Positions 1 to 64,000 of a stretch of 64,000 nucleotides of DNA are shown piece after piece (position 1 is the first letter of the stretch; each line of letters begins with the position of its first letter). The translations under genes were made by a program, and so were the position numbers. The stretch comes from Hymenobacter plasmatis. GTDB lineage: Bacteria; Bacteroidota; Bacteroidia; Cytophagales; Hymenobacteraceae. The notes under the pieces are model-generated. The model did not search any database. It worked only from the letters and a program-made list of their open reading frames with translations, and was not told where the DNA came from. The stretch is from contig NZ_JAJFAW010000001.1 of NCBI RefSeq assembly GCF_020711255.1, forward strand, positions 1 to 64,000, written 5' to 3'.

Positions 1-1
1 A

Positions 2-52
2 CTGCCTTCACCGGTGGGAGAGTCGGTCGCCGCCAACCTTATTTACGAGTAA
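2..52 (+). CDS. C-terminal end of an upstream gene (partial)
   Basis: The window opens inside a reading frame that ends LPSPVGESVAANLIYE followed by TAA and then directly by a strong hairpin. Only 16 residues are visible, so no family can be assigned from sequence. In many Bacteroidota the gene before rodA is mrdA (penicillin-binding protein 2) of the mre cell-shape cluster, so that is the best guess, but it rests only on context. Confidence 0.5.
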   Translation: MPSPVGESVAANLIYE

Positions 53-88
53 CGCCCCCCGCCGCTTTCACCAGCCGCGGGGGGCGTT
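51..88 (+). terminator. Rho-independent terminator after the partial upstream gene
   Basis: A 12-bp perfect stem (51-62 with 77-88, AACGCCCCCCGC/GCGGGGGGCGTT) overlaps the stop codon and is followed by a T-rich stretch. It separates the upstream gene from rodA transcription. Confidence 0.8.
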
Positions 89-161
89 TTGCGTTTTGCA
101 TCCCCTCTTACAATGCCTGTTCCGTGGCCAACAGAGGCTAGCGACACAGGCTATAAGTGTG

Positions 162-169
162 TAAATTTG
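162..169 (+). promoter_or_regulatory. Bacteroidota -7 promoter box for rodA
   Basis: TAAATTTG matches the TAnnTTTG consensus exactly and lies 25 bp before the GTG start of rodA, after a terminator. No TTG is present at the usual -33 distance, so only half of the promoter is supported. Confidence 0.45.
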
Positions 170-194
170 TGTAGGTATTTAGTCGTTATTATTT

Positions 195-1490
195 GTGCAA
201 GTTTCACCAGCACGTTATAGTCGGAGTATTGATTGGCTGACAGTCCTACTATATGTAGTGCTAGTTGGCATAGGATGGATTTGCATTTACGCTTCTAGTT
301 ATTCGCCTGACGCACCGGCTAACCCGTTAGGCAACTTGAGCTTTGATAAGCTCATGGCTTTTAACTGGTTTAAACAGTTACTGTGGATTGCTACCGCTGT
401 CGTGCTGGTGGTTGTGCTGCTGGTAGTTGACTATAAAGCCTATGATACCTTGGCATATGCCATGTATGCGGGCATGATAGTACTGCTTCTGGTAACAATG
501 TTTGTAGCTAGACCAATTGCAGGTTCTCGCTCATGGTTGGAACTTGGACCAGTGCGGTTACAGCCTGCTGAATTTGCCAAATTCACTACTGCGCTTGCGG
601 CATCTCGCTTTATGGCCAGTATTAACCTACGGTATCAGAACTGGCGTGACCAGCTTGTATTGGCGGGTATCACCCTGTTGCCTCCACTACTCATTGTGGC
701 TTCCAATGAATCGGGGCAGGCGTTGGTATTCGGCGCATTGTTACTGGCTTATTTTCGGGAGGGAATGTCGCCACTGATACTGTTGCTGCTAGCTGCCGGG
801 GGAGTAATTTTGCTGTTGGCCTTATTGGTGCCAAAGGTTTGGTTGATTGCGGCATTTACGGTGATGCTCTTAGCGGTGCTCGGGTTGAACCGGCGGATAT
901 TGCGTCATCATTTACCCCTTGCCATTGGCGTATGGCTGGCGGTAGCGGGGATGGTGGTAGGCGTAGATTTCTTTTATAATAAGGTATTGCAGCCGCACCA
1001 ACGGCAACGGATTGAAATATTGATAAACCCTTCGGCAGACCCATTAGGGAAAGGGTGGAATGTGACACAAAGCAAGATTGCAATTGGGTCTGGTGGCTTT
1101 ATTGGCAAGGGGTTCCTACAAGGGACCCAAACAAAATTTGATTTTGTGCCTGAGCAGAGTACTGACTTTATTTTCTGTACTGTAGGGGAGGAGTTTGGGT
1201 GGATGGGAAGCTTTGTGGTCATTGCGCTGTATCTAACCCTGCTCTGGAGGATTATTTATGTAGCAGAGCGCCAAAAATCAGTATTTGGAAGGACCTATGG
1301 CTACTGCGTAGCATGTGTGCTGTTCTTCCACATTACGGTGAATATGGGTATGACCATTGGGCTAGCACCAGTTGTAGGAATCCCACTACCATTTTTCAGT
1401 TACGGGGGCTCTTCGCTATGGTCATTTACTATTTTGCTTTTTAGTCTGCTGGCGTTGGACGCATACCGTAAGCAAGACTTACTGCGTTGA
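195..1490 (+). CDS. rodA: RodA, SEDS-family peptidoglycan glycosyltransferase
   Basis: A 431-residue integral membrane protein of the RodA/FtsW/SpoVE (SEDS) family, which polymerises lipid II into glycan strands of the lateral wall with a class B penicillin-binding protein. About ten hydrophobic segments are visible. The family signature is clear: PSADPLGKG with the putative catalytic Asp at about residue 282, SKIAIGSGGFIGKG, STDFIFCTVGEEFGW, and near the C-terminus PVVGIPLPFFSYGGSS. The start is GTG with no in-frame ATG nearby. Its stop overlaps the next start (TGATG), so the two genes are probably translationally coupled. Its base composition looks clearly more AT-rich than the genes that follow. 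Assignment to RodA rather than FtsW rests on the motif details and is fairly secure. Confidence 0.9.
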   Translation: MQVSPARYSRSIDWLTVLLYVVLVGIGWICIYASSYSPDAPANPLGNLSFDKLMAFNWFKQLLWIATAVVLVVVLLVVDYKAYDTLAYAMYAGMIVLLLVTMFVARPIAGSRSWLELGPVRLQPAEFAKFTTALAASRFMASINLRYQNWRDQLVLAGITLLPPLLIVASNESGQALVFGALLLAYFREGMSPLILLLLAAGGVILLLALLVPKVWLIAAFTVMLLAVLGLNRRILRHHLPLAIGVWLAVAGMVVGVDFFYNKVLQPHQRQRIEILINPSADPLGKGWNVTQSKIAIGSGGFIGKGFLQGTQTKFDFVPEQSTDFIFCTVGEEFGWMGSFVVIALYLTLLWRIIYVAERQKSVFGRTYGYCVACVLFFHITVNMGMTIGLAPVVGIPLPFFSYGGSSLWSFTILLFSLLALDAYRKQDLLR

Positions 1491-2863
1491 TGGCACGCGG
1501 GCCGGTGCCAAGCTGGGTTTGGGCAGTATTAGTTGGGGCCCACATCCTGGCGTTGGGCTGGGTATTACATAAGGGCAGTTGGGACTTTCCCGACTCGGGC
1601 AGATACTTACAGGCCGCCGAGAACTTGCGGGTTTACGGCGAGCTTTATGCTAAGCCGTGGCTGCGCATGCCACCACGCGGACAAGCCGTTCAGGAGTTCA
1701 CGATTCGGCCGTTGGGCTACCCGTTAGCAGTGCTGGGTCTTAGAGCGGGAATGAATCGTCCAGTGTTATTGCTGGGGTTGCAAAACCTATTGAGTTTGCT
1801 CAATATTGGGCTGGTACTAGCATTGTGGGCAAGGTGGGCACGGCCTAAAGCCAGTCAGTGGGCACTCGCCGTAGTGGGAGTGCTGTCCTTTCCAGCTCAA
1901 CTCATCTATGCGAATGCTGTGATGAGCGAAATGCTGCTTCAAACAGCAGTGGTAGTAATGGTTTCTGTAGGACTGAGCTTTATTAGAACTCAGCGAGAGC
2001 AGTATTTTGCTGGAGTAGCTGGTGCCTCAATAATTGCATTGCTGCTAAAGCCTGTTTTCTACCCCTTAGCGTTCGTAATAGTTGGCCTAGGAATGTGGTT
2101 GGCGTGGCGAGTAAGGCGCATAAACTTTGCGTTTATTGGGCTGATTCCATTGGTGGTTGTGCTGCTTTATATGGGCTGGAATAAGGAGCGGACGGGGTAT
2201 TTTCACTTCTCAAGCATTGCCGAAGTCAATTTGCTTCACTACAACGCCGCTGGCGTGGTGAGGCAGACCGAAGGGCCGGCAGCAGAAGAGAAATGGGTCG
2301 CCAGTGTGTTGAGGGAGGCTAATTCACAGCCCGATTTTGCCGCGCGGCAGCATGTGATTCAGTCGCGTGCTGGAGCGGTGCTGTGGGCCCACCCTGTGGT
2401 GTATGCACGGCAACACCTGCAGGGAATGGCAGCGTTGTTCTTAGACCCCGGCAGATTCGATGTTGCTCAATTTCTGCGGCTGGAGCCATCTAATGGCGCA
2501 GGTTTGCTGGCTCAGGCCCAGACGGGCGGCTTATGGCAAGCGCTGGGACGCCTGCCTTTGGCGATGCTGAGTTTGTTGGGCTGGGTGCTGCTGGCAAACG
2601 TGGTGCGTTTGGTGTTAGCTGCGCGCGGCTTTTTGCGGCTGAAGCACAGCGAACCAGGGCTACGTTACGGGCGCTGGGTAGCGTTGGGACTACTGCTGTA
2701 TGTGGCATTTCTGACTGGCCCATTGGGCGCAGCGCGCTTTCTGGTACCCGTGTGGCCACTGCTGTTCGGCTTGGCGCTGATGGGGCTGCCAAAGGGGCCA
2801 GAGCGGGATGCGTCAGGTGCGGACAAGGCGGCGCCAGTAAGTAAAGACCAGCGCCAAAGCTGA
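1490..2863 (+). CDS. Multi-pass membrane protein, GT-C glycosyltransferase-like
   Basis: A 457-residue protein with roughly ten membrane segments. After the first segment it carries DFPDSGRYLQAAENL, the acidic-x-x-x-Tyr-Leu pattern often seen in the first periplasmic loop of GT-C enzymes (ArnT/PMT-like, using polyprenyl-linked sugars). That suggests, but does not prove, a lipid-linked sugar transferase of the cell envelope. The ATG at 1490 overlaps the rodA stop, and is preferred over an in-frame TTG at 1487. Its last 51 bp overlap the convergent gene on the other strand. No specific substrate can be assigned. Confidence 0.7.
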   Translation: MARGPVPSWVWAVLVGAHILALGWVLHKGSWDFPDSGRYLQAAENLRVYGELYAKPWLRMPPRGQAVQEFTIRPLGYPLAVLGLRAGMNRPVLLLGLQNLLSLLNIGLVLALWARWARPKASQWALAVVGVLSFPAQLIYANAVMSEMLLQTAVVVMVSVGLSFIRTQREQYFAGVAGASIIALLLKPVFYPLAFVIVGLGMWLAWRVRRINFAFIGLIPLVVVLLYMGWNKERTGYFHFSSIAEVNLLHYNAAGVVRQTEGPAAEEKWVASVLREANSQPDFAARQHVIQSRAGAVLWAHPVVYARQHLQGMAALFLDPGRFDVAQFLRLEPSNGAGLLAQAQTGGLWQALGRLPLAMLSLLGWVLLANVVRLVLAARGFLRLKHSEPGLRYGRWVALGLLLYVAFLTGPLGAARFLVPVWPLLFGLALMGLPKGPERDASGADKAAPVSKDQRQS

Positions 2864-3880
2864 ACAAAACACAGGCGCAGAGAGGTATGCCATGCGGCCC
2901 AAATCGCCGGAAAGCAGCATATGGATGGCTACCACTGCAAGCAAACCAATTTCAGCCCAGCCTAAGGAGGCGTAGAATCTTAGTTCTGAATGGGCTCTGC
3001 TGCTTTTTTCAAGCCAGAAAGCAATGGGAATGATTAATGTATAAAGACCAAAAACACTGAGCAGTTCGCCTATTCCTTTGGGGGAAGCGGCCCGATGCAC
3101 CGAATAAACGATGTTCTCAAGATGCTGTAAGGCATTGGTGACGGATTCGGTAGTATTAGTGTCGACATGGTTGTCTACGAAAAGATGGACGGCAACTAAG
3201 GCCGCTATGCCGCCTGCCAGCGCCAGTAGCTGCTTGGGCCAAACCAAGGTTTTACGACCGAACCAACACAACCAGGGCAGCGATAGGAAGAAAGATTCTT
3301 TTGCAAGCGGGCCAAGTACGAGGGCAATTCCCAAGGCCCAGGCGCCACGGGGCCCACGCCGGATGGCATAATAGCCCAGGCCAAAAACCAGCAGGTACAG
3401 GCTGTCGGTAAGGGGCAGCCCGGCGGCGTATTCTGCCCAGCGGCTGGTGAGTGCGGCCAGCATGGCCAGGGCCGCGGCGGGCGAAGAGGCACCGGCTAGG
3501 CGGGCCCCATTGAACCAACACGCTCCGGCAGCAGCCAGCAGCAGGCAATTGACAAGGTAAAAAGCAAAGCGCAGGGGCCATAAACCCGCTGGACGCTGGG
3601 GCCATATGCGCCCGTATACTTTAGCGACGGGGGCCGCTACCACCGCAGCAGCTGCGGGTACCAGCACCCGGTAGCGGTGAGTAACCTTTACGCTATCGTA
3701 ATGCCACGCTGCCATACGCAGGTAGCTGCGCGTGTCCGGCGAATGCGAGAAATCGAAGTGCACGTACATCGGATAAGCCAGATTGGCCAAGGCAGCTACG
3801 GCTAAAAACCATGGCAGCAACCAGCGGCGGAGCCGAGGTCCGAGAAAGGGCAGCTTCGACGTCGATGAGGGGCTAGGCAA
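2813..3880 (-). CDS. Multi-pass membrane protein, unknown function
   Basis: 355 residues with about nine hydrophobic segments. Residues 40-60 contain FSHSPDTRSYLRMAAWHY, again resembling the DxxxYL loop of GT-C glycosyltransferases and similar in layout to the convergent neighbour. No specific family is recognised. The start overlaps the end of the upstream gene on the same strand by 8 bp, so the pair is probably co-translated. Its 3' end overlaps the convergent gene by 51 bp, which leaves no room for a conventional terminator on either side. Confidence 0.7.
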   Translation of the reverse strand: MPSPSSTSKLPFLGPRLRRWLLPWFLAVAALANLAYPMYVHFDFSHSPDTRSYLRMAAWHYDSVKVTHRYRVLVPAAAAVVAAPVAKVYGRIWPQRPAGLWPLRFAFYLVNCLLLAAAGACWFNGARLAGASSPAAALAMLAALTSRWAEYAAGLPLTDSLYLLVFGLGYYAIRRGPRGAWALGIALVLGPLAKESFFLSLPWLCWFGRKTLVWPKQLLALAGGIAALVAVHLFVDNHVDTNTTESVTNALQHLENIVYSVHRAASPKGIGELLSVFGLYTLIIPIAFWLEKSSRAHSELRFYASLGWAEIGLLAVVAIHMLLSGDLGRMAYLSAPVFCSALALVFTYWRRLVRT

Positions 3881-5096
3881 ACTTGCGCTCGATGAGCTTC
3901 AGAAGTTTGTTGACGTGCTCCTCTTTGCGGTTCCAGTCGTAGCGCTGCGACAAATCGCCGGTGACATAGGCGCGGGCTTGGTCGGCCGTGGGTAACGAGT
4001 CGAGGTGCTGAATAGCGGCGTGATATTCCATGTTTTCTCCATTGAACAGCTCATTGATAAAGCTGAAGCGCTGGTTGATGGAAATGGCTTCGCGCAGGGA
4101 CTCAACTTTGGGGCCGGGGCGTTCGGCAAGTTGAGCTGACGTGGCGGTTGCGCGCAAGGTTTCGGCCAGGGGAGCGGCTGCGGGCTGTCCGGCTTTCAGC
4201 TTTTCGTGGAGGGGCACGCTGGCCGTTTCGGTATGCGGCAGGGGCCGAGCCGGCGTCGCTGGCGTGGGTACCGCCCGCGCAGCAACCGGCTCTGGAACTG
4301 CTGGAGTAGCCGGAGCGGCAGTGACAGGCTGCGACGGGGCTACCGGGGCAGAAGAAGCTACAAACGTGGGCACGGCCACTGGAGTGGGCTCGGGAGCTTT
4401 AGCGGGCGCCGCGGGGGCTGCTTCGGGTGCGGGCGCTGCCGGAGTTGAAATGGCCGACACCGGGCCATCCTCAAGCAAATCGGCGGTGGTGAGGGGCAGC
4501 AGGGCGCTCAGCTCGGTTACCAGGCGCTGCATGGGCTGGTGGCCCTTGTAGTTGGCGGCATGGTACAGCTCGAAGCGGTGAGATAGAAAATCGCCACTGA
4601 GTTCGCTGCTGGCCGGCAGGCTGTCCACAAAGCCCTGGTAAAAAGCCTTATCGACGTCGATATAGCGCAGGTTGTCGCGCAGGCCTGATAGGGTAAAAGA
4701 CTCTGCGTTGCCCAGCAGCAGGTGCTGGAAGCTGTGCACCGGGTCGGCCACAATGCCCAGCGTATCGGCAACGGCTTGGGCCAGCAAGGGTTCGAAAGCC
4801 GCCCGGCCCAAGCTGATGTGCCGCGACAGCACGTTCATAAACTGCGTGAGTGCCGCTTGCACGGGCGCCGCTTCAAAATCAAAATAAGGGCTGCGCAGGC
4901 GGGCGGTTTCGGCTTGCCACTGGCCCAATAACTGGCGTACTACTAGTAAGTTGACTTGGCGGACCGGCGTGAATTTGAGCACCGCGGGCCCATCGAGCGT
5001 GGCGGTGGGCTGAGCGCCGAAGTGCTGTTCGCAGAGACGAGCGGCCAACCGGCGACCGTATTGCGCGCACTTGGCGAGGCTATATTTGTCGTTCAT
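3873..5096 (-). CDS. Conserved hypothetical protein with Ala/Pro-rich linker
   Basis: 407 residues, no signal peptide and no membrane segment, so probably cytoplasmic. There is a folded N-terminal region (about 1-205), a long low-complexity Ala/Pro/Thr/Val linker (about 215-305), and a compact charged C-terminal domain (about 330-407) containing INQRFSFINELFNGENMEYH and ending in a Lys-rich helix. The C-terminal domain looks like the most conserved part, typical of Bacteroidota proteins of unknown function. It overlaps the downstream membrane protein by 8 bp and is divergent from the ferredoxin gene. A two-domain adaptor is one reading; no enzymatic motif is seen. Confidence 0.75.
   Translation of the reverse strand: MNDKYSLAKCAQYGRRLAARLCEQHFGAQPTATLDGPAVLKFTPVRQVNLLVVRQLLGQWQAETARLRSPYFDFEAAPVQAALTQFMNVLSRHISLGRAAFEPLLAQAVADTLGIVADPVHSFQHLLLGNAESFTLSGLRDNLRYIDVDKAFYQGFVDSLPASSELSGDFLSHRFELYHAANYKGHQPMQRLVTELSALLPLTTADLLEDGPVSAISTPAAPAPEAAPAAPAKAPEPTPVAVPTFVASSAPVAPSQPVTAAPATPAVPEPVAARAVPTPATPARPLPHTETASVPLHEKLKAGQPAAAPLAETLRATATSAQLAERPGPKVESLREAISINQRFSFINELFNGENMEYHAAIQHLDSLPTADQARAYVTGDLSQRYDWNRKEEHVNKLLKLIERKFA
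5061..5088 (+). promoter_or_regulatory. Promoter for the 2Fe-2S ferredoxin gene
   Basis: TTG at 5061-5063, a 17-bp spacer, then TATATTTG at 5081-5088, a full match to the Bacteroidota -33/-7 pattern. It lies inside the 5' end of the divergent unknown gene and 45 bp before the ferredoxin ATG. Confidence 0.6.
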
Positions 5097-5133
5097 AAAA
5101 AGGCCGTGTTTCGGTGGCCGAAGTTAGGCACAA

Positions 5134-5454
5134 ATGGCCCTGTTAACGATTGAAAACTTGCCGGGCGCGGCCGTGACGGTGCCCGCCGGCGTTACGCTGC
5201 TCGCCGCGCTGCAAGCCGCTGGCCACGACTGGATGCACGCCTGTGGGGCCAAAGGCCGCTGCACTACCTGCCGCCTGCAGGTGCGCCAGGGCATGGAAAA
5301 CCTAAGCCCGCCCTCCGATGCCGAGCTGCGCTACCGGGTTGCTGGGCGCCTCCTCGCCGATGAGCGGCTAACCTGCCAAACCCGCTTGCTGGCGGGCGAG
5401 GTAGTAGGCCGCGTGCCCGACGCCACGCAGCTGCCCCACGTGCAGTACCGCTAA
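5134..5454 (+). CDS. 2Fe-2S ferredoxin
   Basis: A 106-residue plant/adrenodoxin-type ferredoxin carrying one [2Fe-2S] cluster for one-electron transfer. The four ligands are visible: Cys37, Cys43 and Cys46 in HACGAKGRCTTC and Cys81 in RLTCQT. The N-terminus is a beta-grasp fold (LLTIENLPGAAVTVPAGVTL). It sits alone between a divergent unknown gene and thymidine kinase, so its redox partner cannot be read from context. A second, Isc-type ferredoxin is encoded at about 41.9 kb. Confidence 0.88.
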   Translation: MALLTIENLPGAAVTVPAGVTLLAALQAAGHDWMHACGAKGRCTTCRLQVRQGMENLSPPSDAELRYRVAGRLLADERLTCQTRLLAGEVVGRVPDATQLPHVQYR

Positions 5455-5626
5455 ACCCCCAACGCTGGCACGTCAAAATTATTGACTACGCCAGCTCAAT
5501 AGTGGAATCACAGGCGGTCAAGACGTTTGCCTGAGCGACGGGCAGGCCCGGACCGGAGCCATGCTTTATGCTCTGCAGTTCGTTCCTAACTTTAGGTTTC
5601 TAAACCTCCCCAAGCCCGCCTGTACT

Positions 5627-6253
5627 TTGTTTATTGAACCCCGCGTTGGCAATCGCCACAACGCCCCGCGCCGGGGCTGGATTGAAGTGGTCTGCGGCTC
5701 CATGTTTTCGGGCAAAACCGAAGAACTGATTCGCCGCCTCACCCGCGCCCGCATTGCGCGGCAGCAGGTTGAAATTTTCAAACCGGCCGTCGACACCCGC
5801 TACGACGTTGATGACGTGGTGAGCCACAACGCAGCCCGTATCCGCTCAACTCCGGTGGCCATTGCCTCGGAAATCCTGCTGCTAGCGGCGGGCTCGGATG
5901 TGGTGGGCATCGACGAAGGGCAGTTTTTTGACGACTCGCTGGTGGACGTGTGCCAGCAACTGGCCAACAACGGTACCCGGGTCATCGTGGCCGGGCTGGA
6001 CATGGACTACCTCGGCCGCCCGTTTGGGCCCATGCCGGCGCTGCTGGCCACGGCTGAGTACGTGACCAAGGTGCACGCCGTGTGCGTGTGCTGCGGCGAA
6101 ATTGCTTCTTACTCGTATCGCAACGCGGCCAGTGAAAACCAGGTCCTGCTCGGCGAAACGGACTCGTATGAGGCCCGCTGCCGGCCGTGCTTTTTGGAAG
6201 GTATGCAGGCCAAAGCGCCGGCTCCGGAGGCGCGCTCGGCCGCCGCGCACTAA
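5627..6253 (+). CDS. tdk: Thymidine kinase
   Basis: Type II thymidine kinase: phosphorylates thymidine with ATP in the pyrimidine salvage pathway. The P-loop is [13 protein letters not shown], the DExQF-type motif is GIDEGQFF, and the zinc-binding lasso cysteines occur as CVCC and CRPC near the C-terminus. The family usually begins with a short MFxEP-like segment just before the P-loop. The best-fitting start is therefore the TTG at 5627 (giving MFIEPRVG, 208 residues), although the frame stays open to an ATG at 5561. The C-terminal tail is Ala/Pro-rich. porZ follows 68 bp downstream. Confidence 0.92.
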
Positions 6254-6321
6254 AGGGCTGAGCCCTGCGTTGGCAAAGGCAGCCCGGCTGCTTTTACTTA
6301 AACCGTGTTTTTGCTGAGCGT

Positions 6322-8694
6322 ATGCTGCACATTTTCCGTTGTTGGCTGGGGCTAGTTGGGCTGCTTTGCTTGGCCCAAACCGTGGGGGCGCAGAGCACAG
6401 CCGGCTATGGCGACTGGCAGCTGCACCTGCCCACCAACCGCCCCCTCCGCCTTGAGGATGCCGGCGACCGGGTGTACGTGGCCACGGAGAACGCCTTTTA
6501 TTTCCTGGATAAAAAGCTCAACACCACCCAGGTGCTTTCGCGGCGCGACGGCCTGAACGACGTGGGCGTGGCCGCCCTGGCCTACGACTCGGTAACCCAG
6601 CAAACGGTGCTGGCCTATCGCAACAGCAACCTCGACATTCTGCGGCCCAACGGCAGCGTGCGCAACCTGAACGATGTGCTACGCAAGTCGATTCAGGGCA
6701 CCAAGGAAATCAATCAGGTCTCGATTGGGGCCGGCAAGGCCTACGTATCAACCAGTTTCGGCCTGGTGGTGGTGGATTTGACGAAACTCGAAATCAGCGA
6801 CACCTACAGTAACATTGGCCCCGGCGGCACCGTCGTGGCCGTGTACGACGCCGCAGTGGCCAACGGCGCGCTTTATGCGGCAACCTCGGCCGGCTTGTTG
6901 CGGGGCCAGCTCACCAGCAACCTGCTCGACTACCGTAACTGGACCCTGTACCAGCCGGTGCCGCTGAGCGCCAATCCGGCGCAGCACGTCTATCCCTTTC
7001 TGGCCTCCTATGGAGGCGAAGTATATGCCGCCGTAGAGGGCGCAGGGGCGGCGGTGTACAAGTTTATTCCGGGCACGCCCGGCTCGTGGCGCGCCGTGCC
7101 CAATACCTATACTCCCCAGTTCCGGAAGCTGCGCGCCAGCAGCATCGGGGTGCTGGTGGTCGACGATATTTCCGGGGTGCGCCGCATCGACCGTACGGGC
7201 GTGGTGACTGGCGTGGTGCCGCCTACGCCCGGTACGTACACGCAGGACGCCGTGCGCTCCCGCGACGGCAGCTATTACGTGGCCAATTACCAGAACGGCT
7301 TGCAGCGGGTGCGCCCCGGCTCTGGCCAGGCGCCGGAGCGCTTCGTTCCCAACGGTCCCGAAACGGGACTGGCCTTCAGCATTCTGGCCGATGCTCACAC
7401 CAACAAGGTGGACGTGTTCACCGGGGGGTACTCCGAGCGGTACTTGCCTAACGGCTATCGACTGGGCTTTTATGAGTTTGCCAACGGGCAGTGGACCAAT
7501 TTTACGCCCGCGGCTTTCCCTGCCACCACCAATTTTCCGGACTTGCAGAGCCCCTCCCGTGGCACCCGCACGCCCGATGGCACCTTGTATGTGGCGGCCT
7601 ACGGCGGTGGGCTGCTGGAGTGGAAAGGGCCTGGGCAGTTCCGTCAGTTCGGCGAGGGCACCCCGGCTGGCAGCCCTCTTTTTGGCACCTTTGGCAACAA
7701 GAACCGGGTGGAGGTGACCGATGTGGCCGCCGATGCGGCCGGCAAGGTGTGGGTGGTAAACCGGCACCTGCGCCCCAATACCTCGGGCCTGTTTATCCTG
7801 GACCCGGCCGCTACCACTTGGCGCACCATTCCGTGGGTGTCTGGGTTTGAAGCGCTGGAGCGCATTGTGCTGGATGATAACGGCTTTGCCTGGGTATCGG
7901 TATCGCGCAAGACCGACCCCACTGGGGCCGCCCTGGGCATCTTTGCGGTCGACCCCGCCACGGCTAACCCCAACCAGCCGCGGTTTTTTACCACCGCATC
8001 TGGCCTGCCCGACAACCAAATCTATGAGCTGGCCAAAGACCGGCGGGGGTACATCTGGGCCGCTACAATCAAAGGCGTAGCCGTTTTTAACGACCCCAGC
8101 GGGCCGTTTGGGTCCAGCCTGGGGTTTACCCTGCCTTTGGTGACGCGCGGCGAGGGAGCGAACTTTCCCGCGCTGTTTAGCGAGGCCGTACGGACCCTGG
8201 CCGTGGACGGAGGCGACCGCAAGTGGTTCGGTACCGACCACGGCCTGTGGCTGTTCAGCCCCGATGCCGACGAAGCGCTGCTGCACTTCACCACCGCCAA
8301 CAGCCCGCTGCCGTCCGACCGCATCATTGACGTGAAGGTGAACGACAAGACCGGCGAAGTCTGGGTGGCCACCGATGGCGGCGTAGTAACCTACCGCGGC
8401 GCCGCCACCGTCACGGAAGGCAGCCCGAAGTGCACGGCCGTGTTCCCCAACCCGGTGCGGCCCGAGTTTACCGGCACGGTGGGCATTACGGGCTTGGCCA
8501 ATAATGCCGTGGTGAAGATTACCGACATAGCCGGGCACCTCGTGTACGCCACCAAGGCCAACGGCGGCACCGTAACCTGGAACATGACCAACCCCGACGG
8601 CCAACGCGTCCGTTCGGGCACGTACCTCGTACTATCGACGGATGCCGACGGCAAAAATGGCTGCGTGAGCAAAGTGGCGGTGCTCAGCAAATAA
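6322..8694 (+). CDS. porZ: PorZ-like type IX secretion protein
   Basis: A 790-residue exported protein (signal peptide to about residue 24, ending VGAQ). Repeated blades such as GDWQLHLPTNRPLRLEDAGD, GLNDVGVAALAYDS and GLPDNQIYELAKDRRGYIWA show two propellers of the two-component-regulator type. The last 85 residues form a beta-sandwich like a type IX sorting domain (FPNPVRPEFTGTVGITGL). This layout matches PorZ, part of the surface attachment complex with PorU and PorV, where it presents anionic lipopolysaccharide for cargo anchoring. Position next to recO fits what I recall for other Bacteroidota. A generic propeller cargo protein is the alternative. PorU and PorV are encoded 50 kb away in the same window. 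Confidence 0.8.
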   Translation: MLHIFRCWLGLVGLLCLAQTVGAQSTAGYGDWQLHLPTNRPLRLEDAGDRVYVATENAFYFLDKKLNTTQVLSRRDGLNDVGVAALAYDSVTQQTVLAYRNSNLDILRPNGSVRNLNDVLRKSIQGTKEINQVSIGAGKAYVSTSFGLVVVDLTKLEISDTYSNIGPGGTVVAVYDAAVANGALYAATSAGLLRGQLTSNLLDYRNWTLYQPVPLSANPAQHVYPFLASYGGEVYAAVEGAGAAVYKFIPGTPGSWRAVPNTYTPQFRKLRASSIGVLVVDDISGVRRIDRTGVVTGVVPPTPGTYTQDAVRSRDGSYYVANYQNGLQRVRPGSGQAPERFVPNGPETGLAFSILADAHTNKVDVFTGGYSERYLPNGYRLGFYEFANGQWTNFTPAAFPATTNFPDLQSPSRGTRTPDGTLYVAAYGGGLLEWKGPGQFRQFGEGTPAGSPLFGTFGNKNRVEVTDVAADAAGKVWVVNRHLRPNTSGLFILDPAATTWRTIPWVSGFEALERIVLDDNGFAWVSVSRKTDPTGAALGIFAVDPATANPNQPRFFTTASGLPDNQIYELAKDRRGYIWAATIKGVAVFNDPSGPFGSSLGFTLPLVTRGEGANFPALFSEAVRTLAVDGGDRKWFGTDHGLWLFSPDADEALLHFTTANSPLPSDRIIDVKVNDKTGEVWVATDGGVVTYRGAATVTEGSPKCTAVFPNPVRPEFTGTVGITGLANNAVVKITDIAGHLVYATKANGGTVTWNMTNPDGQRVRSGTYLVLSTDADGKNGCVSKVAVLSK

Positions 8695-8700
8695 AACCAA

Positions 8701-8759
8701 AATGAGGAATGAATAGTGAGGAGTGAACGCGGCGCGTAGCCCAATTCTTCATAGCTCAA
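8701..8759. repeat. Intergenic repeat-like segment, GAATnAATAGTGARGARTGA type
   Basis: The gap between porZ and recO carries GAATGAATAGTGAGGAGTGA, closely matching GAATTAATAGTGAAGAATGA at about 57,703. It is followed by AGCCCAA (8738-8744) and AGCTCAA (8753-8759). Only a short shared core is visible, so the extent of the element is uncertain. Confidence 0.4.
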
Positions 8760-8783
8760 TATTCGTTCTCGTCCCCTTTTAAG

Positions 8784-9506
8784 ATGTTAATCAAAACCCG
8801 GGGCATCGTCCTCAGCTACCTGAAATACCGCGAAACGAGCATCATTGCCCGTGTCTACACCGAGCGGCTGGGCGTGCAGAACTACATCGTGAACGGCGTG
8901 CGCAAGGCCAAGCCGCCGGGACGCATAGCCTTGTTTCAGCCCTTCACGCTGCTGGAGCTGGTGGCCTACGTGGCGCGGGGCAGCAGCGGCCTCACCCGCC
9001 TGTCCGAGTTCCGGTGTTCGGAGCCTTTTGTTAGCCTGCCCTATGAGGTGCAGAAAAGCAGCGTGGTGCTGTTTCTCTCCGAAGTGGTGGGCCGTGCCGT
9101 GCGCGAAGAAGAGCAAAACGAACCCCTCTTCCAGTTTCTGCACGACTCTATTCTCGCGTTTGACCAGCAGACCACGGGCAGCGAAAACTTTGCCCTGGTT
9201 TTTCTGCTGCGCTTAGCTACCTACCTGGGCTTTGGGGTAAGCTCGGGGGGCGAACTCACCGACCAGGTAATTATGGCTGGCCACGCGGCTACTTCCAAGG
9301 GCGCTACTGGCCCGGCCACGCTGCGCCTGCGCGAGTTTGAGGGTTACTTCGACGAGCTATTGCAGGACCCAGCCACCAGCACCATTCCCAACGGCCGCGT
9401 GCGCCACGAATTGCTGAATGTGCTCATTCGGTACTACCAGCTGCACGTGGAGCAGCTAGGCGAGATTCGCTCGCTGGACATTCTCTCGCAAGTGCTGGCA
9501 GAGTAA
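8784..9506 (+). CDS. recO: DNA repair protein RecO
   Basis: 240 residues, the normal length for RecO, which loads RecA onto SSB-coated single-stranded DNA in the RecFOR pathway. The N-terminal OB fold begins LIKTRGIVLSYLKYRETSII, with ARVYTERLGVQNYIVNGVR and PFTLLELV following. The helical C-terminal part contains YEVQKSSVVLFLSEVVGR. No zinc-finger cysteines are evident. It follows porZ after 89 bp and faces the convergent FKBP cluster across a long hairpin. Confidence 0.92.
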   Translation: MLIKTRGIVLSYLKYRETSIIARVYTERLGVQNYIVNGVRKAKPPGRIALFQPFTLLELVAYVARGSSGLTRLSEFRCSEPFVSLPYEVQKSSVVLFLSEVVGRAVREEEQNEPLFQFLHDSILAFDQQTTGSENFALVFLLRLATYLGFGVSSGGELTDQVIMAGHAATSKGATGPATLRLREFEGYFDELLQDPATSTIPNGRVRHELLNVLIRYYQLHVEQLGEIRSLDILSQVLAE

Positions 9507-9512
9507 GGTACT

Positions 9513-9587
9513 TTTCAGCCCAAGTAACAGCCCCAGCGGCGGCCCTTCTAAAGGGGCCACGCACTGGGGCTGTTACTTGGGCTGAAA
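9513..9587. terminator. Long nested bidirectional terminator between recO and FKBP genes
   Basis: Arms 9513-9536 and 9564-9587 are a perfect 24-bp inverted repeat. The 27-nt loop contains a second small hairpin (GGCCC...GGGCC). A/T-rich ends on both sides fit termination of both convergent units. The arms contain AGCCCAA/TTGGGCT. Confidence 0.8.
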
Positions 9588-9598
9588 TTTATAACGCC

Positions 9599-10552
9599 CT
9601 ACTTAAAATCAACCAGCTCAACTTCGAAGCGAAGCACGGCGTTGGCCGGAATGTCGGCGCCGGCGCCGCGGGGGCCGTAGGCCAGGGGAGACGGAATGAG
9701 CAACACAGCTTTGCTGCCCTTGGTGAGCATGGCAATGCCCTGGTCCCAGCCCGGAATAACCTGGCCCGTGCCGAGCGCAAACGCAATGGGCTCGTTGCCG
9801 TGCTTGGCCGAAGAATCAAACTCTTTGCCCGTGGCCAAGACGGTGCCGCGGTAGAGTACGCGCACGGTTTGGCCTTTCTTGGGCGGCAGGCCTTTGCCGG
9901 GCCGGGTTATGATGTAGTAGGTGCCGCCAACGGTTTTCTTAGCCACCAGCTTGTTCTTCTTCAGGTAGGCCTGAATCCTGGCGGCGTCCTTGGCCGATTG
10001 GGCTACGGCGGCGGCTTTGGCTTGCTTGGCGTACTCAGCCTGCAGCTTCTCCTGGCGCGCCGACATTTCGGCCATGGTGAGCAGTTCGCGGGCGCTGGCA
10101 AACACCAGCATCGTGTTGCCGCCCTTGCGAATAAACGGCGGCACGGGCTGCCGGAAGGTCTTGGCGAATATGGTGTCGGCCGGGAAGCGGAACACGGCGC
10201 TGTCGCCGGGCAGGAGCAGGCCCAATGCTTCTTCGAGGCTACCGGCCTCGGGCTTGTCGGGCAGCGCGACGGGCTGCGGCGTGGGCTGCATCTGGCGCGA
10301 CTTCATCAGCAGGGAGTCGCGGCCGGTGCGGAATTCCAGGAAGACCGTGAGCACCTGCCCAACGCGGCTGGCATATGGCGCATCGGTAGCAGCCAGTGTG
10401 TGGGGCTGGTAGCGGCCCGCCGCGTCTTTCCGAAACAGCCGGTACTCGGTGCCCGTGGGCAAGCGGGAGAACTCGGCGCCCGGCGTTTGCGCGCTGGCAG
10501 GCTGCAAAAAAGCGAACAGCGCCCAAACGGCGCTCAGGAAGAAGTATCGCAT
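9599..10552 (-). CDS. FKBP-type peptidyl-prolyl isomerase, exported (paralogue 1)
   Basis: 317 residues with a signal peptide ending at about residue 21 (PASAQ). The C-terminal 110 residues are a complete FKBP domain that catalyses proline cis-trans isomerisation: GQTVRVLYRGTVL, EFDSS, GQVIPGWDQGIAML, GSKAVLLIPSPLAYG and FEVELVDF. The N-terminal 180 residues look like a second, degenerate FKBP-like domain joined by a charged helix. It is last of four consecutive FKBP genes on this strand and the closest relative of the 347-residue one. Likely periplasmic, assisting folding of exported proteins. Confidence 0.88.
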   Translation of the reverse strand: MRYFFLSAVWALFAFLQPASAQTPGAEFSRLPTGTEYRLFRKDAAGRYQPHTLAATDAPYASRVGQVLTVFLEFRTGRDSLLMKSRQMQPTPQPVALPDKPEAGSLEEALGLLLPGDSAVFRFPADTIFAKTFRQPVPPFIRKGGNTMLVFASARELLTMAEMSARQEKLQAEYAKQAKAAAVAQSAKDAARIQAYLKKNKLVAKKTVGGTYYIITRPGKGLPPKKGQTVRVLYRGTVLATGKEFDSSAKHGNEPIAFALGTGQVIPGWDQGIAMLTKGSKAVLLIPSPLAYGPRGAGADIPANAVLRFEVELVDFK

Positions 10553-10583
10553 AGAAGAAAGTTGGTCAGTATCCAGGAGGGAG

Positions 10584-11099
10584 TTAGCGCACGCTCAGTA
10601 CCTGCAGCTCAAACACGAGCTCGGTATTGGGCGGAATTAAGTAACGGCTTTCATCATCGGGGTCGCGCACGCCGGTGGCGCCGTAGGCCAGCGCCGCCGG
10701 TATCCAGGCCCGTACCCGCGAGCCCACCGGCAGCAGGGGCAGCAGCTCGTCCCAGCCCAAAATGACCTCGCCCCGGCCCACCCGAAACCGAAGCGGCCCG
10801 CCTGAGGCAGCCGTTGCATCGAAAATATGGCCATCGGGTAGAAAGCCGGTGTAGCGCACGGCCACGCGGCTGCCGGCCTTGGCCTGCGGCCCGGTGCCAC
10901 GCTCCCGAAACACGAAGCGCACCCCGCTCCGCGTGTGCTGCGGAACGAGGTGCGCTGTATCGGAGCCGGTGGCGCTTGGGCTGGACGGCACCGCGGGCTT
11001 GGTAGCGGGCTGGGCGCTCGCGGCCGCAGCAGTGAGCCACAGCCCAAGTACCAACGCCAAGCTACTCAGGTGGCGTTTCAGGCCAGCAAACCAACTCAC
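10584..11099 (-). CDS. FKBP-type peptidyl-prolyl isomerase, exported (paralogue 2)
   Basis: 171 residues: an N-terminal hydrophobic signal (SSLALVLGLWLTAAAASAQ), a short spacer, then one FKBP domain (VAVRYTGFLPDGHIFDAT, GEVILGWDELLPLLPVGS, AYGATG, FELQVLSV). The domain has GW-D as in active enzymes, plus an Asp/Glu-rich insertion (DPDDESR) near the end. It lies 10 bp after paralogue 3 and 31 bp before paralogue 1, so the group is probably one transcript. Confidence 0.87.
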   Translation of the reverse strand: MSWFAGLKRHLSSLALVLGLWLTAAAASAQPATKPAVPSSPSATGSDTAHLVPQHTRSGVRFVFRERGTGPQAKAGSRVAVRYTGFLPDGHIFDATAASGGPLRFRVGRGEVILGWDELLPLLPVGSRVRAWIPAALAYGATGVRDPDDESRYLIPPNTELVFELQVLSVR

Positions 11100-11109
11100 G
11101 GCGAAGGCC

Positions 11110-11706
11110 TTAAAAAACGTCGAGCACTTCCACGTCGAACATTAAGGCCGCGTCGGCCGGAATGCCCGTTTGGCCGGAAGGGCCGTACGCCAGGCGCGAA
11201 GGGATGAGCAACAGCTTGCGGTCGCCTTTGCGCATGAGCAGCAGCCCTTCGCTGAAACCGGCAATGGCCCCGCTGCCCGCCGTGAAGACGGCGCAGCCGC
11301 AGGCGGTGTGGTTCTCCGACGAATTGTCGAAAATAGCGCCTTGCGGGTAGCGGGAGTCGCCGGGCGAAGCCGGGTAGCCCGAGGACTCGGGGTGCGCGCC
11401 ATTGCTCAGAATGCGGCCGACGTACTTCACACTCACCTGCTTACCGGCCGTGACGGGCGTACCCTGGCCCGCCGTGAGCGTAACCACGTACAGGCCCGAG
11501 TTGGTCCGCACTGCATTCGTCATCAGCTTATTTCGCGTCAGGTAATGCTGAATCGTATCCTCGTCGATGGCTTTTAGCTGCTCTTCGTGCTCACGCAGCG
11601 TTTTCTGGTAGGCAGTTTCGGTGTTGCAGCTCCACAGGGCCGGGGCCGCCAGGAGCAGGCCCGCCGCCAGCACCAGCAAGCGTGAACGGAGCAGAAGGTA
11701 TTTCAT
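11110..11706 (-). CDS. FKBP-type peptidyl-prolyl isomerase, lipoprotein (paralogue 3)
   Basis: 198 residues with a lipobox (LWSC, Cys27), so predicted to be lipid-anchored. A helix with DEDTIQHYLTRN precedes an FKBP domain (KQVSVKYVGRIL, GAIAGFSEGLLLMRKGDRKLLLIPSRLAYG, FDVEVLDV). An insertion between strands carries HTACGCAVF, with two cysteines that could pair. The usual Trp of the active site is replaced by Phe (AGFSEG), so catalytic strength is uncertain. GldI of gliding flavobacteria is also a small FKBP lipoprotein, so this one or the next could be its counterpart; sequence alone does not settle it. Confidence 0.85.
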   Translation of the reverse strand: MKYLLLRSRLLVLAAGLLLAAPALWSCNTETAYQKTLREHEEQLKAIDEDTIQHYLTRNKLMTNAVRTNSGLYVVTLTAGQGTPVTAGKQVSVKYVGRILSNGAHPESSGYPASPGDSRYPQGAIFDNSSENHTACGCAVFTAGSGAIAGFSEGLLLMRKGDRKLLLIPSRLAYGPSGQTGIPADAALMFDVEVLDVF

Positions 11707-11795
11707 GGCGAAGGGGATAAAAGGATTCCGACCAACGGAGGCCCTGGCAGCTGTGCCGGGCCGCCCGTTGGCCGGAATTCAGAAATAATAAAAGA

Positions 11796-12839
11796 CTATT
11801 GGATGTCAACCAGCTCCACCTCGAAGCGCAGGGGCGCGTTTGCGGGGATGTCGGAGCCCGCACCACGGGTGCCGTAGGCCAGCGAGGAGGGGATGAGCAG
11901 GATGGCCTTGCTGCCTTTGTTGAGCAACGCAATGCCTTGGTCCCAACCCGGAATCACAGCGCCTTGGCCGATGGGGAAGTCAATCGGCTTGCCGGTTTTC
12001 TCCGACGAGTCGAACAGCTTGCCGCTGAGCAGCGTGCCGTTGTAGTTCACGCTCACCGTCTGGCCGGGCTTGGGCGTGGGGCCGGTGCCGGGCTTCAATA
12101 CCTGGTAGTAGATGCCCGAGGGCGTCTTCTTCATCGTCAGGTTGTTTTTCTTGATGTAGTCCTGCAGCACGGCGTCGTCCTTCTTGAGCTGCGCTACCAC
12201 GGCCGGGGCGGCCAGGGCTTTGGCTTGGGCATCTGCCTGTTCTTTCATCTGCTTGGCATACTCGGGCGAGGCCATGCGCTGCTTCATTTGAGCGGCCATG
12301 GCGCGCTTCTGCAGCTCGGGCTGCATGGCCTGGGCTTCTTCCTGCGTGATGAGCTTGGGCGTGGTGGCCACGTACATCATCACCACGTTGCCGCCGTTCC
12401 TGAGGAACTTGGGCACCGGCTGGCCCGACTTGGGCTTGATGAGCGAATCAACCTGGAAGCGGAACACGCCGCTGTCGCCGGGCTGCAGCATGGACAGGGC
12501 TTCGTCGGGAGCGCCTTTCTGCTTAAGTTCGAGCAGGGGCAGCGGCACGGGCAGGCCCACGTCGCGGCGGGTGTTCTGCAACACCGAGTCTTTGCCGGTG
12601 CGGTACTGCATGTTGCCCAGCAGGAACTTGCCTACCCGGTCTTTGTAGGTCGGGTCGCCGTCGGGGCCAATTTCGCGCCGCTCGTAATCGTTGCCGACTT
12701 TCTTGAAAATCTTGTACTCGATGCCGGATTTGGTTTTGGCAAAGTCACCGCCTCCTTTGTTACAGGCCGTGAGGGAAGCGAAGCCCAGCAGGCTGGCCCC
12801 AAGGGCCAACTGCCGCGCAGAGCGGGAGGAAAAACGCAT
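11796..12839 (-). CDS. FKBP-type peptidyl-prolyl isomerase, lipoprotein (paralogue 4)
   Basis: 347 residues with a lipobox (LTAC, Cys26). Residues about 35-170 have FKBP-like hallmarks (SGIEYKIFKKVGNDY, MLQPGDSGVFRFQVDSL) but lack the active-site pattern. A Lys/Gln/Ala-rich helix (about 180-225) leads to a full C-terminal FKBP domain (GQTVSVNYNGTLL, LFDSSEKTG, GAVIPGWDQGIALL, LAYGTRGAG, FEVELVDI). The layout resembles dimeric two-domain periplasmic FKBPs, in which the N-terminal region acts as chaperone; that comparison is inference. A perfect -7 box lies 34 bp upstream. Confidence 0.87.
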   Translation of the reverse strand: MRFSSRSARQLALGASLLGFASLTACNKGGGDFAKTKSGIEYKIFKKVGNDYERREIGPDGDPTYKDRVGKFLLGNMQYRTGKDSVLQNTRRDVGLPVPLPLLELKQKGAPDEALSMLQPGDSGVFRFQVDSLIKPKSGQPVPKFLRNGGNVVMMYVATTPKLITQEEAQAMQPELQKRAMAAQMKQRMASPEYAKQMKEQADAQAKALAAPAVVAQLKKDDAVLQDYIKKNNLTMKKTPSGIYYQVLKPGTGPTPKPGQTVSVNYNGTLLSGKLFDSSEKTGKPIDFPIGQGAVIPGWDQGIALLNKGSKAILLIPSSLAYGTRGAGSDIPANAPLRFEVELVDIQ

Positions 12840-12872
12840 GAAAAAGAAAGAAGTGAAGAGTCAGAAACGTTT

Positions 12873-12880
12873 CAAAGTTA
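12873..12880 (-). promoter_or_regulatory. -7 box upstream of the FKBP cluster
   Basis: On the minus strand TAACTTTG matches TAnnTTTG exactly, overlapping the nrnA stop and 34 bp before the lipoprotein FKBP start. No TTG at the -33 distance. It would let the FKBP genes be transcribed independently of nrnA. Confidence 0.4.
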
Positions 12881-13924
12881 CGCCACCGGCGGCGCTACGG
12901 CGGCAGGTACGCCCGTCAGCTGCTCCTTATACTCGGGAAGGATGCTCAGAAAGCGCTCCACCGTTGCATCGAGGGGCAAATAACTGATGCCGCCGGCCGC
13001 GTTGTGGTGCCCACCGCCGTCGAAATGCCGGCGCGAAAAGTCGCTCACGGAGAAGTTGCCCACCGAGCGGAAGGAAATCTTCACGGCCACGCCGCGGTCG
13101 ATGAACACGGCCGCAAACTTGATGCCTTCGATGCTCAACGCGTAGTTGACCAGGCCTTCGGTGTCGCCGGTTTTGCTCTGGTACTGGCGCAGTTCGTCCT
13201 GCGTGATGGCGATGTAGGCCGTGTTGTACTCGCGGTTCACCACCAGTTTGTCCTTCAGCACAAAGCCCAGGAAGCGGAGGCGGATTTCGGAATGCGAGTC
13301 GTAGATGAGGCGGTGCACCTTCGAGAGGTCGATGTTGACCTTCAGGAGCTCGGCAATGATGAGGTGCACATTGCGCGAGGTGCTGGGGTGGCGAAACGAG
13401 CCCGTATCGGTCATGATGCCCGCGTACAGGGCCTCGCCGATGCCTTTGGTGATGAGGTCCTGGTCGCCCAGGTCGCGGATGATTTCAAAAATCAGCTCGG
13501 CCGTTGCGGCGGCGCTGGGCACCGAAAAAACGATGTCGGCAAAGTCTTCGGGCTCCTGGTGGTGGTCGATGAGGACCTTGGTGGCCTTGGACTGGCGCAC
13601 GTACTCGCCCAATTCGTTGATGCGGCCGAGGCAGCTAAAGTCGAGGCAGCAAATCACCTCGGCGCGGTTCACCAGGTCGCGCACCTGGCGGTCGTTCTGC
13701 CGCTTGTCGTACACCACCACTTCGTCGTTGCCCTCCATCCAGTTGAGGAACGCGGGGTAGTCGGAAGGGGTAACCACCGTGACGTGGTGGCCTTTTTGTT
13801 TGAGATAGCCGGCCCAGGCAAGTGACGAGCCCAGCGCGTCGGCGTCGGGTTTGTGATGGGTGGTGATAACAACCTGCTTGGGCTGCGCAAGCAACGCCTG
13901 CAGGGCGGATATGGAAGTGGACAT
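12878..13924 (-). CDS. nrnA: Bifunctional oligoribonuclease / PAP phosphatase NrnA (DHH family)
   Basis: 348 residues of the DHH/DHHA1 phosphoesterase family. These enzymes degrade nanoRNAs, dephosphorylate pAp to AMP and in some lineages cleave pGpG. Metal-binding motifs are visible in order: ITTHHKPDADALGSSLAW, DFSCLGR, LIDHHQEP (the DHH motif), IMTDTGSFRHPST, and the DHHA1 motif RRHFDGGGHHNAAGG near the C-terminus. The ATG at 13,924 is preferred over an in-frame TTG six bases upstream. It is followed by the four FKBP genes with a 38-bp gap. Confidence 0.92.
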   Translation of the reverse strand: MSTSISALQALLAQPKQVVITTHHKPDADALGSSLAWAGYLKQKGHHVTVVTPSDYPAFLNWMEGNDEVVVYDKRQNDRQVRDLVNRAEVICCLDFSCLGRINELGEYVRQSKATKVLIDHHQEPEDFADIVFSVPSAAATAELIFEIIRDLGDQDLITKGIGEALYAGIMTDTGSFRHPSTSRNVHLIIAELLKVNIDLSKVHRLIYDSHSEIRLRFLGFVLKDKLVVNREYNTAYIAITQDELRQYQSKTGDTEGLVNYALSIEGIKFAAVFIDRGVAVKISFRSVGNFSVSDFSRRHFDGGGHHNAAGGISYLPLDATVERFLSILPEYKEQLTGVPAAVAPPVA

Positions 13925-14122
13925 CGACAACGTGAATGGCCCAAAAAGGAACTGAGGGCCGGTGGCTTACGAATAAATCGGGCGGCAAAAGTCGGAAGAA
14001 ATCTTTTCTTAACAGCCAGCTCCCCTCGGAAGGTTCTCCCAAATCTGAATAAAGGTTGAGCTAAAAAGAGCGGTGAAACCTCGGTTTTTTCGCCAATATT
14101 GCCTTCTCGTCCCGGGTAAATA

Positions 14123-16153
14123 ATGAGCGTTTTTTCCTTCTTGAGCAGGCGAGCGGCGGGCCGCGGAATGGCTCCGCTAACCCTGCTGGCGCTATTGCTG
14201 GCCCTAAGCGTGTGGCTTTATCACGATTCCATCGGGCTCTATCCGTCGTTCAACCATGCCTGGTCGCAGGCCGACTGGCTGGCCATCGCCATAAAATTTC
14301 GCGAGCGGGGCTATAATTTTTTTCTTCCGGCCACTTTCAATCTCCTCACCGACGACGGCGTGACCGGCGCGGGCTTCCCACTGCCCGCCTACCTGGCCGC
14401 CCTGCTCATGGGCCTCACCGGCCAGGAGGCCCCCGGCCTGATGCGGGGCGTGACATTAGTTGCCGGCCTGGGTGGCCTGCTGGCCCTTTTTGCGCTGGTG
14501 CGGCGTGCCAGCGGCTCGGCCCTCAAGGGTGGGGTAGTCGCGCTGTTTGCTTTTTGCAGCCCGATTTATGTGTTTTATCAGGCCAATTTCCTGCCGTCGG
14601 TGCCAGCGTTTGCGGCGGCGCTGGTGGGGTATTATTGGTTTTATCTGTCTCTGGAGGCCGATAAGCAGCCCCGTGAAGCGCGCCGACAGCTGGGGGTGGC
14701 CGTGGCCTGGCTGACGATGGCCGCGGCCATGCGCACGCCTTTCGCCTTGCCGCTGCTGTGCACGCTCGGCCACGTGGCGCTGCTGCGGCCCCGGCACACG
14801 GCGCTGGTGGGCCGGGGAGCGTTGGTGGTTATTTACGCAACAGCCTTTGCACTGCTGATTGCCGACTTTCTGTATAACGAATACCTGAACCAGGCCTACC
14901 ATGGTGCTCTGTTTCTGGCGCGGCCGCGCTCCTTCGCCTCGTGGGCCCAGGCAGTGGAAGTGACCCAAACGGTCCGTGAGTACTGGCTGTGGAGCTTGCT
15001 CAGCAAGCCGCAGTGGCTCTTGCTGCTCTTGGCCGGCGGGGCGCTTGTGGGGCAGCAGGGGCGCCGGCTGCTTCGCAATGAGTGGGTGGGGCACTGGCTG
15101 GCGCTCTCGGCGGGTGGGCTGGTTTACTACGTGCTGATGGGGCAGCAATTTGCCATTCACGACTACTACCTGCTCGACACGTTCTTCCTGCCGCTGGTGC
15201 TGGCCTTTGCGGGCAGCGTAGCCAGCATACGCCTGCCTCAGCGGCGGCCAGCCCAACTCGCAATTATGGCGGCGCTGCTGTTGCTGAGCGGCACGGCGGC
15301 GTGGAAAGCCCGGGCCGAGCAATTGCGCCGCATTACCCCGCCCGCCACCGACAAGAGCGTGCTCACCCGCGACAATTTTGCCTCGAGTGCCCGCTGGCTC
15401 GATTCGTTGGGCGTGCCGCGTACGGCCACGGTTTTGGTGCTGGATGCCTACTCCTACAACCTGCCCCTGCTGTTGGCCCACCGCCGAGGGTGGACCATGC
15501 TCCAGAACCGGAAGTCAGCCCAGGATTTATCGGCGACAAACCTGCGGGCCGCACTGGCGCTTCCGGCCGACTACGTGATTACGCAAAACGCAACCTATGC
15601 CCAGGAAGTCGTGAACCGTTACCCGGGCATCGCCGCCTACCTGCAACCCATCGCCAACAACGGCCGCCTGAGTTTGTGGCGCATCCGCAAGGTGCCGCTG
15701 GTGGCTCACTGGCAACTGCGCACCGATATGGAAAGCCGGCTCGATACCATAATTTGGCTCAATTCGGCAAGTATTTCGGTGGGGCCTGCCGCATCGGGGC
15801 GGCAGGCTGCCCGCTTGGGTGGCAGCAGAACCACGGGGCTGGCTTTTCACCAGACGGTAGCTCAACTTGGTTTGCGCGCTGGTCAGCAACTGCTTTTTTC
15901 GGCGCGGTACCAGGCCGGCAGCGGGGCCGGAGCCGTGTTGGTAGCCAGTCTGGAGCCTAAGGCTGGGGCACCGCCTTACTGGCAGCAAACGGTGGTGTGC
16001 CGAGCCACCCGACCCGGCGATTGGGAGCCTCTGGGCGCTGCGTTTGCCCTGCCGGTACCGCACGCGGCCACCGACGTGCTAAAAGTGGGCATAAGGAAGT
16101 CCGGGCCGGGCGAAATCACCCTCGACGATTGGGAAATGAGCATTTTGCCCTGA
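14123..16153 (+). CDS. Large membrane protein, GT-C glycosyltransferase-like with C-terminal sandwich domain
   Basis: 676 residues. The N-terminal 400 residues carry about ten membrane segments. The first loop contains NHAWSQADWLAIAIKFRERGY, which fits the acidic-residue loop of GT-C (PMT/ArnT-like) enzymes using lipid-linked sugars. The C-terminal 250 residues are soluble, with a beta-rich jelly-roll-like stretch (HQTVAQLGLRAGQQLLFSAR to LDDWEMSIL) that may bind carbohydrate. Acceptor and sugar are unknown. No conventional -7 box is seen in the 198-bp upstream gap, which does contain TTGAGCT at 14,056. Confidence 0.72.
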   Translation: MSVFSFLSRRAAGRGMAPLTLLALLLALSVWLYHDSIGLYPSFNHAWSQADWLAIAIKFRERGYNFFLPATFNLLTDDGVTGAGFPLPAYLAALLMGLTGQEAPGLMRGVTLVAGLGGLLALFALVRRASGSALKGGVVALFAFCSPIYVFYQANFLPSVPAFAAALVGYYWFYLSLEADKQPREARRQLGVAVAWLTMAAAMRTPFALPLLCTLGHVALLRPRHTALVGRGALVVIYATAFALLIADFLYNEYLNQAYHGALFLARPRSFASWAQAVEVTQTVREYWLWSLLSKPQWLLLLLAGGALVGQQGRRLLRNEWVGHWLALSAGGLVYYVLMGQQFAIHDYYLLDTFFLPLVLAFAGSVASIRLPQRRPAQLAIMAALLLLSGTAAWKARAEQLRRITPPATDKSVLTRDNFASSARWLDSLGVPRTATVLVLDAYSYNLPLLLAHRRGWTMLQNRKSAQDLSATNLRAALALPADYVITQNATYAQEVVNRYPGIAAYLQPIANNGRLSLWRIRKVPLVAHWQLRTDMESRLDTIIWLNSASISVGPAASGRQAARLGGSRTTGLAFHQTVAQLGLRAGQQLLFSARYQAGSGAGAVLVASLEPKAGAPPYWQQTVVCRATRPGDWEPLGAAFALPVPHAATDVLKVGIRKSGPGEITLDDWEMSILP

Positions 16154-16180
16154 GCTACGGCGCAGCTAAGAACCACCGGG

Positions 16181-16211
16181 TTGGGTGCCCGCCGGGGATG
16201 TGGTAGTTTTG
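16181..16211 (+). promoter_or_regulatory. Promoter of ndk
   Basis: TTG at 16,181-16,183, 20-bp spacer, TAGTTTTG at 16,204-16,211: full match to the Bacteroidota -33/-7 pattern. It lies 39 bp before the ATG and rules out the longer open frame starting at 16,185. Confidence 0.7.
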
Positions 16212-16250
16212 CAGCTTCAACTTTTCATTTTTATCCGATTTCCCCTGCCC

Positions 16251-16661
16251 ATGGCCACCAACCGCACATTCACGATGATTAAGCCCGACGCTGTACAGGA
16301 AAACCACATTGGTGGCATCCTGAACATGATGGAAGAAGGCGGCTTCCGCATCGTGGAGCTTCAGAAACTCACCCTCACGGCCGAGCGCGCCGGCCAGTTC
16401 TACGCTGTGCACGCCGAGCGTCCTTTCTACAACGACCTGGTTCGTTACATGTCGAGCGGCCCCATCGTAGCGGCAGTGCTGGAGAAGGACAACGCCGTGG
16501 CCGATTTCCGCACCCTCATCGGTGCCACCAACCCCGCCCAGGCCGCCGAAGGCACCATCCGGAAGAAGTACGCCAAGAGCATCGAAGCCAACGCCGTGCA
16601 CGGCTCGGACTCCGACGAGAACGCGCAGATTGAAGCCGACTTCTTCTTCGGCGCGAAGTAG
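16251..16661 (+). CDS. ndk: Nucleoside diphosphate kinase
   Basis: 136 residues, normal for bacterial Ndk, which transfers the gamma-phosphate of ATP to other NDPs via a phosphohistidine. Seen: the start [39 protein letters not shown], and [10 protein letters not shown] followed by the catalytic His in [13 protein letters not shown]. The ATG at 16,251 agrees with the family start and with the promoter. It is probably monocistronic, closed by a bidirectional terminator. Confidence 0.97.
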
Positions 16662-16682
16662 TCCAGCGTCCGTTAAATCAAC

Positions 16683-16719
16683 AAAAAGCCCGCCCTGCGC
16701 TATGCAGGGCGGGCTTTTT
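16683..16719. terminator. Bidirectional terminator between ndk and the AAA ATPase gene
   Basis: A 16-bp perfect stem (16,683-16,698 with 16,704-16,719) around a 5-nt loop, with A-run on the left and T-run on the right. It serves both convergent genes. Confidence 0.9.
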
Positions 16720-16773
16720 GTTTGTGCCAAAAGCTGACTGATTTTGTACCAATTTTGTATTGTTGAGCTTACT

Positions 16774-17889
16774 TTATCGACTAAAACCGATGCGGCCGGG
16801 CGTTTTGAACTCGCTGATGAAATCGGTTTTTTCGCGATTGTAAAGCTCGGCCAGGGACGTGGGCTCCAGAATGGGCTCGGTTAGGCCGAGCTCGGTGGCC
16901 AGAGCCTGGGCTTTTTCCAGGGCCAGGGGCTCGAAGCGGTAGGAGGCGATGAGGCGGCCTTTGCGCAGCAGGGCTTTGTCGATGCGGGCCAAATCGGCGT
17001 TGAAGGTGCAGATAATCTGGATATGAAAGCCATCGGACAGCAAGCCGTCGGAGAGATTGAGCAGGTTGCTAACGGCGTTGCCGCCGTGGCCGTCGCGCTT
17101 GGCCAGCAGCTCCTCGGCGTCTTCAATCAGCAGAATGGAGTTGGTGTTGTCGTGCAGCAGGTTGATAAATTCCGGGTCGGCAATGCGCGTGGCCAGGTTG
17201 GGCGGAATAAACAGCTTGGGCTTGTCTGTGAGGCCGCACAGGTGGCGGATGTAGCTCGTTTTGCCGGTGCCGGGCGGGCCGTGCAGGATGATGATGCCTT
17301 TCTCCTCGGGCTGCTGCAGGCGTTTGAGAATGGCTTCGTGGGCGGGCAGCAGGTCGTCGTTGTAGTGCGTGGTGAGGTCCAGCGCCGGGATTTTAATGGG
17401 CAATGGCGAAAACTCCAGCTCGCCAAACGCTAGGCGCAGCACCTGAATGCGGTCGTGTTCCAGCTTCCCGGTATCGAGTTGCGCCGCTAGTAGCCCCTGT
17501 ACCAGCGCCAGTTGGGCGGGGTCGGTCTGCGGGGAAAAGAACAGCTGGCCGGCGCGGTCGCCGTAGGTGCCCCGCTCGTAGAACCACAGCAGCAGGTGCG
17601 GGGCTAGGCTCAGGGCGTAGTGGCTGATGTCGGGCGCCTTGCCTTTTTTGTCCAGGTACACCGCGTGTGCGACGGTAGCCTGCTCCAGGTCGTAAGACTT
17701 GGCCAGCTCCGCCAGAATGGTCTGGCGGGCTTCGGCACTGGCCAGCTGGTAAATTTCACGGCGCGGCAACACCCCGAACGCCGAGTAAAACCAGGAGACA
17801 GGCTGGAAATATGCGTCTCTTTCGAAAGATTGCGAGAGGTCGGGAGTGGCCACCAGAGGCAATGCTGTTTTCATGCCGTTGACTTTCAT
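16774..17889 (-). CDS. AAA+ family ATPase
   Basis: 371 residues. The N-terminal half (about 1-180) has no recognised domain. The C-terminal half is a single AAA module: Walker A LHGPPGTGKTS at about residue 200, Walker B SILLIEDAEELL, a sensor-1-type ICTFNADLARIDKALLRKGR with a probable Arg finger, and a small lid helix region. The core resembles Bcs1/CDC48-type AAA domains. No protease or helicase domain is attached, so it probably remodels a protein partner that cannot be read from context. It stands alone with terminators on both sides. Confidence 0.85.
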   Translation of the reverse strand: MKVNGMKTALPLVATPDLSQSFERDAYFQPVSWFYSAFGVLPRREIYQLASAEARQTILAELAKSYDLEQATVAHAVYLDKKGKAPDISHYALSLAPHLLLWFYERGTYGDRAGQLFFSPQTDPAQLALVQGLLAAQLDTGKLEHDRIQVLRLAFGELEFSPLPIKIPALDLTTHYNDDLLPAHEAILKRLQQPEEKGIIILHGPPGTGKTSYIRHLCGLTDKPKLFIPPNLATRIADPEFINLLHDNTNSILLIEDAEELLAKRDGHGGNAVSNLLNLSDGLLSDGFHIQIICTFNADLARIDKALLRKGRLIASYRFEPLALEKAQALATELGLTEPILEPTSLAELYNREKTDFISEFKTPGRIGFSR

Positions 17890-18003
17890 TCCTAAAAATA
17901 CATTCTACTGCCCGGAAATCAACTAGTCTCCGAGTAAGAAGCCAGCTCAACACGGCCAATGCGTTGCGTGGTAGAATGGGTCTGCGTTTCAAAAGAGCCA
18001 ACT

Positions 18004-18031
18004 AAAAAGCCTCGCAATTGCGAGGCTTTTT
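18004..18031 (-). terminator. Terminator of the nucleoside permease gene
   Basis: A perfect 28-bp palindrome (AAAAAGCCTCGCAA and its complement) 44 bp beyond the permease stop, with a T-run on the minus strand. Confidence 0.85.
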
Positions 18032-18075
18032 ATATTGAGCAAAGACGGATGCAAATTTTACCGCAGCGTCGTAGA

Positions 18076-19359
18076 CTAGACTTGCTCTACCGTGAGCAGG
18101 CCTTCGGGGTGCGCTTGCTCTGCTGCCTGAGTGGTGTGCTTGTGCTTGAAGATGAGCACAAACAGCACGGCAATGGCCAGCGAATAGCCGGCAAACGTGA
18201 GCCAGATGCTGTGCCAGTCCTTGTTGCCGGCGGCGTCGGTGAAATAGTGTTGGATGATAAGGCCGCTCAGCGAGCTGCCCAGCACGGCCCCAAAGCCGTT
18301 GGTCATCATCATAAACAAGCCCTGCGCGCTGGCCCGGATGCTGGGCTGCGTTTGGGTTTCGACGAACAGCGAGCCCGAGATGTTGAAGAAGTCGAAGGCC
18401 ATGCCGTACACGATGCACGAGAGGATAATCATCCAGAGGCCCCCGCCGGGGTTGCCGTAAGCAAACAGGCCGAAACGCAACACCCAGGCTATCATGCTGA
18501 AAAGCATCACCTGCTTGATGCCGAAGCGACGCAGGAAGAACGGGATAGCCAGGATGAACAGCGTCTCGGAAATCTGCGAGATGGACATGATGATGGCCGG
18601 GTACTTCACCGTCAGGGTCTCCTGGTAGGCGGGCGTCTTGTCGAAATCGTGCAGGAAGGTGTCGCCGTACGCGTTGGTGAGCTGCAAAGCGGCCCCCAGC
18701 AGCAGCGCAAATAGAAAGAAGGTGAGCATCTTGCGGTCGCGCAGGATTGCAAACGACTTGAGGCCAAGGATTTCCATCAGGCCCTGGCTGGACGTGCTGG
18801 TGGACTGGGGCGGGCACTTGGGCAGCGTGAACGAGTACAGGCCCAGCAGGAAAGCTGCGCCGGCCGCCACGTAAAACTGGCCGGCCGTCTTCTCGAAGCC
18901 CAGCAAACTCACCGTCCACATGGCCACGATGAAGCCAATGGTGCCCCACACCCGGATGGGCGGGTAGTCCTTCACCACGTCGAGCCCTTCGGTTTTCAGC
19001 ACCGAAAACGACACCGCAATGGACAACGACAGCGTGGGCATGTAGAAAATCATGTTCAGCAGCATCACCCAGAACATGGTGGTCGGGTTGTCCACCATCG
19101 GAATCGAGAGCAGCGTCAGGCCGCCCAAGATGTGCAGGATGCCGTAGAGCTTCTCGGCATTAATGTATTTATCGGCCACAATGCCCATGAGCGAGGGCAT
19201 GAAGATGGAGGCAATGCCCATGGTCGAGAAGATGGCGCCAAACTGCGCGCCCGACCATTGCTTGGTTTGAAACCAATAAGCGCCAATAGTTATCAACCAC
19301 GAGCCCCATATAAAGAATTGTAAGAAACTCAATACGGTGAGGCGCAACTTAGTATTCAT
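18076..19359 (-). CDS. Nucleoside permease, MFS family (NupG/XapB-like)
   Basis: 427 residues with about twelve membrane segments. The N-terminus (RLTVLSFLQFFIWGSWLITI, followed by a Trp-rich loop) and the GIVADKYINAEK loop are typical of the nucleoside:H+ symporter branch of the major facilitator superfamily, common in Bacteroidota for uptake of nucleosides. Substrate range cannot be read from sequence. A near-consensus promoter lies about 40 bp upstream and a palindromic terminator follows, so it is probably monocistronic. Confidence 0.85.
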   Translation of the reverse strand: MNTKLRLTVLSFLQFFIWGSWLITIGAYWFQTKQWSGAQFGAIFSTMGIASIFMPSLMGIVADKYINAEKLYGILHILGGLTLLSIPMVDNPTTMFWVMLLNMIFYMPTLSLSIAVSFSVLKTEGLDVVKDYPPIRVWGTIGFIVAMWTVSLLGFEKTAGQFYVAAGAAFLLGLYSFTLPKCPPQSTSTSSQGLMEILGLKSFAILRDRKMLTFFLFALLLGAALQLTNAYGDTFLHDFDKTPAYQETLTVKYPAIIMSISQISETLFILAIPFFLRRFGIKQVMLFSMIAWVLRFGLFAYGNPGGGLWMIILSCIVYGMAFDFFNISGSLFVETQTQPSIRASAQGLFMMMTNGFGAVLGSSLSGLIIQHYFTDAAGNKDWHSIWLTFAGYSLAIAVLFVLIFKHKHTTQAAEQAHPEGLLTVEQV

Positions 19360-19396
19360 GCCGAGTCAGGATAACAGAAAGGTGGGATTTAGCCGC

Positions 19397-19428
19397 TAAA
19401 GATACACGGCTTCCTTCCAGAAGTGGCA
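19397..19428 (-). promoter_or_regulatory. Probable promoter of the nucleoside permease gene
   Basis: On the minus strand: TTG at 19,428-19,426, 21-bp spacer, TATCTTTA at 19,404-19,397. One mismatch to TAnnTTTG at the last base. Confidence 0.45.
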
Positions 19429-19554
19429 AAGCCGCGCTGGTTTTGCCCACGCTGCTTTAACAAAGGTTCACTCAGGGCCTTGCCCAAGGAATAAGACCTC
19501 GTGACGTAGCGCCGGCCTGCAACTTCAGCCCAACGCCGACGTTTGGGCAACAAA

Positions 19555-19584
19555 AAAGCCCCGGCCGATAAAGGCCGGGGCTTT
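19555..19584 (-). terminator. Terminator of the old yellow enzyme gene
   Basis: Stem AAAGCCCCGGCC (19,555-19,566) with its complement at 19,573-19,584, 25 bp past the stop of the minus-strand gene, with a T-run on that strand. Confidence 0.85.
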
Positions 19585-19609
19585 GTGTTTTTAACGGAAG
19601 CAGCGCCAG

Positions 19610-20743
19610 CTACGCCTGGTAGCTGGGCGAAAACGTGCCGGCGGGCTGCCCATCGGCCAGGGGATAGTCGATGTAGCCGTCGGCAAAGCCGTTGGGGCCG
19701 GGGGCGTACAACGTAGCCTGGTCGGCTTCGGCCAGCGGGGCGCCGGTCTTGAGGCGCTCCACGAAATCGGGGTTGGCGATGAAGGGACGGCCCACGGCCA
19801 CAAGGTCGGCCCGGCCGCTTTCCAGCGCCTCGTTGATGGCTTCCAGGGTGGAGTAGCCGCCGCTGAGGATGAGCGTATTGGTGAATTTCTGACGGATGGT
19901 GGTCACCGTCTGGGCCGGCACAGCCGGGGCACCCATACTGGAATGGTCGACGAGATGCAGGTACACCACCCCGATTTTTTGGAGCTCCTCGGCCAGATAA
20001 GCGTAGGTCTCGTCAATCTCGGGGTAGTGGGCCATGTCGCTGGCCATGCCCCAGGGCGAGAGCCGAATGCCGGTGCGCTCAGCGCCAATAGCTTCCACCA
20101 CGGCGCGGGCTACTTCCAGCACAAAACGGGCGCGGTTTTGCACGCTGCCGCCGTACCCGTCGGTGCGCTGGTTGCTGTTGGGGTTCAGGAATTGCTCGAG
20201 CAGGTAGCCGTTGGCACCGTGCAGCTCCACGCCGTCGAAGCCGGCTTCGATGGCCAGCTTGGCGCTGTGCACGTATTCGTCGCGCACCTGGGCCAGTTCC
20301 TCGGTCCGGATGGCGCGGGGCACGGGCTGGGGCTGCATCTGCTCCTGGTCGGTCCACATGTCGCCGGCGGCGGCAATGGCCGAGGGCGCTACGCCTTCCG
20401 CCCCTTCGGGCAGGTTGTGCGGATGGAAAATGCGGCCGGCGTGCATCAGCTGCACAAAAATATGGCCGCCGTGGTGGTGCACGGTTTCGGTTACACGCTG
20501 CCAGTTGGTCACCTGCTCCTGGTTGAACAGGCCCGGAATGCGGGCGTAGCCCAAGCCGTTAGCCGCCGGCGAGGTGCCTTCCGTGATGATGAGGCCGGCC
20601 GTGGCGCGCTGGCGGTAGTACTCCGCCATTAGCTCGTTGGGGATGTTGCCCAGGGCGCGGCTGCGCGTCATGGGGGCCATCACAATATGATTGGAAAGGG
20701 TCAGGGAGCCCAGTTTGGCGGGCTCGAAAGCTTTATTCGACAT
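19610..20743 (-). CDS. Alkene reductase, old yellow enzyme family
   Basis: 377 residues of the FMN-dependent OYE/NemA family, which reduces activated C=C bonds (and often nitro compounds or nitrate esters) with NAD(P)H. Visible features: N-terminal LGSLTLSNHIVMAPMTRSRA, GLIITEGTSPAANGLGY, VQLMHAGRI, the His/Asn substrate-binding pair in VELHGANGYLLEQFLNP, RTDGYGGS, and the phosphate-binding end (LILSGGYS, LVAVGRPFIANPDF). Physiological substrate unknown. It stands alone between terminators; the upstream gap shows no clear -7 box. Confidence 0.93.
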   Translation of the reverse strand: MSNKAFEPAKLGSLTLSNHIVMAPMTRSRALGNIPNELMAEYYRQRATAGLIITEGTSPAANGLGYARIPGLFNQEQVTNWQRVTETVHHHGGHIFVQLMHAGRIFHPHNLPEGAEGVAPSAIAAAGDMWTDQEQMQPQPVPRAIRTEELAQVRDEYVHSAKLAIEAGFDGVELHGANGYLLEQFLNPNSNQRTDGYGGSVQNRARFVLEVARAVVEAIGAERTGIRLSPWGMASDMAHYPEIDETYAYLAEELQKIGVVYLHLVDHSSMGAPAVPAQTVTTIRQKFTNTLILSGGYSTLEAINEALESGRADLVAVGRPFIANPDFVERLKTGAPLAEADQATLYAPGPNGFADGYIDYPLADGQPAGTFSPSYQA

Positions 20744-20883
20744 AGAGGTAGGAATAAGCCGAGGTGCGCGGCCACGGCGGAGATTAATGAGACGCGGTTA
20801 AAAAGCAAGTACGTACACGAATTGTTTTGGCAATAGGTTTTATTGAGCTGGGCAATGAGCTGAGAACCATAGCGAAAAAAGAA

Positions 20884-20912
20884 AAGCCCGGCCCACATTG
20901 TGGGCCGGGCTT
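20884..20912 (-). terminator. Terminator of the superoxide dismutase gene
   Basis: Near-continuous palindrome: AAGCCCGGCCCACA (20,884-20,897), one base, and its complement (20,899-20,912), 44 bp past the sod stop. Confidence 0.85.
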
Positions 20913-20956
20913 CGGTCTTATAGTGGCAATGGCGGGTTCAACCGCCAAAGCGGTAC

Positions 20957-21571
20957 TTACATGGGGGTGGCTTCGGCAAAGCGACGGTTCACCTCGTCCC
21001 AGTTAATCAGGTTGTAGAAGCCGGCGATGTAGTCGGGCCGGCGGTTCTGGTATTTCAAGTAATAAGCGTGTTCCCACACGTCGAGGCCGAGCACGGGAAT
21101 GCCCCGGCAGCCCGCGTCGGGCATCAGCGGGTTGTCCTGGTTGGGCGTCGAGCAGATTTGCACCGAACCATCGGCCTGCTTGCACAGCCACGCCCAGCCC
21201 GAGCCGAAGCGCGTGGTGGCGGCCTTGGTGAATTCCTCTTTGAATTTGTCGAAGCTGCCAAAGGTCTTCGTGATGGCCTCGCCCACGGCACCGGTGGGCT
21301 GCCCGCCGCCGTTGGGCGACATGATGGTCCAGAACAGGGAGTGGTTCCAGTGGCCACCGCCGTTGTTGCGCACGGCCACGGGGGCCTTGGCAATATTGTG
21401 CATGATTTCCTCGAGGGACTGGTTCTCCATCTCGGTGCCGGCAATGGCAGCGTTCAGGTTGGTCACGTAAGCCTGGTGGTGCTTCGTGTGGTGGATTTCC
21501 ATCGTCTGGGCGTCGATGGTGGGTTCCAGCGCATCGTAGGCGTACGGGAGTTTTGGGAGCTCAAAAGCCAT
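20957..21571 (-). CDS. Superoxide dismutase, Fe/Mn family
   Basis: 204 residues. Dismutates superoxide to oxygen and peroxide. The four metal ligands are visible: His in [10 protein letters not shown], His in [10 protein letters not shown], and Asp and His in [12 protein letters not shown]. Gln in TPNQDNPLM is the outer-sphere residue arrangement usual for Mn-dependent enzymes, so Mn is more likely than Fe, though cambialistic use is possible. No signal peptide, so cytoplasmic. Probably monocistronic; a 12-bp palindrome lies about 65 bp upstream. Confidence 0.95.
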
Positions 21572-21634
21572 AAGTGAAAAGGGTTTTGGGTGGACGGGCG
21601 TATGAAAAACAGAGCAGGTGCTAAAATAGCCTAC

Positions 21635-21646
21635 CTAGATATCTAG
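21635..21646. promoter_or_regulatory. 12-bp palindrome upstream of sod
   Basis: CTAGATATCTAG is a perfect palindrome in the sod promoter region, 64 bp before the start, and the gap is unusually AT-rich. It could be an operator for an oxidative-stress or metal regulator, but no known consensus is matched. Confidence 0.25.
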
Positions 21647-21681
21647 TTACGACCAGCGCCCGCTCAAGTTCAAAAGTAGAT

Positions 21682-22113
21682 TTATTTCCGCTTTAAACTA
21701 AAAAACTCTTGCATCAGCGCGGCGCATTCTTCGGCCTGCACGCCCCCGCGCAGCTGGGTCTTGGGATGCAGGAGCTGGCCGTGGCGCCGGAACCCTACTT
21801 TGGGCTCACTGGCCCCAAACACCACGGCTTTCAGTTGGGCCCAGTAGCTGGCGCCGGCGCACATCACACACGGCTCAATGGTGACGTAGAGGGTGCAATC
21901 GGCCAGGTATTTATTGCCCAAGTGGTTGGCGGCGGCCGTTAGGGCCAGCATTTCGGCGTGGGCCGTCACGTCGCGAAGCTGCTCGGTTTGGTTGTAGCCC
22001 CGCCCGATTATCTGTTTCTCGAACACCACCACGGCCCCGATGGGAATTTCATCGGCCGCCAGGGCTTTTTCGGCCTCGCCCAGCGCTTGGAGCATGAAAT
22101 AGTCGTCGGTCAT
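21682..22113 (-). CDS. tadA: tRNA adenosine deaminase / nucleoside deaminase
   Basis: 143 residues of the cytidine-deaminase-fold zinc enzymes. Zinc ligands and the proton-shuttling Glu are seen in VTAHAEMLAL (HAE) and EPCVMCAGA (PCxxC). This motif set, the short length and the N-terminal QALGEAEKALAADEIPIGAVVV fit TadA, which converts A34 to inosine in tRNA-Arg. Guanine deaminase of the same family is a less likely alternative. The start is 37 bp downstream of a 60-bp palindrome. Confidence 0.85.
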   Translation of the reverse strand: MTDDYFMLQALGEAEKALAADEIPIGAVVVFEKQIIGRGYNQTEQLRDVTAHAEMLALTAAANHLGNKYLADCTLYVTIEPCVMCAGASYWAQLKAVVFGASEPKVGFRRHGQLLHPKTQLRGGVQAEECAALMQEFFSLKRK

Positions 22114-22149
22114 GGCGTTCGGTGCCCGGGCGGTGCGGGCCCGGCAAAA

Positions 22150-22209
22150 TTAGCCCAATAAAAGAAGCCCCGGCACTGCGCAGTGCCGGGGCTTCTTTTA
22201 TTGGGCTAA
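22150..22209 (-). terminator. 60-bp perfect palindrome acting as terminator
   Basis: Every base from 22,150 pairs with its mirror base up to 22,209, with no loop. It begins TTAGCCCAATAAAAG, has a GC-rich centre, and sits 39 bp past the stop of the minus-strand gene at 22,249. The ends carry AGCCCAA/TTGGGCT. Terminator function is inferred from position. Confidence 0.75.
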
Positions 22210-22248
22210 AAGGAAAAGCTGGAAAGAGCCTCGCCTTGGCCGACGGCC

Positions 22249-22797
22249 TTATTTCAGCGCAATGGCATTCATGACGGCTTGCGCGGTGGGCTGCCACTTG
22301 GCCTGCTCTTCGGCCGGGGCCACAAACGTGAAGACGTACAGCTGCTGGCCCTCGATGGCGTATTGCACCACCTGGTATTTCTTGATGGGCGCCAGCTGGC
22401 TGCCGCGGCGCGTATCCGCCACGGTCGACACAAATTCGAAGTAGATGAAATCGCGCCCGTTTACGGTGCGAATGTCTTCCTTCAAAAAGTCAGCCTTGGA
22501 ATACAGGCGCTGGATGCTGGACTTGTAAATCTTGAGCAGCACGCCGTAGTCCATGCTTTCGAACGTGGTGGGGCGCACGGCCACGCTGTAGTCCACGCGG
22601 CCGCTCGGGTCAGAGTACACGGCCAGCGGCTTGCGCGGCGACGGGTACTTCACCGCAATGCCGTCGTCGGGCAGGGGCATGAAGCCGGCCGGCACGCCCA
22701 CCGTCAGGCCCGAGCCGAGCTTGACATTCGTCAGCTTGGGCTTAGGGGCGAAGGCCGTGAGGCCAAGAATCAACAGCAGAAACGAGAAAATCTTCAT
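22249..22797 (-). CDS. Exported protein of unknown function
   Basis: 182 residues with a signal peptide (KIFSFLLLILGLTAFA). The mature part has the pattern of a small alpha/beta domain found in secreted Bacteroidota proteins that measure or handle lipophilic ligands (GLTVGVPAGFMPLPDD, RDFIYFEFVSTV, QQLYVFTFVAP near the end, then a C-terminal helix), but no family is firmly recognised. The ATG at 22,797 gives the signal peptide; the open frame runs upstream without a plausible start because it crosses a hairpin. Flanked by terminators, so probably monocistronic. Confidence 0.7.
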   Translation of the reverse strand: MKIFSFLLLILGLTAFAPKPKLTNVKLGSGLTVGVPAGFMPLPDDGIAVKYPSPRKPLAVYSDPSGRVDYSVAVRPTTFESMDYGVLLKIYKSSIQRLYSKADFLKEDIRTVNGRDFIYFEFVSTVADTRRGSQLAPIKKYQVVQYAIEGQQLYVFTFVAPAEEQAKWQPTAQAVMNAIALK

Positions 22798-22827
22798 GGT
22801 AAGCAGCAACGATGGGGGAATAAAAGT

Positions 22828-22855
22828 AGTGCCACGGCTGTGGGGCCGTGGCACT
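22828..22855 (-). terminator. Terminator after the small secreted sorting-domain-like gene
   Basis: Stem AGTGCCACGGC (22,828-22,838) and its complement (22,845-22,855), 19 bp past the stop of the minus-strand gene at 22,875. Confidence 0.75.
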
Positions 22856-22874
22856 GCCGTAGGTCGTCGGGGCC

Positions 22875-23315
22875 TTAGCGCCGAACGGTGGGGTACTTAA
22901 TCCGCACCTTCTTCCAGTAGACGTAGTTGCCGGTTTTGGCTTCTACCAAATAGGTGCCGGCCGGAATCTTGCCCAAGTCAACCGGGGCGCCGGTGTTGTT
23001 GGCCGGGTCGAGCTCGGTTTGGTAAATGACGCGGTTCTTGTAGTCCGTCATCACCAGCGTACCGGGCTTGGTGAACTGCTGGGTAAAGCTCAGCAGGATG
23101 CTGGTGGAGTTGGGCTTGGGAAATACGTCGATGCCCGACAGCGTTTCGATGCGCTTGATGGGGCCGTCGAGCGTCACCGCCCCGGACGTGCCCTTGGCTT
23201 TCACGACGGTACCCGACTCGTCCGACTTGTTTTTGGTCTTGATTTTGGTTTGTGCCTGAGCGGTGCCGGCAAACAACAGGGCGGCCGCGAGTGCGAAAGA
23301 GGGGAGGAATTTCAT
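22875..23315 (-). CDS. Small exported protein with a beta-sandwich resembling a sorting domain
   Basis: 146 residues with a signal peptide ending TAQAQ. A Lys-rich linker is followed by a domain with IDVFPKPNSTSILLSFTQQF, GTLVMTDYKNRVIYQTEL and IPAGTYLVEAKTGNYVYWKK. The order of strands resembles a type IX C-terminal sorting domain, ending YWKKVRIKYPTVRR. The protein is almost nothing but this domain. Role unknown; a small secreted scaffold or a cut-down relative of sorting domains are both possible. The start ATG gives the only sensible signal peptide. Confidence 0.65.
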   Translation of the reverse strand: MKFLPSFALAAALLFAGTAQAQTKIKTKNKSDESGTVVKAKGTSGAVTLDGPIKRIETLSGIDVFPKPNSTSILLSFTQQFTKPGTLVMTDYKNRVIYQTELDPANNTGAPVDLGKIPAGTYLVEAKTGNYVYWKKVRIKYPTVRR

Positions 23316-23422
23316 GGACAATTGAAGGATTGAGAAGACAAAGGAACGCACTTGCTGTTGGCCTTTGCATACTCCGTACCAAAAATGCGGGAGGTGCCGT
23401 CGGGAGGTTCGCCATTTGGCGG

Positions 23423-23452
23423 TTGGCTTCTTAGCCCAAGGGCCTAACTTTG
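23423..23452 (+). promoter_or_regulatory. Promoter of aspS
   Basis: TTG at 23,423-23,425, 19-bp spacer, TAACTTTG at 23,445-23,452: complete Bacteroidota promoter, 17 bp before the ATG, giving a very short leader. The spacer contains AGCCCAA. Confidence 0.7.
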
Positions 23453-23469
23453 CCCAAAACCCTTTTGCC

Positions 23470-25233
23470 ATGCTCCGTACCCACACCTGCGGCGAACTCC
23501 GCCCCGAACACATTGGTCAAACCGTCACGCTTTGCGGCTGGGTGCAGCGCACCCGCGACAAAGGCGCCATTCTCTGGATTGACCTGCGCGACCGGTACGG
23601 CCTCACCCAGATAGCCCTGGAAGAAGGTGTGGAAGCCAACGAAGTGCGCGAAACCGCCCGCCACCTCGGCCGCGAGTTTGTGCTTTCCGTGACGGGCCAG
23701 GTAGCCGAGCGCTACTCCAAAAACGACAAGATGCCCACCGGCGGCATCGAAATCCGCCCCCAGAAGCTCGAAATCCTCAACGCCGCCAAGCTGCCGCCCT
23801 TCCTCATCGAAGACGAAACCGACGGCGGCGACGACCTGCGGATGAAGTACCGCTACCTCGACCTGCGCCGCACCCCCGTGCGCAACAACCTGATGCTGCG
23901 CCACAAAATGGCCCAGGCCGTGCGCCGCTACCTTGACGGCCAGCACTTTATCGAGGTCGAAACGCCGGTACTCATCAAGTCCACGCCCGAAGGCGCCCGC
24001 GACTTCGTGGTGCCCTCCCGCATGAACCCCGGCGAGTTCTACGCCCTGCCGCAATCGCCCCAGACGTTCAAGCAACTGCTCATGGTATCGGGCTTCGACC
24101 GCTACTTCCAGATTGTGAAGTGCTTCCGCGACGAAGACCTGCGCGCCGACCGCCAGCCCGAGTTCACGCAGATTGACTGCGAAATGGCCTTCGTAACCCA
24201 GGAAGACATCCTGAACACCTTCGAAGGACTGACCCGCTACCTGTTCAAGGAAATCAAGGGCCTCGACTTCCCCACCGTGCCCCGCATGACCTACGCCGAC
24301 GCCATGCGCCGCTTCGGCAACGACAAGCCAGACACGCGCTTCGCCATGGAGTTCGTTGAGCTAACAGAAATTGTGCAGGGGCAGGGCTTCCCCGTATTTG
24401 ACAACGCTGGGCTGGTCGTGGGCATCAATGCCTCTACCTGTGCTCATTTCACCCGCAAGCAACTCGACGAGCTGACGGATTTCGTGAAGCGTCCTCAGAT
24501 TGGCGCCACCGGCCTTATCTACGCCCGCGTCGAAGCTGGCGGGGTGGTGAAGTCGTCGGTTGATAAGTTCTACTCGCAGGAAGAATTGCAGCGCTGGAAA
24601 GCAGCTTTCAACGCCCACGAAGGCGACCTGCTGCTCATCATCGCCGGCGAGCCCAACAAGGCACGCAAAGCCCTGAGCGAACTGCGCCTGGAGATGGGCC
24701 AGCGCCTCGGCCTACGCGACAAAGACGATTTCTCGCCGCTGTGGGTGGTTGATTTTCCCTTGCTCGAATACAGCGAAGAGGAAAACCGCTACTTCGCCAT
24801 GCACCACCCCTTCACCTCGCCCAAGCCCGAAGACCTGGTTCTGCTCGACTCGCCCGAAACCATCGGCCAAGTTCGCGCCAATGCCTACGACCTAGTGATT
24901 AATGGCGTGGAAGTAGGCGGTGGCTCAATCCGCATTCACGACCGCGCCGTGCAGGCCCGCATGTTCGGCTTACTCGGCTTCACCCCCGAAGAAGCCCAGG
25001 CCCAATTTGGCTTCCTGCTCGACGCCTTCGAGTACGGCGCCCCGCCCCACGGCGGCATCGCCTTCGGCTTCGACCGCCTCTGCAGCCTCTTCGGCGGCGC
25101 CGATTCCATTCGCGACTTCATCGCCTTCCCTAAGAATAACTCCGGCCGCGACGTGATGATTGACTCGCCCTCGCCGATTTCGGATGCTCAACTGAAGGAA
25201 TTGAGCATTGCCACGGCCGTGGTGGCGAAGTAG
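23470..25233 (+). CDS. aspS: Aspartyl-tRNA synthetase
   Basis: 587 residues, class II aminoacyl-tRNA synthetase of the bacterial type, charging tRNA-Asp. The N-terminal anticodon-binding OB fold ([20 protein letters not shown]) is followed by the catalytic core with motif 1 ([20 protein letters not shown]), motif 2 ([18 protein letters not shown]), an inserted GAD domain, and motif 3 (GIAFGFDRL). The ATG at 23,470 agrees with the family start and with the promoter; the frame remains open 105 bp upstream by chance. Monocistronic, closed by a terminator. Confidence 0.97.
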
Positions 25234-25255
25234 TTTTTTGTGACTGTAGAAACAG

Positions 25256-25285
25256 AAGCGGCGCCTGATACTTCAGGCGCCGCTT
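25256..25285 (+). terminator. Terminator of aspS
   Basis: Stem AAGCGGCGCCTGA (25,256-25,268) with its complement (25,273-25,285), 4-nt loop, followed by T6. Confidence 0.9.
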
Positions 25286-25424
25286 TTTTATGCCCAATTC
25301 AGTAGACCTCTTCTTTAATTATTACTTAATCTGAATATTTAGCCGGTTAAAAATCCACCGTTCAACGAGTAATCCGAATCCTTCAGCGAAGTGTTAAATC
25401 CGAAGGCAGCCCAGCCCAGTAAGT

Positions 25425-25640
25425 TTGAGCAGTTATTCTCTTAAACGCTTTCTGCACGTGTCTAAACTTTACGCCTTCGCTGCCTTTGTTCTGTTTATGG
25501 GGTTGAGCACTTCGCTCATTCGCCTGCAACTTGCATCGTCGCCCGTATCGAAGATGCGCGTGCCTACTTACCGCTCAGTATCGGTAGCCTCACACGCCAT
25601 GGACCGCATAACGCGCCCCATCGTTGGTATTTACAATTAA
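25425..25640 (+). CDS. Possible small membrane or exported protein
   Basis: The only candidate in the 505-bp stretch between aspS and nuoJ, which is otherwise AT-rich and featureless apart from two terminators. The frame starts with TTG, gives 71 residues, and contains one hydrophobic segment (KLYAFAAFVLFMGLSTSLI) followed by a basic/polar tail. A GTG about 30 bp downstream is another possible start. No family is recognised and no -7 box is seen; it may be non-coding. Confidence 0.3.
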   Translation: MSSYSLKRFLHVSKLYAFAAFVLFMGLSTSLIRLQLASSPVSKMRVPTYRSVSVASHAMDRITRPIVGIYN

Positions 25641-25680
25641 GCCGTCATCGGTTACTTAAGCTATATTAGCCATTTTCTGC

Positions 25681-25721
25681 AAACAAAAGAGCCGCACCCT
25701 CAGGGCGCGGCTCTTTTGTTT
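25681..25721 (-). terminator. Terminator at the end of the nuoA-J operon
   Basis: A 15-bp stem (25,681-25,695 with 25,707-25,721; GAGCCGC/GCGGCTC core) with a T-rich end on the minus strand, 17 bp past the nuoJ stop. It closes the complex I transcript before nuoK-N. Confidence 0.85.
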
Positions 25722-25738
25722 ATCGTTGAAATCAGGCT

Positions 25739-26248
25739 TTAGAAGTTCCGCTCGCCAGTCTCCCGTTTGCCCAGCATGACGGAACCCACCATCGCCGCCA
25801 GCAGCAATACCGAAGCCAACTCAAATGGCAAGGCGTATTGCTGAAACAGCACCAAACCCAGTCGGTCGACCATGCCAATTTGCGAATCGAAGCTAGCAGG
25901 GTCGTAGCCGGCGGGGCTCACGTTGCGCATAGCAGCTACCAGAATCAGCAGCAGCGAGCCACCGGCGATGGCTGCCGCAAACTTGGCCAGGGCCGGCTTG
26001 TGCGGCTCAGTTTCCTCGTTCAGGTTCAGGAACATAATCACGAACAGGAACAGCACCATGATGGCGCCGGCGTACACGATGATGTTCACCGCGGCCAAGA
26101 ACTGCGCGTTCAGCAACAGGTAGTGGCCCGAGAGCGTGAAGAACGTGAGGATGAGGAACAGGACGCTGTGCACCGGGTTTTTGGCCAGTACCACGCCCAG
26201 CGCACTCAGCAAGGCCACGAACGAGAGAAAGAGGAAGAGAGGGGACAT
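25739..26248 (-). CDS. nuoJ: NADH-quinone oxidoreductase subunit J
   Basis: 169 residues, five membrane segments. NuoJ is part of the membrane arm of complex I near the quinone site and the E-channel. Seen: LGVVLAKNPVHSVLFLILTF and YAGAIMVLFLFVIMFLNL, the characteristic helix with the conserved pi-bulge region. The ATG at 26,248 (SPLFLFLSF) is chosen; the ten extra codons of the open frame come from the repeat upstream. It is the last gene of the operon: nuoK, L, M and N do not follow. Confidence 0.93.
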   Translation of the reverse strand: MSPLFLFLSFVALLSALGVVLAKNPVHSVLFLILTFFTLSGHYLLLNAQFLAAVNIIVYAGAIMVLFLFVIMFLNLNEETEPHKPALAKFAAAIAGGSLLLILVAAMRNVSPAGYDPASFDSQIGMVDRLGLVLFQQYALPFELASVLLLAAMVGSVMLGKRETGERNF

Positions 26249-26253
26249 TAAGG

Positions 26254-26358
26254 TGTCATGCTGAGCGGAGCGAAGCATCTTATCACGCTTGCGCCGCGAG
26301 GGTTAACATATTCTGACGAAAGCAGCGGTGATAAGATGCTTGCTTCGTCAGCATGACA
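26254..26358. repeat. Inverted repeat element (REP-like), copy 1
   Basis: Arms 26,254-26,286 and 26,328-26,358 are complementary over most of about 31-33 bases, both ending in GTCATGCTGAGC-type sequence (its complement on the right). The arms share the core GAAGCATCT with the copy at 28,043. It fills the nuoJ-nuoI gap. Confidence 0.8.
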
Positions 26359-26363
26359 GGCAG

Positions 26364-26942
26364 TTACGCCAGTTGCGAACGCAGCTTGTCAGCCTGCTCG
26401 GGCGTGAGCTGGATGCCGCGCTTCGAGCGGTTATCCGGCGTCACGGGCTCTACCAGCCGGTCTTTGCCGTAGATGAACTCGTCGCGCTCGAAGCGCGGCG
26501 GGGCCATTTTGTCGGCTTGCAGGTACACGGCGGCTTTAGGACAGGCTTCTTCGCAGAGGCCGCAGAAGATGCAGCGCAGCATGTTGATTTCGTAGCTCAC
26601 GGCGTACTTCTCCTCGCGGTAGAGGTTTTCCTCGCCTTTCTTGCGCTCGCCAGCCACCATGGTAATGGCTTCGGCGGGGCAGGCCACGGCGCAGAGGCCA
26701 CAGGCAGTGCAACGCTCCCGGCCCGCTTCGTCGCGCTTAAGCACGTGCAGCCCACGGAAAACCGGGGAGAAGGGACGGGTCTCGTCGGGGTAGCGGATGG
26801 TTACCTGCTTCTTGGTAGCGGCCCGGAAAAAGTGCCGCATCGTAATCGTCAGGCCCTGAAAAATCGCCGGCAGGTAAGCCCGCTCGGCGAAAGTCATGGG
26901 CTTCTTTTCGAGGACTTTGGCGCGTTTGCTTAAGGATTCCAT
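26364..26942 (-). CDS. nuoI: NADH-quinone oxidoreductase subunit I
   Basis: 192 residues. Ferredoxin-like connector subunit carrying clusters N6a and N6b between NuoG and NuoB. Two complete 4Fe-4S motifs are seen, CTACGLCAVACP and CIFCGLCEEACP. A C-terminal extension is rich in charged residues. Starts 5 bp after nuoH; a REP-like repeat separates it from nuoJ. Confidence 0.96.
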   Translation of the reverse strand: MESLSKRAKVLEKKPMTFAERAYLPAIFQGLTITMRHFFRAATKKQVTIRYPDETRPFSPVFRGLHVLKRDEAGRERCTACGLCAVACPAEAITMVAGERKKGEENLYREEKYAVSYEINMLRCIFCGLCEEACPKAAVYLQADKMAPPRFERDEFIYGKDRLVEPVTPDNRSKRGIQLTPEQADKLRSQLA

Positions 26943-26947
26943 GGTCG

Positions 26948-28027
26948 TTAGTTAATTACGCCGAACGTAATCAGGCCGCCCGTAAGTAGGATGTTGAAGA
27001 TAGCCAGCGGAATGAGAATCGTCCAGCCCAAGCGCATCAGTTGGTCGTAGCGGAAGCGCGGCAAGGTCCAGCGCACCCACATAAAGAAGAAGATGAAGCC
27101 GAAGATTTTAGCGAACAAGCCCACCAGCCCAAGGATGGTAATGATGTTTGAGGCCGTCACCAGCTCTAGGTGCTGCGATGAAACCAACCAATCACGCAAT
27201 TCATATTGGAAAGGGAAGTTGAAGCCGCCGAAGTACAGCACGCTCATCACGGCCGAAGCCACGAATACGTTGATGTATTCAGCGAACAGGTACAGGCCCA
27301 TTTTCATGGAGCTGTACTCGGTGTGGTAGCCGCCAATCAGCTCAGTTTCGCACTCCGGCAAGTCGAAGGGCGTCCGATTGGTCTCCGCAAAAGCACACAC
27401 AATGAAGATGATAAAGCCCAGCGGCTGCTTGGCGATGTTCCAGAAGTGCCACTCGCCGGCCACCGACTGCTGCAGGGTGATTTCGCGCAGCGACAGTGTG
27501 CCCGACATCATCAGCACGGCAATCAGGGCGAGGCCCATAGCAATTTCATAGCTGATGTTTTGCGAAGCAGCGCGAATGGCGCCCAGCAGCGAGAACTTGT
27601 TGTTTGAAGCCCAGCCGCCAATCATGATGCCGTACACGCCCAGCGATACCATGCCGAACACGTAGAGCATCCCGACATTGATTTCAATGCCTTGAAGGTG
27701 AATAGACGTTTCACCGAATTGCAGCACATTGCCGAACGGAATAACCGCCGACGACATCAGCGCCGTGACCATCGCCAGGCAGGGCCCGAAAACGAACAGT
27801 GCGCGGTTAGCGCCAGCGGGGAAGAATTCCTCTTTGGTGAAGAGCTTCACGGCATCGGCCAGCGGCTGCAACAGGCCGAAGGGACCTGCGCGGTCCGGGC
27901 CCACCCGGTCCTGCAGAAACGCGGCGATGACGCGCTCGGCATAAGTAGAATACGTGGCAATCAGCAGCGAAACGCCGAAAACTACCAGAACGACGAGGCC
28001 TTGCCAGCCCAGAGCGGGAAGAGTCAT
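26948..28027 (-). CDS. nuoH: NADH-quinone oxidoreductase subunit H
   Basis: 359 residues with about eight membrane segments. NuoH forms most of the quinone-binding chamber. Conserved loops are visible: YAERVIAAFLQDRVGPDRAG, LADAVKLFTKEE, and the acidic ETNRTPFDLPECETELIGGY. Separated from nuoG by 127 bp occupied by a REP-like inverted repeat, and directly followed by nuoI. Confidence 0.96.
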   Translation of the reverse strand: MTLPALGWQGLVVLVVFGVSLLIATYSTYAERVIAAFLQDRVGPDRAGPFGLLQPLADAVKLFTKEEFFPAGANRALFVFGPCLAMVTALMSSAVIPFGNVLQFGETSIHLQGIEINVGMLYVFGMVSLGVYGIMIGGWASNNKFSLLGAIRAASQNISYEIAMGLALIAVLMMSGTLSLREITLQQSVAGEWHFWNIAKQPLGFIIFIVCAFAETNRTPFDLPECETELIGGYHTEYSSMKMGLYLFAEYINVFVASAVMSVLYFGGFNFPFQYELRDWLVSSQHLELVTASNIITILGLVGLFAKIFGFIFFFMWVRWTLPRFRYDQLMRLGWTILIPLAIFNILLTGGLITFGVIN

Positions 28028-28042
28028 ATGTTATAATCGTTT

Positions 28043-28140
28043 GTCATGCTGAGCGCAGCCGAAGCATCTCGCTTGCACAACTAATTCAATCGATTGAGTT
28101 ACTACCACACGCGAGATGCTTCGGCTCCGCTCAGCATGAC
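28043..28140. repeat. Inverted repeat element (REP-like), copy 2
   Basis: Arms 28,043-28,072 and 28,111-28,140 are 30 bases each with a single mismatch, starting GTCATGCTGAGCGCAGCCG. The 38-nt centre is AT-rich. Same family as 26,254-26,358. It lies between nuoG and nuoH and could fold in the transcript. Confidence 0.88.
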
Positions 28141-28154
28141 GTTCGGTTTTTTAA

Positions 28155-29171
28155 TTAGCCATTAATGCCGCCCAACCGCAGCGGAGGGTTGTGTTCCAGT
28201 TCGCGGGTGGTGCTTTCGGGCAAGTCCAGAATTACCTGTGGGTTCACCACCGGCAATTCGTAGTGGTTGGCCGAGATAACCGAAGCACGGTTGATGTGCG
28301 CCGGGCCTTCGAGCACCCAGTCCGAGGTTTCCTTTTTGTCGAAGCGGCAGGTGTTGCAAATCCACTCTTTCACCTCGCCGTACTGGTCTTTGCGGGCCGT
28401 TACGCGGAGCACATCTTTGCCTTTGTACCAGAGTGTTACTCGGCCGCAGCACTTCTCGTTTTCGCAGTCGCGGTGGGCGTTCACGGGCTTCGTGAACCAC
28501 ACGCGCTGCTTGAAGCGGAAGGTTTTGTCGGTCAGCGCGCCCACTGGGCATACGTCGATGACGTTGCCGCTGAACTCGTTGTCGATGATGTTTTCGATGT
28601 AAGTACCGATTTCCGACGCATCGCCGCGGCCCAACACGCCGTGCACACGCTCGGGGGTGAGCTGGTCGGCGGTGTACACGCAGCGGTAGCACAGGATGCA
28701 GCGCGTCATGTGCAACTGAATGAGCGGGCCGATGTCGATTTTCTCGAAGGTGCGGCGCTCTTCCTCGTAGCGGGTGGTGCTCACGCCGTGCTCGAAGGCA
28801 AAGTCCTGCAGGTCGCACTCGCCGGCCTGGTCGCATACCGGGCAGTCGAGTGGGTGGTTGATGAGCAGCATTTCCACGATGCCCTTGCGCACGTCCATCA
28901 CCTGCTGCGAGGTCGTGTTTTCGACCACCATGCCGTCTTGCACCGTCGTGATGCACGAGGCCACCAGCTTGGGCATGGGGCGCGGGTCTTTGGCCGAGCC
29001 GGCCGCCACGCGCACTAGGCAGGCGCGGCATTTGCCGCCGGTGCCCTTCAGCGGGGTGTAGTAGCACATGGCGGGCGGCACCACGCCCCCGCCAATCTGG
29101 CGGACCGCGTTCAGGATAGTGGTTCCGTCCGGAACCTCTACCTCAATGCCGTCGAAGGTAATTTTAGCCAT
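28155..29171 (-). CDS. nuoG: NADH-quinone oxidoreductase subunit G, short form
   Basis: 338 residues. Carries the N-terminal [2Fe-2S] site (CYYTPLKGTGGKCRAC and a fourth Cys), the His/Cys site for N5 (HPLDCPVCDQAGECDLQ) and a 4Fe-4S motif (CILCYRC with a later C). The C-terminal part still shows a cysteine-rich remnant (DCENEKCCGRVTLWYKG, WICNTCRFDKK) of the molybdopterin-oxidoreductase Fe-S domain, but the rest of that large domain is missing. The coding frame is intact, so this is a short form rather than a broken gene; such short NuoG proteins are usual in Bacteroidota. Confidence 0.93.
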   Translation of the reverse strand: MAKITFDGIEVEVPDGTTILNAVRQIGGGVVPPAMCYYTPLKGTGGKCRACLVRVAAGSAKDPRPMPKLVASCITTVQDGMVVENTTSQQVMDVRKGIVEMLLINHPLDCPVCDQAGECDLQDFAFEHGVSTTRYEEERRTFEKIDIGPLIQLHMTRCILCYRCVYTADQLTPERVHGVLGRGDASEIGTYIENIIDNEFSGNVIDVCPVGALTDKTFRFKQRVWFTKPVNAHRDCENEKCCGRVTLWYKGKDVLRVTARKDQYGEVKEWICNTCRFDKKETSDWVLEGPAHINRASVISANHYELPVVNPQVILDLPESTTRELEHNPPLRLGGING

Positions 29172-29198
29172 TGTATGGGAGGATAATCGTCAGGGATA

Positions 29199-30539
29199 TT
29201 AGGCCAGTACCGGGGCGCCGCGGTACGCCGCGCCGGGCATGGTGGCCTCTTTGGGATTGGTCACGTGCCACTCAAACTCGTGGCGGAAGTGACGCACGGC
29301 GGCCGCTACCGGCCACGCCGCGGCTTCGCCGAGCGGGCAGATGGTGTTGCCTTCAATCTGCTTGGCCACGCTCACAATCAGGTCGATGTCGTGCATCGAG
29401 CCGTGGCCGTGTTCAAGGCGGTGCAGTACTTTTTCGAGCCAGCCCGTGCCCTCACGGCAGGGCGAGCACTGCCCGCACGACTCGTGGTGATAGAAGCGGC
29501 TGAAGTTCCAGGTGTTTTTCACGATGCACGTGGTTTCGTCCATCGCAATGAAGCCACCGGAGCCGAGCATGGTGCCCGTAACGAAGCCGCCGTCAGACAG
29601 CGACTCGTAGGTCATCAGGCGGTTTTCGCCAGCTGCGGTTTTCAGGATAAGCTCCTTGGGCAGAATCGGCACCGACGAACCCCCGGCCACTACGGCCTTT
29701 AGGTCGCGGCCTTTCCAGATGCCGCCGCAGTACTCATCGGAGTAGATGAATTCTTCCACCGGCACGCCCAGCTCAATTTCGTAGATGCCGGGCTTGTTCA
29801 GGTGGCCGCAAGCCGAAATCAGCTTGGTGCCGGTGCTTTTGCCCACGCCCAGCTTGGCGTACTCGTCGCCGCCATCGTTGATAATCGGCACCACAGCCGC
29901 GATGGTTTCCACGTTGTTTACCACCGTGGGGCGGGCGTAGAGGCCCTGCACAGCCGGGAATGGCGGCTTATTACGCGGGTTGCCACGCTTGCCTTCCAAT
30001 GATTCCAGCAGCGCAGTTTCTTCGCCGCAGATGTAGGCGCCGGCCCCGGGGTGCACATGCAAATCGAGCGAGTAGCCCGAACCAAGTATGTTCTCGCCCA
30101 GGAAACCAGCCGCGTAAGCTTCAGCAATAGCCTTTTCCAGAATGCGCAGCACGTACAACAACTCGCCGCGGATGTAGATGTAGCTGGTGCGCGCGCCCAA
30201 AGCGTAGCTGCCCGTAATCATGCCCTCGATGAGCAAGTGGGGCAGTTTGGCCATCAGCTGACGGTCCTTAAAGGTGCCGGGCTCGGATTCGTCGGCGTTG
30301 CAGACGAGGTAGCGCGGCACGCCCTCAGGCTTGGCCAGAAAGCTCCATTTCATGCCCGTGGGGAAGCCCGCGCCGCCGCGGCCGCGCAGGCCCGACTTCT
30401 TCACTTCTTCCACCACTTCGTCCGGCGTCATGGTTTTGAGCGCCTTCTCCACGGAGCGGTAGCCGCCGTGCTTGCGGTACACCTCGAAGGTGTCAATGCC
30501 TTCGACGTTGATATGTTCAGTTAATAGCTTGCGGCCCAT
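29199..30539 (-). CDS. nuoF: NADH-quinone oxidoreductase subunit F
   Basis: 446 residues. Binds NADH and FMN and carries cluster N3. Seen: the nucleotide/FMN-binding GLRGRGGAGFPTGMKW, CNADESEPGTFKDR, the GAGAYICGEETAL segment, and the 4Fe-4S ligands in ESCGQCSPCREGTGW with a late Cys in GNTICPLGEAAAWP. Starts 31 bp after nuoE. Confidence 0.97.
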   Translation of the reverse strand: MGRKLLTEHINVEGIDTFEVYRKHGGYRSVEKALKTMTPDEVVEEVKKSGLRGRGGAGFPTGMKWSFLAKPEGVPRYLVCNADESEPGTFKDRQLMAKLPHLLIEGMITGSYALGARTSYIYIRGELLYVLRILEKAIAEAYAAGFLGENILGSGYSLDLHVHPGAGAYICGEETALLESLEGKRGNPRNKPPFPAVQGLYARPTVVNNVETIAAVVPIINDGGDEYAKLGVGKSTGTKLISACGHLNKPGIYEIELGVPVEEFIYSDEYCGGIWKGRDLKAVVAGGSSVPILPKELILKTAAGENRLMTYESLSDGGFVTGTMLGSGGFIAMDETTCIVKNTWNFSRFYHHESCGQCSPCREGTGWLEKVLHRLEHGHGSMHDIDLIVSVAKQIEGNTICPLGEAAAWPVAAAVRHFRHEFEWHVTNPKEATMPGAAYRGAPVLA

Positions 30540-30570
30540 AGTGGTAAGCGTTGTGCTGATGGCCAGCCGA

Positions 30571-31158
30571 TTAGTAGTTCTTCAAGGAATTGGGCAGGCC
30601 CGTTTCTTCCCACGGCAGAATGGGTCGGTGCACCAAGCTCTTCAATTCGCTGAGCATGGCGTCCACCGCTTCGGGCGTGTCCAACTGCTCGTAGTATTTC
30701 TCGCGCACCTGCACGATGGGGGCAAAACCGCAGGCGGCCAGGCACTCCACTTCTTTCAGGGTGAAGGTACCGTCGGGTGAGGTGCCGCCCACTTTGGCGC
30801 CGGTGATGCGCTCGAGGTGCGCCGTCAACTCATCGGAGCCGCGGAGCATGCAGGGGCCCGTGCGGCAGATTTCCAGCACGTGCTTGCCCACCGGCTTCAG
30901 GTTGTACTGCGTATAGAAGGAGGAAACCTCGTACACTTCAATGGGCTTGATGCCCAGGGTTTCGGCTACCAAGTCCTGTACTTCGGGGCTTACCCAACCG
31001 CCGAACTCGGCTTGCGCAATGTGCAGAATCGGCAGCAGGGCCGACTTGCTCCGGTCTTCCGGGTAGTGCGTGAGCAGGCGCTTGATTTCCGCTTGGGCGG
31101 CGGGAGAAAATTGCGGTTTGGTGGGCGCGGTGGTCGGCTCCATATCAATCAGATTCAC
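30571..31158 (-). CDS. nuoE: NADH-quinone oxidoreductase subunit E
   Basis: 195 residues, thioredoxin-like 2Fe-2S subunit (cluster N1a). Ligands are seen as CRTGPCMLRG and CLAACGFAP. The N-terminal helix bundle (FSPAAQAEIKRLLTHYP, then RSKSALLPILHIAQAEFGGW) is typical. Starts 6 bp after nuoD and precedes nuoF, with which it forms the NADH-dehydrogenase module. Confidence 0.96.
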   Translation of the reverse strand: MNLIDMEPTTAPTKPQFSPAAQAEIKRLLTHYPEDRSKSALLPILHIAQAEFGGWVSPEVQDLVAETLGIKPIEVYEVSSFYTQYNLKPVGKHVLEICRTGPCMLRGSDELTAHLERITGAKVGGTSPDGTFTLKEVECLAACGFAPIVQVREKYYEQLDTPEAVDAMLSELKSLVHRPILPWEETGLPNSLKNY

Positions 31159-31164
31159 AGAAAA

Positions 31165-32427
31165 CTAGGCGTCCAGCTCGCCAGCGATGACGTTCATGGA
31201 CGAGAGAATGACAATGGCGTCCGACAGCGTGGTGCCCACGGCCATTTCCGGGTAAGCTTGGTAATAGATAAAGCACGGCCGGCGGAAGTGCAGGCGGTAG
31301 GGCGTGCGGCCGCCGTCCGAAATCAGGTAGAAACCCAACTCGCCGTTGCCGCCTTCCACCGAGTGATATACCTCACCCACAGGCGCATCAATCTCGCCCA
31401 TGATGATTTTGAAGTGGTAAATCAAGGCCTCCATGTTCTTGTACACTTCCTGCTTGGCGGGCAAGTAGTAGTGCGGGGCGTCAGCGTGGTAGGGGCCTTC
31501 GGGCAGGTTTTCCAGCGCTTGCTTGATGATGCGCAGGCTCTGCCAAATCTCCTCGTTGCGGACGATGAAACGGTCGTAGGTATCACCATTGGTGCCCACC
31601 GGAATGTCGAACTCGAAGTCCTCGTAAGAAGAATAGGGGTTCATGGCGCGCACGTCGTAGTCGACGCCAGCGGCCCGTAGGTTGGGACCGGTGAAGCCGT
31701 AGTTCAACGCCTTCTCCGCCGAAATCGGGCCCACGTTTACCACGCGGTCCATGAAAATGCGGTTGCGATTGAACATCGACTCAAATTCCTTCATCACGGC
31801 CGGGAAGGTCTTGAGCCAGTCGCGCAGCTTTTGCAGTGCTACCGGCGAGAAATCCCGCTCCATGCCGCCCACACGGCCCATGTTGGTGGTCAGGCGCGAG
31901 CCGCACACCTCCTCGTAGATTTCGTAAATCTTCTCGCGCTCCTGGAACACGTACAGGAAGCCGGTGAAGGCACCCGTGTCCACGCCCAGGATGGAGTTGC
32001 AAATCAAGTGGTCGGCAATGCGGGCCAACTCCATCATAATCACGCGCATGTACTGCGCCCGCTTGGGCACCGTCACGCCGAGCAGCTTCTCCACCGTCAT
32101 GTGCCAGCCCATGTTGTTGATGGGCGACGAACAGTAGTTCATCCGGTCGGTGAGCGGCGTGATTTGGTAGAACGGCCGGCGCTCCGCGATTTTCTCAAAC
32201 GCGCGGTGGATGTAGCCGATGGTGGGCACGCCCGACACAATCCGCTCGCCATCCATTTGCAGGATGTTCTGGAAGATGCCGTGCGTGGCCGGGTGCGTGG
32301 GGCCCAAGTTCAGCGTCGTCAGCTCCTGGCTGAAGTCGTTGAGCAGGGGCATGAGCTGGCCGTGGCGCTGCGCGGCGGCCTCCTCGTGGATTTTATGGGT
32401 GCCTTCCAGCGTGTCGTTTACTGCCAT
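31165..32427 (-). CDS. nuoD: NADH-quinone oxidoreductase subunit D
   Basis: 420 residues of the 49-kDa/NiFe-hydrogenase-like family that lines the quinone pocket with NuoB. Seen: NLGPTHPATHGIFQNIL near the N-terminus (His and Thr of the quinone loop), GYIHRAFEK, YCSSPINNMGWHMTVEKL, and a conserved C-terminal GTTLSDAIVILSSMNVIAGE. Separate from NuoC rather than fused. Lies 18 bp after nuoC and 6 bp before nuoE. Confidence 0.97.
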   Translation of the reverse strand: MAVNDTLEGTHKIHEEAAAQRHGQLMPLLNDFSQELTTLNLGPTHPATHGIFQNILQMDGERIVSGVPTIGYIHRAFEKIAERRPFYQITPLTDRMNYCSSPINNMGWHMTVEKLLGVTVPKRAQYMRVIMMELARIADHLICNSILGVDTGAFTGFLYVFQEREKIYEIYEEVCGSRLTTNMGRVGGMERDFSPVALQKLRDWLKTFPAVMKEFESMFNRNRIFMDRVVNVGPISAEKALNYGFTGPNLRAAGVDYDVRAMNPYSSYEDFEFDIPVGTNGDTYDRFIVRNEEIWQSLRIIKQALENLPEGPYHADAPHYYLPAKQEVYKNMEALIYHFKIIMGEIDAPVGEVYHSVEGGNGELGFYLISDGGRTPYRLHFRRPCFIYYQAYPEMAVGTTLSDAIVILSSMNVIAGELDA

Positions 32428-32445
32428 GATATGGGTATCAGGGGC

Positions 32446-33006
32446 CTAGCGGCCGAAAAACAGGTCGGTTTTATCTTCGCGGGTACCGTCCTCGAGCGGG
32501 TATTCGCGCCGCATCGGGAAGTAGTCCATGTCCTCGACGTTGAGGATGCGAATGAGATTGGGGTGGCCGGTGAAGATGACGCCGAAAAAGTCGTAGGCCT
32601 CGCGCTCCATCCAGTTGGCGGTGGCGTAGAGGTCGGTGAGGGTCGGCACCACCGGGTCGGCGATGGGGAAGTAGATTTTAATCCGCAGGCGAATGTTCTG
32701 CGTGAGGCTGTGCAGGTGGTAAATCATGCCTAGTTCCTTGCCCTCGTTCTCGGGGTAGTTGATGCCACACATCGTGGTCAGGAAATGGAATTTGATTTCC
32801 TGGTCCTGCTGCAAGCCGGCGATGATGTCGTGGATGCGCTCCCGCGTGGTGGTCACCGTCAGCAGGCCGTAGGGCTCCTCCACATCGGTGAAAGTGGCCT
32901 CGCCAAACAGGCGGGTTAGCAAAGCCAGCACCCGCGCATTCTGGACCTTAATCGGGTCTTCGGCAACAGCGACTTCGGGAGCGGCGGCAGATTCCTGAGG
33001 ATTCAT
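32446..33006 (-). CDS. nuoC: NADH-quinone oxidoreductase subunit C
   Basis: 186 residues, the 30-kDa subunit of the peripheral arm. The family signature WMEREAYDFFGVIFTGHPNL, then RILNVEDM and PMRREYPLED, is complete. An acidic Ala/Glu-rich N-terminal extension precedes the domain. Separated from nuoB by 93 bp filled by an inverted repeat. Confidence 0.95.
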   Translation of the reverse strand: MNPQESAAAPEVAVAEDPIKVQNARVLALLTRLFGEATFTDVEEPYGLLTVTTTRERIHDIIAGLQQDQEIKFHFLTTMCGINYPENEGKELGMIYHLHSLTQNIRLRIKIYFPIADPVVPTLTDLYATANWMEREAYDFFGVIFTGHPNLIRILNVEDMDYFPMRREYPLEDGTREDKTDLFFGR

Positions 33007-33021
33007 TCTTGGGGAGAAACT

Positions 33022-33093
33022 AGGAGACAGAAGCTAGGAGCTAGAAGCTGGATGTAATGGAGGCCTTCTCCTAACTTCCAGCTTCTGTCTCCT
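33022..33093. repeat. Inverted repeat in the nuoB-nuoC gap
   Basis: AGGAGACAGAAGCT at 33,022-33,035 pairs exactly with AGCTTCTGTCTCCT at 33,080-33,093. Inside the left arm the sequence is partly duplicated (AGGAGCTAGAAGCTGG), so the right arm can pair in two registers. Different family from the other two repeats of this operon. Confidence 0.75.
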
Positions 33094-33099
33094 GGCTCC

Positions 33100-33654
33100 T
33101 TACTTAATGTTGTACGACGCCAGCAGGGCCTGATACTCGGGCGCGTTGCGGCGGCGGAAAGATTCGTTTTTGGCCAGGTCCTGCACGCGCATCAGGCCGT
33201 CGAGCACCTGCTCGGGGCGGGGCGGGCAGCCGGGCACGTACACGTCGACCGGGATGATGCGGTCGATGCCTTGTAGCACCGAGTACGAGTCGAAAATGCC
33301 GCCCGAGCACGCGCAGGCGCCCATGGCCAGCACCCAGCGGGGCTCAGCCATCTGCTCGTATACTTGCTTCACAATGGGAGCCATTTTCTTGGCGATGGTG
33401 CCCATCACCATGAGCAGGTCGGCCTGGCGGGGCGAGAAGCTGGGCCGCTCGGAGCCGAAGCGCGAGATGTCGTAGTGCGAGCCCATGGTGGCCATGAACT
33501 CGATGCCGCAGCAAGACGTAGCGAAAGGCAAGGGCCAGAGCGAGTTGGCGCGGGCAATGCCCACCACTTTTTCCAGCGACGTGGCAAAGAAGCCAGCGCC
33601 TTCGACGCCCTCGGGAGCCTCAACAGTTTTAATTTCCGGAACGCGGGTATCCAT
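33100..33654 (-). CDS. nuoB: NADH-quinone oxidoreductase subunit B
   Basis: 184 residues. Carries the terminal cluster N2 that reduces quinone. Ligands: the adjacent pair in TSCCGIEFMA, Cys in the GACACSGGIFDSYSV segment, and Cys in VPGCPPRPE. A charged C-terminal tail follows. Starts 75 bp after nuoA. Confidence 0.96.
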   Translation of the reverse strand: MDTRVPEIKTVEAPEGVEGAGFFATSLEKVVGIARANSLWPLPFATSCCGIEFMATMGSHYDISRFGSERPSFSPRQADLLMVMGTIAKKMAPIVKQVYEQMAEPRWVLAMGACACSGGIFDSYSVLQGIDRIIPVDVYVPGCPPRPEQVLDGLMRVQDLAKNESFRRRNAPEYQALLASYNIK

Positions 33655-33729
33655 AGATAAAAGGAGTCAGATTTGGGGGCCAAATGGCCTGACTGCGAAC
33701 ACCAGCGGCGCCGCAAAAGTTTGGCCGAA

Positions 33730-34122
33730 TTAGGCTTCGTTCCAGCGCAGAATGCCCTTTTTGATAATGTAAGCGAAGCCGGCCAGCAGAAACACCATAA
33801 ATAGAATCATGGCAATGAAACCGTCGTTGCCCAGGGCGCGGAAGTTCACGGCCCAGGGGTACATGAAGATGACTTCGACGTCGAACAGCACGAATACAAT
33901 CGCCGTGAGGAAGTATTTCACCGAAATCGGGGTGCGGGCGTTGCCCACCGACTCGATGCCGCACTCGAAGGAAGCATCCTTCACCGTGCTATGGCGTTTC
34001 GGGCCCACGAGGTGAGAAACAATCATGGCGAAGGCGACGAACGCCAGCGCCAGACCGAATTGAATGATAATCGGGAGGTAATCGGAAGGCTGGTAATTGG
34101 CAGCCGGCAGGACTAATAACAT
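33730..34122 (-). CDS. nuoA: NADH-quinone oxidoreductase subunit A
   Basis: 130 residues with three membrane segments, the first gene of the operon. Seen: SDYLPIIIQFGLALAFV, the conserved loop FECGIESVGNARTPISVKYF and FDVEVIFMYPWAV. The open frame extends 75 bp upstream to a TTG, but that TTG is the -33 element of the operon promoter and the -7 box lies inside the extension. The ATG at 34,122 therefore is the start, and it gives the normal NuoA length. Confidence 0.95.
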   Translation of the reverse strand: MLLVLPAANYQPSDYLPIIIQFGLALAFVAFAMIVSHLVGPKRHSTVKDASFECGIESVGNARTPISVKYFLTAIVFVLFDVEVIFMYPWAVNFRALGNDGFIAMILFMVFLLAGFAYIIKKGILRWNEA

Positions 34123-34166
34123 AACAATCAGACTAGTGGCAAGCAGGCCCCAAGGGCGCTGAAGGG

Positions 34167-34197
34167 CAAAGGTAGCGCGCACGGGTTTGGGGCGCAA
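34167..34197 (-). promoter_or_regulatory. Promoter of the nuoA-J operon
   Basis: On the minus strand: TTG at 34,197-34,195, 20-bp spacer, TACCTTTG at 34,174-34,167. Full match to the Bacteroidota consensus, 44 bp before the nuoA ATG. It fixes the nuoA start. Confidence 0.75.
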
Positions 34198-34453
34198 TGT
34201 TGGGGCTATGTGCAGGCCAAGAACCGTCGTTGGGAACGCAGGCCGCTACAAAATCTGCACAAGCTGATGTTGAGCTAATGCCTGTGAATCAATGATAAAG
34301 TGCTGCATCTAGCTTGCGGTAATCAGGGAATGCTCTTGCTAGGTTCAGCAAACCCCTTGATAACTATTTGCAGTGCGGGTGGGGAACTGGCAAATTCTTC
34401 GGCGCTATCCGCTTCTGGGTGTTGGCTGCTACTCCTGGGGCGTTAGCTCAGAA

Positions 34454-36415
34454 ATGTTTTATTTAGCTCAATTACTTGATGAGTGGTTCTCCGCCACGCA
34501 TGGGCGCCGACACGTCAAACCTCCCCAAGCTATGCTTAACCCAGATACACAGTTGGAGCGCACCCCATTTGAGCGAAGCGCGGAGGCAGTTTTCGTGCTG
34601 GACGGGGCCGGTAATTTCCTGCGGGCTAACTCCCGCTTTGCGCATTTGTTGGGCTATCCCGCGGCGCAGCTGCACGGCACATCGTTTTTGCATTACCTAA
34701 GCCCGGAGGAGGCGGAACAAGGCCAGCAGTACCTAGCACGGGCCGCTGCCGGCGAAGTGGTGAGCTACCAGGCGAGCGTGTTGGGCAACGGCGAGCCGCT
34801 GGTGCTGGATTTTCAGCTGCTGCCGGTGCTCACCGCCGATGAACGGACTGCCGGCGTGTATGGCATTGCCCGGCCGCTAGCCGACCAGCCCCCATTAAAT
34901 GCGGCCTTAGTAGAAAGAGAGCAGCAGCTGTCCGTAATTTTTAATGCCATTGCCGATGTTACGTTCGTGCTTAACGTGGAGGACGATGGGCGCTACCGCT
35001 TTATTTTCGCCAACAAAGCCTTTGAGCGAACCACCGGGATTCCGCCCGAAAAGGTGGCGGGCAGCTACGTCGACGCAATAATTCCGGAGCCGTCGCTCGC
35101 CTTGGTGTTGCAGAAATACCAGGAAGCCGTGACCACACTGGAACGGGTGGTCTGGCAGGAAACGTCGGACTACCCGACCGGCCGGGTGACAGGTGAGGTG
35201 AGCGTGACGCCCGTGTGCGACGAGGCCGGCCGCTGCCACCAACTGGTGGGCGTCGTGCACGACCTGACCAAGGAGAAGCAGGTGGAAGAAGCCTTGCGGG
35301 CGAGCAACGAGCGGTTTGTGTATGTGCTGAAAGCCACCAATGACGCTGTTTATGACTGGAATGTAGTGGAGGACACGCTGTATTGGGGAGAGGGGTTTGC
35401 ATTCCTGTTTGGGTATCAGCTCAAGCAGAACCCCGTTTCCTTTAGCGGCTGGGCCGATTACGTGCACCCCGACGATACGCACCGCACCGTGGCGGGCCTG
35501 CAGCGGGTGGTGTACGAAACCACGGATTCGTTCTGGGAAGACGAGTACCGGTTTCATCGGGCCGACGGTTCCTGGGCCGTTGTCATGGACCGGGGCTACA
35601 TCCTGCGGGATGCCGCGGGCCACGCCCTGCGCATGATTGGGGCCATGCAGGACATTACGCCCCGCAAGCAGGCCGAAGAGCGGCAGCGGCTACTCACCGA
35701 AAGGCTGGCCAGGCAAAACTCGGACTTACAGCAATTTACCTACATCGTGTCGCACAACCTGCGCGCGCCGCTGGCCAATGCCCTTGGCTTTAGCGACCTG
35801 CTTAGCCGCGTCGACAAACAATCGGAGGTATTTGACCAATCGGTGCAAAACCTGCGCACCAGCCTCCTGCAGCTCGACCAGGTGCTAACCGATGTGAACG
35901 ACATCCTTTCGCTTCGCGACGAGCAAGGAGGCTACCGGCCCGAGCCGGTGGCAGTAGCTGCCGTGTGCCGGGAGGCACTGCTTGGCCTGCAGGAATCGTT
36001 GCGGGCGTGCGGGGGCGAGCTGCACAGTAATATTCCGGAAACGTTGCGGGTACTCGGCAGCCGGGCTTATTTTCACAGTATCTTCTATAATTTGGTGTCA
36101 AATTCCATCAAGTACCGTTCCGACGAGCGGCCCTTGCGTATAGACATCACGGCCACCGTCGGGCCCAATGCCGACACGACCATCACTGTGCGCGACAACG
36201 GGCTGGGCATCAGCCAGGAAAAGGGAAGCGAGGAGATTTTTCAGCTGTACCGGCGATTCCACACCGATAAAGCCGGGCGCGGCGTTGGGCTGTACTTAGT
36301 TAAAGCTCACATGGAGGCCATGGGTGGACAAATTATTGTCCGGAGTCAGGTCAACGAAGGCACCGAATTCATACTTTATTTTAGGCAACGTGCGGATGAA
36401 AACCTACCTGATTGA
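34454..36415 (+). CDS. PAS-domain sensor histidine kinase
   Basis: 653 residues from the ATG at 34,454 (a GTG at 34,373 and an ATG at 34,532 are alternatives; the last is the first Met next to the PAS region). No signal peptide and no membrane segments, so a cytoplasmic sensor. Three PAS-like domains in series end in a PAC-type segment (VVMDRGYILRDAAGHALRMI). The kinase core has the phosphoacceptor His in IVSHNLRAPLANALGF, N box NLVSNSIKY, G1 DNGLGI and G2 GRGVGLYLVKAHMEAMGG. The stimulus is unknown. The 3' end overlaps the response regulator start by 20 bp. The 256-bp gap upstream holds TTGAGCT at 34,270 and little else. Confidence 0.88.
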   Translation: MFYLAQLLDEWFSATHGRRHVKPPQAMLNPDTQLERTPFERSAEAVFVLDGAGNFLRANSRFAHLLGYPAAQLHGTSFLHYLSPEEAEQGQQYLARAAAGEVVSYQASVLGNGEPLVLDFQLLPVLTADERTAGVYGIARPLADQPPLNAALVEREQQLSVIFNAIADVTFVLNVEDDGRYRFIFANKAFERTTGIPPEKVAGSYVDAIIPEPSLALVLQKYQEAVTTLERVVWQETSDYPTGRVTGEVSVTPVCDEAGRCHQLVGVVHDLTKEKQVEEALRASNERFVYVLKATNDAVYDWNVVEDTLYWGEGFAFLFGYQLKQNPVSFSGWADYVHPDDTHRTVAGLQRVVYETTDSFWEDEYRFHRADGSWAVVMDRGYILRDAAGHALRMIGAMQDITPRKQAEERQRLLTERLARQNSDLQQFTYIVSHNLRAPLANALGFSDLLSRVDKQSEVFDQSVQNLRTSLLQLDQVLTDVNDILSLRDEQGGYRPEPVAVAAVCREALLGLQESLRACGGELHSNIPETLRVLGSRAYFHSIFYNLVSNSIKYRSDERPLRIDITATVGPNADTTITVRDNGLGISQEKGSEEIFQLYRRFHTDKAGRGVGLYLVKAHMEAMGGQIIVRSQVNEGTEFILYFRQRADENLPD

Positions 36416-36791
36416 CGACGACCAGCTCGGGATTTACCTCACCGAGCAGTTGTTGCTAGCCGAAGGTTTTTCCAATTCCATTTGCACGTTCGAATCGGCC
36501 GAAGCAGCCTTGCAGTCGCTGGCGCAAGGAGAAGAAGAGATGCCGCAGGTGGTGTTTCTGGACCTGAACATGCCGGTAATGAACGGCTGGGAATTCCTGG
36601 ACGCCCTGGCACCCTACGAGAAAAAAATGCGCGGCAACTGCCATATCTACATCCTCACGTCGTCGCTGGCGCTCACCGACCTGGAGAAATCCAAGCACTA
36701 CGACCTGGTAGTTGGCCTGATTCATAAGCCCCTCGACAGCAAAGAAATCCGCGCCATTCAGGCGCAGCTGGAAAATGGCTTGGAAGCGTAG
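36396..36791 (+). CDS. Stand-alone response regulator receiver
   Basis: 131 residues: one receiver domain and no output domain. Acidic pocket DDDQLG, phosphoacceptor Asp in VVFLDLNMPVMNGW, Thr/Ser in YILTSSLALTD and Lys in GLIHKPLD. The ATG at 36,396 lies inside the kinase gene, so translation is coupled. Single-domain receivers of this Rcp-like type pass phosphate onward or act by protein contact; which applies cannot be read here. Confidence 0.92.
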   Translation: MKTYLIDDDQLGIYLTEQLLLAEGFSNSICTFESAEAALQSLAQGEEEMPQVVFLDLNMPVMNGWEFLDALAPYEKKMRGNCHIYILTSSLALTDLEKSKHYDLVVGLIHKPLDSKEIRAIQAQLENGLEA

Positions 36792-36849
36792 TAAAAGCCG
36801 GCCGGTGAATTAATTGAGCTGGTTTGAGTTGAAATTTCTGCTAAAAGCA

Positions 36850-36881
36850 AAAAGCCGCCTCCATTGCTGGAAGCGGCTTTT
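36850..36881. terminator. Bidirectional terminator between response regulator and pruA
   Basis: Stem AAAAGCCGC (36,850-36,858) with GCGGCTTTT (36,873-36,881) in a convergent gap. TTGAGCT occurs on both sides (36,814 and 36,887). Confidence 0.8.
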
Positions 36882-36919
36882 GCATGTTGAGCTGATTTGA
36901 ATAAGCCCAATAGAAAGTT

Positions 36920-38584
<1,665 letters not shown>

Positions 38585-38627
38585 AAGGTGCGGGTTAGGT
38601 GTTTATGGAGTTTTGAGTGGGAGGGGG

Positions 38628-38635
38628 CAAAGGTA
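38628..38635 (-). promoter_or_regulatory. -7 box of pruA
   Basis: Minus-strand TACCTTTG, exact TAnnTTTG match, in the gap before pruA and just past the stop of the upstream kinase gene. No TTG at the -33 distance. Confidence 0.45.
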
Positions 38636-38644
38636 AAGCGAATC

Positions 38645-39193
38645 TTAAAGCTGCTTCGTTAACTCTTTCACCTGCTGCTCCAGGTCCTTGAAAGAGCCGG
38701 TATTGTAAATCGTAAAATCAAAGTGCTGATACGTATCCATCGCCGTTTCGCTGGGGTGGTTGTCGTCACGGGTGCCGTCGCCGCGCTGCTTGAGCGGGTC
38801 GCCTTCGATGCGCAGCATCAGGCCGCCGCGGGCCCGGATGGGGTCGGCTTCGTTGGCAAAGCGCACGTCGGGCACCAGCACGCAGGCATCGTGCGGCAGC
38901 GCGGCAAAAAAGGCATCGACCCACACCATGGGCTCCCACACGCGCAGGGCCTGGCCCACTTGCTGGAGCATTTCGCCCCGGGTGCGCTGGAAAGTGGGCA
39001 CCAACTGGGCCTTGCCTCTTTGGGTGTAATAGGGCGCCACGTCCTCGCCCGTGAGGGCCGCACAGACCGACTTAATGGAATCGCCGAAAGAGCGGATTTG
39101 CCAGAGGCGCGCGGGTTGCTGTTGCTGCAGCAGGCGCGCCACGGTGTCTTTGCCGCTACCCCGGCGGCCCGACATGCCAATCAGATGTATCAT
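38645..39193 (-). CDS. P-loop nucleotide kinase, deoxynucleotide monophosphate kinase-like
   Basis: 182 residues. Walker A is IGMSGRRGSGKDTVARLL. The central region (PDVRFANEADPIRARGGLML) and the DTYQHFDFTIYN C-terminal part resemble the phage-type deoxynucleoside monophosphate kinase branch of the adenylate-kinase fold. Substrate is not certain; dephospho-CoA-kinase-like proteins share the fold. It follows the YjjG gene by 7 bp, so the two nucleotide-handling genes form an operon. Confidence 0.72.
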   Translation of the reverse strand: MIHLIGMSGRRGSGKDTVARLLQQQQPARLWQIRSFGDSIKSVCAALTGEDVAPYYTQRGKAQLVPTFQRTRGEMLQQVGQALRVWEPMVWVDAFFAALPHDACVLVPDVRFANEADPIRARGGLMLRIEGDPLKQRGDGTRDDNHPSETAMDTYQHFDFTIYNTGSFKDLEQQVKELTKQL

Positions 39194-39200
39194 AAGGAGG

Positions 39201-39896
39201 CTACAAAATGTCCTTCAGTTCGCTCAGGCAACTGATTTCGTGGGTAATCTGGTTGAAGTGCCGGCGTTTGTCGGGGTTGAAATACACCTGGTCGATGCCG
39301 GCGTTGTAGGCGCCCAGCACGTCGCACTCCAGGTTGTCGCCTATCATCAGGCTTTCGGCGGCGGTGGCGCCCGTGCGCTCCAGCGCGTGCTGAAACATGC
39401 GCGGGTCGGGCTTGAGGTGGCCGCTGTGCTCGGAGGTGATGACTTCCTCGAAATAGTGCGATAGGTTCGACGAAACCAGCTTGAGGTCCTGGATGTCGTT
39501 GAAGCCGTTGGTGATTAAGTGGAGCCGGTACTTGGGCTTGAGGTAGTCCAGCACTTCGTGTGTGAAGGGGAATACCGCCGATTTCTGCGGGAGAATGGTG
39601 GTAAACTCGGCCGAAATAGTGGCCGGAATCTGGTCTTCCGGCACGCCCAGTTTGGTCAGCGTGCGCACGAAGCGGACCTCGCGCAGTTGCTTTTGGGTAA
39701 TCTTATTGTTTTGGTACAGGCGCCACAGCGCGTGGTTGACGTCGCTGTAGACCTGGATAAACTCCTCGACGGTGAACGTGCCAAAGCGCGCAAAATCATG
39801 CCGCTCAAATAGCGTGCGCAGCGTTTCGTTCGCGTTTTTTTCGAAGTCCCACAGCGTGTGGTCGAGGTCGAAGAAGAGGTGGCGATAGGTTTTCAA
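39201..39896 (-). CDS. yjjG: YjjG-family noncanonical pyrimidine nucleotidase (HAD)
   Basis: 231 residues of the HAD superfamily, subfamily I. Motif I FFDLDHTLWDF gives the nucleophile and acid/base Asp pair, motif II HLITNGF, motif III Lys in SGHLKPDPRMF, motif IV MIGDNLECDVLGA. YjjG removes phosphate from noncanonical pyrimidine nucleotides and so limits mutagenic incorporation. First gene of a two-gene operon with the P-loop kinase. Confidence 0.9.
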   Translation of the reverse strand: MKTYRHLFFDLDHTLWDFEKNANETLRTLFERHDFARFGTFTVEEFIQVYSDVNHALWRLYQNNKITQKQLREVRFVRTLTKLGVPEDQIPATISAEFTTILPQKSAVFPFTHEVLDYLKPKYRLHLITNGFNDIQDLKLVSSNLSHYFEEVITSEHSGHLKPDPRMFQHALERTGATAAESLMIGDNLECDVLGAYNAGIDQVYFNPDKRRHFNQITHEISCLSELKDIL

Positions 39897-39975
39897 TGGC
39901 TCAAGTAATAAGTATCAGAAAGCAACTACAGCTCGGGTGGCCCTTTTGATTCAACACGCCACGCTCAAAATCTCT

Positions 39976-40914
39976 TTAGCCAATGCCGCCGGCCAGCGCC
40001 ATGCTCAGCACGCCCGCCAGCATAATGCCCTTGCACCAAGCACTTAGGTGCTTGAAGTGGCGCCGGCGGTCGGCCCGGATGAGCAGGCGCGCCAGCTGCA
40101 CCATGGGCAGCAGCACCAGCAGCACCAGCCACAGCCCCAGCGGCCAGTGCCCGCTCCCAAACAGGCGCGCCGTGGCCCCCGCCGTGAGCAAGGCCAGGCA
40201 GCCCAGAAAGAAGCCCGCCACCCATTTGGTTTGGGCCACGCCCACCACCAGCGGCAGGGTGCGGCAGCCGTGCTGGGCGTCGCCGCGCATGTCTTCCACG
40301 TCCTTCACAATTTCGCGCACCATGGTGAGCAGAAACGCGGCCAGGGCGTAGGGCCACACCACGCTGTGGCTGTTGTTGCGCGCCAGCTGCAGCTGCAGCT
40401 CAGGTAGCAGCACCAGCGCCGCCGTGAGCGTGGCAATGCTGGCGTTGCCGGCCAGCGCCACCCGCTTGAACCGCGCCGAGTAGCCCCACAGCAGCAGCGC
40501 CGTGCCCAAGGTTACGGCCCCCAGCACGGGGTGGAGCCAGCCCGCCAGCAGCACGCCCGTGCCGCTCAGTATCAGGTGGGCCAGCATGGCTTTGCGCCGC
40601 TGCACCACGCGCCCAATCACCAGCCGGTCGGGCCGGTTGATGGCATCGATTTTAACGTCGTAATAGTCGTTGATGATGTAGCCGCCCGCCGCCACCAGCA
40701 GCGCCGCCAGCACCAGCACCAAGAAGCGGGGCTCCAGCAGGGCCGTGCCCAGCGGCTGCTCGGGCAGCAGCAATCCCGCACGCACCAGGGCCAGGCACAG
40801 CAGCATGATGAGCAAATTGGGCCAGCGCACCAGCGTGGGCAACGCCGAGCCCAGCCCACCCGCCGGAAACGGGGGCAGCGCCGGGTGCGGCAGCTTGGGC
40901 GGGGGCGTGGTCAT
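39976..40914 (-). CDS. UbiA-family prenyltransferase
   Basis: 312 residues from the ATG at 40,914, about nine membrane segments. The two Mg-prenyl diphosphate sites are seen as INDYYDVKIDAINRPDR and VREIVKDVEDMRGD. The family transfers a prenyl chain onto an aromatic ring or a glycerol phosphate; the branch is most like the geranylgeranylglycerol-phosphate type annotated in Bacteroidota, but substrate assignment is inference. A Pro-rich N-terminus precedes the first helix. The near-consensus -7 box (GACCTTTG, minus strand, 40,944-40,937) has one mismatch. Confidence 0.8.
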   Translation of the reverse strand: MTTPPPKLPHPALPPFPAGGLGSALPTLVRWPNLLIMLLCLALVRAGLLLPEQPLGTALLEPRFLVLVLAALLVAAGGYIINDYYDVKIDAINRPDRLVIGRVVQRRKAMLAHLILSGTGVLLAGWLHPVLGAVTLGTALLLWGYSARFKRVALAGNASIATLTAALVLLPELQLQLARNNSHSVVWPYALAAFLLTMVREIVKDVEDMRGDAQHGCRTLPLVVGVAQTKWVAGFFLGCLALLTAGATARLFGSGHWPLGLWLVLLVLLPMVQLARLLIRADRRRHFKHLSAWCKGIMLAGVLSMALAGGIG

Positions 40915-40993
40915 GGTGGGCAGGTGGGGCAGACTGCAAAGGTCGGGGAAAGAGAACGGCCTTGGGCCGGAAGTGGGCGCCGGGCGCAATAAA

Positions 40994-41021
40994 AAAGCTT
41001 CTCCGGGAGGGGAGAAGCTTT
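40994..41021 (-). terminator. Terminator of the cold-shock gene
   Basis: Stem AAAGCTTCTCC (40,994-41,004) and GGAGAAGCTTT (41,011-41,021), with a run of six or more T on the minus strand, 31 bp past the csp stop. Confidence 0.88.
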
Positions 41022-41052
41022 CTGCGGGTAGCCCCGCTATTATTGATTTAGC

Positions 41053-41247
41053 TCAGACTTTGCGCACGTTCACGGCGTTGATGCCTTTGCGGCCTTCCTG
41101 GGTTTCGAACTCAACTCGGTCGTTTTGTTGCACTGTGGCTCCGTTCAGGCCGGTTACGTGCACGAAGAAGTCTTCCTTCGTTTGGTCGTCGGTCACGAAG
41201 CCGTAGCCTTTGGCTTCGTTGAAAAATTTGATGATGCCGGTTTTCAT
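41053..41247 (-). CDS. Cold-shock domain protein (CspA family)
   Basis: 64 residues, one complete cold-shock domain binding single-stranded nucleic acid. RNP1 is KGYGFVTD and RNP2 is DFFVHV; the start KTGIIKFFNEAKGYGF is standard. The ATG at 41,247 is chosen over an in-frame upstream codon. The 142-bp upstream gap could hold the long regulatory leader common in csp genes, but no clear promoter is seen. Confidence 0.95.
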   Translation of the reverse strand: MKTGIIKFFNEAKGYGFVTDDQTKEDFFVHVTGLNGATVQQNDRVEFETQEGRKGINAVNVRKV

Positions 41248-41389
41248 GCAAAAAAACAAAAATGGAAAGATGAGAAACTGCCCGGGTAAAGGCTGCAGAA
41301 ATGCCTGAAATGGGTTTTTAATTCACTTCAGGGCAGCTTACGCGGGAAATCAACGCCGGGTTGGCTGCCCGGTGTTCTAACCCCATCCG

Positions 41390-41626
41390 TTATTGGTTAT
41401 CGCGCCACTCGTACACCCACTTGGCCTGAATCTGCTCGAGGTGGCCTTCGGTAGCCTGCTCGCGGGTGCCGTTGAAGTTGCTCAAACTCAGCACCCATTC
41501 AATCAAATCGGTGAAGCGGATGCGGTAAATTTTCGCCTCGGTAAAATCATCGCCGAACTTCTCGTAGAGCGCCATGGCAATGTCTTCGTGGTCGGCCCAG
41601 TGCATGGGCGGCTCGAAATGATTCAT
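41390..41626 (-). CDS. iscX: Fe-S cluster assembly protein IscX
   Basis: 78 residues matching IscX in length and pattern: MHWADHEDIAMALYEKF with the conserved DxxDIA region, then the acidic FTEAKIYRIRFTDLIEW, and a Trp-containing end. IscX is a small acidic regulator that binds the cysteine desulfurase IscS. It lies downstream of the Isc-type ferredoxin gene on the same strand, the same order as in classical isc operons, but separated by a 107-bp repeat. Confidence 0.92.
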   Translation of the reverse strand: MNHFEPPMHWADHEDIAMALYEKFGDDFTEAKIYRIRFTDLIEWVLSLSNFNGTREQATEGHLEQIQAKWVYEWRDNQ

Positions 41627-41635
41627 CTGTTGGAG

Positions 41636-41725
41636 TTATGAGGTTTGAATTATGAGTTATGAGTTGAAAATGAGGCTAGATTGAGCTGCCTGGGCAACTC
41701 AAACCTCATAATTCAAACCTCATAA
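41636..41725. repeat. Inverted repeat between fdx and iscX
   Basis: Arms 41,636-41,666 and 41,695-41,725 (31 bases each, few mismatches) are AT-rich TTATGAGGTTTGAATTATGA-type sequence. The centre carries TTGAGCT (41,681-41,687). Confidence 0.8.
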
Positions 41726-41733
41726 TTAGAAAT

Positions 41734-42069
41734 CTAGTGGCCCAGGAAATGCTGGGGCGGGATGGTCACGACCAGCTGCGTGCCGGCTTGCACCACGCAC
41801 TGGCAGGCCAGGCGGGAGTTGATGCGCGGGTTCTCGGCGCGGTCAATAAAGTCCTCCTCCTTGTCGCTGATTTCGGGCAGGTCGTCGCCGCCCGAGTTGA
41901 TGTAGACGTGGCAGGTGCTGCAGCCGCATACGCCGCCGCAGTTGTGCTGGAGCTGGATGCCGTTGTTGAGGGCCACGTCGAGCACCGACTCGCCGGGGGC
42001 CGCCACGTGGGTTTGGGCCGGCTGGCCGTCGCTAAGTTGGAAGGTGATGGTGGTGGCGGGAACAGACAA
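41734..42069 (-). CDS. fdx: Isc-type 2Fe-2S ferredoxin
   Basis: 111 residues, adrenodoxin-like. Ligands Cys44, Cys50 and Cys53 in HNCGGVCGCSTCH and Cys89 in RLACQC; the acidic LPEISDKEEDFIDRA segment is typical of Fdx proteins that serve Fe-S assembly. Cys48 and Cys91 are additional. No ATG is available; TTG at 42,069 fits the conserved start and lies 45 bp after a perfect -7 box. The longer open frame runs backwards into the DUF2520 gene and is a shadow there. Confidence 0.88.
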   Translation of the reverse strand: MSVPATTITFQLSDGQPAQTHVAAPGESVLDVALNNGIQLQHNCGGVCGCSTCHVYINSGGDDLPEISDKEEDFIDRAENPRINSRLACQCVVQAGTQLVVTIPPQHFLGH

Positions 42070-42113
42070 AACGAGAAGCAAAAATGGCGAAAAAGACACG
42101 GCCGTAGCCGCCG

Positions 42114-42143
42114 CAAAGGTACTCCTCCCGGTCCCGGCATCAA
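42114..42143 (-). promoter_or_regulatory. Promoter of fdx
   Basis: Minus strand: TTG at 42,143-42,141, 19-bp spacer, TACCTTTG at 42,121-42,114. Exact Bacteroidota pattern. It overlaps the end of the DUF2520 gene. Confidence 0.7.
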
Positions 42144-42934
42144 AGTTGGGCTTGAATGCTGGCGGTGAGCTGCCCATACAGGGCCTGCCACGCCGGGTGG
42201 GCCGCCAGCGCCGCCTGGTGGGCGGCCAGGGTCGGCGCATCTTGGCGGGCAGCGGGCCCGGTTTGCACGGAGAAAGGCGGATTGGCCAGGGCTTTGTCCA
42301 CGGTTTCGCGCACGAGCGGGGCCAGCAACGCCGACGGCAGGTTGGCTTCGGCCAGGAGGGCCTCGGCAATGCCCAACAGGTGGTTGGTGAAATTGTTGGC
42401 AAACACGGCGGCCACGTGCAGCTTCAGCCGTTGAGCCGAATCGAGGCGCCGCACGTGCTGGCTCAGGCTACCGGCCAGGTCCAGCAGGGTGGTTTCGGCG
42501 GTCAGGTCGTTGGCTTCGATGCACAGCGGCACCGTGGGCCAGTCGATGGCCCGGCCCGGGCTGAAGGTTTGCAGCGGGTACAAGACGCCGCCGCGCACGG
42601 TGGGCTGGCTTTCAAAAATGCTGAGCGGCAGGGCGCCCGCCAAATGCGCCACCAGCGCCCCGGCCGGCCAGCTGATGCTGTTCAGCAGCGGCGTCACGGC
42701 CGCATCGGGCACTGCCAGAAGGTAGACATCGGCGGCGGGAAGGGGAGCTGCCAAAGTGGTCAGGACCGCGGTGCCGGGAAGCTGGGCGGCCAGGGCTTCG
42801 GCCGTGGGGGCTGTGCGGCTCCAGACAAATACCACGTGGTGGCCGGCGGCGGCCAGTGCCGGGGCTAGCTGGCTGGCCACGCGGCCCGCGCCAAATAGCC
42901 CAATTCGTAATTGTGGGCGAGGTAAACCACTCAT
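42140..42934 (-). CDS. Rossmann-like and DUF2520 domain protein
   Basis: 264 residues. N-terminal dinucleotide-binding fold with GLFGAGRVASQLAPALAAAG and VYLLAVPDAAV; the C-terminal half has the helical DUF2520 pattern (LHVAAVFANNFTNHLLGIAEALL), resembling 6-phosphogluconate-dehydrogenase-like C-domains. Such proteins are presumed NAD(P)-dependent oxidoreductases of unknown substrate. A 14-bp palindrome (CTCATTTAAATGAG) covers the start codon. The 221-bp gap to the next gene holds nothing else clear. Confidence 0.82.
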   Translation of the reverse strand: MSGLPRPQLRIGLFGAGRVASQLAPALAAAGHHVVFVWSRTAPTAEALAAQLPGTAVLTTLAAPLPAADVYLLAVPDAAVTPLLNSISWPAGALVAHLAGALPLSIFESQPTVRGGVLYPLQTFSPGRAIDWPTVPLCIEANDLTAETTLLDLAGSLSQHVRRLDSAQRLKLHVAAVFANNFTNHLLGIAEALLAEANLPSALLAPLVRETVDKALANPPFSVQTGPAARQDAPTLAAHQAALAAHPAWQALYGQLTASIQAQL

Positions 42935-43155
42935 TTAAATGAGGTTATTTGGTTGCCGATGTCGCAGCGAATATATTTTGGGACGGCTCGCCGCACTTCA
43001 GCGATACAAAGCTGCCGAATAAGGGTCGGGAGCTAGATAGTTATGCTAAAAATTAGCAATTTGTGCACTCAAAAGTACTCGATAGCATACTGCTGCTGCC
43101 GTTTTCCGGAGTCCTTATCCCCGCGCTTTATAATTCATCCTTTTCCAATGCTTTT

Positions 43156-46100
43156 ATGAAAGACAAGTACACTCTTCCAGGGCTGAGGGCCCGCCTTCGG
43201 CACCTGGCCTTGGCGGCGCTACTTGCGTGCGGGGCTACCACGGCCCACGCGCAGTTCTATAGCGCGGCCAACGTACTAAACCAGGCCGGTACCTACACCG
43301 ATCTGGGCACCAGCGGCACGGTTATCGCCACGCCCGACTTTGACGATTCGAACTCGGCCGTGCAGACGCTGCCGTTCCCGTTTACTTATAGCGGAACGGT
43401 ATTCAATCAATTTGTACTGAACACCAACGGCTTTTTGAAATTGGGCTCGGTGGCTCCGGCCGCGCCGTTTTTTTCGAGCTATGCCCAGGAAGCCTCCACG
43501 GGCGGCCCGCTAAACTCGGCCACCGAAACCAACCTCGTGCTCCCGTTCAACACAGACCTGGAGGCTGGCACCGGCACGCCCGAGTACCGCATGGCCACCA
43601 CCGGCACGGCCCCCAACCGGGTGCTCACCATTCAGTGGAAAAACGTGAGCGACAAAACCCGCGCCGCCAGCAGCACGGCCGCAGGCAACATCGACAAGCA
43701 ATTTACCAACTTCAGCTTCCAGGTGAAGCTCTATGAGTCGAGCAACAGCATTGATTTTGTGTACGGCACGGCCACGCCGTCCGGCAATCAAACCAACGCC
43801 AACTTCATTGTGGTTGGGCTGAAAGGCACCAGCACCGCGGCCGCTCAGGTAATTACGGCCATCAAGGCGTCGAACAGTGCGTGGAGCGGCACGGTGTTTC
43901 AGGCCGGCCCCTACACCTCGGCCACCAACGCTTTCAACATCCGCGCCACGCCCTCGATAGCTGGGGGCACGCCGCTGCCCGACCCTGGGCGCACCTTCAG
44001 CTTTTCCGTTCAGGTGGCCAACGACGCCGCGGCGTCTGCCATTCAGGGCTACGGCTCCATTGCCGTGCCGGTGGGCAATTCATTCTCGCTGCGGGGAGTG
44101 GTGCGCAACTCGGGCTCTACGGCCCTGAGCAACACCCCCGTCACGCTGACCATCAGCGGCGCTAATACATACACCCAGACGCAGACGGTACCCTCTCTGG
44201 CGCTGAATGCCACGGGTCTGGCTACGTTCACGGGCATTTCGCTGCCCAACGTGGGCACCAATACGGTGACCATTTCGGTGGCGAGCGATGGCAACAACGC
44301 CAACAATTCCGTGTCGCAGACGATGGAGACCAGCGCGTCGACGTTCTCCTTTATTGCGCCCGGCGTCCCCCAATCCAACAGCTACGGATTCTCGCCGGCT
44401 GCTTCGGGGTTCACGAGTGCCTTCTGCGCCAAATTCACCGTGAACGCGGCCAGGGCTGTAACGGCGGTGCGGGCCATAATTGGCAACGACCCCGACCTGG
44501 CGCCTAACGCGGGCAACGGCCAGCGCACCACCACGGTGTTCGGCGTGGTAATCAACGCCACGACGGGCGACGTCCTCGGCCGCTCTCCCGATTATGTGCT
44601 GACCTCGGCCGACATTGGCCAGCTCCACACCTTCACGTTGGTGGCGCCCACTACGGTGCCGGCCGGTGATTTTCTGGTGGGCCTGGCGCAGGTAGTGCCC
44701 GCCGGCACCGCTACCGATGCCGTCTTCCCTATGGCTTTTCAGACGGAAGTACCCGCCCGCCCGGGTTTGTTCTTCAGCGCCGGCGTGTCAGCTACGGGCC
44801 CACCGAACGATAACACGGGCGACAACGCCCGCTACATGCTGGAAGCCGTGACGGCCGCGCCCTCCAACAACGACCTGGCGGTGGCCGAGATTCAGGGCTA
44901 CGGCTCCATTGCCGTGCCGGTGGGCAACCCCGTGGCGCTGCGCGCCGTGGTGCGCAACAGTGGCGCGGCCGCCCTCAACAACGTGACCGTGACCCTCACC
45001 ATCACCGGAGCCAATACCGTGACGCAAACCCAAACGCTGACTTCGGTGGGCGTGGGCGGTACGGCGCTGATAAACTTCACCGGCATTACGCTCAATAACG
45101 TGGGCGCCAACACCGTAACGGTCTCAGTGCCCAACGACGACAACAACGCCAACAACTTGGTAGCCCAACAAATGGCGACCAGTGCCACGCGGTTCTCGTT
45201 CATCACCCCGGGAGTGCCCGCGGTTAGTAGCTTCGGTTTCACGCCGAACACGGCGGCCCGCACGTTGGCGTTCTGCGGCAAGTTCACCGTGAATGCTGCG
45301 CGCGACGTGACGGCCGTGCGGGCCGTGATTGGCAACGACACCGACCTGCTGCCCAATGCGGCCAACGGCCAGCGCACCACCACCGTGTATGGCGTGGTGG
45401 TAAATGCCACCACCGGCGCATTGATAGCCCGCTCTCCCGACTACGTGCTGACGGCGGCCGACCTGGGCCAGCTCCACACCTTCAACCTGTCGGCCAACGT
45501 GCCCGCGGGCGACTTCCTGGTGGGCCTGGCGCAGGTATTGCCCGTGGGCACTGCCGCCGATGCGGTATTCCCGATGGCCTACCAGGCCGAAACGCCCGCC
45601 CGGACGGGTACCTTCTTCATCGCGAACATCACGACGCCAGGCGCGCCACAAGATGGCGCCGTAAACGACGCCCGCTACATGCTGGAGGCAGAATTGTCGG
45701 CTCCCGCTACCTGCCCCGTGCCCACGGCTTTGGCCATCACGGGCAGCACGGCCACGTCGGTATCGTTCTCGTTTACCGCCGCGGCTGGCGCCACCGGCTA
45801 CCAGATTGTGTATGGCCCGCAAGGCTTCACGCCCGGCACTACGAGCAGCACATCGGCCACCTTCACCGGCACCACTTACACCCTGACGGGCCTCGCCGCC
45901 GGTAACACCTACGATTTTTACGTGCGCACCATTTGCAGCGCCACCGACCAGAGTAACCTGGCCGGGCCCGTGCGGGCCACCACGGCCTGCACCGCGCCCA
46001 CCATCAGCACGTTCCCCTACACGCAAAGCTTTGACGTGGTGGCCACGGGCCAAACCTTGCCCTGCGGCATCACTGTAGCCGATGCGAACAACGACGGCTA

Positions 46101-46815
46101 TACCTGGCAGGCGCGCGGCACCGTGCCAGCCGCCCTCAGCTCAACCAGCGTCGCCCGCTCCGCCCCGAATGCAATGGTGTACGTCTACAACGACGCCGAC
46201 ATTACCGTGGGCGCCAACGACTGGTTCTACACGCCGGCTTTGGCCCTGGCCACGGGGCAGAGCTACCGCTTGTCGTTCTACTACCGTGTGGCCACGGGTG
46301 GCTACACCGAGCGCCTGGAGGTGAAATACGGCACCGCCGCCACCCCAGCCGGGCAGACCACCACCATTTTTACCAACAACGCCATTACCAACACGGCCTA
46401 CACCGTAGCCAACAACGCCAGCACCCCCGCCGTGCTCGACATCACGCCCACTACGGGTACGTATTACATTGGCTTCCATGCTATCAGCGGCGCCAGCCAG
46501 GGCTTCCTAGCGGTCGACGATGTAGTGATATCGGCCAGCCCCCTGGCTACGTCGGAGGCGTTGAAGCGCGCCATCAGCGTGTTCCCCAATCCTTCGATTT
46601 CCGGGATATTCAACCTGGAAATTCACGGCGCCAACGTCAAGAAGGCTTTAGGCGTGGAGGTTACCAACATGTTGGGCCAACGCGTGTACACGGGCACAGC
46701 GAAAGACAACTTCCGCAGTGAAGTGAACCTGTCGTCGCTGGCTCCGGGCATTTACAACATCAAGGTGCGTAATGGTGAAGAGTACACCATGCAGCAGATT
46801 TCCATTGTGAAGTAG
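43156..46815 (+). CDS. Large secreted type IX cargo protein with tandem Ig-like repeats
   Basis: 1219 residues from the ATG at 43,156, with a signal peptide ending TTAHAQ. The order is an N-terminal globular domain (to about residue 290), two tandem units of about 283 residues containing CARDB-type Ig-like folds (IQGYGSIAVPVGN at the start of each), a fibronectin-III-like domain (VPTALAITGSTATSVSFSF), an adhesin-type jelly-roll, and a type IX sorting domain (ISVFPNPSISGIFNLEIHG to QQISIVK). No catalytic motif is seen, so surface or secreted adhesion is the likely role. It is a probable client of PorU/V/Z. Confidence 0.85.
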   Translation: MKDKYTLPGLRARLRHLALAALLACGATTAHAQFYSAANVLNQAGTYTDLGTSGTVIATPDFDDSNSAVQTLPFPFTYSGTVFNQFVLNTNGFLKLGSVAPAAPFFSSYAQEASTGGPLNSATETNLVLPFNTDLEAGTGTPEYRMATTGTAPNRVLTIQWKNVSDKTRAASSTAAGNIDKQFTNFSFQVKLYESSNSIDFVYGTATPSGNQTNANFIVVGLKGTSTAAAQVITAIKASNSAWSGTVFQAGPYTSATNAFNIRATPSIAGGTPLPDPGRTFSFSVQVANDAAASAIQGYGSIAVPVGNSFSLRGVVRNSGSTALSNTPVTLTISGANTYTQTQTVPSLALNATGLATFTGISLPNVGTNTVTISVASDGNNANNSVSQTMETSASTFSFIAPGVPQSNSYGFSPAASGFTSAFCAKFTVNAARAVTAVRAIIGNDPDLAPNAGNGQRTTTVFGVVINATTGDVLGRSPDYVLTSADIGQLHTFTLVAPTTVPAGDFLVGLAQVVPAGTATDAVFPMAFQTEVPARPGLFFSAGVSATGPPNDNTGDNARYMLEAVTAAPSNNDLAVAEIQGYGSIAVPVGNPVALRAVVRNSGAAALNNVTVTLTITGANTVTQTQTLTSVGVGGTALINFTGITLNNVGANTVTVSVPNDDNNANNLVAQQMATSATRFSFITPGVPAVSSFGFTPNTAARTLAFCGKFTVNAARDVTAVRAVIGNDTDLLPNAANGQRTTTVYGVVVNATTGALIARSPDYVLTAADLGQLHTFNLSANVPAGDFLVGLAQVLPVGTAADAVFPMAYQAETPARTGTFFIANITTPGAPQDGAVNDARYMLEAELSAPATCPVPTALAITGSTATSVSFSFTAAAGATGYQIVYGPQGFTPGTTSSTSATFTGTTYTLTGLAAGNTYDFYVRTICSATDQSNLAGPVRATTACTAPTISTFPYTQSFDVVATGQTLPCGITVADANNDGYTWQARGTVPAALSSTSVARSAPNAMVYVYNDADITVGANDWFYTPALALATGQSYRLSFYYRVATGGYTERLEVKYGTAATPAGQTTTIFTNNAITNTAYTVANNASTPAVLDITPTTGTYYIGFHAISGASQGFLAVDDVVISASPLATSEALKRAISVFPNPSISGIFNLEIHGANVKKALGVEVTNMLGQRVYTGTAKDNFRSEVNLSSLAPGIYNIKVRNGEEYTMQQISIVK

Positions 46816-46833
46816 GCTTTCACTTTGTTGATG

Positions 46834-46864
46834 AAAGGGCCGTCCAGTCTGTGGGCGGCCCTTT
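46834..46864 (+). terminator. Terminator of the cargo gene
   Basis: Stem AAAGGGCCGTCC (46,834-46,845) with GGGCGGCCCTTT (46,853-46,864), one mismatch, followed by T6. Confidence 0.85.
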
Positions 46865-46891
46865 TTTGTTGAGAGGAGAATGCCGGCCCGG

Positions 46892-47061
46892 CAGAACCTC
46901 ACCCTAAGCTCCTCTCCCCAGGAGAGGGGAGCCTGACGCCTTCGAATGAAAAAGCCCCAGCTCAATATTGAGCTGGGGCTTTCTGTTATTAGCAGTTGAG
47001 CTAAAGCTTGAGCCGCTGTGGCTCCCCTCTCCTGGGGAGAGGGGCCGGGGGTGAGGTTCTG
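46892..47061. repeat. Inverted repeat pair enclosing a terminator
   Basis: 42-base arms at 46,892-46,933 and 47,020-47,061 match in about 38 positions. Each arm is itself hairpin-prone (CTCCTCTCCCCAGGAG). The centre contains the ccmF terminator palindrome and a further TTGAGCT. Confidence 0.85.
46951..46982 (-). terminator. Terminator of the ccm cluster
   Basis: A perfect 32-bp palindrome beginning AAAGCCCCAGCTCAAT; T-run on the minus strand. It contains AGCTCAA/TTGAGCT. It is about 100 bp past the ccmF stop. Confidence 0.8.
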
Positions 47062-47084
47062 CTGGGCCAAGCCGCGAGGAAAAC

Positions 47085-49682
47085 CTAGCCCACCGCGGGC
47101 TGCGGCCGCGTATTCCGGTTGCTCGGCTGGCTTTGTGCATCCGTTGTAGGCTCCACGGGGGTGTCTTTGCGTCCGCGCTGACGCAGGCTCAGGCCGAACC
47201 CGAGGGCCATGAGCAGCGTGCCGCTCCACAGTAGGTTGATGAAGGGCTTCTCCATGGCCTTCAGGATGACATAGTCTTTCTGCGTGGTGCTCACGGCAAA
47301 CGTGAACTTGCCGGCCGTGGGGTCAATGGCGTTCAGGCTCAGGCGCACGCCGAGGTCTTCCACCTCGTCGGGCACGCGGCCCACCATGCGGTTGCGCACC
47401 ACAAACACCGGGTGGGCGTGGTACTGGCGCTTCTCACCCGACACAATCATGTCGGCCTGCAAGGCGAGGTCGCCTTTTTGCAGGTTCAAGCCGGCGGTTT
47501 CGTGGGCTGGCTCAATGGCCCGGAACACCGCGAAGTAGTCGTTCAGGAAAATCGTGTCGCCGACGCTTAGGATGTGCTCCTTGGCCTCGCTCCAGGTCTT
47601 TTCCTTGCGCGGGTCGAGCACGGAGCTGATGTGCGAGTAGATGTCGTGGCCCCAGAACTTCTTGATGGCCGGCGAAGCCAGCAGGCCGCCCATTTCCTCA
47701 TTCACCTGCGCCCGGGGGTACAGCACAAACTGCTCGCCCGACTTCTGGTCTTTGTAAGTGATGCGGTAGTAGGTGTTTTCGGGCAGGATGTCGAGCGTGT
47801 CGCCGGTCTTGTAGTAGGTCTTGCCTTCGCTGGCGATGGGCGCGCGGGCAATGGCGCGGTAGTCGTCGTCGGTGCGGAACAGGAACTGCTTATCCACGTA
47901 GCCGGGCACGCCGGGCACGTCAAAATACTGGCCGGTATAAGTCAGCTCGTAGCCGTGCATGGGCGCGGTCTCGTTGCGCCACAGCAGCACGTTGTCGCGA
48001 TTAAGCTCTTCCGTGAATTCCCGTGAGTAGAGCAGGCCCGAAACGTTGCGCGAAATGATTTTTGAGTAGCCCGACGAAGCCAGGATGCCCAGCAGCATCA
48101 GGGCAATGCCCAGGTGGGCCACCGCTCCGCCCGAGAGCCGCACCCCGCGCCGCAGCAGCGTGAAGATGGTGCCGAAATTGGCCAACACCCCAAACAAGCC
48201 TGCCAAGACGAGCACCACGTAAGCCGGCGAAATCGTGAGGCTATTGTAGCGCACCAGCAGCACCACCAGCGCCGTGCCCAACAGGGACAGCAGCGAGGGC
48301 GCGGTCAGGGAGTTGACCAGGGTGGTCTTGTCGTTGCGCTGCCACCACATGATTTGGGCCAGGCCGGAGAGCAGCGCCACAAACACGCCCATCCAGAGCT
48401 GCATCTTGGAGTAGTGGGCAATCTGGTCGGCGGGCAGGGCCACGTTGGTTTTGATGCCAATCAGGCCCATCAAGGCATTATAAACCGGGATGCTGGTGGT
48501 AAACAATACCTGGAAAGCACCCAGGCACAGCACCGTAGCACCCACAAATACCCACAGCTCGGGGTTGTAGGCGTTGAGCTCTTTCTCCGAAACCGGGATT
48601 TCCTTCCAGCGCCACACCAGCAATGCCACGGCCAGCACCGTAAACGCGCCCAGGTAAATCAGCAGCTGGCCCGACAAGCCCAGGTCCGTAAAGGAGTGCA
48701 CCGAGGCATTGCCCAATACACCGCTACGGGTGAGGAAGGTGGCGTACAAAATCAAAATAAACGTGGCCACCACCAGCGCAAACGAAGTGCGCAGGCCGAG
48801 GCGGCGCTTCTGCCAGAGCACCATGCCGTGCAACGAGGCCACCAGCACCAGCCAGGGGATGTACACGGCATTTTCTACCGGGTCCCAGTTCCAGTAGCCG
48901 CCGAAGTTCAGGGTTTCGTAGGCCCAGTAGGCGCCCATTACCACGCCCACGCCCAACACGCCTCCGCCGATGAGCGTCCACGGCAGCGCCGGTTTTACCC
49001 AGGCGGTCAGTTCTTTTTTCCAAAGGCCGGCAATGGCAAAGGCAAACGGCACCAGGGTGAGTGCAAAGCCCAGAAACAGCGTGGGCGGGTGAATCACCAT
49101 CCAGTAGTTCTGCAGCAGGGCATTGAGGCCGGTGCCGTCTTTGGGCACGAAGTCGGGGTTCATCTTAAACACCGGCAGGTCGGTGAGGAAGTCGCGCAGC
49201 AGGATAAACGGCGACGAGCCCACTTTCACGCCGCCCAGCACCACGCCCAGAATCATGCTCACCAGAAACAGCTGCACGCCGCTGAACACGGCCATCACTG
49301 GCGCCTCCCACTTGCGGTTGTAGCGGATGATGAATGCGCCCAGCACTACATGCCAGAAAATCCAGAGTAGGAAGCTGCCTTCCTGGCCTTCCCAGAAGCA
49401 GGAAATCATGTACTGCACCGGCAGGTGGTTGGAGCTGTGGCTCCAGGCATAGTAGTACTCGTAGCGGTGGGCGTGGATGATGTTGAACAAGCACACCACC
49501 ACCGACAGCACGGCCGCCCCGTGCACAAAAAAGGCGCCGCGCGCAATGCGCAGCCAGCTGGCGTCGGTTTCGCCCAAGGCCCGGCCCCGTGAGGCCTGGA
49601 AGTAACTGTAGGCTGCCACCAGCGCCGCCGCGAAGGCGATGATGACGCTGAGGTGGCCAATGTTTCCTATTAATAAGTTCAT
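47085..49682 (-). CDS. ccmF: Cytochrome c heme lyase CcmF
   Basis: 865 residues, about fifteen membrane segments. Belongs to the heme-handling (WWD) family; CcmF attaches heme to apocytochromes in System I. Seen: the WWD-type loop FGGYWNWDPVENAVYIPWL, conserved periplasmic His-containing loops and a large C-terminal periplasmic part (about 570-820). A Lys/Thr/Pro-rich tail ends the protein. It lies downstream of ccmB-E and an unknown gene. A perfect -7 box 18 bp upstream may give it its own promoter. Confidence 0.92.
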   Translation of the reverse strand: MNLLIGNIGHLSVIIAFAAALVAAYSYFQASRGRALGETDASWLRIARGAFFVHGAAVLSVVVCLFNIIHAHRYEYYYAWSHSSNHLPVQYMISCFWEGQEGSFLLWIFWHVVLGAFIIRYNRKWEAPVMAVFSGVQLFLVSMILGVVLGGVKVGSSPFILLRDFLTDLPVFKMNPDFVPKDGTGLNALLQNYWMVIHPPTLFLGFALTLVPFAFAIAGLWKKELTAWVKPALPWTLIGGGVLGVGVVMGAYWAYETLNFGGYWNWDPVENAVYIPWLVLVASLHGMVLWQKRRLGLRTSFALVVATFILILYATFLTRSGVLGNASVHSFTDLGLSGQLLIYLGAFTVLAVALLVWRWKEIPVSEKELNAYNPELWVFVGATVLCLGAFQVLFTTSIPVYNALMGLIGIKTNVALPADQIAHYSKMQLWMGVFVALLSGLAQIMWWQRNDKTTLVNSLTAPSLLSLLGTALVVLLVRYNSLTISPAYVVLVLAGLFGVLANFGTIFTLLRRGVRLSGGAVAHLGIALMLLGILASSGYSKIISRNVSGLLYSREFTEELNRDNVLLWRNETAPMHGYELTYTGQYFDVPGVPGYVDKQFLFRTDDDYRAIARAPIASEGKTYYKTGDTLDILPENTYYRITYKDQKSGEQFVLYPRAQVNEEMGGLLASPAIKKFWGHDIYSHISSVLDPRKEKTWSEAKEHILSVGDTIFLNDYFAVFRAIEPAHETAGLNLQKGDLALQADMIVSGEKRQYHAHPVFVVRNRMVGRVPDEVEDLGVRLSLNAIDPTAGKFTFAVSTTQKDYVILKAMEKPFINLLWSGTLLMALGFGLSLRQRGRKDTPVEPTTDAQSQPSNRNTRPQPAVG

Positions 49683-49699
49683 ATGGTAAGAATATCGGG

Positions 49700-49707
49700 C
49701 AAATTTA
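49700..49707 (-). promoter_or_regulatory. -7 box before ccmF
   Basis: Minus-strand TAAATTTG, exact TAnnTTTG match, between the unknown gene stop and the ccmF start. No TTG at -33. Confidence 0.4.
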
Positions 49708-50862
49708 CCGCAGCGACGCTTGGGGTGGCAGGGCTAATAACAGCCGGTCGGTGAAAAAGTGACCGCGCGGCGGGTGACAAGTGATTTCGACCGCAATTTT
49801 TTCTATTCCGGCATCCTGCCACTTGCTGGTGGGCAGCCAGCCCTGGCGGTTGTTGGTGGGCTGGTGAACGAGTTGTTGAGCTAACAATACTTGCCCATTT
49901 GCAGGGTTGGAAATCACCACCGAGAGCTTGGCGTTGCGCGGGTACTTGCCCAGCGGGAGCACCACGTGCGGCACCTGCGGCGGCTGGTCCAGCAGCGGGT
50001 TGAGCTGGCTAAACGACACCCACTGTTGCCGCAGCAGCACCGGCGGCTGGCCATCGGGCCCGGCGTCGGCCACTATCTGATAGAGGTAGTAGCCGGGGCG
50101 GGGTAGGGTGTCGGTGGCCGCATAGGTGGCCGGCTGGCCGCCCAGGGTGTTGCGGGAGACCGGCACACTAGCCCGCTCGGTGCTGCGAAACTCCCGCAGC
50201 TCGCGGCGCAGTACCCGGCAGCGGGGCGATGCCGCTAGGGAGTCGGGCAGAGTCCATTCGAGGTGAATGACGCGGTTGGTGCCTGGCAGCGCCCCGGCCA
50301 GCGAAGGGGGCGGCACCGCCGGCACGCCCACTGCCCGCCCGCTCACTTGCAGCCGAAACTGGCAGAAGTCCTTCAGGTAGCCATCTACATTGAGCAAATA
50401 GCGCTGGCCGGCGCGAAGCGAATCCAGCGTTACAAACATGTCGTCCTGGGTGCCGAGCGAAGTGCAACTCAAGATGCGATAAGTGGCGGGTTGGCACGGG
50501 GTGCCGGTAAGTACTACTAATTGCACGCCGCGCACGTCGCGGCACTGCTGTCCGCCGATGTTCACGAAATAACGGCCCGAAACACGCGGCGTGAATTCAA
50601 ACCACTGGTCGTTGTGGTACTCGATGCATTTGCCGGTCAGGCGCTCGTCCACGCAGCTGCGCTGCACCGTGCAATCGGTGGTGTTGGAAGTGATGGTTGC
50701 TTCCGGCTGGAGCACCCTTCGGTTTTCGATGTTGTCGTTGGCTACCTGAGCCGCGGCCGGCAGGATTAGCCCAACAAGCAGCAGCAACTGGAAAAGCGCG
50801 CAGACTCGGAAGCGAAATATCGTTTCGGAAACCCTCCGCCTTATCAAGTGCGCGCCGACCAA
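49705..50862 (-). CDS. Exported Cys-containing protein in the ccm cluster
   Basis: 385 residues. A hydrophobic signal (CALFQLLLLVGLILPAAAQ) follows a basic N-terminus; start is TTG 3 bp past the ccmE stop, and no ATG is available. The first mature domain (about 45-180) has eight or more cysteines and the pattern of the PPC-like secreted sandwich (NDQWFEFTPRVSGRYFVNIG, FVTLDSLRAGQRYLLNVDG). A fibronectin-III-like domain follows. No heme, thioredoxin or peptidase motif is seen. Its position suggests co-transcription with ccmE; function is unknown. Confidence 0.65.
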   Translation of the reverse strand: MVGAHLIRRRVSETIFRFRVCALFQLLLLVGLILPAAAQVANDNIENRRVLQPEATITSNTTDCTVQRSCVDERLTGKCIEYHNDQWFEFTPRVSGRYFVNIGGQQCRDVRGVQLVVLTGTPCQPATYRILSCTSLGTQDDMFVTLDSLRAGQRYLLNVDGYLKDFCQFRLQVSGRAVGVPAVPPPSLAGALPGTNRVIHLEWTLPDSLAASPRCRVLRRELREFRSTERASVPVSRNTLGGQPATYAATDTLPRPGYYLYQIVADAGPDGQPPVLLRQQWVSFSQLNPLLDQPPQVPHVVLPLGKYPRNAKLSVVISNPANGQVLLAQQLVHQPTNNRQGWLPTSKWQDAGIEKIAVEITCHPPRGHFFTDRLLLALPPQASLR

Positions 50863-50865
50863 CTA

Positions 50866-51294
50866 TTACTTAGCCGAAGCCGTGGCCCCCTTCAAATCCT
50901 TCTTCACGTACTTGCTGGGGCACTTGAGCAGGATGTTATCGGCCATGAAAACCTGGCCCTTCATGCTGCCGGTAATCACGACCTGCTCGGACGCATCGAA
51001 GTCCTGGGGCTTGGGGTTGTTGTACACCACGCGTTGGGCCACGCGGTTGGTGTCTACCAGCGTGAAGGCGAAGTAGTTGGGGTCCGTCATGGGGTCATAT
51101 TCCAGCCCAATAGGGCGCTTCTGGCTGTCACGCAGGAGCTTGCCCACCACGTGCACTTTGGTGGTGTTGCCCTCGGCGGCCCGCTGCCGGGCCTCGCCGA
51201 AGCCCACGTACACGCTGGCATCGGCGGTGGTGCTGAGGATGATGGCGGCGGCCACCGCAATAATGGCCATGACGAAAATGTGCGACTTCTTCAT
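50866..51294 (-). CDS. ccmE: Cytochrome c maturation protein CcmE, Cys-type
   Basis: 142 residues: one N-terminal membrane anchor and a periplasmic OB-fold that receives heme from CcmC and passes it to CcmF. The OB strands (KVHVVGKLL, GQVFMADNILL) are standard. At the heme-attachment site the usual HxxxY is replaced by KCPSKY, so Cys125 takes the place of the His and Tyr129 is kept. Cys-type CcmE is known from some archaea and Desulfovibrio with an altered System I. Lies between ccmD and the unknown exported gene. Confidence 0.92.
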   Translation of the reverse strand: MKKSHIFVMAIIAVAAAIILSTTADASVYVGFGEARQRAAEGNTTKVHVVGKLLRDSQKRPIGLEYDPMTDPNYFAFTLVDTNRVAQRVVYNNPKPQDFDASEQVVITGSMKGQVFMADNILLKCPSKYVKKDLKGATASAK

Positions 51295-51388
51295 ATCACT
51301 GATTTGGCGGATGCCCCGGGGTTTGTAATCGGTAACCGGCTGTTCCGTTGCCCGGGGGTAACAGCTAAGAAGCGGGTTGGGTGCCCGG

Positions 51389-51631
51389 CTATTTTTTTAT
51401 TTCCTGCTCCAGTTTGCTCACTTTGCGGTCGAGCGATATCAGGTAGAATAACAAGCCAGCGACGATAATGACTACGGCGGCTACCACCACGTAGATTTTG
51501 CCGCTCGCCCGCAGGCCATCGGCCATTTCGGGGGCATCAGTCGCTTGGGCCAGAGCCGCGTGGGAAGTAAACAACAGGAACTGCAGCAGGCAAAGCGCGC
51601 CAGCGAGGCGAGCCAGGAGGTTATTTTTCAT
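51389..51631 (-). CDS. ccmD: CcmD-like small membrane protein
   Basis: 80 residues: a possible signal-like hydrophobic start (LCLLQFLLFTSHAALAQ), a second membrane helix (IYVVVAAVVIIVAGLLFYLI) and a charged tail LDRKVSKLEQEIKK. CcmD helps the CcmABC complex release loaded CcmE. The family is too short and variable for sequence alone, but overlap of 11 bp with ccmC and position before ccmE make the call firm. Confidence 0.78.
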   Translation of the reverse strand: MKNNLLARLAGALCLLQFLLFTSHAALAQATDAPEMADGLRASGKIYVVVAAVVIIVAGLLFYLISLDRKVSKLEQEIKK

Positions 51632-52286
51632 CGAGTTTCAATTGCAAAAACGCCAGCCGGCTGCTCACTTGGGTCATCCAGAAGGCAAAGAGAATCCAGC
51701 CGATAACGGCGGGGTAAAACACCATGCGCATGGTGCTGTCGAGGTCGTACTTGTTGAAGCCCGGGTTGCCGGTCTGGCCGGGGTGCAGGCTGTTGCCCGA
51801 AATGCGGGGCAGGATAAACAGCAGGGGAATGGCCGCCGCGAAGGCGAAAATATTGTAGATGGCCGACACGCGGGCCCGCTGCTGCTCGTCGCGAAAGGAG
51901 CCGCGCAGCACCAGGTAGGCCCCGTAGATGAGCAGGGCCACGGCGGCGGCGTTTAGGCGCGGGTCGGGCGTCCACCAGGCGCCCCAGGTGTACTTGGCCC
52001 ACAGGCTGCCGGTGGCCAGGCCCAGGATGCCCAGCACGATGCCGCTCTTGGCCGCTTCGTGGCTCAGAATGTCGAGCCGGGCCGACGGATTGCGCAGGTA
52101 CTGCATGGAGCGGAATACCGACGTGCCCAGAATTACCATCATGGCAAACCACATGGGCACGTGGAAATACAGGTTGCGAATGCTCTCATTCACAATGGCC
52201 AGCCGCGGCACGGGCAGCAGGAAGCCCGCCACCGCTGAATACAGCAGCAGAATGACGGTCAGGACTTTCCACCAGGTAAATTTCAT
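51621..52286 (-). CDS. ccmC: Heme exporter protein CcmC
   Basis: 221 residues from the ATG at 52,286, six membrane segments. The WWD domain is present as WGAWWTPDPRLNAAA, and His residues in NLYFHVPMWFAMMVI are the expected external heme ligands. CcmC loads heme on CcmE. Two bases separate it from ccmB; it overlaps ccmD by 11 bp. An upstream in-frame alternative start is 15 bp away. Confidence 0.92.
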   Translation of the reverse strand: MKFTWWKVLTVILLLYSAVAGFLLPVPRLAIVNESIRNLYFHVPMWFAMMVILGTSVFRSMQYLRNPSARLDILSHEAAKSGIVLGILGLATGSLWAKYTWGAWWTPDPRLNAAAVALLIYGAYLVLRGSFRDEQQRARVSAIYNIFAFAAAIPLLFILPRISGNSLHPGQTGNPGFNKYDLDSTMRMVFYPAVIGWILFAFWMTQVSSRLAFLQLKLDEK

Positions 52287-52288
52287 AA

Positions 52289-52963
52289 TTAACCCCTCCA
52301 CAAATACGGAAACAACAAATAAGACACGGCCCCCACCAGCATGTTCAGGGCCAGCAGCGTGAGCAGCGACTGCTGGCTCACGCTATGGTCGAGGCCGTCG
52401 AGGGCGTTTTTGCTCACTTTGATGAGCAGCAGCAGCATGGGCACCATTATCGGGAAGCCCAGCACGGCCATGAGCGTAGCCCCGTTGCCGCCAGCTTTGG
52501 CCGCAATGCCCGACACCAGCGTAAGTGTGGTGGCAAACCCCACCGCCCCCAGCAGCAGGTTGCCCACAAACAGCGGCGCATCCTGAATGGGATTGCCCAG
52601 AAACACCGTGTAGAGGAACAAGCCCAGCAGCGCCACTCCGCCCAGCAGCAGCGCGTTGTAGAGCATCTTGGCCAGAATAATGGCCTGGGGCCGCACCAGC
52701 GTATAGTAGTAGAGGCGCTGGCCGGGGCTTTCCTGCATGAAGCCCTTGGCCACGGCATTGATAGCCGCAAACAACAGGATAACCCAGAGCAGCGCATTCC
52801 AGGCCGGCGCCGGAGGCTGCCCGCCGCGCAAACTAAAACTCAGAAAGCACACAAACACCGTGCTGCCCACGTACAGCAACAGTCCCCCCAGGGCCGCGCG
52901 CTGCCGCCATTCGAGGCGGAAGTCTTTGGCTAGCAAGGTGGAAATTTCGTGGAGCAGGGGCAC
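52289..52963 (-). CDS. ccmB: Heme exporter protein CcmB
   Basis: 224 residues from GTG 52,963, six membrane segments. Permease of the CcmABC complex: LHEISTLLAKDFRLEWRQR is the usual N-terminus, followed by GLLLYVGSTVFVCFLSF and a conserved AAINAVAKGFMQE loop. The frame is open to a TTG at 53,035, but a perfect -7 box lies inside that extension, so the GTG is preferred. CcmA, its ATPase, is not encoded in this window. Confidence 0.9.
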   Translation of the reverse strand: MPLLHEISTLLAKDFRLEWRQRAALGGLLLYVGSTVFVCFLSFSLRGGQPPAPAWNALLWVILLFAAINAVAKGFMQESPGQRLYYYTLVRPQAIILAKMLYNALLLGGVALLGLFLYTVFLGNPIQDAPLFVGNLLLGAVGFATTLTLVSGIAAKAGGNGATLMAVLGFPIMVPMLLLLIKVSKNALDGLDHSVSQQSLLTLLALNMLVGAVSYLLFPYLWRG

Positions 52964-52987
52964 GGGCAGCGTTTCAGTTTCGGGCCG

Positions 52988-52995
52988 CAAAGATA
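52988..52995 (-). promoter_or_regulatory. -7 box at the head of the ccm cluster
   Basis: Minus-strand TATCTTTG, exact TAnnTTTG match, 24 bp before the ccmB GTG. No TTG at -33. Confidence 0.45.
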
Positions 52996-53040
52996 CGACC
53001 GAACCCGCCCGGAACGGATGAAAAACCAAGGGCAAAAAAG

Positions 53041-53068
53041 AAGGTCCGGCTGAGTTGAGCCGGACCTT
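53041..53068 (-). terminator. Terminator of the TolB-like gene
   Basis: Stem AAGGTCCGGCT (53,041-53,051) and AGCCGGACCTT (53,058-53,068), T6 on the minus strand, 20 bp past the stop. It insulates the ccm cluster from the gene upstream. Confidence 0.88.
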
Positions 53069-53088
53069 CTGCTTATGCGCCGCTGGGA

Positions 53089-56000
53089 TTAGAAGTCGTA
53101 GCCGAGCGAGAAGTAAAACTTCGGGCCGTGGGTAACATAGTCTTCCTGGCCCCAGGCCACGTCTACCTTGCCGTAGAAGCCCAGCAGCGTGGTGCGGGCG
53201 CCCACCCCGTAGCCGATAAGGAAGGGGTTGCGGAAGTTGATGACCGTGGCCGAGAAGTAGCCGCCGGCCGGAACCACCTGCTCGGTGTTGGCCGAGTTGT
53301 CGGTGCCGAAGGGGTTGGTACCCGAATACGCCGTGCCGGCATCGGCAAAGCCGGTGAGCTGCAGGTTGCGGAAGAAGCCCGAATAGATGGGCTTCCGGGC
53401 AAAGTACTGCACGATGGGAATGCGCAGCTCGCTATTGAACAGTACGTAGCGCGGGCCGCTGCGGGCGCTGTAGTCGAAGCCGCGCAGGTTGGTCACGAAC
53501 TCCTGGTTGAAGACCTGGTCCGGTGCCGAGTAGTTCGGAATGAAGCGGGTGCCGTCCTGGTAGGCGGCGTTCAGCCAGTCGTCCATGCCGCCGAGTCGGA
53601 ATATCTGGGGCCGGCGCCCGAAAAACTGGCCATAGCTGGCGCGGTTGGCCCACACAATGGAGCGGCTGATTTTCTGGTAGTGCCGCAGGTCCACCACGAA
53701 CTTGCCGAAGCTCAGGCCCTTGTCGTTGATGTTGGTGTGGTTCAGCACGCTGGCCTTAAGGCGGGTGCCCGACACCATGTTGACCCCCGTGGCAATGCTG
53801 TTGTCGAACACGATTTCGCCGTTATAGCCCAGGTAGTTCGTGTTCTGGTCGCTTTCAGTCGATACGTCGCCGAGCAGCGTCCGGGAGATGTTGACGTAGC
53901 GGGGGCCGCCGCGCACGCTTAGGTTGTGCGTGAGGGGATAGGCAATGGTGGGCGCTATTTCGTGGCGGCCGTAGCGGTAGCGGCCGCTGTTGATGTCAAA
54001 GAAATAGGCCTGCTTTTGGTAGGCCACGCCCCAGTCGTAGCGATGGGTGAGGTTGGTGTAGGACGCGCGAATGTTGCTGGTGCGCAAATCAAACAAGCCA
54101 AACAAGCTGGCGTCGATGCGCTGGTTTTCCAGCACGTCGGTCAGCGCGGCTTTGAACTGCAGGCCCAGCCCAAGCAGTGGGTCCACGTACAGCGAGGTCG
54201 AAACGTTGTCGGCCATGAAGCGGGTATCGTACCGGAACGGGCCCGTGAGGGTCGGCACCTCGGCCTGAGGTTGGGCTGTGGCGACGGCTGCAGTGGGCGC
54301 CGTGCGCCGCCGTCTGGACTGAGTGGGTTGGGCTGGCTCGTCTTCCTCAAACTGGTAGTCGCTGGTGTTCACGGTTTCGCTGGCCTTCTTGCGCGGGGCC
54401 GGAGCGGCGGGCGGGGTGGCGGCCGAGTCGGCTGGAGTAACCGGTGGGGCAGGAGCCGTGGTATCGGCCGGTGCGGCGGCCGCCGAAACCGGCGCTGGGG
54501 CCTGGACTGGAATTGGAGCGGGTTTGGGCGCGGCCGCGCGGGGCGGGGCCGACCGGTCTTCCAGGGTTTGCTGCCGGGCGGTTTTAGTAAGGGGCAGCGC
54601 CGCGGGCAGCGGGAAGGTGGGGTAGACGTACAAGATGTCGCGGGCCTGCGCCGGCGCCACAAACACCAGGGCCGAGGTCAGCGCGCTGTAATCAAAGTCT
54701 TGGGTGTTGGGCAGCCACTTGGTCAGGAGCGTGCGCTCCTTGGTTTTCAGCGAGTAGCGGTACAGCTGCCGCACGCCGCTTTCCTCGCCCAGGTACAGCA
54801 CTTCGTCATCGGAAATGGCCCGGGGCCGCGTCTCGTTCGAAATGGTGCTCACCAGCGTTTCCACCGGCGTGGCGCGCCCGTCGAGGTGGTACACAAACAG
54901 GTCGTAGTTGTTCACCACGTTCTGGAAAGTGGCGGTGTGGGCGCGGCCCGCCGAATCGAGGTAGCGGTTGGAGCTGAACACCAGCCCTTGCCCCCCGGGC
55001 AAAAACACCGGCTGCACGTCATCAAACAAGTCGTTGGTGAGCTGCTCGGCCTTGCGGCTGCCGGCCCGCAGCAGGTAAATATCGTTCTGGCCGTTGCGCA
55101 CTGCGCTAAACACCAAGGCTTTGCCATCGGGCGCGTAGCTCATGCTCAGGACTTGGTCGTAGGCCCCAAACAGCGAAGCGGGCCGCGAAAAGCTTATGGC
55201 CTCGCGCACCCGGCGCACCAGCCCGCGGCCGTCGGCATCGCGAAGGTGCAGCGCCATCTCGCCGCGGCTCATTTCGGCCACGGCCACTTGCGAGTTGCCG
55301 CGCCAGGCCAAGGCAGGCAGGCGGGTTTCGATTTGCTGGTCGGGGGTTTTGTGGCCGCCGCGGCTCAATATCCGGCGGTGGCTGCCATCGCGGTTCATGG
55401 CCATCACGCGGTAACGGCCCTGCTCGTTCTGGGCATAGGCCACCATCTGGCCGTTGGGGCTGATGATGGGCTGCGAGAACACGTCGGCATGGCGGTTGCG
55501 GTCGCTCTGCCGGAATTTCTGGTCCGGCTCCACCAGCGTGGCCACGGGCTGGCCGTTGAGCTCGCGGTAGTAGGTGAGCCAATCCTTCAGAAACACCTTG
55601 TAGGGCACGTTCAGCGACGAGCTGATGCCCACTTCCACGTCGCGGGTGATGCGCGTCAGGTTGAGGATGTTCTGGATGGTGGTGTAGCCGTAGCGCTCGG
55701 CCACGTAGTTCCAGATGCTCTGGCCGGCCAGGGTGTGGTTGCGCAAAAAGTACGGGGCCGTGCGGGTGCCGGTGGGGTACTGCTTGCTCATGTCGCGCAT
55801 GAAACCGTCCATGTCTACGCTCCAGCCCTCGGCGGCGTAGGCCGAAGCACCCGAAATAAACCAGTTGGGCAGCTGCAGCAGGTAGCTGCTTTGCAGCACT
55901 TCCTTCAGCGAGCCGCCGTACATCATGTCGTTGAGCAGCACCTCGGTTATCTGGGTGCTCAGCTCGCGCTTAAACTCGGTTTCCTGGCCGGTGAAGGCAA

Positions 56001-56394
56001 TCTGGACCTTGCTCATGCGGGCCAGCGGGGTCTCGCCGCCATTCACCTGCTGCTGGGTGGCCGTCAGGCCGATGTTGCTCTGGCGCAGGTCGCCCACTGA
56101 GTTGTAAAACAGCAGGGTGGTTTTGGAGTAGGGGTAGTAGCCGATGAGCGCCGTGATGCGCTGCAGCTCCTTCTCCGCGTACTCGGCCGCCCGGCGGGCA
56201 CTGGCCTCGCCGCCTTCGTAGTACATCACATTGAAGTTCTGGGTGCTGAGCTGCTGCCAGCGAAACGGCTTGTACTGAATGCGCACCCGCCCAAACGGCT
56301 CCTGCGCCGTCTGGGCCCGGGCCGTAGTAGTGAGCAGCAACGGCAGCAGCACCAGTATGCCCAGCGTGCGCTTCGCGGATAGTAGAATATTCAT
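53089..56394 (-). CDS. Envelope protein: degenerate peptidase, TolB-like propeller and outer-membrane barrel
   Basis: 1101 residues from the ATG at 56,394. Signal peptide (LVLLPLLLTTTARAQ). Residues 30-270 resemble the peptidase MA-like gluzincin fold, but at the HExxH position there is ITEVLLNDM, so it is likely inactive; LPNWFISGASAYAAEGWS still has the usual downstream look. Next come PD40/WD40-like TolB propeller repeats (about 300-590), a long Pro/Ala/Thr linker (about 600-700) and a C-terminal 400-residue surface-antigen-like beta-barrel ending in Phe (SLGYDF). Biological role unknown. Flanked by a terminator. Confidence 0.82.
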   Translation of the reverse strand: MNILLSAKRTLGILVLLPLLLTTTARAQTAQEPFGRVRIQYKPFRWQQLSTQNFNVMYYEGGEASARRAAEYAEKELQRITALIGYYPYSKTTLLFYNSVGDLRQSNIGLTATQQQVNGGETPLARMSKVQIAFTGQETEFKRELSTQITEVLLNDMMYGGSLKEVLQSSYLLQLPNWFISGASAYAAEGWSVDMDGFMRDMSKQYPTGTRTAPYFLRNHTLAGQSIWNYVAERYGYTTIQNILNLTRITRDVEVGISSSLNVPYKVFLKDWLTYYRELNGQPVATLVEPDQKFRQSDRNRHADVFSQPIISPNGQMVAYAQNEQGRYRVMAMNRDGSHRRILSRGGHKTPDQQIETRLPALAWRGNSQVAVAEMSRGEMALHLRDADGRGLVRRVREAISFSRPASLFGAYDQVLSMSYAPDGKALVFSAVRNGQNDIYLLRAGSRKAEQLTNDLFDDVQPVFLPGGQGLVFSSNRYLDSAGRAHTATFQNVVNNYDLFVYHLDGRATPVETLVSTISNETRPRAISDDEVLYLGEESGVRQLYRYSLKTKERTLLTKWLPNTQDFDYSALTSALVFVAPAQARDILYVYPTFPLPAALPLTKTARQQTLEDRSAPPRAAAPKPAPIPVQAPAPVSAAAAPADTTAPAPPVTPADSAATPPAAPAPRKKASETVNTSDYQFEEDEPAQPTQSRRRRTAPTAAVATAQPQAEVPTLTGPFRYDTRFMADNVSTSLYVDPLLGLGLQFKAALTDVLENQRIDASLFGLFDLRTSNIRASYTNLTHRYDWGVAYQKQAYFFDINSGRYRYGRHEIAPTIAYPLTHNLSVRGGPRYVNISRTLLGDVSTESDQNTNYLGYNGEIVFDNSIATGVNMVSGTRLKASVLNHTNINDKGLSFGKFVVDLRHYQKISRSIVWANRASYGQFFGRRPQIFRLGGMDDWLNAAYQDGTRFIPNYSAPDQVFNQEFVTNLRGFDYSARSGPRYVLFNSELRIPIVQYFARKPIYSGFFRNLQLTGFADAGTAYSGTNPFGTDNSANTEQVVPAGGYFSATVINFRNPFLIGYGVGARTTLLGFYGKVDVAWGQEDYVTHGPKFYFSLGYDF

Positions 56395-56590
56395 AAGAGA
56401 AACAACGAGCAAAGGCGAAAATTAGTCCGCTAAATCGCTAAAATTTTTGTGGGATTCAGCCCAAGATTCAGTCGATGGCTGAATGGCCGAGTTGAGCTGA
56501 AGTAAAGGCATTTAACGCGGAATTGTTGCCGGGCCCCATTTCCGTTGTTCAAACCAGGAATAACCCCAGCAGCACTATTCTCAATTATAC

Positions 56591-57667
56591 TCAAATTACG
56601 CTGGCTGGCAGCAGCGCGTGGTACCGCTCCAAGCCCGCATCCAGCCAAATTTCGCCGTGCCCTTCCAGCCAATCGGCCAGCAGTTGGGCCAGCCGCGGGG
56701 CCAGCATCACGCCCTTGGACCCGTAGCCGCCGCAAAAGCTTAACGACGGCACCGTGGGGTGCGGGCCCAGCAGGGGGCGGCGGTCGCGCACGGCCGGCCG
56801 CACGCCGGCCTGCTGCCGCACCACCGCAAAGGGCAGGTCGGTAATCACGGTGAGCCGGGCCGCCAGTTCTTCGCGCGCTACGGCGGTGATGCCTTCGGCA
56901 AAAGGCGGCCAGCGGTACGTCGCGCCTACCCGAAACTGCGCCGGGCCTACCGGCACCACGTAGGCACCCCGATTAAGCACCTGAGCCGTGCTCAGGCCCG
57001 CGCATTCCACGTCGAGCACCTCCCCCTGGTTGGGGGTGAGGGGCAGCCAGCCGAAATACGGGTTGCGCACGGCCGCCGCTCCTTCGCAGCAGATAACCTG
57101 GCGCGCTCGCACCTGGCCGGCGTAAGTAGCGCCGGCGGCATCGGTAACGAGGCGGTTCCAGTCAAAAGTTTCGCGCCTAAGCCAGCCGTCGCGGGCACCT
57201 TCGGCGGCCAGGGCAGCCAGCAGTTCGCGCACGGCCACGTGCCCGCCGTGCCGCAGCCACGCGCCCCCAAACGGGGCGTGCACGCCCGGCAAATTGGGGT
57301 CGGTGGTGGCCAGGCCGGCCACGAAATCGCCCCAGGGGTGGTCGGCGCTGCGGGCCAGCACGGCGTTCTGCTCCTCCAGCGAGGCAAACAGCTTGAGGAT
57401 GGGCGTTTCGGTGAAGAAAGGCTGGCCGTAGCGCTGCTCCAGCTCCCGATAGAAGGTGGCCGCGTAGGGCAGCAGCTCGGCCGCCCGCCACGAAAGGGCG
57501 AAGCGCTTGCCGGCTACCGGGTTCATGAGGCCGGCCGCCACGTTCGAGGCCGAGTTGTCCTGGCCGGGGTCATACACCAGCACGTGGTGGCCGCGCTGGC
57601 GTAGCACGTAGGCCAAGGTGGCGCCCGCAATGCCGTGGCCCACTACCAGAAAATCGCAGACTGTCAT
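56591..57667 (-). CDS. FAD-dependent oxidoreductase, DAO family
   Basis: 358 residues of the D-amino acid oxidase/glycine oxidase fold. FAD-binding VVGHGIAGATLAYVLRQRG at the N-terminus; the second nucleotide element is seen as GVRPAVRDRRPLLG followed by FCGGYGSKGVMLAPRLA near the C-terminus, which binds the flavin ring. Substrate cannot be read; amine or amino-acid oxidation is the family norm. Stands alone in divergent orientation to the MBL gene. The 196-bp gap on its 3' side holds AGCCCAA and TTGAGCT. Confidence 0.85.
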   Translation of the reverse strand: MTVCDFLVVGHGIAGATLAYVLRQRGHHVLVYDPGQDNSASNVAAGLMNPVAGKRFALSWRAAELLPYAATFYRELEQRYGQPFFTETPILKLFASLEEQNAVLARSADHPWGDFVAGLATTDPNLPGVHAPFGGAWLRHGGHVAVRELLAALAAEGARDGWLRRETFDWNRLVTDAAGATYAGQVRARQVICCEGAAAVRNPYFGWLPLTPNQGEVLDVECAGLSTAQVLNRGAYVVPVGPAQFRVGATYRWPPFAEGITAVAREELAARLTVITDLPFAVVRQQAGVRPAVRDRRPLLGPHPTVPSLSFCGGYGSKGVMLAPRLAQLLADWLEGHGEIWLDAGLERYHALLPASVI

Positions 57668-57696
57668 GGCCGGAAAGGTAAGGAATGGTGCGCTTA

Positions 57697-57755
57697 ATGA
57701 AGAATTAATAGTGAAGAATGAGGAATTGAGCTAAAGTGCCCGAACTTCCTCATTA
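57697..57755. repeat. Intergenic repeat-like segment related to 8,701
   Basis: GAATTAATAGTGAAGAATGA followed by GGAATTGAGCT (TTGAGCT at 57,726-57,732) and CTTCCTCATT in the opposite sense, giving a weak inverted repeat. It fills the divergent gap before the MBL gene. Confidence 0.45.
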
Positions 57756-57802
57756 AACCTAGCGTCGTACCTTGCCGCATTGCTCAGAGACTCCAATTTC
57801 GC

Positions 57803-58444
57803 ATGACCGTCGCCGGATTTACTTTCAACGCTTTTTCCGAAAATACCTACCTGCTGATAGACGAAGCCACGCGGCAGTGCGCCATCGTGGACCCCGGCTG
57901 CTACGCACCCGCCGAGCAGCAGGCGCTCCGGGAGTATATTGAAAGCAATGGCTTACAGGTAGTACTGCTGCTGAATACCCACGCCCACATCGACCACGTC
58001 CTCGGCAACCAATTTGTGCTGACTACCTGGCCGGGTACCCCTTTCCTGCTACACCGGCTCGACCTGGCCACGCTGCGCGCCGTGTCTACTTACGCGGCCA
58101 ACTACGGCTTTCCGCAGTACCAGCCCGCCGAGCCCACCGGCGAGCTGGTGGCCGGCCAGCCCGTTCGCATCGGCGAAACGGAGCTGGAAGTGCGCTTTGC
58201 GCCGGGCCATGCGCCGGGCCACGTGGTGTTTTACCACGAGCCCACGGCCACCGTTATCGGCGGCGACGTGCTGTTTCAGCGCAGCATTGGCCGCACCGAT
58301 TTGCCCGGCGGCAACCACGCCGAGCTGCTGCACAGCATCGAAACTGAGCTGATGACCCTGCCCGATGCCACCGTGGTGTACCCCGGGCACGGCCCGGCCA
58401 CCACCATCGGGGAGGAGCGGCGCGAAAACCCCTTTCTGAATTAA
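57803..58444 (+). CDS. MBL-fold metallo-hydrolase, glyoxalase II-like
   Basis: 213 residues of the metallo-beta-lactamase fold. The metal sites are complete: NTHAHIDHVLGN (HxHxDH), GHAPGHVVFY, GGDVLFQRSIGRTDLP and VYPGHGPATTIGEE. The arrangement is that of hydroxyacylglutathione hydrolase-like thioesterases that lack the C-terminal glutathione-binding part. Substrate is unknown. No signal peptide. Confidence 0.88.
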   Translation: MTVAGFTFNAFSENTYLLIDEATRQCAIVDPGCYAPAEQQALREYIESNGLQVVLLLNTHAHIDHVLGNQFVLTTWPGTPFLLHRLDLATLRAVSTYAANYGFPQYQPAEPTGELVAGQPVRIGETELEVRFAPGHAPGHVVFYHEPTATVIGGDVLFQRSIGRTDLPGGNHAELLHSIETELMTLPDATVVYPGHGPATTIGEERRENPFLN

Positions 58445-58592
58445 GCAAACTGGAAAAATTGGGCTAACCGCCCTTCCCTGTCCTGCCGAGCTTGCTCGCT
58501 TGGCAGCCGGCGCCAGCCAGGCATCTTTACGGCGCAACTTACCAGAGCCTCTCGCGGTAGAGAAGCCGGGTTAAGCTCAGCCGGACGGCCGG

Positions 58593-59324
58593 ATGCTTCC
58601 TTTGCTCATTACCACACCCCGCACCCCCTTGAAACGACACCTTCCTAACGCCATTACCTGCCTCAACCTGTTGTGCGGCTGCCTGGCGCTCACCAGCATT
58701 TTTGCCGGCCGGCTAGAATTGGGCGCCTGGTTTGTGGCCGCTGCCGCCGCCGCCGATTTTGCCGACGGCCTCGTGGCCCGGGCGCTGCGCGTGTCGTCGG
58801 CCATTGGCAAAGACCTTGACTCCTTGGCCGATATGGTGTCGTTTGGGGTGGTGCCGGGCGCTATTTTCTTCCAGCTACTGGCCCGGGGCATCAGTGCAGA
58901 CGGCCTGCCGGTGTGGGTGCCGTACTTTGGCTTTGCCGTGAGCATCTTCTCGGCGCTGCGCCTGGCCAAGTTCAACAACGACACCCGGCAAACCACTTCC
59001 TTTATTGGGCTGCCTACCCCAGCCTGCACGCTGGTAGTGGCCTCGCTGCCCCTTATCCTGGCGTATGACCAGTTCGGGCTCACGCCCATCATCCTGCATC
59101 CGGGGCTGTTGCTGGGCCTTACGGCGCTGCTCTCGGGCCTCTTGGTCGCTGAGCTTCCGCTCTTTGCCCTGAAGTTTAAGAACTTGCGCTGGGCTGATAA
59201 TCGCCGCCGCTTTCTATTTTTAATGCTGGCGGCCGCCTTGGTGCTGGTGCTGAAGGCTGCGGCTGTGCCCCTTGTGGTCTTGCTCTACGTCCTGCTCTCA
59301 GTGCCAAAGACGGCGGCCCGCTAG
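58593..59324 (+). CDS. pssA: CDP-diacylglycerol--serine O-phosphatidyltransferase
   Basis: 243 residues with about seven membrane segments. The CDP-alcohol phosphotransferase motif is complete: ADFADGLVARALRVSSAIG then KDLDSLADMVSFG. It makes phosphatidylserine, the precursor of phosphatidylethanolamine. The branch of short PssA proteins is typical of Bacteroidota. The ATG at 58,593 gives a short basic N-terminus. Confidence 0.9.
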   Translation: MLPLLITTPRTPLKRHLPNAITCLNLLCGCLALTSIFAGRLELGAWFVAAAAAADFADGLVARALRVSSAIGKDLDSLADMVSFGVVPGAIFFQLLARGISADGLPVWVPYFGFAVSIFSALRLAKFNNDTRQTTSFIGLPTPACTLVVASLPLILAYDQFGLTPIILHPGLLLGLTALLSGLLVAELPLFALKFKNLRWADNRRRFLFLMLAAALVLVLKAAAVPLVVLLYVLLSVPKTAAR

Positions 59325-59470
59325 TAAATTGCCCCTTGGCTACAATAAATAGATTGTTTGGTAGTTAAGCGGCAAATACCGGGTGAACCTGATGCTCGTC
59401 GGTGCTGTTGCTAGCGCACGACCAGGCGCCCGCCGTGCAGGCGGGATGGTATTTAACATGTAATGCGTCT

Positions 59471-62400
59471 ATGCGTCTAATTTTTCTCTGCGTTGCGTTT
59501 GCGGGATTGATACTAGGCGCGGCCACCCCCATAGCGGCCCAATCGGGCGGGGAGGCCACGGCCCACGGCGTTATCAAGTGGGGCGGCTACGCGGAAGTGC
59601 CCACGCTGAACTCCCGCAAGCAGAAAGTGCCTACGTTCGATGAAGCGCACCAGGCCCTGGACGACCAGGTTGGCTGGTTTAGCTTGCGGCTGAACGGCGA
59701 GGTAGGCGCGGGCGAGCTGGTGAATATGGTGTATGAGCCCTTTTCGGCGGCCGACGCCAAGCTGTTTGATGCCGCCCGACTGCCGGCCGGGCCAGAGCCC
59801 AAGCTCAGTTCCGGCACTGAGATGAAGCGGGTGGTATCGCACCTGAGCCTGCGCCCCGTGCGCCGCAACCCCCAAACCGGACAGCCCGAGCGCCTGATGT
59901 CGTTCGACTACCGCTACTCGCCCAACGCCAGCCCAATCTCGGCCCGCGGCTCAACGGCCAACCGCCCGCACGCTTCGCATTCGGTGCTGGCCACCGGCGA
60001 CTGGTACAAGATGGGCGTGGCCGAAAGCGGCATCTACAAGCTCGACAAGGAAGCATTGCTGCGCATTCTGGGCCGCAAAGACCTGCAAGGCATCAACCCC
60101 AACAACCTCCACGTGTACGGCAACTCCATGGGCATACTGCCCCAGGCCAATGCCGTGCCGCGCCCCGATGACCTGGCCGAAAACAACGTGCTGCTGGTGG
60201 GCAACGGCGACAACGTGTTCGACGACAACGAGTACTTTCTGTTTTACTCGCCCGGCGCCCACACCTGGGAGGCCCAGGGCGGCGTATTCCGGCACCGCAA
60301 CAACATTTACACCGACACGACTTACTACTTCGTGACGGTGAATAACACGGCCGGGCGCCGGGTGCCCACCGCCGCGGCGCCCGCCGCCACCGCCTCCACG
60401 CCTACCATCAACGCGTTCACCTACCGCGACTTTTACGAGCACGACCTGCTGAACCTGATGCACAAGGCCAGCTCCAGTGGCTCGGGCTCGGGCCGCAACT
60501 GGGTGGGTGAAGTCTTTGGCAATGGGGCCCAGAAAGAGTTCCTCTTCGGCAACATTCCCGACCTGGTGCCTAATTCGCCCATCCGCGTCACGTCGTCGCT
60601 GGTAGCCAATTCGGCCACGGCCAGCGCGTTTCAGCTCACGCTGAACGGCAGCGCGTTGGGCAGTCAGTCGTTGGATGCGCGGCCCAACTACGATTTTGGG
60701 GCCATTGCCACCGTCAGCACCGTTACCCGGCAGCTCACACTGGCCAACCCGGGAACTGAGCTAAAAGTTGGGCTAACCTACAACAGCGGCGACCCCGCTG
60801 CCAGCGCCTACCTCGACTACCTGGAAATCAACGCCCAGCGCCAGTTGCGGCTAAGCGGCAGCCAGCTCGAGTTTCGCTCGCTGTCGAACATCGCGCCGAA
60901 AGCGGTAAACCGCTTTGAACTCGCCAATGCCAATGGGGCCACGGTCTGGGACGTGACCAACCCGCGGCAGGCCACCGCCCGTGCGCTCGCCCTGGCGGGC
61001 AGCACCGGCACTTTTCTGGCGCCGGCCGATACCCTGCGCGAGTACGTGGCCTTCCAGCCCAACGGCACCTTCGGCAAGCCCCGCGAATTTGGGAAGGTAG
61101 ACAACCAGGACCTGCACGCCCTTAACAGCAACGCGGCCGCTCTGGTCGACCTGGTGATTGTGACGTATCCGGCCTTTAAGGGCCAGGCACAGCGGCTGGC
61201 CAACCACCGCACCAGCCACGACAACCTGCGCGTGGCCGTGGTGACAACCTCGGAAGTATACAACGAGTATGGCTCGGGCGGCCAGGATATTACGGCCATC
61301 CGCGACATGATGAAGCAGCTGTATGACCGGGCGCCCCAGGGCAAGCAGATGCAGCTACTGCTGTTCGGGGATGCTTCGTTTGACTACAAATCAGACCCTT
61401 ACAACAACAAGAGCTTTGAGCCCGCGTGGTGGAAGGACCGGACGCCATTCAAGAACGACGCGGACTTCGACGCCGTCAACCAAAACTACGTGCCCACTTA
61501 CGAATCGCGCGAGTCTTTGGCGCCTTTTTATGGCGGTGCTTTTGGCCAGGCCAGCTACTCATCCGACGACTACTTTGCCTTGCTCGACGACGACGAAGGC
61601 GAGTGGAGCGAGCAAAGTCCGGGCAGCGAGCTGCTCGACATTGGCGTGGGCCGCCTGCCGATACGCACACCCAAAGGCGACCGGACCAACGCCGAGCAAG
61701 CCAAGCTGGTGGTCGATAAGCTCATCAGCTACGATGCCCCCGCGGCGTACGGCAAGTGGCGCAACCGCATCACGCTGGTGTCCGACGACGGCAACGGGGA
61801 CTTGTTTGTGGGGCAAGGCTCGGAGCTGATTGCCAAGGTTATCCAAACTGACTACCCGGTCTACAACGTGCACAAGGTGTACCTCGACCTTTACCCGCAG
61901 CTGTCGGTATCGGCGGGCCAACGCTCGCCCGAAGCCAGCCGCGCCATCGACCAGTCGGTGGAGCAAGGCTCGCTGATTGTGAACTACCTGGGCCACGGCG
62001 GGCCGAAGGGCTGGACCGACGAGCAGATTTTGACCAATGCCTCGGTGCTGGCCCTGCGCAACGCCAACAACCTGACGTTTTTCACCACCGGCACCTGCGA
62101 TTTCAGCACCTACGACAACCCCGACTTTACCTCGGCCGGCGAGCAGTCGCTTACGGATAACCCCACCGGCGGCGCCATTGGCCTGTTTACCACCACCCGC
62201 GTGGTAGACGCCGGCCTCAACGCCGGCCTGAACCAAGCCTATTTTAACCGGGTGCTGCGGCCGCTGGCCAACGGCCAGATGCCGAGCATCGGCACGGTGG
62301 TGATGCTGAGCAAGAACGATTACCCCGGGGCCGGGCAGCCGGGCGTTATCAACAACCGCAACTACACGCTGCTGGCCGACCCCAGCATGACGCTGGCCTA

Positions 62401-63526
62401 TCCCCGGCAAACGGTGGCGCTCGACAGCATCCGGACGCGGGCAGGCGCCGGGCCCTGGACTCCCACCGATACCCTGCAGGCGCTGGCCCGCGTGCGGCTG
62501 CACGGCCGCCTGCTCAACAATGGCGCCGTCAATTCGGCCTTCACCGGCGTGGCCCAGGTCACCATTTACGACAAGCCCAGCACCGTGAAGACGCTCGGCA
62601 ACGAGGCCGGCGGCGACCCCAACTCGGCCGATGCGCCGCGGCCGGTGGTAATCCAGGAAAGCGTGATTTATGGCGGGCAGGCCAACGTGGTGAACGGGGA
62701 GTTCAACCTGACCTTCGTGGTGCCCAAGGACATTAACTACAACGTCGGGCTGGGCAAAGTCAGCCTCTACGCCTTCGACGGCACGCACCGCATCGACGCG
62801 CACGGCTACCAGCTCAAGCAGGTGGGCGGCGCGGCCCGCGATTTCCTGAAGGATACCACGCCCCCGGTCATCAAGCTGTTCATGGACAACGAGTCCTTTG
62901 TGTTTGGGGGCCTCACTGGGCAGAACACCACGCTGCTGGCCCAGCTCAGCGACTCGAGCGGCATCAACACCACCGGCGCCGGCATCGGGCACGACATCAC
63001 GGCCGTGCTCGACAACGACCCCACCAAGCTCATCGTGCTCAACGACAGCTACGTGGCCAAGGTGGGCGACTTTCGCTCCGGGCAGGTCAACAACCTGTTT
63101 AAGGACCTGCCCACCGGCCCGCACACGCTGCGCCTGAAAGCGTGGGACACGTACAACAACTCAGCCGAAAAAGAAATCGAGTTCATCGTGGCGCACAACG
63201 AAAAGCTGGCGCTCGACCACGTGCTGAACTACCCCAATCCGTTTGCCACGTCTACTACGTTTTTCTTCGACCACAACCAGGCAGGCAGCGAACCCACCAA
63301 CTTAGACGTACAAGTCCAGATTTTCACCGTATCCGGCCATTTGGTGCGCACGCTCACGGCGGTAGTGCCCAGCACCGATGCCCACCAGCGAAGTATTTCC
63401 TGGAATGGCCGCGATGAATACAATGACCAGCTGGCTCGCGGCGTTTACGTGTACCGCTTAAGTGTGCGGTCACAGCTCAACGGTACTTCGGTCTCGAAAT
63501 ACGAAAAACTCGTCATCCTAAATTAA
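59471..63526 (+). CDS. porU: PorU, type IX secretion sortase (gingipain-like C25)
   Basis: 1351 residues from the ATG at 59,471, signal peptide ending PIAAQ. PorU removes type IX sorting domains at the cell surface and links cargo to A-LPS. An N-terminal extension is followed by a C25-type peptidase domain with the catalytic pair His842 (NYLGHGGPKGWTDEQI) and Cys876 (FFTTGTCDFSTYDNPDF), the same 33-34-residue spacing as in the Porphyromonas enzyme. The C-terminus is an Ig-like sorting-type domain (LNYPNPFATSTTFFF to KYEKLVILN). porV follows 49 bp downstream. Confidence 0.94.
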   Translation: MRLIFLCVAFAGLILGAATPIAAQSGGEATAHGVIKWGGYAEVPTLNSRKQKVPTFDEAHQALDDQVGWFSLRLNGEVGAGELVNMVYEPFSAADAKLFDAARLPAGPEPKLSSGTEMKRVVSHLSLRPVRRNPQTGQPERLMSFDYRYSPNASPISARGSTANRPHASHSVLATGDWYKMGVAESGIYKLDKEALLRILGRKDLQGINPNNLHVYGNSMGILPQANAVPRPDDLAENNVLLVGNGDNVFDDNEYFLFYSPGAHTWEAQGGVFRHRNNIYTDTTYYFVTVNNTAGRRVPTAAAPAATASTPTINAFTYRDFYEHDLLNLMHKASSSGSGSGRNWVGEVFGNGAQKEFLFGNIPDLVPNSPIRVTSSLVANSATASAFQLTLNGSALGSQSLDARPNYDFGAIATVSTVTRQLTLANPGTELKVGLTYNSGDPAASAYLDYLEINAQRQLRLSGSQLEFRSLSNIAPKAVNRFELANANGATVWDVTNPRQATARALALAGSTGTFLAPADTLREYVAFQPNGTFGKPREFGKVDNQDLHALNSNAAALVDLVIVTYPAFKGQAQRLANHRTSHDNLRVAVVTTSEVYNEYGSGGQDITAIRDMMKQLYDRAPQGKQMQLLLFGDASFDYKSDPYNNKSFEPAWWKDRTPFKNDADFDAVNQNYVPTYESRESLAPFYGGAFGQASYSSDDYFALLDDDEGEWSEQSPGSELLDIGVGRLPIRTPKGDRTNAEQAKLVVDKLISYDAPAAYGKWRNRITLVSDDGNGDLFVGQGSELIAKVIQTDYPVYNVHKVYLDLYPQLSVSAGQRSPEASRAIDQSVEQGSLIVNYLGHGGPKGWTDEQILTNASVLALRNANNLTFFTTGTCDFSTYDNPDFTSAGEQSLTDNPTGGAIGLFTTTRVVDAGLNAGLNQAYFNRVLRPLANGQMPSIGTVVMLSKNDYPGAGQPGVINNRNYTLLADPSMTLAYPRQTVALDSIRTRAGAGPWTPTDTLQALARVRLHGRLLNNGAVNSAFTGVAQVTIYDKPSTVKTLGNEAGGDPNSADAPRPVVIQESVIYGGQANVVNGEFNLTFVVPKDINYNVGLGKVSLYAFDGTHRIDAHGYQLKQVGGAARDFLKDTTPPVIKLFMDNESFVFGGLTGQNTTLLAQLSDSSGINTTGAGIGHDITAVLDNDPTKLIVLNDSYVAKVGDFRSGQVNNLFKDLPTGPHTLRLKAWDTYNNSAEKEIEFIVAHNEKLALDHVLNYPNPFATSTTFFFDHNQAGSEPTNLDVQVQIFTVSGHLVRTLTAVVPSTDAHQRSISWNGRDEYNDQLARGVYVYRLSVRSQLNGTSVSKYEKLVILN

Positions 63527-63575
63527 TCTGCTTTTATTTGCTCTCAGGCCGCGTGTGGTCTTCTTTCCCTCATCT

Positions 63576-64000
63576 ATGTACTCTTCCTTTTCCCGTTCGC
63601 GCGTGGCCCTGTTTGCCGGCTTGCTGGCCATTGCGGCCACTGGCCAGACCAAGGCCCAACTCAGCCCCCACGCCATTACCACGGCCGTGCCGATTCTGAC
63701 GCTCAGCCCCGATGCGCGGGCTTCGGCACTGGGCGAAGCCGGCGTGGCCACTTCCCCGGATGCCAACTCGGCGTATTTCAACGCAGGTAAGCTAGGCTTT
63801 GTGCCGTATAAATATTCGGCGGCGGCCTCGTATTCGCCGTGGCTGCGCAACATCACCGACGACATGAGCCTGTCGTACCTCTCGGCCTACGGCAAAGTAG
63901 GGCAGCGGTCGGCGTTTGGTGGGTCGCTGATGTACTTCGATTTGGGCACCATCGACTACCGCAACGGCCAGAATATTCCGCAGGGCTCTTTCAGCCCCAA
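63576..64000 (+). CDS. porV: PorV, type IX secretion shuttle protein (N-terminal part)
   Basis: The gene runs off the window; 141 residues are visible. Signal peptide ends TKAQ, then SPHAITTAVPILTLSPDARA and a Ser/Gly-rich beginning of a beta-barrel (GEAGVATSPDANSAYFN), the usual PorV/LptO start. PorV is an outer-membrane barrel that carries cargo to PorU. The adjacency porU-porV is the conserved arrangement. Start ATG 63,576. Confidence 0.92.
   Translation, partial: MYSSFSRSRVALFAGLLAIAATGQTKAQLSPHAITTAVPILTLSPDARASALGEAGVATSPDANSAYFNAGKLGFVPYKYSAAASYSPWLRNITDDMSLSYLSAYGKVGQRSAFGGSLMYFDLGTIDYRNGQNIPQGSFSP

Follow-up and report, generated by a model that had tools for sequence, protein, structure and literature searches.

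In the textbook view of cytochrome c maturation, CcmE is the carrier of heme to cytochromes c and its heme-binding residue is a histidine. A variant pathway, System I*, in which a cysteine replaces this histidine, has been described in archaea, Desulfovibrio and other bacteria in a 2011 review, whose section on the variant lists as bearers delta-Proteobacteria, chloroflexi and firmicutes, with no mention of Bacteroidota (PMC3601427). According to the same section, E. coli carrying the Ccm operon of Desulfovibrio produces cytochrome c in the absence of CcmH and CcmG, the Cys-type CcmE of this operon binds heme covalently, and CcmH is found in about one third of the bearers of the Cys type. CPSKY is given there as the majority motif of variant CcmE, with 25 of 36 genomes (printed as "System I", which is read here as System I*) (PMC3601427). 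Similarly, the C120A mutation in the CxxxY motif of Methanosarcina acetivorans CcmE is reported to abolish its heme staining (PMC9084895). For D. vulgaris CcmE, the heme binding reported is non-covalent (PMC3884852). A literature search retrieved no title on CcmE from Bacteroidota; most subscription papers lie outside such a search, which thus does not establish absence in print.

The window considered here, a stretch of 64,000 nucleotides from Hymenobacter plasmatis (C11:1-64000), belongs to a genome of 5.13 Mb in 72 contigs, rated 100% complete (G000). The original prediction had assigned positions 50866-51294 to a CcmE with a cysteine in the heme-binding position and the tyrosine kept, and both points are confirmed by a PF03100 match (48.8 bits, cut-off 24.6) and by the translation. 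The gene lies on the minus strand, with its ATG at 51294 and its stop codon ending at 50866, and encodes 142 amino acids. The predicted heme-binding motif, C125-P-S-K-Y129, is encoded at 50908-50922 on the same strand (codons 50922 to 50908), with cysteine in the place of the heme histidine and the tyrosine retained as in System I*. Weak matches to five NCBIfam CcmE models fall well short of the respective cut-offs (30.3 bits at best, for a cut-off of 126), so that the name CcmE rests on the Pfam family, the motif, the gene context and the fold. By analogy with the described variants, Hymenobacter CcmE is expected to hold heme by cysteine instead of the textbook histidine.

This gene is part of a run on the minus strand, transcribed in the order ccmB, ccmC, ccmD, ccmE, a gene for a 385-residue protein, and ccmF. 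CcmB (52289-53035, 248 residues) is assigned by PF03379 (37.7 bits), with no NCBIfam match, and CcmC (51621-52301, 226 residues) by PF01578 (72.9 bits), with 74.1 bits from TIGR01191, whose cut-off is 186. The following gene (51389-51631, 80 residues) encodes a member of the alternative CcmD family (PF20077, 74 bits; TIGR04391, 29.4 bits for a cut-off of 24). CcmF (47085-49682, 865 residues) matches PF01578 and PF16327 over cut-off and the NCBIfam CcmF/NrfE models below cut-off. As ccmB overlaps ccmC, ccmC overlaps ccmD, and the gaps that follow are short (94 bases between ccmD and ccmE, 3 between ccmE and the 385-residue gene, 22 between the latter and ccmF), these genes probably form an operon. 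The 385-residue protein (49705-50862), located between ccmE and ccmF, has no Pfam or NCBIfam match. Of the 77 named loci, 38 contain a relative, and a search of the other 79 phylum loci, including two from the same genus, gave none; nothing marks the protein as a Ccm component, despite its place inside the gene run. In CcmC, the tryptophan-rich core reads WGAWWTPDPRL in the window and varies among loci; we take it to depart from the usual CcmC motif. The core of CcmF, GG(Y/F/W)WxWDPVE, is nearly constant among loci.

Very probably, this CcmE is an ordinary System I* heme chaperone serving the organism's own c-type cytochromes, with CcmA provided from a separate lpxA-ccmA locus. In such a pathway, CcmABCD would load heme onto CcmE, where it would presumably be held by a thioether to Cys125 and liganded by Tyr129. 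Transfer to CXXCH apocytochromes would then fall to CcmF, no CcmH being recognisable. Candidate substrates are encoded in the genome: eleven ORFs match the cytochrome c family PF13442, ten of them over cut-off, and all eleven contain at least one CXXCH motif (six in one ORF). Covalent attachment of heme at Cys125 and its subsequent transfer are inferred by analogy with the published Desulfovibrio and Methanosarcina work.

The fold of the protein is consistent with its assignment to CcmE. The AlphaFold2 model (mean pLDDT 75.9) shows an OB fold and is unreliable at residues 126-142, just past Cys125, where pLDDT is below 50. Foldseek retrieved as its best PDB match CcmE from the CcmABCDE complex (8ce8_E, E 4.8e-04), along with the CcmE structures 1j6q, 1lm0, 1sr3 and 2kct. 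The second-ranked match, a nuclear-pore chain from D. discoideum, is read as another OB fold, and the Nup160 chain 9hcj, matched by profile and by Foldseek, as an OB-fold resemblance. At the sequence level, a profile built from 46 CcmE of the phylum had as its best PDB match D. vulgaris CcmE (2KCT, E 2.5e-06), with KCP aligned on KCP, in agreement with the proposed kinship to the CxxxY type of Desulfovibrio. The same profile matched E. coli CcmE (1SR3) with E 1.5e-05, KHDENY being placed under KCPSKY. With a narrower profile, based on 33 close relatives, no PDB entry was matched at E 0.01.

This best match among solved structures by sequence is also the protein for which non-covalent heme has been reported (PMC3884852). 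On this ground, CcmE could hold heme by the Cys125 thiolate and hand it over to CcmF without a thioether, the remainder of the pathway operating as in System I*. We consider such non-covalent handling unlikely, since Desulfovibrio Cys-type CcmE is described as binding heme covalently in E. coli (PMC3601427) and heme-stained M. acetivorans CcmE is reported to depend on its cysteine (PMC9084895).

A genome with System I* is expected to have no His-type CcmE. A six-frame PF03100 search of the whole genome returned a single match, the ccmE of the window, and thus no second CcmE, whether of the His type or not. Among named genomes, a CcmE scan gave 77 loci with 63-95% identity, all from Hymenobacter except two from Pontibacter, two from Rufibacter and one from Sabulibacter. 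All 76 CcmE recovered from these loci contain CPSKY, the CcmE of the remaining locus not having been recovered by the script. Hymenobacter is placed in Bacteroidota by NCBI, and among 296 genomes drawn evenly from this phylum, PF03100 detected CcmE in 193. This count is a lower bound, as the model missed a clear CcmE in one genome (G290), found with a closer protein (E 1.2e-44) and also bearing CPSKY; the same caution applies to every count in the phylum that relies on PF03100 only. The heme motif could be read in all 193, with 191 CPSKY (two of which are partial readings, from G309, over two frames, and from G157, running off the contig end), two CPSRY and no histidine. With G290 included, the cysteine is therefore present in 194 of 194 CcmE of the sample. 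In the alignment of 46 phylum members, all of which match PF03100, Cys125, Pro126, Ser127 and Tyr129 are invariant. Because CPSKY is found in 76 of the 77 named loci and CPSKY or CPSRY in all 194 CcmE of the phylum sample, Cys125 does not result from a sequencing error. The rarity implied by the original prediction does not hold: Cys-type CcmE is a published variant, ordinary for this phylum and the only form in the part of it that was sampled.

Short CcmE-like paralogues which stop just before the heme residue were observed in several loci and left out of the motif count: five in L071 (G100), L072 (G331), L094 (9112-9528), L112 (9129-9509) and L148 (901-1281), and a sixth in L084 (9913-10266). 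Those in L094, L112, L148 and L084 directly follow or overlap a normal CPSKY ccmE, and such proteins may be heme-free partners or remnants. In G309 (L162), two overlapping frames each encode part of CcmE, which could reflect a frameshift or an assembly error.

These surveys bear directly on the idea that the cysteine marks a decayed or idiosyncratic site, the true chaperone being a second, His-type CcmE encoded elsewhere. No point in its favor was found, and it is contradicted by 1) the single PF03100 match in the genome (a model which can miss CcmE, as in G290), 2) the absence of the His type among the 194 CcmE of the phylum sample and 3) the location of the motif-less paralogues, which belong to other genomes and stop short of the heme position. 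It deserves hardly any credence.

A System I* chaperone also calls for its partners. As originally noted, ccmA, ccmG and ccmH are all missing from the window: it contains no ABC-ATPase matched by the CcmA models and no DsbE or CcmH match from the searches of the genome. In seven loci, all from phylum members outside the class, a motif scan located an ATPase directly before ccmB; unlike these loci, the window has no ATPase in this position, and a ccmA inside the cluster was rejected. Across the genome, the NCBIfam ccmA model (TIGR01189) gave 58 ABC-ATPase matches, none over cut-off. A profile built from the seven ccmB-adjacent ATPases ranked one ATPase of the genome first, with 146.5 bits against 124.0 for the next. 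This protein is encoded by a 210-residue ORF (G000:C71:150811-151440) that immediately follows lpxA on the downstream side. Its co-occurrence with CcmE was followed in 71 genomes of the same class, 34 with a PF03100 CcmE and 37 without, the latter taken from those reported by the CcmE and ResB surveys and including G290, which proved to have CcmE. The candidate was found (E 8.8e-31 or better) in 35 of 35 genomes with CcmE and in none of the 36 without, six of which yielded matches of lower significance (E 6.5e-23 to 7.2e-21). In four of the matched stretches, the aligned range is interrupted by one stop codon, and the match of G329 is partial. The candidate is adjoined by lpxA in 29 of the 30 same-class loci returned, the exception, L284, having no lpxA within the fetched stretch. 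Homology, co-occurrence and synteny thus point to a likely CcmA orthologue encoded beside lpxA, at a distance from the remaining ccm genes, and run counter to the suggestion that ccmA has been lost. With CcmB, CcmC and CcmF assigned by Pfam and CcmA by these three lines of evidence, below the TIGR01189 cut-off, the System I* gene set is present.

For the two other proteins, the situation differs. The CcmH family PF03918 has no match in this genome and 38 relatives (0 of 39), and in the phylum draw it was matched in seven of 296 genomes, over cut-off in two. Accordingly, the proposal of an altered System I lacking some Ccm proteins stands for CcmH and is not supported for CcmA. Concerning CcmG, the DsbE model TIGR00385 gave nine thioredoxin-like matches in the genome, all of them under the NCBIfam cut-off (best, 50.9 bits against 123.15), and two of the four inspected are similar WCPPC thioredoxin-like proteins (L309, L310). 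As sequence alone cannot tell whether any of them has the role of CcmG, this protein is not called absent.

Within the phylum, ResB-family (PF05140) matches, indicative of System II, occur in 119 of the 296 genomes, most of them without CcmE, although some of these matches are weak and located close to ccmE, in ORFs of the size of ccmF. In all, 293 genomes have at least one of the two, CcmE or a ResB-family match, and 20 have both. This distribution could be taken to suggest that Ccm is incomplete in Hymenobacter and that System II (CcsBA/ResB) matures its c-type cytochromes, a view which is nevertheless extremely improbable here since the genome has no PF05140 match and contains a ccmA candidate outside the window.

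Residues 43-540 of the Hymenobacter CcmF match the 6zmq CcmF (E 2.3e-42), which is also the sole structure retrieved by fold at E 0.001 or below with a model of poor quality (mean pLDDT 63.1). Beyond the part aligned with 6zmq, the model predicts a large all-beta C-terminal domain at about residues 570-800. Among 64 sampled CcmF ORFs longer than 600 residues, 63 have 743-958 residues and one 677, the 6zmq entry having 660; 13 further loci gave only shorter matches. A ResB-like origin of this domain was considered after PF05140 matches appeared in CcmF-sized ORFs located 2-3 kb from ccmE (G071, 30.6 bits; G166; G260; G306). It is not claimed, as the reverse tests gave no support: searched against 12 ResB-family ORFs, a profile built on the C-terminal region of CcmF as sampled in the phylum reached E 0.048 at best, and a profile-profile comparison of this region with eight ResB-family ORFs gave a probability of 2.4%. 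Nothing joining CcmF, ResB and Bacteroidetes was retrieved by the literature search. One might imagine, though it is rather doubtful, that in much of the phylum, which would use Cys-type CcmE without CcmH, the beta domain of CcmF took over the apocytochrome handling of CcmH/CcmI, CcmF alone being the cytochrome c synthetase.

Collectively, these data correct the reading of the Hymenobacter genes as a rare or partial system: in the phylum as sampled, no form other than the Cys type was found, and the ATPase missing from the cluster is probably encoded elsewhere. As Bacteroidota are not named as bearers in the review section cited above, additional models for the formation and release of the Cys-heme adduct without CcmH could be found among members of this phylum.

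Compared with the classical System I of E. coli (CcmABCDEFGH), Hymenobacter has CcmB, CcmC, CcmE, CcmF and a CcmD-like protein, a CcmA candidate encoded elsewhere and a CcmE with a matching fold, while it differs by the cysteine replacing the heme-site histidine, by CcmH, which was not found, and by the distribution of its genes over two loci. With the CcmABCEF system of M. acetivorans, as reported (PMC9084895), it shares a CxxxY CcmE and the lack of CcmH, whereas it has a CcmD of the alternative family and a CcmF made of one chain instead of two. Relative to the System I* of Desulfovibrio (D. desulfuricans; D. vulgaris, 2KCT), ccmA is located away from the cluster, beside lpxA, and CcmG, reported absent in Desulfovibrio, might or might not be represented among nine weak DsbE-model matches below cut-off. 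Both systems have in common a cysteine in place of the heme histidine, a tyrosine four residues on and the lack of CcmH, and the CPSKY of Hymenobacter is the majority motif of variant CcmE.
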